Shown: positions 1 through 32,626 of the stretch, in pieces
Layout: each line of letters begins with the position of its first letter
Position numbering within the stretch: the stretch's first letter is position 1
Translations under genes and position numbers: made by a program
The notes under the pieces: generated by a model
What the model saw: the letters and a program-made list of their open reading frames with translations, nothing else
What the model was told of the DNA's origin: nothing
Databases searched by the model: none
Assembly: GCA_022759365.1 (NCBI GenBank)
Contig: JAEMPJ010000058.1
Location: 1 to 32,626, forward strand
Direction of reading: 5' to 3'
Length of the DNA stretch: 32,626 nt
Origin: Thermogladius sp.
GTDB taxonomy: Archaea; Thermoproteota; Thermoprotei_A; Sulfolobales; Desulfurococcaceae

Positions 1-95
1 CTTGATTCACGCATGTCGTAGTTTTCCAGGGTAGAATATTCCTTAATCGATTCAGCGGATTGAAGCCTGGGAGACGGCAGTATCCGCGTGGATAG

Positions 96-104
96 TAATA
101 TAAT
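96..104. promoter_or_regulatory. TATA-like box upstream of the NAD kinase gene
   Basis: The sequence TAATATAAT is A/T-only and nearly symmetric, so it could act in either direction. A rightward transcript would start near 120-126, just before the NAD kinase gene. This is a motif reading only, with no recognisable BRE beside it. Confidence 0.4.
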
Positions 105-162
105 GGAGGTAGTCTGAATATTAACCGTGGAGCCAACGAGATGTTTCCAGGCGGGGGTTTAT

Positions 163-981
163 TTGAGTGGGAGTGTTTTCAACAGTGTGCTGGTCATTTT
201 CAAGCCCAGCCAGAAGTGTATTGAGACAGCGAAGAAGACCTCCGACTACCTCAGGCGTCTTGGTGTGGAGGTTGAAACCATTTGGGTCGACGACTTCATC
301 AGGCTGGAGAGCAGGAGTTTCCCTTTGATCGTTTTAGTGGGTGGAGACGGGACTTTCCTAAGGTTCTCGCGCCTGACTAATGGGGAGTCACCTCTCATAC
401 TCCCAATACCGTGCGGCAGGAGGCTTGCCTTCTACGAGGAGATACCCCTCGGGGAGCTTGAGTCCTACATCGACAGGGTCTTCCACGGCGACTTCTACAT
501 CGAGCACCTCCCCAGAGTCAAGGCGAGAGTGGAGAAAATGGAGCTGAACGCTTTAAACGAGGTTCTAGTAGCCAACATCGACCAGGGTAGGGTGGGTAGC
601 TTCAAGCTGACTATACACACGCCTTCAACGTCAACCGAGGTGAGTGTAGACTGCGATGGAGTTATAGTAGGCCCCAGCCCGGGTTCCTCGGCTTACAATC
701 TATCCGCGAGAGGCCCTTTAATCGAGTCCACGTACCCGAGCATCTTCATCAACTTCCTGAACCCTCTACAGCTAAACTTGGCCCCAGTCATCCTACCCTT
801 CCTAAGCAGGGTTAGAGTTGAGGCGGCAACTATTTCATCGCTCTACATAGATGGTGATAGGATAACCACAATCCACGATGTGCCTGTTGAAGTCTCGGCT
901 TCATGGGAGTGGTTGAGGGTCATAAGATTCAATACGCCTAGACGAGGGTTGTTCAATGTCCTCGCAAAGAGGGCTCTCTGA
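163..981 (+). CDS. nadK: NAD kinase (ATP-NAD kinase family)
   Basis: Phosphorylates NAD to NADP in the cytoplasm. The diagnostic GGDGT nucleotide-binding motif lies about 70 residues in, followed by the ALNEV segment (the NE motif) and by DGVIVGPSPGSSAYNLSARG, which matches the family's conserved DG...TPTGSTAY..SAGG block. The usual GINxGxLGFL segment is replaced by a PCGRRLAFYEE version, which I take to be a lineage variant. I chose TTG at 163 because a GCGGGGG ribosome-binding site lies six bases upstream and the first beta strand (VLVIFKP) follows shortly. GTG at 127, about 25 bases after a TATA-like box, is an alternative leaderless start. The 3' end overlaps nob1 by 26 bases, implying co-transcription. 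Confidence 0.85.
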   Translation: MSGSVFNSVLVIFKPSQKCIETAKKTSDYLRRLGVEVETIWVDDFIRLESRSFPLIVLVGGDGTFLRFSRLTNGESPLILPIPCGRRLAFYEEIPLGELESYIDRVFHGDFYIEHLPRVKARVEKMELNALNEVLVANIDQGRVGSFKLTIHTPSTSTEVSVDCDGVIVGPSPGSSAYNLSARGPLIESTYPSIFINFLNPLQLNLAPVILPFLSRVRVEAATISSLYIDGDRITTIHDVPVEVSASWEWLRVIRFNTPRRGLFNVLAKRAL

Positions 982-1486
982 CAGCAGGCTTGCTGTAATC
1001 GGGGATACTGGGGCTCTACTAGCCAGGGTATATTACATGCTACCCTCCTACAAGTTCGAGTTCTACACGACCAGCGCATGCTTCAAGGAGGTTAAAGACG
1101 CAGAGAACCGGGAGGCTCTTCTCAACGCTCTTGAACTTGGCTTAGTGAAGGTGGTTGACGCGGGGGAAGAGTATATTTCCAGGGCGGTTGAGGAGGCTAA
1201 ATCCATTGGTGAGCTGAGCAGGCTCTCCGAGGCGGATTTAAGCGTTATAGCTCTTGCACTCAGCTTAGCTGGAAAACGCAACGTAGTTGTATTAACCGAC
1301 GACTACAGCCTCCAAAACACTCTACACCACCTGGCGATAAGCTTCAAGCCTGTGAGGACAGAGGGGATTAAACAGTCGTTCAGGTACAGGGAGTACTGCC
1401 CTGTCTGCGGGTATGTCCCCGGGAAACCTGGGGAGAAGACGTGCCCTATATGCGGCTCGCCTATAAGGAGGATTAGGGTTTCCTGA
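956..1486 (+). CDS. nob1: Nob1 endoribonuclease (PIN domain plus zinc ribbon)
   Basis: Nob1 cleaves the 3' end of pre-16S rRNA during small-subunit maturation. The protein begins with a PIN domain carrying the expected acidic residues: Asp17 in GDTGAL, Glu in FKEV, Asp in LSEADLSVIALAL and the VLTDDYSLQN aspartates. A C-terminal zinc ribbon has CPVC and CPIC knuckles at Cys148/151 and Cys163/166. Length (176 aa) and domain order fit archaeal Nob1. ATG at 956 has a GAGGG site seven bases upstream and lies inside the NAD kinase gene, so the two look translationally coupled. The 3' end overlaps the converging RNA methyltransferase gene by 14 bases. Confidence 0.9.
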   Translation: MSSQRGLSDSRLAVIGDTGALLARVYYMLPSYKFEFYTTSACFKEVKDAENREALLNALELGLVKVVDAGEEYISRAVEEAKSIGELSRLSEADLSVIALALSLAGKRNVVVLTDDYSLQNTLHHLAISFKPVRTEGIKQSFRYREYCPVCGYVPGKPGEKTCPICGSPIRRIRVS

Positions 1487-2630
1487 GCAGGCTGATGTAG
1501 AAGCCAGGCATGTCGTCTTTAAGTGGGTGGAACCTGTAGGCTACTGCCTCGTTGAAGTAAACTCTCTCGGCCCTGGGCACAAAACCCGCCTCCTCAGCAT
1601 TCAACCCCAGGGATCTAACAGCGTATAAAGTGTTCTCCTCGTTTTCAACTCTAGTCAGCGTGCATGTAGAGTATATTAAAAGCCCTTTGTCTCTGAGAAT
1701 CCTCTTAGCCACCTTGATGAATTGCCTCTGGTAGTCAGCGAGGTTAACCGCGTCTCTGAAAGTCTTCTTAAAAGACAACCTGGGTCTAACCCCGAGGTTC
1801 GAGCAGGGCGGGTCGATTAAAACTTTGTCGACTCTTCCTTCAAGCCTCATAAACAAGTCGAGGTATCGTGAATCAAATGGTATGGTTAAAACATTGGTTT
1901 TCAAACCCATTCTACCCAGGTTCTCCTCGAGTTTTTCAACCTTCCCAACACTCCTGTCAACAGCTATAACCAAGGCCCTGCCCTTGGATAACTGGACTAT
2001 GTGGCTCGTCTTACCCCCGGGGCTGGCGTTCATGTCTAAGATTAGTTCAGCCCCCGGGTTGACTAGCCTGCCAACAACCATTGAGGGGAAGCTCTGCGGG
2101 TATATTAGGCCCATCCTGTATTCGGGTAGCTCTGCTATCGGGGGTGCTCTGTAAGGGGATCTAATGTTAACGGCGACGAGGCCCTTCTTCATACCCCTTA
2201 GCTCGCTAGATGACACGTAGGCTTCCAGCACAGCAATGGGCCTGCCTTCCCTGGTGACAGCCGTTAAAATCTCGCCTTTACCAAACTCGTCGTATCCGAC
2301 TATCCCAGGCCTGTATAAGTTGGCGCCTAGGAGGAGGGACTCTGCGGCAAAATCGTCGACGACAACACGTCTTCCAACATCCTCCACTTTGTAAGGGCCC
2401 TGGAGTTCAATGTAGACTGCCTCCTCGAAAAACTCGTCTCGCCTAGCTTCAATCCCTTTCTTTCTAAGGGATTCAATTACATCCTCTGTAGTCGTTCTAG
2501 TAGTGTTGACCCTCAAGTAGAGCCTTCTAGGAGGCTCCCTCAGCTTCTCGACTAAGGCGTCAGTAAGGCTCCCGTAAACCCTCTTCAACTCCAGGTAAAG
2601 TCTCTTGTCCACGCCGGAGACGCCTCTCAA
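1473..2630 (-). CDS. RNA (cytosine-5) methyltransferase, NOL1/NOP2/Sun family with PUA domain
   Basis: SAM-dependent enzyme that methylates cytosine C5 in tRNA or rRNA. The N-terminal third includes a PUA-like RNA-binding domain (about residues 90-165), as in archaeal PH1991-like and human NSUN6-type proteins. The Rossmann methyltransferase core follows, with LILDMNASPGGKTSH for SAM binding, motif IV DPPCSN (Cys276) and motif VI STCTL (Cys323); the two cysteines are the family's release and catalytic residues. Which RNA is the substrate cannot be told from sequence. The start is TTG at 2630, or GTG at 2612 with a GAGAGG site upstream. It converges on nob1 and is divergent from the four-cysteine gene. 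Confidence 0.88.
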   Translation of the reverse strand: MRGVSGVDKRLYLELKRVYGSLTDALVEKLREPPRRLYLRVNTTRTTTEDVIESLRKKGIEARRDEFFEEAVYIELQGPYKVEDVGRRVVVDDFAAESLLLGANLYRPGIVGYDEFGKGEILTAVTREGRPIAVLEAYVSSSELRGMKKGLVAVNIRSPYRAPPIAELPEYRMGLIYPQSFPSMVVGRLVNPGAELILDMNASPGGKTSHIVQLSKGRALVIAVDRSVGKVEKLEENLGRMGLKTNVLTIPFDSRYLDLFMRLEGRVDKVLIDPPCSNLGVRPRLSFKKTFRDAVNLADYQRQFIKVAKRILRDKGLLIYSTCTLTRVENEENTLYAVRSLGLNAEEAGFVPRAERVYFNEAVAYRFHPLKDDMPGFYISLLRKP

Positions 2631-2652
2631 CCCGCCTAAACCCTGTCAAGTT

Positions 2653-2664
2653 CATTTTTATTAT
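2653..2664. promoter_or_regulatory. A/T-rich promoter region between divergent genes
   Basis: The segment CATTTTTATTAT is the only A/T-rich block between the leftward RNA methyltransferase gene and the rightward four-cysteine gene. It sits about 30-35 bases before the rightward start, the right distance for an archaeal TATA box and a leaderless or short-leader transcript. Confidence 0.4.
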
Positions 2665-2691
2665 CCAATTTACCAAATCTATATCATCAGG

Positions 2692-3015
2692 GTGATGGCT
2701 TTGAGCACTACTAGAATTACAGATGAGGATTTGAAGAAGGCTCTCCTGGAGAAGGAGAAGAAGCCTAGCGACGAGAAGCAGAGGTGGGTTCAGAAAATGA
2801 TTAAGAAGGCGAAGCAATACCACAAGATATGCCCCTATTTCGATAAGAGGACCAAAATGTGTTTCCTGACCCTGGGAACGAAGTGTGACAGAGAAGGGAA
2901 ATTCGATGTCTGCCCAATATTCAAGTCCTTCCTAGAGAAGAAGTACGACGAGTACAAGGCTAAGAACCAGCCTCTCCCACTCGACTTCACCGACGTTGTC
3001 GCCTCACCATTCTAA
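2692..3015 (+). CDS. Small conserved four-cysteine protein, function unknown
   Basis: I do not recognise a named family. The protein of about 107 residues is highly charged in its first half (many Lys/Glu, probably helical). A cysteine set follows with spacing C-x9-C-x7-C-x8-C, beginning KICPYFD and ending DVCPIFK, which suggests a bound metal such as zinc or an Fe-S cluster (inference). Start GTG 2692 or ATG 2695, consistent with a leaderless transcript from the A/T block upstream. Translation could begin further upstream in frame, but the added residues would lie in the promoter region and look non-coding. Only seven bases separate its stop from the DUF2283 gene, so they probably form an operon. 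Confidence 0.7.
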   Translation: MMALSTTRITDEDLKKALLEKEKKPSDEKQRWVQKMIKKAKQYHKICPYFDKRTKMCFLTLGTKCDREGKFDVCPIFKSFLEKKYDEYKAKNQPLPLDFTDVVASPF

Positions 3016-3021
3016 GAGCTG

Positions 3022-3252
3022 GTGGGCGGGTTGAGCGGGAGAGAGTTTCTGGTTAGAGACCTCGACAAGATGTGGTTTGAGTACGATAAGCAGAACGACA
3101 TCCTGTACATCAACTTCGGGGACTCAGCTGAGGAGGCTGACGAGGAGTTTCTAAGCGAGAACGGCGAGATAGCTTTCAGAATAAAGGATGGGCGCATCGT
3201 CTCGATCATGATTATAGGCTTCAGCTCTAAAGCGGGCATAACTGTAATCTAG
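3022..3252 (+). CDS. DUF2283 family protein
   Basis: A 76-residue protein. The pattern FEYDKQNDILYINFGDS, then a Glu/Asp-rich loop, then GEIAFRIKDGRIVSIMIIGFS, is the typical small beta-sheet DUF2283 fold: a YD...D.LYI.F strand pair and a G.IVGIEI-like strand. DUF2283 proteins have no established function and are often near small regulatory or toxin-like genes. Here the neighbour is the four-cysteine gene seven bases upstream. GTG at 3022 is taken as start; TTG at 3031, behind a GGTGGGCGG site, is an alternative that removes three residues. Confidence 0.75.
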   Translation: MGGLSGREFLVRDLDKMWFEYDKQNDILYINFGDSAEEADEEFLSENGEIAFRIKDGRIVSIMIIGFSSKAGITVI

Positions 3253-3253
3253 C

Positions 3254-3288
3254 CTTTCAACCACGTGCCTTCTTGATTGGTTAAAGGC
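3254..3288. terminator. Hairpin between convergent genes
   Basis: CCTTTCAACC at 3254-3263 can pair with GGTTAAAGG at 3280-3288, with one unpaired base and a 16-base loop. It lies just past the stop of the DUF2283 gene and before the stop of the converging gene at 3315. A two-way terminator or RNA-end structure is plausible; no strong T-run follows. Confidence 0.35.
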
Positions 3289-3314
3289 TGGAAGAGACCT
3301 CTAACAGTCCTGCT

Positions 3315-3809
3315 TCACTCGGAGTCTACGGTGTCAGCCGCCTCAGGTGGTTTCAGTTTTTCATCGAACACCACTTTCATCAACGAAAGCTTCTTCATCA
3401 CGAGGTTCATGTAGTCGATTATTATATTCCTGTTGAAACCCATCTTCTCGGCTCTATTCAAGACGATGTTCTCGACAACACTGTATTTCCCATATTTCTC
3501 GTTGAGGTCTTTCCATGGTATACCGGTCATAGCTTTAATGACATCGTTGTCTAATGGTAGGTAGCCTTTAACCATCATGAAGGCTATGATAGGGTAGCCT
3601 ATGTAACCCCTGAGGACAGTCCCGTTGTCATTGCTGAACACCCTGAAGGTGTTATCGCCCTCCTTGACTACTACGACAGTGTACTCTTTCTCCCCTCTAC
3701 TCGAAGTGATTTTCGCCATGTTATCATTCAGGACATGTATCCTCGAATCCCCGATGCTACCGGCGGCTTCAAGTATCTTAATTCGAGGAGGCTTAGACAG
3801 TATTTTCAA
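3315..3809 (-). CDS. Hypothetical protein, possibly crenarchaeal
   Basis: A 164-residue protein I do not recognise. The first half has alternating hydrophobic and charged residues, as in a beta-rich domain (EYTVVVVKEGDNTFRVFS). The middle has a hydrophobic stretch (GYPIIAFMMVKGYLPLD) that is too polar around its edges to be a clear membrane segment. The second half looks helical and contains the sequence IPWKDLNEKYGKY. There are no cysteines and no obvious catalytic motif. It follows the gene at 3825-4049 by 15 bases on the same strand, so the two are probably co-transcribed. Confidence 0.65.
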   Translation of the reverse strand: MKILSKPPRIKILEAAGSIGDSRIHVLNDNMAKITSSRGEKEYTVVVVKEGDNTFRVFSNDNGTVLRGYIGYPIIAFMMVKGYLPLDNDVIKAMTGIPWKDLNEKYGKYSVVENIVLNRAEKMGFNRNIIIDYMNLVMKKLSLMKVVFDEKLKPPEAADTVDSE

Positions 3810-3824
3810 CGCTTGTGAGTCACC

Positions 3825-4049
3825 TCAATCCATTTTGAGGACAAGGGGGGAATCAGATACCTTAGTAGCCTCCCCCTCAATTCTCTGCCCGATCCCGAGC
3901 CTAATTAATTCGTTGTACTTTTCCTCCGAGACCAGCAAAATAAACTCGGCTGGCTCTCCATCGACACTGCCATATACGTGTACTCTTCTTGTGTCCGGCG
4001 CGTCGAAAGAGACAATAACACCCTCAAACCTGGCTTTCATCCACCTCAA
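3825..4049 (-). CDS. Small hypothetical protein, beta-rich
   Basis: A 74-residue protein with alternating hydrophobic strands (ARFEGVIVSFD, RVHVYGSV, AEFILLVSEE, RIEGEATKV). The pattern resembles a small beta-barrel such as an OB-fold, but I cannot assign a family and make no functional claim. It is the promoter-proximal gene of a two-gene leftward unit with the 164-residue unknown. The 42-base gap before it contains an A/T-rich run (4077-4092) that could hold its TATA element. Confidence 0.6.
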   Translation of the reverse strand: MRWMKARFEGVIVSFDAPDTRRVHVYGSVDGEPAEFILLVSEEKYNELIRLGIGQRIEGEATKVSDSPLVLKMD

Positions 4050-4091
4050 CCTAGGAATAAGCTTGTCAATAGAGTAAAAAATACTTTATGT

Positions 4092-5426
4092 TTAAGCAAA
4101 GTGTTTTGTTATATTTATGTTCCTGATCAAAGCGTATGGGGAGCGCGTGGGCACTCTAACCTCCCACCACATCACATCGTAGGTTTCCCTAGACAACCCC
4201 TCTATGTTGCTCAGTAGCCTCGGCAGTTTGTCCGCGATCCTCAATCTCTCAACAGGCTTCACTATTCTCCCGGACTCTATGAGGAATATCGCGTCTCTGC
4301 CGATAGTCGAGAAGACGCCTTCAGCATAGTTCTGTAGCCTTGTATACCAGTTGTTTGTTATGAGCAACCCCCTCTTCACCTCCGAGATCAGTTCTTCGAG
4401 TTTAAACCCGCCGCCCTCTATAACCAGGTTCCACGGCCTTGGGTGCACCCACCCCGCGTTGCCTGTCGACTTTGTGTTGAACTTCAACGCGGTCTTCGTG
4501 TTGTGGAGGATGTTTTTGAGCAGGCCTTTCTCCACGATAGGCTTGTCGAATGTTGCAACCGCCTCGTCGTCGAAGACTGTTGAGAAGGGTAGCTTATCGT
4601 CTCTTGGGGCATCGTATATGCTTAGGAGTGGTGAGGCCACCTGGTCGCCTATCTTTTTGTCGATGAATATAGACATGCCTGTTAGAACCGAGAGCCCTGT
4701 AGACATCCAAGCAATCACGTTCATCAGTTGCGAGAAGACAAGGGGGGATAGGATGACATCGTAGACCCCGGGCTCCACACTGCTCCTACCCCTGCTCTCG
4801 TAGGCGAGCTCCGAGGCCTTCAAGGCAACCTCCTCGATCCCCCTCTTGTCGAGTATCCTGGACGCAAAGCCCCACTGCCCGCTCCCGTCCTCCTTAAAAC
4901 TCCTCATATACGTCTCTACACCTGTAGACTCCTCCACCAGCTGCGCCCCGGTAGACGTTGCCAGGTGCCTCATCCTCTTCCACAAGTCAATTTTACCCGC
5001 TGTGAAGTCAATGTTGTGCTCTCTACTCGACGCTTCGAGAACTAGCTCCACGAGCTCGGAGGGATCCTTCATCGCCTCAACTATCTTATCGTCGACTCTC
5101 GAGTAGAAGCCGCTTCTAACCCCCGGCTCGGGGAGCGGTGCGTACAGCTCGCTCTCCGAGAGCCTATCTATGAGGAGCCCGACCTCCCCCAGCAATTTGT
5201 CGGCGTCGCCGATCTTGTCGAGCTGGAAAGTCCCCGTGAACACTCTCCTACCCTTGCTCAAGTAGATGTTTGCGACAGCAGTCTTCCACTCCTGGACAAC
5301 GCTTGGTTGCGTGTTCGCGAATTTAACCATCACCCTTTCAACGATATCTATTGAAATAGCTGCGTCGCTGAACCCCTTCTCCAAGGCCTTCTCAACAAAT
5401 TTGCCTGCGAGCTCGGAGGCGCTCAT
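4092..5426 (-). CDS. pmbA: TldD/PmbA family metalloprotease partner (PmbA/TldE)
   Basis: Partner subunit of the TldD/TldE protease, which unfolds and degrades peptides and, in bacteria, matures microcin B17 and CcdA. The 444-residue protein has the family's layout: an N-terminal helical/beta domain, then a C-terminal domain containing GVYDVILSPLVFSQLM, FSTVFDDEAV and a TKSTGNAG segment. It lacks the HExxxH zinc motif present in its neighbour, as expected for TldE. It starts five bases after the tldD stop on the same strand, so the two are one operon and probably one heteromeric enzyme. Confidence 0.88.
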   Translation of the reverse strand: MSASELAGKFVEKALEKGFSDAAISIDIVERVMVKFANTQPSVVQEWKTAVANIYLSKGRRVFTGTFQLDKIGDADKLLGEVGLLIDRLSESELYAPLPEPGVRSGFYSRVDDKIVEAMKDPSELVELVLEASSREHNIDFTAGKIDLWKRMRHLATSTGAQLVEESTGVETYMRSFKEDGSGQWGFASRILDKRGIEEVALKASELAYESRGRSSVEPGVYDVILSPLVFSQLMNVIAWMSTGLSVLTGMSIFIDKKIGDQVASPLLSIYDAPRDDKLPFSTVFDDEAVATFDKPIVEKGLLKNILHNTKTALKFNTKSTGNAGWVHPRPWNLVIEGGGFKLEELISEVKRGLLITNNWYTRLQNYAEGVFSTIGRDAIFLIESGRIVKPVERLRIADKLPRLLSNIEGLSRETYDVMWWEVRVPTRSPYALIRNINITKHFA

Positions 5427-5431
5427 CTAAA

Positions 5432-6865
5432 TCACCCTGGTGCCAGACCCAGCTTCACCTTGCTTAATTTGACATCCGGGCCGCCGAACCACACTGGTAC
5501 TCCCTGACTCGGCTCTCCTTTACCGCAGGTTCCTGTGTAAAACCTCAGATCCCTAGACTTCGCCACTATACTGCTGTAGAAAGCCTTAGTGGTTATCTCG
5601 AGGACAGGATTCCTGACGAAACCCTTTATCTCCCCGTTCTCGATTAAGTATGCTTCCAGCCCCACGTACCTTTGGCTCCACCTCTCGTCGTCAATATTCC
5701 ACTCCATGTACGACTTAATGTAAACACCCAGCTTCACGTCTTCAATCAACTCTTCCAGAGAGTAGTCCCCGGGCGTGACGTATGTGTTGGACATCCTTAC
5801 AATGGGCTCGCTCGCGTAGTTCATAGCCCGCGCAGACCCGTTCGACTCAGTGTTGTACTCTGCGGCTGTGAACCTGTTGTGTAAGTGCTCGTAGACCACC
5901 CCCTCCCTGTACAAGTACTTTGGCCTAGCAGCAACGCCCTCGTCGTCGTAGAGGAAGAAGCCGTAGCTACCGGGTATTGTTGGGTCGTCTACTACTGTAG
6001 CGTTCTCGTTCCCAATCCTGAACCCCTTCATACCCTTCTTTATGAAGCTTAAACCCGCTTGAGCGGCCTCTCTCCCCAGGATCCTATCCGCCTCGCTTGG
6101 GTGCCCGGCTGACTCGTGTGCTATCAACCCGACTATCTCGCTACCGACTATAACGTCGAGAGGATCGCTCGGCGGGGTTTTGCCCTCTAAGAGGGCTCTT
6201 TCTAGCACCCCGGCCTCGCTGGACACGACGTCGGGTAGCCTCCAAGACTCAACCAGCTCGTAGCCCCCGCTACCCCCGTGCTCTTGCCACCTCTGGACCA
6301 CGCCTTTCTGCGGGTGGGCTATCACCATGTTGTACCCCAAGTACACTCTTGGGATGAAACTCCTAACGTAGGCCCCCTCGCTCGTCATTATTATTTTTTC
6401 TTCAGCGCTCTCCTCGTATTCGTTGAACATCACTTTCACAGATGCCTCTTTCACAGCCTCCCTGCTCCTCCTCCAGAGCTCGTTGAACAGGCTTATTTTC
6501 TCGTCTATTGGCACGCTATCAAAGCTTTTCTTGACGGAGACGCTGTAGCTTACATGCCCGACTCTACCCGGCCCTAGCTCCAGGGGCTTCTTCATAAATC
6601 TGCTGAGGCTCCTAGCGGTCTCCACGGCTCTCCTAGCCGTCTCGAGGACGCTCTCGCTGTCCAGCCTATTCGTTGAGGCGAAGCCTAAAGCACCGTCAAC
6701 AAGGACTCTCACGCTGATACCCTCAGCTATTTCCTCCGCGGAGTCTATTAGGTTCCCGTTCCTTGCTCTAAGAGTGAAGTAGGTATTCCTATGATACCTG
6801 GCCTCGACGTATTTCGCGCCCTTGGAGGAGGCTTCGGCTATCGCCTTCTCGAGGAGGTCTTCCAA
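5432..6865 (-). CDS. tldD: TldD zinc metalloprotease
   Basis: Catalytic subunit of the TldD/TldE complex. The zinc motif HESAGH is at residues 250-255 (LIAHESAGHPSEADRI), and the C-terminal TCGKGEPSQGVPVWFGGP segment supplies the conserved cysteine region near the metal. The SYGFFLYDDEGV region, which binds substrate backbone in the family, is present. Length (477 aa) is normal. The start is TTG at 6865 with AAGGTG about seven bases upstream. It is the first gene of the tldD-pmbA operon and shares an A/T-rich divergent promoter region with the gene at 6936. Confidence 0.92.
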   Translation of the reverse strand: MEDLLEKAIAEASSKGAKYVEARYHRNTYFTLRARNGNLIDSAEEIAEGISVRVLVDGALGFASTNRLDSESVLETARRAVETARSLSRFMKKPLELGPGRVGHVSYSVSVKKSFDSVPIDEKISLFNELWRRSREAVKEASVKVMFNEYEESAEEKIIMTSEGAYVRSFIPRVYLGYNMVIAHPQKGVVQRWQEHGGSGGYELVESWRLPDVVSSEAGVLERALLEGKTPPSDPLDVIVGSEIVGLIAHESAGHPSEADRILGREAAQAGLSFIKKGMKGFRIGNENATVVDDPTIPGSYGFFLYDDEGVAARPKYLYREGVVYEHLHNRFTAAEYNTESNGSARAMNYASEPIVRMSNTYVTPGDYSLEELIEDVKLGVYIKSYMEWNIDDERWSQRYVGLEAYLIENGEIKGFVRNPVLEITTKAFYSSIVAKSRDLRFYTGTCGKGEPSQGVPVWFGGPDVKLSKVKLGLAPG

Positions 6866-6900
6866 TAAAATACACCTTGTAAATATTAAAAACTACGCTG

Positions 6901-6912
6901 TAAATAAATTTA
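6901..6912 (+). promoter_or_regulatory. TATA box for the gene at 6936
   Basis: TAAATAAATTTA ends 24 bases before the ATG at 6936, so the transcript would be leaderless or nearly so. A second A/T block (about 6880-6893) is better placed to serve the leftward tldD operon. Confidence 0.5.
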
Positions 6913-6935
6913 GTTATGTTGGCGTGGTTGGGACG

Positions 6936-7745
6936 ATGGCTACTGAAAATGTCCAGGAATACACGTTGAGTACGGGTATAATTATAGCGGGTGCATACGC
7001 GGATAAAATCCGGAAGACGCTTTTTGCACAGCTTAGAGATTTAACGAAGAATAATAGAGATATGGCTAGAGAGGCGGCTAGAGCTTCCGCAGAGCTGAAT
7101 AGGTTGCTCTACTATCTGATCGTGGACGAGCTCAAGAGCGATAAGGGGGATGCTGTTAGGGTAAGAATAAAGTACAGGGTATACCCCGATAAAAACTACA
7201 TCGAGTGGGATTACAACAGCCTTGTCGTAGAATACTTCAAGAGGCTCAGCGACGAGGAGGTGAGCAAGTCTCTGAGGAAAGTGTTGAATGAGAGGTTGAA
7301 GGAGGTTCAAGAAGCGTTCGGCAAAAAACCGCCCGCCCCACAACAGCCTCAGACGGGCGAGACTGCGGGGGCCGGGCCGTCCAAGGGTGAAGAGGTGAAA
7401 GAGACCCCGGCTCCGCCGGCGGAGTCGGCTGGTTTCACCATAGGCGGGCTCTCGGAGATGGGCGAGACATCCCTGGGCACTATCTTGCTTAAAATTGAGG
7501 ATCCAAAGGGGGAGTCGCTGGGTGTAGTTGAACTAAGCGAGAGGGAAGGGAAAGTTGTAGGTGAAGCCCTAGTAGTCTACGGTGGTGAAGGATACAGAGC
7601 GTTAATATCCCTGGAGGGAAGTGTCGAGAAAGCCCTAGAGAATAAAGACCTTATAATAGAGGAGTTGAGGAAGGCGAGGTTCGTCAAGATAAGCAAGCAG
7701 GACGCGGAGAACTTTATCAGGGAAAAAATGAACATGATCTCCTAG
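6936..7745 (+). CDS. Archaeal conserved protein, probably DUF2258 family
   Basis: A 269-residue protein. The N-terminal part (LSTGIIIAGAYADKIRKTLFAQLRDL) resembles what I remember of the uncharacterised archaeal DUF2258 family; this is recognition, not a search result. It continues as a helical, Lys/Arg/Glu-rich domain to about residue 125. A low-complexity Pro/Gly/Glu linker follows (about 130-165), then a second alpha/beta domain. The linker separates two folded parts. ATG at 6936 is preferred because the TATA box lies 24 bases upstream; reading further upstream enters the tldD promoter and gene. The stop overlaps the converging DHH gene by four bases. Confidence 0.7.
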   Translation: MATENVQEYTLSTGIIIAGAYADKIRKTLFAQLRDLTKNNRDMAREAARASAELNRLLYYLIVDELKSDKGDAVRVRIKYRVYPDKNYIEWDYNSLVVEYFKRLSDEEVSKSLRKVLNERLKEVQEAFGKKPPAPQQPQTGETAGAGPSKGEEVKETPAPPAESAGFTIGGLSEMGETSLGTILLKIEDPKGESLGVVELSEREGKVVGEALVVYGGEGYRALISLEGSVEKALENKDLIIEELRKARFVKISKQDAENFIREKMNMIS

Positions 7746-8710
7746 GCTCTAAGGTACTCCCTGTAGCTGGAATTAATTTTTTCGACGAACTTATCGAAAA
7801 CTTCAATGCTGACCCTTGCCCCAGCAGCAAACGGGTGCCCGCCTCCCTGTATATCGAGCTCCCTGCTTATCCTCCTGATCAGTTTGTTTAAGTCCACTTT
7901 ATCGCTCCTCAAACTCATCACGAGCATCCTCCCCCTTGTCTCGAAGGCAAGCCCTATCAACCCGCCCCCGTAAATCCTAGCGTAGTTTGCCGCTCTCCCC
8001 ACACTTCCCGGGGGGTTCTCCACTATTGATACAACGCCTTTATTGTACACTGTCCTCTTCACGCTCAACCTAAGGTCTTCGTCCAGCATACTCTGCTTAA
8101 CCGCCCTAGAGGCGAGATCGCCTATAGAGCTCGGGAGGGTGTTGGAGCTGAGGGCGTTTAGGACTTCTCTCTTGAAATCGTATTGTCTTCCAGCATGCTC
8201 AAGCCCCTGGACTAGCACACCAGCCTCATAGTAAACAAACCTCTTATCCCACCTCGCCAATTGGTCTCTCACCCAGGGGGTTTCATCGATGTAGTCGGCT
8301 ATAGCGCCGTAGAGGCCGATCCTAGAGTAGTCTGGGTCGAGGTGTTTCTCAACATACTTGAAGACAAGCTCTGAGGCGGAGCAACACGTGTCATGTATAA
8401 ACTCCACGTTCCCCGGTTGCCTGAAATCCTCTGGGAGAGGGTGGTGGTCTATGTAGACAACCTTCCCTTCTGAACCGCGTTTCTCCAATATCTCCAGTAC
8501 CTGCTTGTAGGTCTTCTCATCTAGAGCTATATCCGCTATGTAAATATCGTCTCCTTGCCTCGTGAACTCCTCGAGGTCTTTCGCCAGCCCCGCCGGGTTT
8601 GTGAAGTATACTGCGACATCCCCTTTCCTCCCAAGGTATGCTTTCAATAAAGCACCGCTGCAGACGCCGTCGCTATCTCCGTGGACGAGGAGTTTGATCA
8701 GGTAAACCAC
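7742..8710 (-). CDS. DHH family phosphoesterase
   Basis: Manganese-dependent phosphoesterase of the DHH superfamily (RecJ nucleases, nano-RNases and polyphosphatases). Motif I is HGDSDGVCSGAL (residues 10-21), motif II an Asp in YIADIAL, motif III the signature DHH at 88-90 (VYIDHHPLP), and motif IV HDTCCSASEL. The C-terminal substrate-binding DHHA1 domain ends with GGGHPFAAGARV. All catalytic residues look intact. At 322 residues it is shorter than RecJ and fits oligonucleotide or dinucleotide hydrolases; the substrate is not decidable by reading. The start is GTG at 8710. A different DHH protein is at 21337-22353. Confidence 0.85.
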   Translation of the reverse strand: MVYLIKLLVHGDSDGVCSGALLKAYLGRKGDVAVYFTNPAGLAKDLEEFTRQGDDIYIADIALDEKTYKQVLEILEKRGSEGKVVYIDHHPLPEDFRQPGNVEFIHDTCCSASELVFKYVEKHLDPDYSRIGLYGAIADYIDETPWVRDQLARWDKRFVYYEAGVLVQGLEHAGRQYDFKREVLNALSSNTLPSSIGDLASRAVKQSMLDEDLRLSVKRTVYNKGVVSIVENPPGSVGRAANYARIYGGGLIGLAFETRGRMLVMSLRSDKVDLNKLIRRISRELDIQGGGHPFAAGARVSIEVFDKFVEKINSSYREYLRA

Positions 8711-8863
8711 CTTAGAGGGGCTATGCGTCAGCCCCGCGCGGATACTTCACTGCTCAGACCTGCCACGTTTCTTCATCCTACGGTGATTATAGTTTCCTCC
8801 GCGCCTATTAACCTAATCCACTTGCTTAAATAATCACCAAAGGCTATTCCTGGAAGGGTGTTG

Positions 8864-9874
8864 ATGCCAAGCGGTATAGATGTCGGCAAAGCCCCGGAGG
8901 ACATATTAAGTCTCCCCAACGAGGATATAGTCAACGAGTTTCTAGCAGTCCTGGAGGCCTCCGGCGCAAGCCAGGATACTATTAAGGCCTACAAGTCAGC
9001 CTTGTACGATTTCATCTCATTTCTCAAAGGGAAACCACTAAGGGAGGTAACTCTAAGGGATGTGGTGGCGTGGAGGAATGAGAGGCTGAAGAACGGGTTT
9101 AATGGGAAGAAGACGGAGAGCAAGGACTCGTGGCTGGCGACCCTGCACTATTATACGATTTTCCTGAAGAAGTTCTTCAAGTGGCTCGGCTTGAATCTGT
9201 CGGTGCCCTCTGTTAAGAAACCCGCTAGGAAGATCGAGGCTCTAAGCGATGAGGAGGTGAGTAGACTCCTTGCGGCTGCTACCAGGGTTGAGGAGAAGAT
9301 CATATTGAAGCTACTCTTAGATACTGGTCTTAGAAGCAGAGAGCTCCTCTCCCTCAGGGTCTCGGACATAAACTTCGATGAGAAGGTGATAAGGGTTAGG
9401 GAGGCTAAGTACGGGAGAGAGCGGTACGTGACTGCGACGCAAGAGACCTTCGAGATGATCAAGGCGTATATTAAACTACTGAACTTAAAACCAGAAGACA
9501 AGCTCTTCAACCTCACGTACTCCGGCCTATACAAGATGCTGAAGAAGCTGGCCCGGAGAGCTGGTTTAAACGAAGACAGGGTTAGGCCGCATGTCCTGAG
9601 GCACACTTTCGCGACGAGAGCGCTCAGGATGGGTTTAAGCCTCCCCACCCTGCAGAGGATTCTCGGGCACAGCGATATCAAGACAACACAGGTCTACCTG
9701 CACCTGACAGTCGAGGATCTAAAGAAGGAGTACGCCTCGAAATTCGACGCGGCGGGTAGGGCTTCAAAGTACTGTGTTAGGTGCGGGAGGCCTATACCAG
9801 CAGACGCGTTGTACTGCCCCTACTGCGGGGCTAGGCAGACCATCAGCGAGGGGGCAACAGCCTCAACAGCATGA
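8864..9874 (+). CDS. xerA: XerA-type tyrosine recombinase with C-terminal zinc ribbon
   Basis: Site-specific recombinase expected to resolve chromosome dimers at dif. An N-terminal SAM-like core-binding domain (about residues 20-110) precedes the catalytic domain with the complete set: Arg157 (TGLRSREL), Lys182 (EAKYGRER), His243/Arg246 (HVLRHTF), His269 (LGHSDI) and nucleophile Tyr278 (QVYLH). After the catalytic domain comes a zinc ribbon, CVRCG at 304-308 and CPYCG at 318-322, which is not part of a standard XerA/XerD. ATG at 8864 is chosen for the GGAAGG site six bases upstream; GTG 8858 and TTG 8861 are possible. A TATA-like TTAAATAA lies near 8825. No dif-like palindrome was seen nearby. 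Confidence 0.88.
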
Positions 9875-9877
9875 GGT

Positions 9878-10339
9878 TTAAACGTACTCGTCTAGGAGCC
9901 TGGCCACGAGAAGCTTGACCACGGTATGGTACTCGGGGTTTCTCTTCCTATACTCGTTTACAAGGCTCTCGCCATCGGGTGTAGGGTACTCGTCTCGGTA
10001 GTTTGCAAGAGCAGCCTCAAGCTCATCGGTAAACGAGATTACTGCAACGTCGTTGACGGGTATCCTCCACTTCTCCTCACTGTATTTCACTTGTAGGAGA
10101 GCCTTCAAGTAGTCTTCATCGCTCTTAGGCTGGCTTAATTCAACCCGGTAGTAAGGTGTTATGAAGTGTACAACCGCATAACCGTGTGTAGTGTTATCCT
10201 TTAGTATTTTCAACGTGGTGACCTCGCTCTCATCCGCCAGCACAGTCGAAGGCGCTTCCTCAACATTGAAGCCGCCCTTCTTGAAATCCTCTATGAGCTT
10301 ATCCACATCTTTGACGACGATTCTCAGGACTTTCACCAA
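9878..10339 (-). CDS. Hypothetical protein
   Basis: A 153-residue protein I do not recognise. It starts with a short beta-alpha-beta pattern (LRIVVKDVDKLIEDFKKGGFNVEEAP), then has a beta-rich central part (ITPYYRVELSQ) and a helical C-terminus (YHTVVKLLVARLLDEYV). It has no cysteines, membrane segments or catalytic motifs. It converges on xerA with a three-base gap and is divergent from the M28 peptidase-like gene, with which it shares a TTTTAATTA box. The start is TTG at 10339 or GTG at 10336. Confidence 0.65.
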   Translation of the reverse strand: MVKVLRIVVKDVDKLIEDFKKGGFNVEEAPSTVLADESEVTTLKILKDNTTHGYAVVHFITPYYRVELSQPKSDEDYLKALLQVKYSEEKWRIPVNDVAVISFTDELEAALANYRDEYPTPDGESLVNEYRKRNPEYHTVVKLLVARLLDEYV

Positions 10340-10354
10340 CCCCTATTCCACCGG

Positions 10355-10363
10355 TTTTAATTA
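10355..10363. promoter_or_regulatory. Shared TATA-like box between divergent genes
   Basis: TTTTAATTA lies 36 bases before the rightward ATG at 10399 and about 16-20 bases before the leftward start at 10339. It is the only A/T-rich element in the 59-base gap. The rightward gene also has a GGTGAT ribosome-binding site. Confidence 0.4.
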
Positions 10364-10398
10364 CGGTAAAGAACTCTATTAATCTGAACGGTGATCTC

Positions 10399-11973
10399 AT
10401 GGAGTTATCGATAATAGGCCGCAGGATTTTCCAGGAGGAGATAGTCTCAGGTTCCAGGCGGGAGGAAAGGGTTGTTAAAGCCCTTGGAGACATGTTTAAG
10501 GAAGTGGCTGACTGGGTTAAGACTTTTGACACACCAGTGGTCTCATGGGTTGAGGAGGAGTGTCTGATCGAGGCTAAAGAAAGAGTTTTCAAATGCTCTA
10601 TTCTACCGCCCGGCGAAGATTTCGAGGTTGAAGGAAGGCTGGTTACCAGTATTAGGCAAGCATTGTTGGTTGAGGAACCAGTCCTACTTCTAGGGGTAAG
10701 GGGATGGGGGCTTATTCTCAATAGAGTTCTCCAGAGGGTTTCAGGCGGGAGGCTGAAGGCGGTTGTAATATACGACCCTTTATTCGACTCCTATAAAAGG
10801 GAGGTGGTCTCGGGTTCAAGTAGCCTCTCCCTTAACACGGGATCCCCCTTCCCCATCCCGGTGGTCTCTGTTAGAAAGAGTGATGCAGGCGAGTTGCTTC
10901 AAGTAGCGTCGGGGAGTAGAGTACGCATTTACGGGAGAGCCAGGCTCGTTAGGGACGCTATTGGTAGGACACTGGTGGCGGGGGTTAATGGTAGAGGGGA
11001 ACTAGAGGTACATGCAACCGCCCACCACGACCACTGGTTTAACGGTGTATACGATGATCTAATAGGTTTAGAGGCGCTATTAGGCCTCGCTAGGAGGCTC
11101 AGGGGTGCGGGGAATACAACCAATGTCAACATAATCAGCTTCACGGCGAGGGAGTTCGGCTCACCAATGCTATCCTCCTGGTACTGGTCGTGGGGTAGCA
11201 GGTTCTTCACTGAGACACTAGAGTCTAAAGGGCATATTGAAAGGGTTCTAGCCAACATCACGATAGACAACTTAACCGGAAGAACCTTGAGGGCCTCATA
11301 CCACCCATTCCTCCATAAATGCGTGGAGGAGGTGAGGGGGACAGGCGTAGTTGATGAGGGGCTACGCTTCCTGCCCTACCTCGACTCATACAGCTATTTA
11401 CACCGGGGGATCCCTTCAGTTGCCCTCCACGACGAGCCCGGGCATATAGTGAGAGGCCACCTCGATTACCAAGAGGGCTTACCCCTCGAGAACACTGTAG
11501 CCAACCTAGTGGATGTATCCACGAGGCTTGTCTCATGTCTTTCCAAGCTAGAAGACTACGACATAAGAGCCGTCTCAAACATGCTAACATCGTACACGGA
11601 GTCCGAGGCAAGATACCTCGCCGGTAAAATCATGTTGATCCTGGAGTCTGCTAAAGGGTTTCGGGGTAAGGCGAGCGTACTACGGGAGTTCTCCCCAACG
11701 GTAATATCCTATAAGCCTAAGCTAGAGATCAGTTATGGTCTACTCGAGGATCTAAACGCTATATTGAAGGTGATCGAGGCGGTCGAGGGGAACAAATACG
11801 GGGGTTTCCTAGTCGAGGAATTAGATAACGGCCCCCTGATAGATATCTACGTCGACGAGTACACCAGGGACACTGTAGCCGGCGTTCTACGCGAGGTGTT
11901 TAAGAATCGCGTCAGGCACCACCTAGCTAAGTCAAACAAGATGGTAGCCAGGGCTCTTGGTGTTGGGGTTTGA
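10399..11973 (+). CDS. M28-family zinc peptidase-like protein with altered catalytic motif
   Basis: A 524-residue protein with an M28 aminopeptidase-like fold in its middle. Metal-ligand candidates are His209 and Asp211 (TAHHDHW), Asp219/220 (VYDDLIGLEALLGLARRL), Glu252 (FTAREFG), Asp290 (TIDNLTG) and His354 (GHLDY). In M28 enzymes the metal-binding Glu is preceded by a catalytic Glu (AEE.G); here that place is Arg251, so the general base appears missing or supplied elsewhere. A peptidase-associated domain comes first, and the C-terminal 150 residues do not match anything I know. No signal peptide is visible, so it is probably cytoplasmic. ATG at 10399 has GGTGAT just upstream. Activity is uncertain. 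Confidence 0.7.
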   Translation: MELSIIGRRIFQEEIVSGSRREERVVKALGDMFKEVADWVKTFDTPVVSWVEEECLIEAKERVFKCSILPPGEDFEVEGRLVTSIRQALLVEEPVLLLGVRGWGLILNRVLQRVSGGRLKAVVIYDPLFDSYKREVVSGSSSLSLNTGSPFPIPVVSVRKSDAGELLQVASGSRVRIYGRARLVRDAIGRTLVAGVNGRGELEVHATAHHDHWFNGVYDDLIGLEALLGLARRLRGAGNTTNVNIISFTAREFGSPMLSSWYWSWGSRFFTETLESKGHIERVLANITIDNLTGRTLRASYHPFLHKCVEEVRGTGVVDEGLRFLPYLDSYSYLHRGIPSVALHDEPGHIVRGHLDYQEGLPLENTVANLVDVSTRLVSCLSKLEDYDIRAVSNMLTSYTESEARYLAGKIMLILESAKGFRGKASVLREFSPTVISYKPKLEISYGLLEDLNAILKVIEAVEGNKYGGFLVEELDNGPLIDIYVDEYTRDTVAGVLREVFKNRVRHHLAKSNKMVARALGVGV

Positions 11974-12246
11974 GTGTTTAACTGGGGTAAATACAATACC
12001 CTCGAGGGATATCCCCTGGGCTCCCCGCACCGGTATCTCCACAGCCCCTATGAGACACAGGGTTGCTATAGACGAGCAGGGTTAGGACGAATTAAGGCAC
12101 CTCATAGTAGCAGTCATCGCCCCCTCACCAGTAGAGTGAACACGAGGCTACAGGTCTCAATAGGGCAGTATTGCAGGTCACTCGCAGGCTTGTTGAAAGC
12201 TATTTAAAGTTCACGAATCCATTAAGATAGGGTCAAGGTGTAGGCT
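11974..12246 (+). other. Non-coding gap before proS
   Basis: A 273-base stretch without a convincing gene. A short frame crosses it, but its translation has no protein-like pattern. CTATGAG (12048-12054) and CTCATAG (12101-12107) are perfect inverted repeats with a long loop, and GTCTCAATAG near 12155 can pair with CTATGAGAC with one bulged A, so alternative RNA structures are possible. The proS promoter is at its right end. Nothing else is identified. Confidence 0.4.
12201..12209 (+). promoter_or_regulatory. TATA box of proS
   Basis: TATTTAAAG lies about 40 bases before the TTG start of proS, leaving room for a short leader containing the AAGGTG ribosome-binding site at 12235-12240. Confidence 0.5.
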
Positions 12247-13668
12247 TTGTCGAAGATAGATAAGTTCAGCGACTTCCCTGAGTGGTATCACAGCGTTCTG
12301 CGAGACGCCGACGTAGTCGATGTAAGATACCCCCTTAAAGGAATGATCGTGTGGAGACCTTACGGCTTGAAAGCCCTTAGGTTGACTCAGAGGATCCTGG
12401 TTGAACTGCTTGAGGAGACAGGCCACCAAGAGGCGTATTTCCCAACGCTCATACCAGAATCGGTTTTCTCAAAGGAGAAGGATTTCCTCCAGGGGTTTGG
12501 CGGAGAAACCTTTGTTGTTGAAGGAACTATAAGCAAGAAGTTCAATGAGCGCCTCTTCGTGAGGCCTACAAGCGAGACCGTCATGTACTATATGTGGAGT
12601 CTGTGGATCAAGGGGAGGAAAGACCTGCCGCTGAAAATGTACCAGGTGGTCAACGTCTTCCGCTATGAGACTAAGATGACCCACCCTATCCTAAGGGTTA
12701 GAGAGATAATGGGGTTTATTGAGGCCCACACGGCTCATGCCACAAGAGAGGAAGCTGAAGCCCAGATCAAAGAGGCTTTAACGATATACAAGCAGTTCTT
12801 TGACAGGCTCCTGCTCCCCTACTTCATAGTGAAGACACCTCCCTGGGACACCTTTGCGGGCGCAGAGTACAACTATGATTTCATCACGGCGGCCCCAGAT
12901 GGGAAAGGCCTCGAGCTGGGTAGCGTGATAAACCTTGGACAGAGGTTCTCAAAGGCGTTCGACATCAAGTTCCTCGATAGTGATGGACAGTACAAGCATG
13001 TTTTCCAGACATGTTACGGTGTAAGCGAGAGAGTTCTAGGTGCCGTGATAGCTGTCCACGGGGATGAGAGAGGACTCTTCTTCCCACCTGTCATAGCCCC
13101 CGTACAAGTTGTGATAGTGCCCATCTACAGGGAGGGTGAGGAGGATGTCGTGGAGTACTCCAAGAAAATCCTGGGAGTTCTAAGGGAGAGCGGTGTGAGA
13201 GCCCACCTGGACTTAGACACCGAGCACTCCCCAGGCTGGAAGTACTACTACTGGGAGCTGAAGGGCGTTCCCACGCGTATTGAAGTGGGTAGAAGAGAGC
13301 TGGACAGCAGGACTGTCACAATAGTCAGGAGAGATACGCTGGAAAGATTGACAGTGCCTTTTGAAAAAGTCGTGGAGGCCCTGAAAGAAACTTGGGTTAA
13401 GATAGACGAATCCCTTAAAGCAAGGGCCCTAGATTACCTGGCAAAGCTAACGGTGATACCCCATGTCAAGCCTGGATCAGAGAGAGGCCTCATAATAGCG
13501 GCGTGGGATGGGAGCCGGGAGTGCGCTGAGAAGCTCGAGGCGAATTATGGCAGGAGCCTGCTAGGTGAGGTCGTTGAGTCGCCTATACAACTACCGCCCC
13601 TAAGCGAATTCGAGAACCATTGCGATAAGAAACCAGACAGGTACGCGTTGCTCGGTGTAACCTATTAG
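12247..13668 (+). CDS. proS: Prolyl-tRNA synthetase (archaeal/eukaryote type)
   Basis: Class IIa aminoacyl-tRNA synthetase that charges tRNA-Pro. The 473-residue protein shows class II motif 1 (near FPTLIPES), RPTSETVMYY, motif 2 (VNVFRYETKMTHPILRVRE), and motif 3 (GAVIAVHGDERGLFFPP). An HGTP anticodon-binding domain begins at PVQVVIVPIY, and a C-terminal extension ends ALLGVTY with the terminal Tyr characteristic of archaeal/eukaryotic ProRS. It lacks the editing insertion of bacterial enzymes. TTG at 12247 is chosen because AAGGTG lies six bases upstream and the protein then starts SKIDKFSDFPEWY, as is usual. Confidence 0.95.
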   Translation: MSKIDKFSDFPEWYHSVLRDADVVDVRYPLKGMIVWRPYGLKALRLTQRILVELLEETGHQEAYFPTLIPESVFSKEKDFLQGFGGETFVVEGTISKKFNERLFVRPTSETVMYYMWSLWIKGRKDLPLKMYQVVNVFRYETKMTHPILRVREIMGFIEAHTAHATREEAEAQIKEALTIYKQFFDRLLLPYFIVKTPPWDTFAGAEYNYDFITAAPDGKGLELGSVINLGQRFSKAFDIKFLDSDGQYKHVFQTCYGVSERVLGAVIAVHGDERGLFFPPVIAPVQVVIVPIYREGEEDVVEYSKKILGVLRESGVRAHLDLDTEHSPGWKYYYWELKGVPTRIEVGRRELDSRTVTIVRRDTLERLTVPFEKVVEALKETWVKIDESLKARALDYLAKLTVIPHVKPGSERGLIIAAWDGSRECAEKLEANYGRSLLGEVVESPIQLPPLSEFENHCDKKPDRYALLGVTY

Positions 13669-13686
13669 GCCGATTAGATCGAGGTG

Positions 13687-13695
13687 TTTATAAAA
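13687..13695 (+). promoter_or_regulatory. TATA box of the small gene at 13736
   Basis: TTTATAAAA is a near-consensus archaeal box A. A transcript would start near 13716, about 20 bases before the GTG start at 13736. Confidence 0.55.
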
Positions 13696-13735
13696 GACTC
13701 TAAGATTTTCATAATTCTACGAGTAGGTGGTTAAA

Positions 13736-13981
13736 GTGAGCGAATACATAAAGCAATTTAAAATCCAGTTGGCGAGCAAGGTTCGCGGAGTGAGCTTCCA
13801 GGACAAGGGGGCAAACATCACCTCAGTGCTGGTAGGGGGCGCCGTCAAAGCAGTGGTTAAAGACGAGGGGGACTACGTCATCCTAAGCGTCGACAACAAG
13901 GAGTTAAAGTACGATAAGTGGTATACAAAACCCCAGCACCTCGCAGACACCGTGGCCGTTTACCTGAGCACTAAGAAGTAG
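13736..13981 (+). CDS. Small hypothetical protein
   Basis: An 81-residue protein of unknown function. It begins with a short amphipathic segment (SEYIKQFKIQLASKV) and continues with beta strands (ITSVLVGGAVKAVVKDEG, YVILSVDNKELKYDKWY) and a closing helix. No known motif is seen. GTG at 13736 is preferred because GAGTAGGTGG lies just before it; GTG at 13727 is an alternative adding three residues. The strong TATA box and good ribosome-binding site support expression. It converges on the diphthamide-ligase-like gene with a three-base gap. Confidence 0.65.
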   Translation: MSEYIKQFKIQLASKVRGVSFQDKGANITSVLVGGAVKAVVKDEGDYVILSVDNKELKYDKWYTKPQHLADTVAVYLSTKK

Positions 13982-13984
13982 AGT

Positions 13985-14677
13985 CTAAGAAGGCGTTTTC
14001 CTAGACAACGATATTTTTCTAACCTCGAAGACAGCCTCGTACTCGCCTAAGATCCGTGGAGAACCCTCCACTCTAAGCGCGTACTTGAATAACGGCATAT
14101 CTACGACAAATGTCTCCGCTTCGCCTCCCTCGAAGGAGGGGTTGAACCCATACTTCCTCGAAAGCCTGATGATCGTGTCGACATCCTCTCTATCCAGGAC
14201 TTTACCCAGCAATCTATGCGGTAGCCCCATGGTTGTTATAGAGATGATCATAAATTTGATCCCTCTCTCCAGCAACATGTAGAGGTACTCCTCCTGGTCC
14301 ACACCCCATAGAGGCGAGTATGTTTCCAGACCTATTTTTCTAGAAACCTCCTCGAACGCCTTCTTCTGGAACCTGCTTGCAATACCTCCTGTCACCACGT
14401 GTGTAATACCATACCTCGCTTTCACCCTCTCCAGGATTTTCTCTAAAGCGTCTTTCTCCCTGTTCTCGTTCGCTACGCTAATGCTCTCGAGCGGTATTCC
14501 CAGGGAGTATGCTTGGAGGCTTAAGGCGCTGAATACTGGTCTATGATACAACATCGAATAATCGTAGAGCGGTTGAATAGATATTAATGATACCACCTTG
14601 AAACCGTTTTCAAGGGCTTTTATTAAAGCCATAGAAGAGTCTTTGCCGCCAGTGTAAAGCAGAGCTGCCCTGGTTAT
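13985..14677 (-). CDS. Diphthine-ammonia ligase-like ATP-binding protein (Dph6/MJ0570 family)
   Basis: N-type ATP pyrophosphatase. In eukaryotes and archaea this family (COG2102) makes the last step of diphthamide on elongation factor 2. The PP-loop YTGGKDSS is essential and is encoded at 14633-14656, upstream of the first ATG (14632), so that ATG cannot be the true start. The family motifs VTGGIASRFQKKAFE, LETYSPLWG and GFNPSFEGGEAETFV are all present. In frame upstream there is no ATG, GTG or TTG before the stop TAA at 14678-14680. I extend to ATA at 14675-14677, preceded by GGTGATG, giving a usual-looking N-terminus xTRAALLYTGGKDS. CTG at 14660-14662 is a shorter alternative. Function is well supported; the start is not. 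Confidence 0.82.
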   Translation of the reverse strand: MTRAALLYTGGKDSSMALIKALENGFKVVSLISIQPLYDYSMLYHRPVFSALSLQAYSLGIPLESISVANENREKDALEKILERVKARYGITHVVTGGIASRFQKKAFEEVSRKIGLETYSPLWGVDQEEYLYMLLERGIKFMIISITTMGLPHRLLGKVLDREDVDTIIRLSRKYGFNPSFEGGEAETFVVDMPLFKYALRVEGSPRILGEYEAVFEVRKISLSRKTPS

Positions 14678-14688
14678 TTACATCACCC

Positions 14689-14700
14689 AATTTAAATAAT
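14689..14700. promoter_or_regulatory. Shared divergent TATA region
   Basis: AATTTAAATAAT contains the symmetric core ATTTAAAT and is the only A/T-rich box between the leftward Dph6-like gene and the rightward metallo-beta-lactamase-fold gene. Rightward transcripts would start near 14720; leftward ones would start close to or inside the apparent leftward start codon. Confidence 0.5.
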
Positions 14701-14738
14701 ATCGGATTGCAAATGGGTGTTTAAGCACGCGCGTCTAC

Positions 14739-15437
14739 GTGTTATCGGGGGGTAGAGGGGTTAGGAGGGGCTTCTACTCCAAAAGAGGGCTGGCGCTTGG
14801 GATAGAGTATGAGGATAAATACCTGCTTTTCGACACGGGAGCCGACTCCTCCCTCCTATCCTCTAACTCCACGCAAGCAGGCTTCCCATTGAACCTAGTC
14901 GACTTTGTGGTTATCTCCCATTCACACACCCCGCACATAGGGGGTCTGGAAGCAGTTGGATGGGAATCCCCCTTCACCAAAGCCTTCCTCCCCTACGGCT
15001 CGTTAGAGAATTTAGGTAAGCAGGTGAGGAGGAAACAGCTAACGCCCGTCGAGGTTGTCGGGGAAACAGAGATTTTGGAAGGGGTTTTTGTCTCCAGGCC
15101 CTACCACGGGCCTCCCTGGGAGCATTTCCTGCTCGTGGAGTCCGGTGAGAGTGCGGGAGAGTATGTTTTATTCTCCGGGTGTTTCCACCCCGGCGTAGAC
15201 GTTGTTTTAGACGATCTCGTGAAGAAGTTTAGGATTAGGGCTGTTGTCGGAGGATTCCATTTGGAGCAGGCACCTCCCAGCGTGGTTGAAAAAGTAGCTG
15301 AAGCCCTGGCTTCGAGGTTTGGTATAAGAGAGGTATACCCATTACACTGTAGTGGGAGTCTAATCGGCGACATCCTATCAAAGGAATATAAAGTACAAGT
15401 CACCTATCTGAACACTGGCGATACAATTGAACTCTAG
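14739..15437 (+). CDS. Metallo-beta-lactamase-fold protein (COG1237-like)
   Basis: Resembles the archaeal COG1237 group, which includes proteins linked to methanopterin-type pABA-ribofuranose 5'-phosphate synthesis. Visible elements are LLFDTGADSSLL, the metal motif SHSHTPHIGGL (60-70), a histidine in VVGGFHLEQAP and the late histidine in YPLHCSG. The usual HxHxDH reads HSHTPH, so the Asp ligand is Pro65; a mononuclear or altered site is possible. GTG at 14739 is the first canonical start, but it removes part of the first beta strand (STRVYVLSGG). The in-frame codon where a TTG start would be expected, after GGGTGT, is TTA at 14721-14723. The stop overlaps the aldolase gene by 11 bases. Confidence 0.75.
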   Translation: MLSGGRGVRRGFYSKRGLALGIEYEDKYLLFDTGADSSLLSSNSTQAGFPLNLVDFVVISHSHTPHIGGLEAVGWESPFTKAFLPYGSLENLGKQVRRKQLTPVEVVGETEILEGVFVSRPYHGPPWEHFLLVESGESAGEYVLFSGCFHPGVDVVLDDLVKKFRIRAVVGGFHLEQAPPSVVEKVAEALASRFGIREVYPLHCSGSLIGDILSKEYKVQVTYLNTGDTIEL

Positions 15438-16035
15438 TCCTCGAAGCGAGCTGGAGAAGCTTGTCTGGGCTATGAGAGAGCTGTTTCTACTGGGCTTGAT
15501 AAACACGAGAGGTGGGAACGGGAGTGTTCTCTTAGACGATAAGCACATCGCGATCACGCCCAGCGGCTTGGCTAAGCAGTGGCTTCGAGTAGAGGATCTA
15601 GTGATATACAACATTGAGACCGGGGAGGTTAAGGGCTCGTTTAAACCCTCCATTGAGATGAACGCGCATGTTCGAACCTACCTGAAGATACGGGAGGCTA
15701 GGGCTGTACTACACGCCCACCCGCCTTTAACTCTTGCTTTAACAGACCGCTTCAAGGACGCGAAGAAATGGGGGAGAGATGCCTGGTGGGAGACCGGGTT
15801 GATAGAAGTCGAGTACAACGTTGGGAAAGTTGATATCGCCGAGCCATATGAACCCGGGAGCATCGAGCTGGCGGAAGAAGTCTCTAACAAATTAGCCTCT
15901 GGCGCTAGAATCGTCATAGTGCCTAAACACGGTGTTTTCTCGTGGGGTAGGAGCGTGGAGGAGGCCATGGATGCTATTGTAGCGCTAGAGCTGGTTGCCA
16001 GGTATGTTTTCGCCTCAACGCTCTTACTCAAGTAA
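15427..16035 (+). CDS. Class II aldolase/adducin family protein
   Basis: Zinc-dependent aldolase of the fuculose-/rhamnulose-phosphate aldolase family, probably acting on a sugar phosphate in the cytoplasm. Conserved elements are RGGNGSVLL, the phosphate-binding ITPSG, Glu in SIEMNAHV (the usual catalytic acid), zinc histidines in LHAHPP and the third zinc histidine in PKHGVFSWG. Length (202 aa) is normal. The substrate cannot be set from sequence; archaeal members also include enzymes of methylthioribulose or pentose metabolism. It starts at TTG 15427 inside the preceding gene, indicating translational coupling. Confidence 0.85.
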   Translation: MNSSPRSELEKLVWAMRELFLLGLINTRGGNGSVLLDDKHIAITPSGLAKQWLRVEDLVIYNIETGEVKGSFKPSIEMNAHVRTYLKIREARAVLHAHPPLTLALTDRFKDAKKWGRDAWWETGLIEVEYNVGKVDIAEPYEPGSIELAEEVSNKLASGARIVIVPKHGVFSWGRSVEEAMDAIVALELVARYVFASTLLLK

Positions 16036-16048
16036 CCGCTGGGATTCA

Positions 16049-16594
16049 CTACTCAACTCTAATAAACCCCCGCTTCAGCCCTGAGATCATTATGCCTACA
16101 ACGCTCTTAGCATCCCTTATCTCTCCCGTTAAAACCTTGTTCAACGCCTCGCGGAATTCGACCTTTACAGTCTCAATCAACTCGTAGGGTTCAGGCCTAG
16201 CCCCCTTGAACTCCAGGTCTTCGGCTTCGTATATGTGCATTACCTCAGTGCTGTAGCCTGGGACAGGGTAGATTGTTGCGAGTTCAACTAATTTATGGGG
16301 ATAGTAGCCTGTTTCCTCCACTAGCTCTCTCCTAGCCGTGTCTTCAGGCTTCTCCCCTTTATCCACTACGCCGGCGGGGAGCTCTAGAATATATTCCCCC
16401 AGCGGGGCCCTAAACTGCCTAACCAAGATTATCTCGCTTTCGTTGAGAAAGGGGACTATTACAGAGCTTTCTGGGAATAGAACTATATCTCTGGCAAAAC
16501 TCCTCTCTTTATACTGGTACGTCCTCCTGACGACGCTGAACCTTAAGCCCTGGAACATCGTTTTCTCGTCTACAACCCTTACCTCGGATTCCAC
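16049..16594 (-). CDS. Nudix hydrolase, ADP-ribose pyrophosphatase type
   Basis: Hydrolyses nucleoside diphosphates linked to another moiety. The Nudix box Gx5Ex7REUxEExGU is complete, running from GVVDKGE to RRELVEETGY. Upstream, VIVPFLNESEIILVRQFRAPLGEYILELPAG is the pattern of the ADP-ribose pyrophosphatase subgroup, and YPVPGYSTEVMHIYEAEDL is also typical. It is monocistronic on this strand: it converges on the aldolase (13-base gap) and is divergent from endonuclease IV. The substrate is assigned by subfamily resemblance only. Confidence 0.88.
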   Translation of the reverse strand: MESEVRVVDEKTMFQGLRFSVVRRTYQYKERSFARDIVLFPESSVIVPFLNESEIILVRQFRAPLGEYILELPAGVVDKGEKPEDTARRELVEETGYYPHKLVELATIYPVPGYSTEVMHIYEAEDLEFKGARPEPYELIETVKVEFREALNKVLTGEIRDAKSVVGIMISGLKRGFIRVE

Positions 16595-16666
16595 GAGGAC
16601 ACCTCGTCCAGCTTTATTTAAAGTTATCGGGGCGAGGATATTATACTTGGTTACAGGTGTCGTGTT

Positions 16667-17596
16667 TTGAAGTTCAGGTTCGGGCCAGCCGGTAAACCCA
16701 TTTCTTTAAAGTCAGCCGACATCTTGAAGGCACCGGGGTTTCTGAGGGAGCTAGGTTTAGACGCGATGGAGTATGAGGCGGTCAGGGGTGTAAACATAAG
16801 CGAGGAGAAGGCGAGGGCATTCGGCGAGGAGGCGTCGAGGAATAACATCGTGTTAAGCCTTCACGCGCCCTACTTCATCAATTTATCCAGTAAGAACCCG
16901 CAGACGGTTGAGGCAAGCATTGAGAGGTTGAAGCAGAGCGTGCTGGCCTCCCACTGGATGGGAGCCTACGTTGTAGTATTCCACCCGGGCTACTACAAGG
17001 ATATGCCTAGCCGCGAGGAAGCTGTGGCGGCTGTAGTAGGGAACCTTAAGGCTGTTGCCGAGTACAGGGATTCGATCGGCGCCAGGAACGTCTGGCTTGG
17101 GCCCGAGACGACGGGTAGGACGTCGCAGGTTGGTGACCTAGATGAGACCATAGAGATATCCAGCAAAGTGGAGGGAACAAGGCCTGTGGTGGATTGGGCA
17201 CACCTCCACGCCAGATATGAGGGGAAGTTCATCGTTTCTGAGGAAGATGTAAGGGCTGTAGTGGAGAAGATTGAGAAGAATCTGGGGAGCTGGGCTCTCA
17301 AGCCCCTCCACATGCACTTCTCCAAGATAGAGTACGGGAAGGGTGGGGAGAGGGAGCACCATACACTAGGGGAGGCAGAGTACGGGCCCGACTTCAAGCT
17401 TGTGTGTAGTGTCCTAACAGAGATGGGTGTGGAAGGCGTTTTTATAAGCGAGAGCCCTATCCTAGAACAAGACGCTTTAGTGATGAGGGATATTTGTTCT
17501 AAGACGTGTGGTGAAAAATGTGCTGGCGAGGCTGAGGAGAAGGCTGAAAAGAAGAGTGGAGGAGCTAGGAGGAAGACTAGGAGAGCTAGGGGTTAA
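16667..17596 (+). CDS. nfo: Endonuclease IV (AP endonuclease, Nfo family)
   Basis: Cuts DNA 5' of abasic sites in base-excision repair. The TIM-barrel metal-site motifs occur in order: SLHAPYFINL, VVFHPGYY, GPETTGRTSQVGDLDE, VVDWAHLHAR, HMHFSKIEYG with GEREHH, and a late SESPILEQDA. Length is 309 aa, about 25 more than usual. The extra C-terminal tail (from about 281) is rich in Lys, Arg, Glu and Ala and has three cysteines (SKTCGEKCAGE). That tail is encoded in DNA that also encodes the start of the next gene in another frame. The start is TTG at 16667 after GGTGTCG. Confidence 0.92.
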   Translation: MKFRFGPAGKPISLKSADILKAPGFLRELGLDAMEYEAVRGVNISEEKARAFGEEASRNNIVLSLHAPYFINLSSKNPQTVEASIERLKQSVLASHWMGAYVVVFHPGYYKDMPSREEAVAAVVGNLKAVAEYRDSIGARNVWLGPETTGRTSQVGDLDETIEISSKVEGTRPVVDWAHLHARYEGKFIVSEEDVRAVVEKIEKNLGSWALKPLHMHFSKIEYGKGGEREHHTLGEAEYGPDFKLVCSVLTEMGVEGVFISESPILEQDALVMRDICSKTCGEKCAGEAEEKAEKKSGGARRKTRRARG

Positions 17597-18107
17597 ACCC
17601 GTACATTTGACGGTAACAGGCCTATTCCTATCAGTGCTCGCTTTTCTCTCATCAATGAAAAACTCGCCCCTCTACTACACGGTATTCCTAGCTCTCTCAG
17701 GCTTAATGGACATGCTGGACGGCCCTGTGGCTAGAGCTACTGGGAAAGCAAGCCCGCTCGGCGCCTTCCTAGACTCGTTCCTGGACAGGGTTTCCGACGC
17801 CCTCCTAATAGTCTCACTCGTGAACTTCGGGTTGGACTGGTGGTTGGTCACCTCACTTCTAGTGGCATCATTGCTGACAAGCTATTCGAGGGCTAGAGCA
17901 GAGTCCCTCGGGGTCTCACTCGAGGGTGTTGGGCTGGTGGAGAGAAGTGAAAGGATGATCCTGCTGGCGGCTACAGCGGTTCTGCTAGCAGTAAACTTCA
18001 CCGTAGGCTTCGCTATGTTTATCCTATTCCTAGCTCTGTCTGTTGAGACGGTTGCGCACAGGTTTATCTACGTGGTGCTTGCTTTAAGGGGTTCAAAGCC
18101 TCGATAA
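17520..18107 (+). CDS. CDP-alcohol phosphatidyltransferase (archaetidyl-phosphate synthase-like)
   Basis: Integral membrane enzyme that transfers a lipid phosphate from a CDP-lipid to an alcohol, probably making archaetidyl-inositol or -glycerol phosphate. The signature DGx2ARx8Gx3Dx3D is complete (DGPVARATGKASPLGAFLDSFLD). The motif is flanked by about six hydrophobic segments in 195 residues. The N-terminus is a Leu/Arg amphipathic helix (LARLRRRLKRRVEELGGRLGELGV) characteristic of the family, so an early start is needed even though it lies within nfo. GTG at 17520 has GGTGA five bases upstream; GTG at 17508 is an alternative. The stop overlaps the converging herA by 15 bases. Confidence 0.85.
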   Translation: MLARLRRRLKRRVEELGGRLGELGVKPVHLTVTGLFLSVLAFLSSMKNSPLYYTVFLALSGLMDMLDGPVARATGKASPLGAFLDSFLDRVSDALLIVSLVNFGLDWWLVTSLLVASLLTSYSRARAESLGVSLEGVGLVERSERMILLAATAVLLAVNFTVGFAMFILFLALSVETVAHRFIYVVLALRGSKPR

Positions 18108-20102
18108 GTCGTAGTGCCCCGTTATCGGGAGAGGCGTCTTGAAGGACACGTAGCCGAGTCTAAGGACGTGGCTCTTTAAGACGCCCACTCTATCCCCACA
18201 CCTTGTGACAAAATCTTTGTACTCGCCGGGTATGTCCAGTGCTGACACGTGTGTTTTATCCATGCGGAGGACTATTTTGGTGTTGGTCAACTGTAGTATT
18301 ATATCGTGGACGTCCGCCGGGCTGTGGGTGCTGAAGACTAAGCCGAGCCCCCTGCTACGTCCAAGCCTCGCAATCCTGTCTATCATCCCGCTGACATGTT
18401 CAATGAAATCCTCTGAGCCTCCACCCTTCGAGGGGAAGAACCTGTGGGCTTCATCAACGAATATCATCACGGGCTGCGTCTTAACCTTCTCCCTGCTCTT
18501 AGTCAGCTTCCACTCGAAGACCTTATTCAAGATCCTATAGGCCACTATACCGATAACCTTCTCTGGATCCGCCGGCGAATACTCTTGGAGGAAGTCCAGG
18601 TCGACGACTATAGGTAGGCTCGAGAAAACGCTACCATGCTTCTCAAGTATCTCCGGGATAGGTGCCTCAACGAGGAACCCGCCGGTTTCCCCTATGCTGA
18701 TGTCGAAGACACCCGTGTCTATTAGCGAGCCGAGCTGCCTCAGGATGTTCTCCAGAGTACTCTTGTGTACAGCAAGCTCCTCAACTACTTCTACAAGACC
18801 CCTCCACTTCCCCGTGGCAGCCGTCTTGTGTTCAAGGTAGTATCTAGCGGCTGCCAGCATGTCGTAGAGGTCGACTATCGTCTTAACCTGGTTGCCGAGA
18901 TCCGCTAGCCTCTTGAGTAGTCTAGATAGGGTGTCCTTAGCCTGCCTCGTGAAGTACGGGTTTAAAGCGACGAATTCCTTCGGCGCGAAGTCGCTGAACC
19001 TGAAGCTGTATGGTATAATGTAGAGGGTGAAAGAGTCCTCCTCCGGGTATTTAAGTGTCAGCACCAGCTTCACGAACCTTAGAGGAGACCTTCCGGGCTC
19101 TTCGTGTACGACCAGCTCTTTAATACTCCAGCCCCAGCTGAACCTCTCGAATAACGGTGCATAAGTGTCTGAGACATACATCTCGCTGATCTCCTTCAAC
19201 GCCTTAGCCCACGTCTCGGAGCCTTTAGCGTACGACTCCGCTACGAGGGTTGTGACAGGTAGAACTACGACCAGCCCCTTCGGCCTACTCGCTTTCATTG
19301 AGAAGAATTCGGAGAGCTTTCTATCCTGCGAGGCCGTATCCTCGGGGAACACGGGTTTCAAGGGGAGTGTAACGTAGTCTTTATTCGGGTCTAAGATGAT
19401 GATCGTCGGCTCCTCTAGGTTTGGAGTGTTGAAACGGCTGTAGATAGATGCTATCATGTTCTTTAAAAGAGTTGTCTTACCGCTACCGGTTGTGCCTAAA
19501 ACGAGCATGTGCTGGTAGAAAGCGTTCACGGGGAGGAATAATGGTACCTGGGCATCAAATATCGGCCTATCCCCGGAGGTCACGAAGCCGAGGAAGACTC
19601 CGCTGGTGGGGAGGCCCAGCATGTACTGGGCTGTCTCAGCATCCCTTGGTTTTATAACAGGGCTCTGGGGCTCCACAACGTAGTTAGCGATGCTGACAGA
19701 CCTAGTGTCGGGGTCATATGATAGAAGCGGCTTCGCCCTCACACGGGTCTTGGTCAGCAGGCCAGTTACCTCCGGTGATTGCGAGGGCAGGTATGCTTCG
19801 GGGAGCGAGAGCTCGGCTAGGATATCCCTCCTCTCCACGGATACCACTCTGAGGCTTATCACATGGCCCGTCTTCAAGTCAACTACAGCAAGGTAGTTCC
19901 CCGCTGATGCTATGTCGGCGAACTTGTCGAAGTATATTAGGGGATCAACATCGAATACTACAACGCCCCCCTCCTCGTCGATAAGGGAGGGGCTTGTCCT
20001 GGAAACGTAGCCTATTACATCGCCTAGTTTGGCAGCGGTTTCATAGGCCTTGCTGGCCTTTAAGCTCAGCTCTTTAATAATCTTCTCGCTCATTAGACGC
20101 AT
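18093..20102 (-). CDS. herA: HerA family DNA translocase ATPase
   Basis: Hexameric bipolar DNA helicase/translocase that works with NurA (and Mre11-Rad50) in resecting DNA ends. An N-terminal HAS-barrel region (about residues 25-130) precedes the P-loop GTTGSGKT at 203-210. Walker B is MIFVDEAH (Asp550/Glu551), followed by an arginine-finger candidate in RLGRSRGLGL and the sensor FSTHSPADVHDIILQLTNTKIV. At 669 residues it is longer than typical HerA (about 500-600); the extra length lies between Walker A and B (about 250-500). It follows nurA by 21 bases, a nurA-herA operon. The start is ATG at 20102 or ATG at 20093. Confidence 0.88.
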   Translation of the reverse strand: MRLMSEKIIKELSLKASKAYETAAKLGDVIGYVSRTSPSLIDEEGGVVVFDVDPLIYFDKFADIASAGNYLAVVDLKTGHVISLRVVSVERRDILAELSLPEAYLPSQSPEVTGLLTKTRVRAKPLLSYDPDTRSVSIANYVVEPQSPVIKPRDAETAQYMLGLPTSGVFLGFVTSGDRPIFDAQVPLFLPVNAFYQHMLVLGTTGSGKTTLLKNMIASIYSRFNTPNLEEPTIIILDPNKDYVTLPLKPVFPEDTASQDRKLSEFFSMKASRPKGLVVVLPVTTLVAESYAKGSETWAKALKEISEMYVSDTYAPLFERFSWGWSIKELVVHEEPGRSPLRFVKLVLTLKYPEEDSFTLYIIPYSFRFSDFAPKEFVALNPYFTRQAKDTLSRLLKRLADLGNQVKTIVDLYDMLAAARYYLEHKTAATGKWRGLVEVVEELAVHKSTLENILRQLGSLIDTGVFDISIGETGGFLVEAPIPEILEKHGSVFSSLPIVVDLDFLQEYSPADPEKVIGIVAYRILNKVFEWKLTKSREKVKTQPVMIFVDEAHRFFPSKGGGSEDFIEHVSGMIDRIARLGRSRGLGLVFSTHSPADVHDIILQLTNTKIVLRMDKTHVSALDIPGEYKDFVTRCGDRVGVLKSHVLRLGYVSFKTPLPITGHYDLSRL

Positions 20103-20123
20103 CCTTACAATTAAGTGTTTGAT

Positions 20124-21254
20124 CTATAGGGTTAAATACTGTAGGGTGGACTCCCGCGTAGCCCCTACCGCAAGGACTATTTGCCTCGTGATAGCCTCGC
20201 TCAGCTTTTTAACTCTTTGGTCAGCTAGGAGGATGCTCACCGGTAGGCTCGTCCCAGAGCATATTGAGTCGAAGATCACAGGCTGGAGATCCTCGAGGCT
20301 GTTCCTATACCCGATTTCCTCAACCCTGTAGAAAGTGAATGACCCTAAGCCACCCCCGGTTAGACGTCTCGGTATACTGAGATACCACATGGTTCTCTCC
20401 ACGCTGGTGCCGTTGAACCCGCTGGAGACGTGTAGAGGGCCGATTACAATGGGTTTGGTAGGCTTTCCGCGGAAGATTCTCTCGGTTAATATGGAAAGGT
20501 ATGCCTGGTCGCTCACGTTGGTGACGCCGAGGTTGAAGGGGTCGTCTCGGGAGAGGATATGCGTGTACTGCAACCTTTTAACAACCCCGTAGACCCTGCT
20601 AGACGAGTTGATCTTCTCAACTATACTCAGGCGCCTCTTCATCAATATCTCCCAGTTCTCCTTGTAGACGTTTATCAACTTGCTACTACCTCTAGCCTCG
20701 GTAACCGGGTGTGAGGGTAGGAACAACGGCCCGTCCAAGAGCACTACCTCACCCCACCCCAACACCTCGCTGAGGATCATGTTCTCTAGGTTGACCCGAT
20801 GCTCCTCCAGAGCAAGCGCTTTATTATAGCCCGGCGGGTAAGGCCTCGAGGAAGGATCCTTGTACTCGACGCCTAGCTCATCTAGGACTCGGTGGTTGAA
20901 AGGCTCCACCTCAGGTATGACCAGTATGTATTTGTTATCCCTGTGGGAGAGCAGGGAGGAAGGTGATGGGATATCGTATGCTCTTAAACCAACCCTGCTG
21001 ACGCCTGTAGCGGTTGCTACCGCTATGAACATGTAGGGGGTGTCAATAACCCGGCTACTACTGTCCACCCCCACAGTACTCCTAACTGGTATCCCCCGGC
21101 ATATGGTAGCGTCCAGCTCGGTGACCTCCAGGGAGGCTTCCTTGATCCTGGCGGACTCGCCTTGGACGGCGAACTCTCTTGACTCCTCGACTCTCACGAT
21201 CCTAGTCGCGTTCCTCCCGATCTCCTGGAGCTTGCTGAATATGTCTGCCGCCAA
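20124..21254 (-). CDS. nurA: NurA 5'-3' nuclease
   Basis: Manganese-dependent exonuclease that acts with HerA at DNA ends. The NurA pattern is visible: TVGVDSSSRVID with catalytic Asp64, an acidic helix near residues 149-158, VLLDGPLFLPS with Asp174, and a C-terminal SDQAYLSI region. Adjacent herA confirms the assignment. The start is TTG at 21254. It is divergent from the second DHH gene, and the pair share an 80-base promoter region. Confidence 0.88.
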   Translation of the reverse strand: MAADIFSKLQEIGRNATRIVRVEESREFAVQGESARIKEASLEVTELDATICRGIPVRSTVGVDSSSRVIDTPYMFIAVATATGVSRVGLRAYDIPSPSSLLSHRDNKYILVIPEVEPFNHRVLDELGVEYKDPSSRPYPPGYNKALALEEHRVNLENMILSEVLGWGEVVLLDGPLFLPSHPVTEARGSSKLINVYKENWEILMKRRLSIVEKINSSSRVYGVVKRLQYTHILSRDDPFNLGVTNVSDQAYLSILTERIFRGKPTKPIVIGPLHVSSGFNGTSVERTMWYLSIPRRLTGGGLGSFTFYRVEEIGYRNSLEDLQPVIFDSICSGTSLPVSILLADQRVKKLSEAITRQIVLAVGATRESTLQYLTL

Positions 21255-21281
21255 AGGGGTTGACCTGTTTATAGGTTCATC

Positions 21282-21290
21282 TTTAAAAAT
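21282..21290. promoter_or_regulatory. Divergent promoter element between nurA and the DHH operon
   Basis: TTTAAAAAT contains the symmetric TTTAAA. It is about 28-35 bases from the leftward nurA start (21254) and about 30-50 bases from the rightward starts (TTG 21319 or ATG 21337). A second A/T block, TGTTTATAGG at 21267-21276, may also serve the leftward operon. Confidence 0.45.
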
Positions 21291-21336
21291 CGTTATAATA
21301 CAATACTAAAGGCAAGACTTGTTTACGGGTCTAGCC

Positions 21337-22353
21337 ATGGATAAGCCGAAGAGAGTTCTAGTGGCAGGTGACTGGGATGCAGATGGCGTAGTTTCCTCGG
21401 CTATAATAGTGTACACCCAGGAGAAGCTGTCCGAGTACCCGTTGAAGAACGTAAGTATAGTGGAGAAAAAACCGGCGGATCCCGACAGGATAAGGTACAT
21501 CATAAACAGCATATCTGTGCCCTACAACTTGGTGGTATTCCTCGACCTACCCTACGCCCCATTTATCGGGAACGTGATAAGGATGTTGAAACAGCATTTC
21601 GGAGTAGAGAAAATAATGTATGTTGACCACCACTTGTCAACCCTCCAGCATGAAGACGAGTTAAGGAAGATAGTCGACATCCTGATCGTAGACTACAGGA
21701 AGCCCACCGTGGGGTTAATAATGGACGAGCTGGCTAAAAACGGCGTTAGGGTTCACAAGCGGTTGGAGAGCTTTGCTACAGCCGTCGAGTACATGGATGC
21801 GGGCAGGAGGGTTCCACCAGAGTACATGAAGATATTCGAGTTAACAAAGCTGATGTCAAAGGCGCTTACAGCAGTTAGAGATGAGGGCCTCTGGACTAAA
21901 ATAGTCGACTGGCTAGCCGACCCCACCCCACTACCCATGCCTTTAGACGAGCAGGTCATGTCGAAGGTCAGAGAGGTTGTTGAGAAGAGGGATAACGAGT
22001 TGAAGGAGACAGCTATGTCCCTAGCTTTAGAGGCTGTTAAAGTAGGGGATCTAAGGTTCGTCGATGCCAGGAAGAAATGGAAGAAGAGGGGGGCCACAGC
22101 GCTGGCGTCTAAACTGGCAGGAATACTGAAAGCACCTGTAGCGCTCCTTGTGGACACCCATAAGAATCACAGCCTACTCGTGATAAAGGCCTCGAGGGGG
22201 AGGGCATATAGGATCGCGAAATACCTTGTAGGCGAGGGGATAGCCTACGACATAGCAGGCCACCCGAACCTTGCCATTGTGAGAGTTGAAAAAGACGTAG
22301 ACAAGAAGATCATCTTGGACGCCCTCCAACAAGCCTTATTCTACACTTCGTGA
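21337..22353 (+). CDS. DHH family phosphoesterase (second copy type, near nurA-herA)
   Basis: Manganese-dependent phosphoesterase related to RecJ. It has motif I GDWDADG (Asp12, 14, 16), motif II VVFLDLPY (Asp70) and the DHH signature at 97-99 (MYVDHHLS). A motif IV-like VDYRKPTVGLIMDEL follows. The C-terminal domain is weakly DHHA1-like, with IAGHPN instead of the usual GGH. Only loosely similar to the DHH protein at 7742-8710, so not a recent duplicate. The DWDADG form is shared by RecJ-type nucleases; archaeal GAN/RecJ relatives act at the replication fork and in repair. ATG at 21337 gives a compact N-terminus (MDKPKRVLVAG); TTG 21319 is possible. First gene of a tight four-gene set. Confidence 0.82.
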   Translation: MDKPKRVLVAGDWDADGVVSSAIIVYTQEKLSEYPLKNVSIVEKKPADPDRIRYIINSISVPYNLVVFLDLPYAPFIGNVIRMLKQHFGVEKIMYVDHHLSTLQHEDELRKIVDILIVDYRKPTVGLIMDELAKNGVRVHKRLESFATAVEYMDAGRRVPPEYMKIFELTKLMSKALTAVRDEGLWTKIVDWLADPTPLPMPLDEQVMSKVREVVEKRDNELKETAMSLALEAVKVGDLRFVDARKKWKKRGATALASKLAGILKAPVALLVDTHKNHSLLVIKASRGRAYRIAKYLVGEGIAYDIAGHPNLAIVRVEKDVDKKIILDALQQALFYTS

Positions 22354-22360
22354 AGCGCGA

Positions 22361-22369
22361 AAAATTTAA
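22361..22369 (+). promoter_or_regulatory. TATA-like box before the deacetylase gene
   Basis: AAAATTTAA lies about 40 bases before the preferred TTG start at 22407, directly after the stop of the DHH gene. It could be an internal promoter of the operon. Confidence 0.35.
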
Positions 22370-22406
22370 CTCTAGGACACACGATCTTCTTTCAGGGCGG
22401 TTGTTT

Positions 22407-23438
22407 TTGGTTGAAGTGGTTATCCAGGAGAACTCTAGTTTAAAACACAAGCCCTGGTTCAACCACCCCGAGAACCCTGAGAGAGTGAGGGTGCTAGCTG
22501 CGACCCTAGCCCGGATGGGGTTCGTGAAATACGGGTTCACGAGGGTTGAACCGGGTTTAGACGAGTCTATCCGCGTGGCGGGGTTAATCCACAGCAGGGA
22601 TTACATTGAGAGAATGCTCGAGGACTCGAAGAAGGGCCGGGTTCTATTAGACGAGGACACTTACATTTCGAGTGACAGCGTGGAGCTCGCGCTCGAAGCT
22701 TTATACCTCTCCTACAAAACGGCTTTAGAGGCCAGCGGTATCCGCTTCCTCGTAATCCGCCCCCCAGGGCACCACGCTGGGAGGAGGGGTAGGACTAGGG
22801 GTGTCTCAAGCAATGGGTTTTGCTTATTCAACAACGCTGCCGCAGCGGTAGTCGGCTTCAGGGAGAGGGGTTTTAAAAGAATCGGTATCCTGGACTTCGA
22901 CGTCCACCATGGTAATGGTACCATGGAGATCTTCTACAGGGAGGGCATTCTTCAAATAGACCTGCACCAACACCCCGATACGCTGTATCCACACACAGGC
23001 TACCCCGATGAGATCGGGGAGGGAGAGGGGTTTGGCCTGAAAGTCAACATGGTCTTCCAGCCTTACACAGGCGACGACTCCTATATGCGGGCACTCGACT
23101 ACGCTGAGAACATTATCGAGGAGTATAACCCGGACTCGCTTGTAGTCTCAGCGGGCTTCGACGGCTTCAGCGGAGACGGGTTGGCAGACCTCAACTTGAC
23201 AGAGGCATCCTACTACAGGCTCGGCTCTCTCATCAGAGAAGCGGGGGTGCCAACCGTCATTGTCCTGGAGGGCGGGTACTCCAGGGGCCTTGAGAACGGG
23301 TTCAAAGCCTTCCTGGAAGGGTTGGCCGGCGTGGCGAGAAGGTACCCCCAAACAACCTCGTCAAGGAATATATCGAGGTTGAACGAGATGGTTAACAGGG
23401 CTGTTTACGAGCATGCGTTGAAGAGGTTTGGGCGTTGA
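22407..23438 (+). CDS. Histone deacetylase / acetylpolyamine amidohydrolase family protein
   Basis: Zinc-dependent deacetylase of the HDAC/AcuC/acetylpolyamine amidohydrolase superfamily. Motifs are in order: NHPENPERVRVL near the start, RPPGHHAG with the catalytic His-His pair, NGFCLFNNAAAA, DFDVHHGNGT (zinc Asp and His), SAGFDGFSGD (second zinc Asp) and EGGYSRGL with the transition-state Tyr. All catalytic residues are intact. Substrate unknown: acetyl-lysine on chromatin proteins such as Alba, or acetylpolyamines, are both plausible. TTG at 22407 is chosen for the GGGCGG site six bases upstream; GTG at 22350 overlaps the previous stop but adds a poorly hydrophobic leader. The stop overlaps the CYTH gene by four bases. 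Confidence 0.88.
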   Translation: MVEVVIQENSSLKHKPWFNHPENPERVRVLAATLARMGFVKYGFTRVEPGLDESIRVAGLIHSRDYIERMLEDSKKGRVLLDEDTYISSDSVELALEALYLSYKTALEASGIRFLVIRPPGHHAGRRGRTRGVSSNGFCLFNNAAAAVVGFRERGFKRIGILDFDVHHGNGTMEIFYREGILQIDLHQHPDTLYPHTGYPDEIGEGEGFGLKVNMVFQPYTGDDSYMRALDYAENIIEEYNPDSLVVSAGFDGFSGDGLADLNLTEASYYRLGSLIREAGVPTVIVLEGGYSRGLENGFKAFLEGLAGVARRYPQTTSSRNISRLNEMVNRAVYEHALKRFGR

Positions 23439-23971
23439 TTGAGAGAGAGGTTAAAATTAGAGTCCGAGGGGACAGTGGATCAGTCGTTGAATGGTTTAAG
23501 AGCAAGGGGTTTACACCAGCTGACTCGTGCTACGAGGAAGACCGCTATTTCACACATCCGTGCCGCGACCTGCGTTCAACAGATGAGGCTCTAAGGCTTA
23601 GGTTCAGGAGATGTGATAGCGGGGCCGGATATTATTTAACCTACAAGGGCCCCCGCCTAACTGAGGGCGTGGTGAAATCCAGGCTCGAGATAGAGGCAGA
23701 GCTGAGCAGTGAGCAGGGAGAGGTCATTGGGGAGATACTGAAGAGGATGGGCTTCGACGAGAAATTTGTTGTGAGGAAGAAGAGGGTTATCATGAAGGGT
23801 AGCGGCTTAAACGTCACTATCGATGATGTCGAGGGCTTAGGCTTGTTCGTGGAAATTGAGGGCGAGATACCGGGTTGGCTTACTAAGATGGTTGAAGGGG
23901 CTAGCTGGTTTAACGGATATGTGGAGAAAACTTATTTGGAGCTACTCATTGAGGGAAACAAGGTGTCTTGA
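23435..23971 (+). CDS. CYTH domain protein (class IV adenylate cyclase / triphosphatase type)
   Basis: Triphosphate tunnel enzyme. The signature ExExK appears at the very start (EREVKI), followed by basic and acidic tunnel residues on successive strands: DEALRLRFRR, YYLTYKGPR, KSRLEIEAEL, FVVRKKRVIM, NVTIDDVEGLGLFVEIEGE. The order is that of CyaB-like proteins. Archaeal members hydrolyse tri- or polyphosphate compounds or may make cAMP; the sequence does not decide. The TTG start overlaps the deacetylase stop and the stop is one base before the Cas4-like start, so it is inside an operon. Confidence 0.88.
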   Translation: MIEREVKIRVRGDSGSVVEWFKSKGFTPADSCYEEDRYFTHPCRDLRSTDEALRLRFRRCDSGAGYYLTYKGPRLTEGVVKSRLEIEAELSSEQGEVIGEILKRMGFDEKFVVRKKRVIMKGSGLNVTIDDVEGLGLFVEIEGEIPGWLTKMVEGASWFNGYVEKTYLELLIEGNKVS

Positions 23972-23972
23972 A

Positions 23973-24629
23973 GTGTCAGAGCAAGGTGGCGACTCAATTC
24001 TCTCCGTTTCTGGAGGGAGGATTCTGCAGATCTTATACAAGAAGTTTATGAGCGAGCAGACAAGTAGGTTGAGCGAGCTAGCGGATCCATCCGTAGTCTA
24101 TGTAACCGACCTCGTCTCATGCCACCACAAATACCACTTGAGGAAACTATACCCGGAGCTCTCCATAAGCTTCGAGCCGTCCGCTGTAATGGGTAACCTG
24201 GTTCACGCGGGTGTGGAGAGTATTATAGTGGAGTACGGCTTCAAGCCTGAGTTCCAGCTTGAGAAACACATCGAATTGGATGGGAGAGTCTACGTGTTGA
24301 AGGGGCGCGTTGACGCCTTCAACCCTGAAACAAGGGAGGTTCTCGAGATAAAGTCTGTTAAAAACTTCCAGGGGGAGCCCTACGAGCACCATGTTCATCA
24401 GTTAAACATCTACCTTAACCTCCTAGACTCCCCGAAAGGCTACCTTCTCTACATATCACACGATAAAATATTTGAGTACACTGTACGCCCATCCCCTATC
24501 GACGTGGAGGGGGAGCTGGCTAGTCTACTACGCGACGAGAGACACCCGAGGTATGCTTGGGAGTGCCGTTACTGTCCTTTCAGGAAGATATGCCCGTATA
24601 GAAGGGCGGAGAGCGGCTCGGAAAGCTAG
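23973..24629 (+). CDS. Cas4-like RecB-family nuclease with predicted [4Fe-4S] cluster
   Basis: A 218-residue PD-(D/E)XK nuclease of the Cas4/RecB type. Active-site candidates are His78 (LVHAGVES), Asp114 (GRVDAF), Glu126 and Lys128 (VLEIKSVKN) and the Gln-Tyr motif (HQLNIYL). Four cysteines in Cas4 spacing, Cys50 (LVSCHHKY) and Cys198/201/207 (CRYCPFRKICPYR), should hold an Fe-S cluster. No cas1, cas2 or CRISPR repeats are in the window, so a stand-alone DNA-repair type is likely, though distant CRISPR loci cannot be excluded. GTG at 23973 has AGGTG seven bases upstream. It is the last gene of the DHH-deacetylase-CYTH set. Confidence 0.85.
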   Translation: MSEQGGDSILSVSGGRILQILYKKFMSEQTSRLSELADPSVVYVTDLVSCHHKYHLRKLYPELSISFEPSAVMGNLVHAGVESIIVEYGFKPEFQLEKHIELDGRVYVLKGRVDAFNPETREVLEIKSVKNFQGEPYEHHVHQLNIYLNLLDSPKGYLLYISHDKIFEYTVRPSPIDVEGELASLLRDERHPRYAWECRYCPFRKICPYRRAESGSES

Positions 24630-24954
24630 CCTAAACCCGGCATTTTTTAACTCAGCACTCAAAACCAACTTCATCCCATGGGTCGTAGAACGCCCGAGCT
24701 CATCACTCAATACTCCTATCTGAACCTCGCATTATAAATGGGGTTCCTTAACCTAAATGTGGATGCTTAAGTATGTCCAGGGCTTTGTACCTCACTCCCA
24801 ATAGTCCCTTCCACCACAGGTTCTCAGGTGCTCGAGGCTAAGCTTTAGGGTCACTGCTCTCAAGTATGATTTGAGTGGAGTGGGAGTATTTTTGTTGGTT
24901 GAAGAGAATCTGTTAGCTACGGTTTTAAGATTCCGCCGCATAAGAGTGATGAGA
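24630..24954 (+). other. 325-bp gap with possible promoter-hairpin-T-run unit
   Basis: No protein-coding gene is seen. A run of six T at 24643-24648 follows the Cas4-like gene and could terminate it. ATTATAAA at 24731-24738 is a good TATA box. About 115-130 bases after its expected start there is a hairpin (CACT 24852-24855 with AGTG 24879-24882, and CTCAA 24859-24863 with TTGAG 24871-24875) followed by TATTTTTG (24887-24894). This arrangement could be a small RNA gene of about 130 nt. No known RNA family is recognised. Confidence 0.35.
24643..24648 (+). terminator. T-run after the Cas4-like gene
   Basis: Six consecutive T (CATTTTTTAAC) 14 bases after the stop. Archaeal RNA polymerase often terminates at such runs without a hairpin. 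Confidence 0.4.
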
Positions 24955-25767
24955 CTAGCGGCCTAATCGGGCGGGTTTCAGTATAACCTCGTCGTCGAGG
25001 CTGAGGTTTAACTCGCGGGAAGCATCACCTTTATTAACTCCCAGCTCGAGGTACTCGAAGCTACTCTCGTAGCATGCTAAACCGCCCTCCTCCACTAGGC
25101 TGAAGCTGGTCGTGAGCCTGCACTCCTTCGAGGTGCTCCCCGCCTCCACCACTAGTGTATCTCCAATCCTCCAGCCAAGCTCCGAGACAAGGGTCATGGG
25201 TATGTTTGTCAGCAGGTTCCCGTATACATCGATGTATATAACCCTGGCTTTCACAGCACCACCTTCCACAACAGGCCTAGGTATGTCTATGACCTGGATG
25301 CTACCAGGCTCTACTCTAACCCCTAGCTCGCCGAGGGGTACACCTAGGCTGGCGTATGCGGCTACGGGGGCGAAGACGTCTCTCCCGTGGAATGTGCCCG
25401 AGACCTTCTCGAGCCTGTACTTTGAGCCACCGATATCGTATACTTCCTGAATGCCGTCCTCTAGTGCTAGGAGGGAGAGTAGACCGTTGTCAGGCCCGAC
25501 GAGAATGTAGTTGCGTGTCTTGATCAGGATGGCCCTCCTACTACTCCCAACCCCTGGGTCAACGATTGCGAGAAAGACAGTGCCTTTCGGGAAGTACTTC
25601 GCGGAGGACTTTAATATTAAAGCCCCCTCTCTCACGTTGTGCCTCCCGACACCGTGGGTTAAGTCGATTATTTCAGCCCTGGGGTTGATGCTCTTGATGA
25701 CGCCTTTAATCACTCCAACGTATGGATCCTTGTAGCCGTAGTCTGTCAGCAGAACTATTAGGCTCAT
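24955..25767 (-). CDS. SAM hydroxide adenosyltransferase (DUF62 family)
   Basis: Hydrolyses S-adenosylmethionine to adenosine and methionine, a family related to fluorinase and chlorinase. Motifs run LLTDYGYKDPYVGV with the substrate-binding Asp, TVFLAIVDPGVGSSRRAI, LVGPDNGLLS, GTFHGRDVFAPVAAY and the C-terminal IYIDVYGNLLTNI. These fit the hydroxide adenosyltransferases: TFHGRD and GNLLTNI are typical and there is no chlorinase/fluorinase loop. ATG at 25767 is chosen since GAGGG lies about six bases upstream and the family begins IVLLTDYG. A longer reading to 25905 adds 46 residues, Arg-rich and unlike the family. The gene stands alone. Confidence 0.9.
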   Translation of the reverse strand: MSLIVLLTDYGYKDPYVGVIKGVIKSINPRAEIIDLTHGVGRHNVREGALILKSSAKYFPKGTVFLAIVDPGVGSSRRAILIKTRNYILVGPDNGLLSLLALEDGIQEVYDIGGSKYRLEKVSGTFHGRDVFAPVAAYASLGVPLGELGVRVEPGSIQVIDIPRPVVEGGAVKARVIYIDVYGNLLTNIPMTLVSELGWRIGDTLVVEAGSTSKECRLTTSFSLVEEGGLACYESSFEYLELGVNKGDASRELNLSLDDEVILKPARLGR

Positions 25768-25986
25768 ATTTAGCCCTCGCATTAGGATTATATTAGGTTT
25801 TCTAAACTTAATTAACAGTAGCCGGGGATGTAGCCGACGGGCGGCCTGACCCGTGATGAACCATTGTAGCACTAACCCGGCGGAAGGGGATAAAACACTC
25901 CTCAACCTTTAATTATCGTGTAGCCCGATGACTTGCAGCGGATAATCGGATAACACGGTGAAGATGGCAGGGGATGAGGGCGATGG

Positions 25987-26000
25987 TTTTAAATTTTAAA
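25987..26000 (+). promoter_or_regulatory. TATA box of tRNA-Ile
   Basis: TTTTAAATTTTAAA ends about 26 bases before the mature tRNA 5' end, the usual archaeal distance. Confidence 0.6.
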
Positions 26001-26025
26001 GGAAGCCATTCAAATCATTTAGACA

Positions 26026-26099
26026 GGGCCCGTAGCTCAGCTTGGTGGAGCGCCCGGCTGATAACCGGGAGGTCCGGGGTTCGAATCCCCGCGGGCCCA
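26026..26099 (+). tRNA. tRNA-Ile (anticodon GAU)
   Basis: A complete cloverleaf can be folded. The acceptor stem GGGCCCG (26026-26032) pairs with CGGGCCC (26092-26098), with discriminator A at 26099. The anticodon stem CCCGG/CCGGG flanks loop CTGATAA with anticodon GAT. The T arm is CCGGG-TTCGAAT-CCCCG-like. There is no intron, and CCA is not encoded (the next bases are CATC). Confidence 0.95.
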
Positions 26100-26103
26100 C
26101 ATC

Positions 26104-26961
26104 TTACTCTCCAGGGAGCAGTTGGATGATGCTTGGGGGTACCACCATCAAATGCTCTCCTTTCTCGAAAGCCACCTCTCCTTTAACGAACACTAGCTGG
26201 GGGTTGCCCCGCATGACCGTCGTCAGAGGGTCTATCGCCTTGAGTGGGGCTGAGATGACTGGGTCAGAGAGGTCGTAGACGAGCACGTCGGATATCGACC
26301 CCCTCTCTATAAGCCCGTTGTCTAGTGTGAGCAACTTGTAGGGCTTGAGGAGGATGTCTAGCGCTATCCTTGGATTAGGGGACTTAGACAGCCATGCTTG
26401 AACGCTCCTCGAGTGCTCGCCTCTAGTATCTAGTATCAAGCAGTGCTCCCCCGCCTCCTCAGGCTTACATACTACTTGGCTGAAAACACCTAGCTCAACC
26501 CCCTTGAACACTAGAGTTTCGCGGGCTAAGAGTATGTTGAGGACACCCGGCCTCTCGCATGGTTGCCGGGAGATCACTATGCCCTGGACACCCAGCTTGC
26601 TTAGACTGCTCGAAACCAGGCAGTCATCTGTGTCCATGAAGATCGGTAGGGTGATACCGTTTGCTATCGAGGCTGAAACAGAGGCCTGTACAAACCTCTC
26701 CAGGGCGCTCGGGCTCACGTTCTGTGCCTCCACCCCGAGACCCCGGTAGGGGAATTCGACGCCCGGCACAAGCGCGCTGAAGCCGTGTAGGACTAGAGCC
26801 GGCTTCTCGTATTTCAAAACGAGCTCCGCAAGCTCGTATTCTGGCGGGGGCTCGCTCCCCACATCGCCGATTTTCTCCCCGTTGAGGAAAACAAAACCTT
26901 TCTCGATACCTCCTCGCCCGTGATAATAGACCTCCCCATATAATAGCGTCCTAACACTCAT
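26104..26961 (-). CDS. Amidohydrolase-like protein without the metal-binding motif
   Basis: A 285-residue protein whose ends resemble amidohydrolases: the N-terminal composite beta segment (GGIEKGFVFLNGEKIGDV), and near the C-terminus LLTLDNGLIERGSISDVLVYDLSD, close to the family's L..G.i..G..ADlvv.d segment. The catalytic part is reduced: where HxH should follow the first strand the text reads VLHGFSALVPG, and the usual later His/Asp ligands are not evident. It may be a non-catalytic relative or have a different metal site. Function unknown. It lies four bases from the tRNA-Ile 3' end and is divergent from the aldehyde oxidoreductase. Confidence 0.55.
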   Translation of the reverse strand: MSVRTLLYGEVYYHGRGGIEKGFVFLNGEKIGDVGSEPPPEYELAELVLKYEKPALVLHGFSALVPGVEFPYRGLGVEAQNVSPSALERFVQASVSASIANGITLPIFMDTDDCLVSSSLSKLGVQGIVISRQPCERPGVLNILLARETLVFKGVELGVFSQVVCKPEEAGEHCLILDTRGEHSRSVQAWLSKSPNPRIALDILLKPYKLLTLDNGLIERGSISDVLVYDLSDPVISAPLKAIDPLTTVMRGNPQLVFVKGEVAFEKGEHLMVVPPSIIQLLPGE

Positions 26962-27014
26962 CTACTACACCCTGTTTTTATTCTAGTGGGACTCCTTAAT
27001 TACGTCTCAAGGGT

Positions 27015-27026
27015 ACATAAAATTTT
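27015..27026 (+). promoter_or_regulatory. A/T-rich box upstream of the aldehyde oxidoreductase
   Basis: CATAAAATTTTT lies about 40 bases before the ATG at 27067 and is the strongest A/T element in the gap. It leaves room for a leader containing the GGGTGAG ribosome-binding site near 27054-27060. Confidence 0.45.
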
Positions 27027-27066
27027 TTATCAAGAGGCTTGTTTAGTACTGCAGGGTGAGTCCTGT

Positions 27067-28878
27067 ATGGGTGGATGGTGGGGTAGGCTTCTAAGAGTGG
27101 ACTTGTCGAGGGGTAAGATTTCCATTGTTGAGATCGACAAGAGGATTCTCGTAGATTTCATAGGTGGAAGAGGCCTTGCTGTGAGGCTCCTGTGGGATTT
27201 AAACCCTCCTGGAGTAGACCCGTTATCCCCCTACAATACCCTTGTTGTAGCCTCAGGCCCGCTCTCGGGTCTACCTCTACCCAGTAGTGGAAAGCTTGTT
27301 GTAGCCTCGAAGAGCCCTCTCACAAACGGCTACGGTGATGGTAATATCGGTAGTATGGCGAGCCACCATTTGAAGAGGGCTGGGTTCGACGCGATTGTTA
27401 TACAGGGTAGAGCTAGGAAGCCTGTTTACATCTATGTGGAGAACGAGAAGGTTAGCTTGGAGCCTGCTGAGGACTTGTGGGGCTTGGACTCATTCAGCGT
27501 TGAGGACAAGCTGGTAAGAGAGCACGGTAGGAACATTGGGGTTCTCGCGATAGGCCCAGCCGGGGAGAGGATGGTGAGGTATGCTACAGTCGTCTCGCAG
27601 AAGGGGAGGAGCGGGGGCCGCCCGGGCATCGGCGCTGTGATGGGGAGTAAGAATTTGAAGGCTATTGTCATCAAAGGGACTCTCCAGCCCCCGGTTAGCG
27701 ACATGGAGTCTTTGAGGAAGACTGCTGAGGAGGCCTATAGGAAGATCATGGAGGCCCCCGGCTACGACTACTGGATTAGGCAGGGCACGATGGCCACGAT
27801 TGTGTGGAGCCAGCAGAACAGCGTGTTGCCGACGATGAATTTCAGGGAGGGTGTGTGGGAGGAGTACGAGAGCATATCAGGAGACCTCATGGAGAAGCTG
27901 AAGGTTGATAGAAGGGCTTGCCCCTACTGTAATATGGGTTGCGGTAACGTTGTGAGAGACGAGTTCAACGAGTTGAGCGAGCTCGACTACGAGAACGTCG
28001 CGATGCTCGGCAGCAACATTCTGCTGGGCGATTTGAGGAAGGTAGCGGATCTAAACAGGCTCGCAGACCTCTACGGCCTAGACACTATATCGCTGGGGAA
28101 CTCCCTCGGCTTCTTAATGGAGGCAAGCGAGAAAGGGTTGGTGAAGGAGAGAGTTGAGTGGGGGGACTATAAGGCTGTTAGAGAGCTCGTCGAGGACACT
28201 GCTTACAAGAGGGGGCTTGGAAGCTTCCTCGCCGAGGGTGTGATGAGGATGAGCGCCTCCCTTGGTGGAGAGGCTGTCGACTTCGCCATGCATGTGAAGG
28301 GGCTTGAGGTCTCAGCCTACGACTGCCACGCGGCCCCCGCCATGGCTCTAGCCTACGGGACCTCATCTATAGGGGCGCACCATAAAGACGCTTGGATTAT
28401 AAGCTACGAGGTTAAGACGGACAGGCTGTCCTACTCGAGGGAGAAGGTTGAGAAGCTCATAAGCCTCCAGAACATAAGGGGCGGCCTCTTCGAGTCCCTA
28501 ACGGTCTGCAGATTGCCGTGGGTCGAGCTCGGCCTGGAGCTAGACTACTACCTCAGGATGCTGAGCGAGGTTACAGGGCTCAACTGGACTTGGGACATGA
28601 TAAACACGGCGGCGGATAGGATATACACTCTTATAAGAGCCTACTGGGTTAGGGAGTTCGATGGGTGGAGTAAATACTACGACTACCCGCCGGGCCGCTG
28701 GTTCAAGCACCCTCTCACAAAGGGCCCATATAAGGGGGCTAAGCTAGACCCGGTTAAATACGAGAACATGCTCCAGGAGTATTACGCTATGAGGGGATGG
28801 GACAGCAACGGTGTGCCGAAGCCTGAGACCCTCAGCAAGCTGGGTTTAACGTTCGCATCGAGCGTGTTGAAGCAATAG
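27067..28878 (+). CDS. Aldehyde:ferredoxin oxidoreductase (tungsten pterin, AOR family)
   Basis: Oxidises aldehydes to carboxylic acids with ferredoxin as acceptor, using a tungsten bis-pterin and a [4Fe-4S] cluster. At about 603 residues it matches the family's length. It begins GGWWGRLLRVDLSRG, has GRSGGRPGIGAVMGSKNLKA (pterin-binding region), Fe-S cysteines in CPYCNMGCGN, further pterin/W elements (HVKGLEVSAYDCHAAPAMAL) and a late cysteine in LTVCRLPW that completes the cluster. ATG at 27067 has GGGTGAG about eight bases upstream; a longer reading begins at 26986 with non-family residues. The riboflavin kinase gene is 11 bases downstream. The aldehyde substrate class (AOR, FOR, GAPOR-like) is not decided. 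Confidence 0.93.
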   Translation: MGGWWGRLLRVDLSRGKISIVEIDKRILVDFIGGRGLAVRLLWDLNPPGVDPLSPYNTLVVASGPLSGLPLPSSGKLVVASKSPLTNGYGDGNIGSMASHHLKRAGFDAIVIQGRARKPVYIYVENEKVSLEPAEDLWGLDSFSVEDKLVREHGRNIGVLAIGPAGERMVRYATVVSQKGRSGGRPGIGAVMGSKNLKAIVIKGTLQPPVSDMESLRKTAEEAYRKIMEAPGYDYWIRQGTMATIVWSQQNSVLPTMNFREGVWEEYESISGDLMEKLKVDRRACPYCNMGCGNVVRDEFNELSELDYENVAMLGSNILLGDLRKVADLNRLADLYGLDTISLGNSLGFLMEASEKGLVKERVEWGDYKAVRELVEDTAYKRGLGSFLAEGVMRMSASLGGEAVDFAMHVKGLEVSAYDCHAAPAMALAYGTSSIGAHHKDAWIISYEVKTDRLSYSREKVEKLISLQNIRGGLFESLTVCRLPWVELGLELDYYLRMLSEVTGLNWTWDMINTAADRIYTLIRAYWVREFDGWSKYYDYPPGRWFKHPLTKGPYKGAKLDPVKYENMLQEYYAMRGWDSNGVPKPETLSKLGLTFASSVLKQ

Positions 28879-28889
28879 GTAGCCTGGGC

Positions 28890-29264
28890 ATGGTCGCGAT
28901 AACAGGGAGAGTAGTCTCAGGTTTGGGAGAGGGGGCTTTATACGTAGAGTTATACCGGAGTTTTTTCATCAAGTACCTTCAAATAGACCCGTTCCCAGGC
29001 ACACTGAACATTGAGGTTGAAGACCCTGGTTATCTAAACGCCGTCTTGAGCTTGGTCAACCCTGTTAAGATCCCTCCGCCGAAACCAGGCTTAGGCGGGG
29101 TCTCAGCTTACAAAGCTCTTCTGAGAGGGCTCGTAGTCTATATTGTTAGGCCCGAGAAGACAAGCCATAACGCGAGGATCGTCGAGGTGGTGTCGGATAG
29201 ATACTTGAGGGGTTATCTCAAGCTGAAAGACGGGGATGCCGTCGTACTCCAGTTGATGATCTAA
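28890..29264 (+). CDS. ribK: CTP-dependent riboflavin kinase (archaeal RibK, DUF120)
   Basis: Makes FMN from riboflavin using CTP, the archaeal type (MJ0056). The family signature is clear: ITGRVVSGLGEGALYVELY, PFPGTLNIEV, the EKTSHNARIVEVVS region and a C-terminal LRGYLKLKDGDAVVL. The 124-residue length fits a single kinase domain without the N-terminal helix-turn-helix present in some archaeal homologues. ATG at 28890 is 11 bases from the oxidoreductase stop, so they are likely co-transcribed; a functional link is only suggested. Confidence 0.92.
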   Translation: MVAITGRVVSGLGEGALYVELYRSFFIKYLQIDPFPGTLNIEVEDPGYLNAVLSLVNPVKIPPPKPGLGGVSAYKALLRGLVVYIVRPEKTSHNARIVEVVSDRYLRGYLKLKDGDAVVLQLMI

Positions 29265-29283
29265 TCCTAGGCTTCCATAGCCT

Positions 29284-29292
29284 AGTTTAAAA
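29284..29292 (+). promoter_or_regulatory. TATA-like box of the ABC transporter operon
   Basis: TTTAAAATA lies after the riboflavin kinase stop. It is 27-35 bases before ATG 29319 and about 57-65 before ATG 29349, so it can serve either start of the transporter ATPase gene. Confidence 0.45.
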
Positions 29293-29348
29293 TATCACTT
29301 TTATCAAGAGGTAGTATAATGTTCTTGTTTCTAGCTGGAGTGAGGTTG

Positions 29349-30299
29349 ATGGAGGATAGGGTTGTAGCGGTTAAAGTAGTCAACTTCACGAAACGCTTCG
29401 GGAACTTCACGGCTGTGAACGGGTTGAACCTCGAGATCTACGACAGGGAGATATTCGGCTTTCTCGGGCCCAACGGGTCTGGTAAGACCACTACCCTGCT
29501 TACAATAGCCACTGTCTACAAGCCGACGAGTGGGGATATTTTTGTCTACGGGCACAGCGTCACGAGAGAAGACTACGAGGTAAGGAAGCTCGTAGGACTA
29601 GCCTTCCAAGACCCTAAAGCCCTGTGGGTGGATAAAGTCCAGGAGTTGCTGGAGTGGCACGCCAGAGTTGTCGGTTTTAGCAGGGGAGAGGCCAAGAAGG
29701 TTGTGAGAGAAGTCCTTGAGACCCTGGATCTGTGGGAGCACAGGAACAAATATTTCTACCAGCTGAGCGGAGGAACAAGGAAGAAGCTGGAGCTGGCTAA
29801 GGTCTTGATACAGAGGCCCAGGCTCGCAATATTGGATGAGCCCACGGCCCAAGTCGATGTCCCGACCAAGCATAAGCTGTGGAATATAATAAAGGAGCTG
29901 AGGGATCAAGGGTCAACCGTGATTATAGCGACAAACGATATGTTTGAAGCAGAGAAGGTCTGCGAGAGGGTAGGGATCATATACAAGGGGAGGCTAGTCG
30001 CCGTTGACACTGTGAGCGGGCTGAAAGATAGGATTCCTAAAGGGGACGTGATCGAGATTGTCATCGAGGGGGATGGAAGGAAGGATAAAGCCATCGAATC
30101 GTTAATGGATCTCGGCAGGGTCGAGTATCAAGGTAATACATTAAGGATCTACGTGGAGAAAGGGGAGGAGAAGGCTCTTCTCGCGGCGGATATTCTGAGG
30201 TCGGCTGGGATAAAGGTAAAGTCCATTATGGTCAAAGAGCCGACGTTAGACGATGTATTCATGTACTTCACGGGGGCGAGGCTTGTTGAGGAGAGTTAG
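29349..30299 (+). CDS. ABC transporter ATP-binding protein (ABC-2 exporter type)
   Basis: ATPase of an exporter with the two permeases that follow. Walker A is GPNGSGKTTT, the Q-loop LAFQDPKALW, the signature LSGGTRKKLELAK, Walker B RLAILDEPTAQ with a D-loop QVD. The H-loop histidine is Asn (IIATNDMFEAE), a substitution in the catalytic switch. A C-terminal regulatory domain follows (GDVIEIVIEG), ending EPTLDDVFMYFTG as in DrrA-type ATPases. ATG at 29349 has GGAG upstream; ATG at 29319 adds ten hydrophobic residues and is less likely. The substrate is unknown; drug, lipid or polysaccharide export are possibilities. It overlaps the first permease by 14 bases. Confidence 0.88.
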   Translation: MEDRVVAVKVVNFTKRFGNFTAVNGLNLEIYDREIFGFLGPNGSGKTTTLLTIATVYKPTSGDIFVYGHSVTREDYEVRKLVGLAFQDPKALWVDKVQELLEWHARVVGFSRGEAKKVVREVLETLDLWEHRNKYFYQLSGGTRKKLELAKVLIQRPRLAILDEPTAQVDVPTKHKLWNIIKELRDQGSTVIIATNDMFEAEKVCERVGIIYKGRLVAVDTVSGLKDRIPKGDVIEIVIEGDGRKDKAIESLMDLGRVEYQGNTLRIYVEKGEEKALLAADILRSAGIKVKSIMVKEPTLDDVFMYFTGARLVEES

Positions 30300-31086
30300 C
30301 GTTAGGGGCCTGCTTGATCTAATCCATATAATCGAGTGGGATCTCATGAAGCTCAAACACCAGACTCTTTTCGTTGCTATGAGAACAACCTGGTTTATCC
30401 TCCAGGTATTAGTTTTCGGAACCACGATATCCATGCTTGTGAGGTATGCCCAGGGCTTCAACTACTATGATTTCTACCTTTTAGGCGTGTTCACATCCTT
30501 AATCTACTCGGTTAGCATAGCTAGGGGTTACGAGGTTGCTGATGAATTTGATGAGGGTATTATAGAGTATCATCTCGCTTTACCGGTTAAGAGGAGCACT
30601 CTCGCACTCGGCAGAGTTCTAGGCGGCTCCATCTCATCATTCCTCTTCACTCTACCCATGTTCATCTTCATAATGATCCTCATACAGCCCGGGAACTGGC
30701 TGTGGATCCCCGTCTCACTAGTAGCGATATACTTGTTCTCCGCTGGAGTAGTCGGCATGGCCATCACTATTGTTCTAAGCGTTAAGTCGACTGACGCGAC
30801 AGATATCCTCATGGGCGTGATAGACGCCCTCCTAATAAGACTGAGCACGGTATTCTACCCCGCCCCCATCCTCGCCAAGATCATGCCATACTACTACTCG
30901 GCTCTAATCAACCCTGTTACAAGCCTCTCCGACTTCCTCAGAGTACTATTCCTACCCGAGTACGTGGTCTACACGAGCCTACCACCCCAAGCCCAGCTAG
31001 CCTACATCGTCGGGCTAGCGGTAGGGTTCTCCTACCTCGCGACGTATATTGTTTCCCGGAAACTGGAGGCTGGAGGGTGGAGGTAG
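30286..31086 (+). CDS. ABC-2 type permease, subunit 1
   Basis: Membrane subunit of the exporter. It has about six hydrophobic segments, including TTWFILQVLVFGTTISMLV, FLFTLPMFIFIMILI, LVAIYLFSAGVVGMAITIVL and AYIVGLAVGFSYLATYIV. After the first membrane segment there is a cytoplasmic stretch with EVADEFDEGIIEYHLALPVKRSTLALGR, the typical ABC-2 coupling region. TTG at 30286 is chosen as start because GGGGCGAGG precedes it and a short N-terminal helix results (MRRVSVRGLLDLIHIIEWDL); it overlaps the ATPase gene. Its sequence is distinct from the second permease, consistent with a heterodimer. Confidence 0.82.
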   Translation: MRRVSVRGLLDLIHIIEWDLMKLKHQTLFVAMRTTWFILQVLVFGTTISMLVRYAQGFNYYDFYLLGVFTSLIYSVSIARGYEVADEFDEGIIEYHLALPVKRSTLALGRVLGGSISSFLFTLPMFIFIMILIQPGNWLWIPVSLVAIYLFSAGVVGMAITIVLSVKSTDATDILMGVIDALLIRLSTVFYPAPILAKIMPYYYSALINPVTSLSDFLRVLFLPEYVVYTSLPPQAQLAYIVGLAVGFSYLATYIVSRKLEAGGWR

Positions 31087-31851
31087 ATGGCTAGCAGTAT
31101 TCTCGTCATTGCTAGTAGGGATCTTAAGAGGTTTTGGAGCTACAAGTTCTGGCTTGCCGGCCAGGTAGTCATGAATGTAGCCGACATAGTGATCTTCGGC
31201 TTGTTATTCAACAACATGGTGAACAGGAGTCTCATACCAGACTACATAAAGTTCGTGACACCAGGTATTCTATCCCTCGCGCTATTCATATCGAGCTTCA
31301 GCATTGGGAGGGAGGTTGGAGTCGAGTTGAGGAGAGAGGTGACAGACTACCTTTTATCCCTCCCTGTTTCAAGGTTGGAGCTGGTGTTAGGGAGGTTTGT
31401 GGGCGGGGCGTTTAGGGGGTTAATATACCAGTCCGGCTTCCTAGTCCTGGCCATGCTATTAGTCGGGCAACCCTCCCCGGCCGCGTGGCTCGTCATCGCT
31501 TATACTTCAATACTACTGTCTCTCGCAATGTCTGGTTTATCCATAGCATTGTCAACTGTGACAAGAGACTTCAACCTCCAGGCGACGATAAGGTCGGTCG
31601 TCTACTACATGTTGTTCTTCTTCTCGAACATCTTCTACCCAACCCAGGTGGTATCCATGAGATTCGGCCCACTAGCGCCTTTCGTAGCCTACTCGCCTCT
31701 TTCAATCGCCACTACACTCTACAGGTGGGGGTTCGGATACCTAAGAGATGTTGACGTAGTGTCAAACATGCTTCTACTAGGGGTGTGGACCATAGTCCTC
31801 CTAATACTATCCTCAGTAATATACCTGAGGAACCTCACTAGGAGAGGCTAA
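31087..31851 (+). CDS. ABC-2 type permease, subunit 2
   Basis: Second membrane subunit, starting directly after the stop of the first permease. It shows about six hydrophobic segments. The cytoplasmic coupling sequence is EVGVELRREVTDYLLSLPVSRLELVLGRF and lies in the same place as in subunit 1. The C-terminus (VVSNMLLLGVWTIVLLILSSVIYL) is a clear last membrane helix. Together with the ATPase the trio forms a typical archaeal ABC-2 exporter; the substrate is not evident. Confidence 0.85.
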   Translation: MASSILVIASRDLKRFWSYKFWLAGQVVMNVADIVIFGLLFNNMVNRSLIPDYIKFVTPGILSLALFISSFSIGREVGVELRREVTDYLLSLPVSRLELVLGRFVGGAFRGLIYQSGFLVLAMLLVGQPSPAAWLVIAYTSILLSLAMSGLSIALSTVTRDFNLQATIRSVVYYMLFFFSNIFYPTQVVSMRFGPLAPFVAYSPLSIATTLYRWGFGYLRDVDVVSNMLLLGVWTIVLLILSSVIYLRNLTRRG

Positions 31852-31897
31852 TCATTTTAAACCCGTGATTTGAATCCTGTGTAAGTGGGTGTGCTTA

Positions 31898-32170
31898 ATG
31901 TCGAAGAAGGAGAGAGCCGATAAGCCTCTCCCGGAGGAAATCTCTTTATCAAGTACGGATCTAACCAGTGAGCTGGTAAGCAAAGTTGAGAGGGAGATCA
32001 AGAAGGCAGAGGATCCCTATATAACCCCGTACACTATCTCGCAGAAGTACGGGATCAAAGTCAGCTCAGCCAAGAGGATCCTCAAGCTACTCGAGGGGAA
32101 GGGTTTAATACGGCTGGTCTCACACACGAGGAGGGTTAGAGTCTACAGGCCTGTGAAAGAGAGGAGCTAA
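31898..32170 (+). CDS. rps25e: Small-subunit ribosomal protein S25e
   Basis: Ribosomal protein found in archaea and eukaryotes. The winged-helix core is recognisable: YITPYTISQKYGIKVSSAKRILKLLEGKGLIRLVSHTRRVRVYRP, matching the family's tPy.va.rygik.S.Akr.Lr.Le..G.i..v....r..vY. At about 90 residues the length is normal for archaea. The start is ATG at 31898; reading from GTG at 31889 adds three residues. It has GGTG just upstream. It is not adjacent to other ribosomal genes here. Confidence 0.9.
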   Translation: MSKKERADKPLPEEISLSSTDLTSELVSKVEREIKKAEDPYITPYTISQKYGIKVSSAKRILKLLEGKGLIRLVSHTRRVRVYRPVKERS

Positions 32171-32366
32171 GTCCCTTGAAGCCGGGTTAAGCCCTCCGGG
32201 ATTATCCTCCGCGGTCACCACCACGAATCTACCTCTCCCTCACGCCGACTCCTGTAGCCGCGGGAAATTATATCCATGAGATCTAGACTCAAGCAATCCT
32301 CTTATTCCCCTAACCCTCAATACGTCACGCGAGAGGAGCAGGTGTAGACGGGAGCAAGTGGAAGCG
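32171..32366. other. Non-coding stretch before tRNA-Glu
   Basis: A 196-base gap without a supported gene. A short leftward reading frame of 20 codons occurs (ATG near 32278) but has no distinguishing feature. A/T-rich AAATTATAT near 32265 could be a promoter element, but no transcript is evident. Confidence 0.3.
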
Positions 32367-32441
32367 TGCCGCCGCCGGGATTTGAACCCGGGTCACGGGC
32401 TCGAAAGGCCCGCATACTTGACCGGGCTATACTACGGCGGC
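32367..32441 (-). tRNA. tRNA-Glu (anticodon UUC)
   Basis: Read on the minus strand, GCCGCCG (32435-32441) pairs with CGGCGGC (32368-32374), with discriminator A at 32367. The anticodon stem CGGGC/GCCCG encloses CTTTCGA with anticodon TTC. The T arm is CCGGG-TTCAAAT-CCCGG. No intron and no encoded CCA. Upstream is an A/T-rich TTAATAAAT box. Confidence 0.95.
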
Positions 32442-32539
32442 TGATTTATTAATCGATGTAAAGGGGTTAAATCCCTTCGCATATCAGACGATACACTAGA
32501 ATCAGATTTAAACTCCATCCAGCTAAATATAGTGGTTGG

Positions 32540-32615
32540 GCGGCGGTCGTCTAGCCTGGACTAGGACGCCGGCCTTCCAAGCCGGAAATCCCGGGTTCAA
32601 ATCCCGGCCGCCGCA
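32540..32615 (+). tRNA. tRNA-Gly (anticodon UCC)
   Basis: Acceptor stem GCGGCGG (32540-32546) pairs with CCGCCGC (32608-32614), with discriminator A at 32615. Anticodon stem CCGGC/GCCGG encloses CTTCCAA with anticodon TCC. The T arm is CCGGG-TTCAAAT-CCCGG. No intron and no CCA encoded. A/T-rich GATTTAAAC about 30 bases upstream is the likely promoter. It is divergent from tRNA-Glu, 98 bases away. Confidence 0.95.
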
Positions 32616-32626
32616 CTATTCAATCT

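Follow-up and report, generated by a model that had tools for sequence, protein, structure and literature searches.

The window analysed here, a 32,626-nucleotide stretch of DNA from Thermogladius sp., contains a gene block (Table 1) whose order, EndoIV-AIPS-HerA-NurA|DHH-HDAC-CYTH-Cas4, recurs in nearly every scorable genus of Desulfurococcaceae. The block is best explained as a whole, at a probability of about one half, as a Desulfurococcaceae-specific arrangement of two divergent transcription units which share one 82-bp promoter region, and whose core would be a DNA-end-processing pair, HerA-NurA, that is independent of Mre11-Rad50 and is supplemented by accessory nucleases. No prior description of this gene order was found in the open-access literature. 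The six open reading frames recognised in a preliminary description of the sequence (DHH, HDAC, CYTH, Cas4, NurA and HerA) are all present where it placed them.

Table 1. Coordinates of the gene block, its intergenic regions and its left neighbours in the window
Feature	Position	Strand	Evidence or remark
EndoIV-like TIM-barrel protein, left neighbour	16667..17596	+	nfo TIGR00587, below cut-off
Archaetidylinositol phosphate synthase (AIPS), left neighbour	17508..18107	+	tail-to-tail with herA
HerA-type ATPase, second Mre11/Rad50-free pair, 669 aa	18093..20102	-	Pfam DUF87/HerA_C
NurA nuclease, HerA partner, 376 aa	20124..21254	-	Pfam NurA, PADLOC PDLC01056, alignment
Divergent intergenic region, 82 bp	21255..21336	.	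TATA-like TTTAAAA at 21282-21288
DHH-DHHA1 phosphoesterase, 338 aa	21337..22353	+	Pfam; motifs DWDADG, D70, DHH and GH kept
DHH-HDAC gap, 53 bp	22354..22406	.	holds A/T-rich AAAAATTTA
HDAC-family zinc deacetylase, 343 aa, TTG start	22407..23438	+	HDAC6/acetylpolyamine-amidohydrolase-like
CYTH triphosphate tunnel metalloenzyme, 178 aa	23435..23971	+	SaTTM/PH1819-like
Solo-Cas4, SSO0001 type, 218 aa	23973..24629	+	four Cys, D and EIK motif

The rightward genes form a tight set, as had been claimed: DHH and HDAC are separated by 53 bp, HDAC and CYTH overlap by 4 bp, and 1 bp lies between CYTH and Cas4, spacings which are compatible with the transcription of all four as one unit. The divergence of nurA-herA from DHH through a single short region is likewise borne out, with 82 bp between the NurA TTG start at 21254 and the DHH ATG at 21337 (an alternative TTG at 21319 would shrink the NurA-DHH spacing to 64 bp), and the TATA-like element in this region is invariant among the four Thermogladius sequences compared. 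The internal promoter that had been suspected in the DHH-HDAC gap shows no sequence conservation, the A/T-rich AAAAATTTA being unconserved in two of the four sequences. A scan for sigma-70-type promoters was set aside as uninformative for an archaeon. DHH, HDAC, CYTH and Cas4 are under purifying selection (dN/dS 0.07-0.18 against a 94%-identical relative), and the block has probably been inherited vertically, with co-transcription of its genes likely.

The comparison of gene order across relatives found the order kept in most genera of the family. HerA and NurA are linked in 10/10 genera, HDAC and CYTH in 9/9, CYTH and Cas4 in 9/9, DHH and HDAC in 10/11, NurA and DHH in 10/12, and the EndoIV-like gene and AIPS in 8/8, while past Cas4, on its right-hand side, consecutive pairs are linked in 5/7, 3/6, 3/8, 2/6 and 1/4; because the pairs of the block are each held in 8-10 genera and linkage decays sharply beyond Cas4, the linkage is above chance. 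There are departures from this order within the family: one genus (g2) is without HerA-NurA beside DHH and keeps the other four genes, and a Nudix gene sits between CYTH and Cas4 in three others (g12, g13 and g4). Dispersal of the genes, which had been named beforehand as the result that would tell against a functional association, was found in the complete genomes checked of other families, and also in genus g9 (G071 and G072), where the four genes that could be traced (DHH, HDAC, Cas4 and NurA) each lie on different contigs. Partial linkages do occur elsewhere, with NurA-HerA, DHH, Cas4 and HDAC following one another at intervals in L065 of family f6, NurA(-HerA) and DHH only a few genes apart in family f10 (L053-L055), a Cas4-PHP-NurA arrangement in family f8 (L122 and L124), and solo-Cas4 about 5 kb from an HDAC gene in Sulfolobaceae, where the rest of the set is different. 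Iterated profiles of DHH and DHH2 merged in these comparisons, so that either label can stand for the other. The arrangement is thus real and local, since it is kept in most Desulfurococcaceae genera and mostly not outside them, and the link among the genes is partial, since each persists without the others in other lineages. It is also not a pure repair set, because the EndoIV-type gene and the lipid synthase AIPS belong to the conserved block.

The HerA-NurA pair is identified by the Walker motifs of HerA (DUF87, E 5e-13) and by an adjoining NurA with Asp and DG motifs (Pfam NurA, 39.8 bits, over the cut-off). Neither mre11 nor rad50 is present in the window, so it does not hold the canonical recombination HerA-NurA operon; an mre11-nurA-herA-rad50 operon lies on another contig of the same genome (G000:C19), and an mre11-rad50-nurA-herA arrangement occurs in four further genomes (G080, G081, G082 and G062). 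The window pair is therefore a second one, separate from that operon, and not the Mre11-Rad50 partner for which it might be taken. The NurA on the other contig is identified by its motifs and operon position, as its profile scores are weak and a profile comparison gave no significant match to NurA of either the canonical or the window type. Like the mre11-rad50-herA-nurA operon of thermophilic archaea, which is presumed to carry out 5'-3' end resection, the window has a HerA-NurA pair, but this pair is a paralogue unlinked to mre11-rad50, is divergently placed, and has DHH, HDAC, CYTH and solo-Cas4 as its neighbours.

The DHH protein matches Pfam DHH (E 2e-4) and DHHA1 (E 7e-3), and is a predicted phosphoesterase that probably acts on DNA or nucleotides, with the catalytic motifs I-III and the DHHA1 domain of RecJ-type exonucleases. 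Its AF2 model (pLDDT 92.9) has the DHH-DHHA1 fold, with RecJ 5f55 (E 8.5e-13) and the PAP phosphatase 8a8k (TM 0.60/0.64) among its Foldseek matches, and residues D12, D14, D16, D70, D97-H98-H99 and G308-H309 are invariant among 37 members. This fold, motifs I-III and GH are held in common with RecJ/GAN/Cdc45 and NrnA-type phosphoesterases, from which the protein differs in being a single unit of 338 aa with very low sequence similarity, in a family where the motif IV Asp is often Glu and GGGH becomes GH or GGH. The possibility that it is the Cdc45/RecJ (GAN, arCOG00427/00432) subunit of CMG was rejected, the S15 - Pcc1 - S3Ae context belonging to another, inactivated protein. That protein, of 427-428 aa, follows S15 in L107 and L109, with Pcc1 and S3Ae next in L109, and has a separate, inactive homologue in the window's genome (G000:C13:7507-8181), where no RecJ was found in the S15 neighbourhood.

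The Cas4-like protein scores 70 bits with TIGR00372, over the cut-off, matches PDB 4ic1 with an E of 2e-35, and carries the PD-(D/E)xK motif, as GRVDA at 111 and EIK at 125, and the four Fe-S cysteines, at 50, 198, 201 and 207. Since no cas1 or cas2 was recognised among the open reading frames of the window, it is not classed as a CAS-Cas4; it shares full-length similarity, the four cysteines and the catalytic motif with the solo-Cas4 of Sulfolobales (SSO0001, PDB 4ic1), the type of which is a solved nuclease (PMC5704561). Unlike SSO0001, it belongs to a unit with DHH, HDAC and CYTH that adjoins HerA-NurA. In-frame stops were flagged in six Cas4 matches, and both of the two checked proved to be normal C-terminal stops past which the alignment had run. 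The EndoIV-like protein reaches 73 bits with nfo TIGR00587, for which the cut-off is 129.65.

CYTH (Pfam E 1e-23) is a homologue of the triphosphatase SaTTM (Saci_0718; E 1e-18), with which it shares ExExK, small residue-x-R-x-R and ExE (PMC8233210), here EREVK at 3-7, ALRLR at 52-56 and EIE at 140-142. Its activity is predicted from these motifs, and its genomic context differs from that of SaTTM. A class IV adenylate cyclase (CyaB) was excluded, because the HF motif is missing, with ExExK starting at residue 3, and the second Glu of ExE that is lost in CyaB is intact at EIE 140; the NCBIfam cyaB match is accordingly misleading, and other archaeal CYTH proteins, too, may be wrongly labelled "adenylate cyclase". 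HDAC (Hist_deacetyl, E 1e-62) has GHHAG at 121, DFDVHH at 163, AGFD at 249 and GGY at 289, as in zinc-dependent deacetylases, and is probably a protein or small-molecule deacetylase.

The conservation of the block can also be read as one of position alone, in which slow rearrangement and joint transcription, in a genome of small size, keep a housekeeping cluster intact and the only common pathway is HerA-NurA, and this is quite possible, if at less than even odds. It is consistent with the retention of the unrelated gene AIPS and of the EndoIV-like gene as tightly as the nucleases, with the unrelated inserts (ATP synthase subunits, membrane proteins) that divide the set in several genera, with the dispersal in g9 and outside the family, and with the uncorrelated presence of DHH and Cas4 (phi -0.03 in 214 genomes). 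It accounts less well for the sharp edge of linkage at Cas4, or for the proximity of NurA to Cas4, NurA to DHH and DHH to HDAC that recurs in other families. The regulation of end processing by protein acetylation through HDAC and by a nucleotide signal through CYTH, which the preliminary description had raised, deserves hardly any credence: HDAC and CYTH are packed tightly with Cas4 and DHH, and HDAC retains its catalytic residues and has an HDAC6-like Leu as gatekeeper, but most of the order's genomes possess an HDAC, as a rule away from the block genes, and the triphosphatase motifs of CYTH, in the absence of those of class IV cyclases, speak against nucleotide signalling.

A defence module, in which a type III CRISPR-coevolved HerA-NurA pair and solo-Cas4 would counter mobile DNA or help to acquire spacers, is very unlikely, although PADLOC models point towards it. 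The best model for the window HerA is PDLC01055, "HerA, Type III coevolved", at 159 bits, whereas the HerA encoded with mre11-rad50 elsewhere in this genome reaches 53.6 bits and other HerAs tested reach 54-80 bits. NurA scores 25.8 bits with PDLC01056, a model matched only by NurA proteins of the window type, apart from a marginal hit to one f8 NurA; by best match the pair thus falls in the type III CRISPR-coevolved class, and the cas4 model is matched over its cut-off. An extra HerA-NurA pair is also known from the CRISPR-linked nurA-csm6-herA cluster of Pyrobaculum (PMC3396285), but no csm6, no array and no cas genes for adaptation lie near the window pair, and no effector genes were recognised in the window. 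Simple repeat and motif scans found neither a CRISPR array nor type III genes in the window or in 81% of the assembly (924 of 1148 kb), nor a convincing Cas10-like (GGDD) candidate, and family-wide vertical retention with low dN/dS is unlike the patchiness of defence islands.

Shared DNA-end processing, as originally proposed, stands in part: it is favoured by the conserved order and by the precedent for a DHH-HerA link in Deinococcus radiodurans, where HerA is bound by RecJ (PMC4663267), and it is weakened by the scattering outside the family and by the presence of AIPS in the block, so that a shared function of the block genes is only partly supported. Under the preferred reading of an end-processing core with accessory nucleases, HerA would feed a DNA end to NurA, producing 3' single-stranded tails with no need of Mre11-Rad50, the DHH phosphoesterase and the exonuclease solo-Cas4 would trim or recycle the single strands and short oligonucleotides that result, and CYTH, as an inorganic triphosphatase joined in three genera by the Nudix hydrolase, would clear nucleotide by-products, with HDAC a probably co-transcribed, predicted deacetylase placed outside the core. 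A bolder proposal, in which HerA2-NurA2, solo-Cas4 and the DHH exonuclease would make up a second Mre11-Rad50-independent end-processing machine tuned by the deacetylase, is unlikely; if it were true, the long-unexplained solo-Cas4 of archaea would gain a cellular job. The "nurA-herA" of a crenarchaeal genome is not necessarily its recombination pair, and the block makes the roles of solo-Cas4 outside CRISPR and of extra archaeal HerA-NurA pairs testable with six defined proteins.

All six genes named in the preliminary description were recovered where it had placed them, in a window that spans one entire contig of a 1.15 Mb assembly (64 contigs, 99.5% complete) and whose nearest named relatives are Thermogladius MAGs.

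Genes on the two sides of the divergent promoter region
Gene	Position	Direction	Start codon
HerA	18093-20102	leftward	
NurA	20124-21254	leftward	
DHH	21337-22353	rightward	
HDAC	22407-23438	rightward	TTG
CYTH	23435-23971	rightward	
Cas4-like	23973-24629	rightward	GTG

NurA and DHH are separated by 82 bp, DHH and HDAC by 53 bp and CYTH and Cas4 by 1 bp, while HDAC and CYTH overlap by 4 bp. In an alignment of four Thermogladius sequences, the TATA-like TTTAAAA at 21282-21288 between NurA and DHH is invariant; the A/T-rich stretch in the DHH-HDAC gap is not conserved, which lends no support to the internal promoter suggested there. The dN/dS values of DHH, HDAC, CYTH and Cas4, computed against a 94%-identical relative, are 0.07, 0.15, 0.16 and 0.18. 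Elsewhere in the window, a gene for a ThermoDBP-related protein of ssDNA-binding type (6822-7745; PF10015, E 6e-27) is convergent with one for a second DHH-DHHA1 protein that has the full GGGH motif (7742-8710).

Gene neighbourhoods were compared in 20 relatives from 12 genera of the window's family, which on the evidence of its Thermogladius relatives and gene content is probably Desulfurococcaceae (f9, on like grounds, being Sulfolobaceae), and each adjacent pair was scored by the fraction of evaluable genera in which it is linked. These fractions are 8/8 for EndoIV-AIPS (AIPS being the lipid synthase archaetidylinositol phosphate synthase), 8/9 for AIPS-HerA, 10/10 for HerA-NurA, 10/12 for NurA-DHH, 10/11 for DHH-HDAC and 9/9 for both HDAC-CYTH and CYTH-Cas4; rightward of Cas4 they are 5/7 for Cas4-SAM hydrolase and then 3/6, 3/8, 2/6 and 1/4 for successive pairs. 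Because linkage is high up to Cas4 and lower beyond it, the block is a real neighbourhood with its right edge after Cas4, conserved at family level and composed of known enzyme kinds, and its left part also holds the lipid synthase and an EndoIV-like gene. Open-access literature searches found no description of this arrangement. At the right edge in the window, a SAM hydrolase/SAM hydroxide adenosyltransferase gene (24955-25767) follows a 325-bp non-coding stretch.

The expectation of conserved gene order is thus borne out in most genera of the family, but not in g9, where DHH, HDAC, Cas4 and NurA lie on separate contigs, in g2, where AIPS immediately precedes DHH and HerA-NurA is absent at that place, or in other families, where the genes are mostly unlinked. 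In g10, ATP synthase subunit genes separate DHH from HDAC; in g12, g13 and g4 (loci L037, L038, L041, L042, L047), CYTH and Cas4 flank a Nudix hydrolase gene that overlaps or abuts both. In several genera, two small membrane proteins without a family are encoded between NurA and DHH, co-directionally with DHH (L038 8205-9494, L037, L052, L048).

The window's HerA-NurA is a paralogue, since contig C19 of this genome carries an operon mre11 > nurA-like > herA > rad50, and mre11-rad50-nurA-herA operons occur in four other genomes of the family (G080, G081, G082, G062). The C19 NurA was identified solely through its motifs and its place in the operon, and the gene at the nurA position of the Thermogladius mre11-rad50 operon (L142 2621-3928) is too divergent for Pfam to detect. 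The window-type pair is also found in family f3 (L153). The best PADLOC models for both window proteins are the type III CRISPR-coevolved ones, at 159 bits for HerA (other HerAs tested, 54-80 bits) and 25.8 bits for NurA; however, a CRISPR role is unsupported here, because simple repeat and motif scans over 924 kb of the assembly's 1148 kb revealed neither a CRISPR array nor any large ORF that convincingly carries the GGDD of a Cas10-like protein.

The HDAC has a complete catalytic set, and among proteins of solved structure it is closest to HDAC6 and to acetylpolyamine amidohydrolases; it carries a Leu that aligns with the Leu of HDAC6 domain 2, at a position that distinguishes HDAC6 from the polyamine deacetylase HDAC10 (Glu there). 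Cas4 is SSO0001-like, with an intact motif and four cysteines, and because no cas1 or cas2 lies near it, it is a solo-Cas4 as meant in PMC5704561. CYTH has ExExK at residues 3-7, ALRLR at 52 and EIE at 140 and lacks the upstream HF, and by the criteria of PMC8233210 it is therefore predicted to be a triphosphatase and not a class IV cyclase, which speaks against the nucleotide signal suggested for it.

Among 37 homologues of DHH, motif I (D-W-D-x-D-G) is invariant and the motif II Asp, the DHH and the C-terminal GH are kept; an AF2 model (pLDDT 92.9) matches structures of RecJ, archaeal RecJ-Cdc45 and PAP phosphatase. A RecJ-like ssDNA exonuclease and an NrnA-like oligonucleotide phosphatase are about equally likely. 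A Cdc45/RecJ CMG subunit is ruled out, as that is a distinct protein encoded after S15 in related genomes (with Pcc1 and S3Ae in L109), in agreement with Makarova et al. (PMC3307487), and has its own homologue on contig C13 of this genome. Directly 3' of ribosomal S15 in the window's genome is a 305-aa protein of no Pfam family (L094 10217-11134); in other families of the order this slot holds an inactive RecJ/Cdc45.

Across 214 genomes of the order, matches at E <= 0.001 were obtained for DHH and for Cas4 in 137 genomes each, for HDAC in 174 and for NurA in 193. At stricter cut-offs taken from the match tables, the presence of DHH and that of Cas4 are uncorrelated (phi -0.03, 214 genomes): f3 has DHH but lacks a strong Cas4 match, and both f7 and f9 have Cas4 but lack DHH. 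In the neighbourhoods fetched from other families DHH is usually distant from the other block genes. Partial recurrences keep a functional link alive and do not prove it: in L065 (f6) NurA-HerA, then DHH, then Cas4 and HDAC fall within 11 kb; in L053-L055 (f10) NurA is a few genes from DHH, as is HerA in L055; HDAC and DHH are divergent in L070; f8 genomes have Cas4-PHP-NurA; and in Sulfolobaceae HDAC is ~5 kb from a solo-Cas4. The f10 DHH adjoins a ThiF/MoeB-like E1-type enzyme and a HEPN-like 135-aa protein. The f8 run (L122 ~7000-9900, L124 ~7300-10100) comprises ribbon-helix-helix, 108-aa, solo-Cas4, PHP phosphoesterase and NurA genes, another Cas4-NurA pairing, divergent from a large Lhr-like helicase; PHP-NurA proximity is also seen in f3 (L153).

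The identities, motifs, order and paralogy of the block genes are established. The genes are probably co-transcribed, and their products may have the predicted enzyme activities and may cooperate. Most likely, the second pair would resect DNA ends without dependence on Mre11-Rad50, and the single strands and short products would be handled by Cas4 and DHH; nucleotide clean-up would fit CYTH, together with Nudix in three genera. A precedent is the RecJ-HerA-NurA interplay of D. radiodurans, although RecJ there binds HerA via an extra C-terminal domain (PMC4663267) that the short window DHH lacks. The interest of the block lies in its placing of a solo-Cas4 beside a second HerA-NurA pair.
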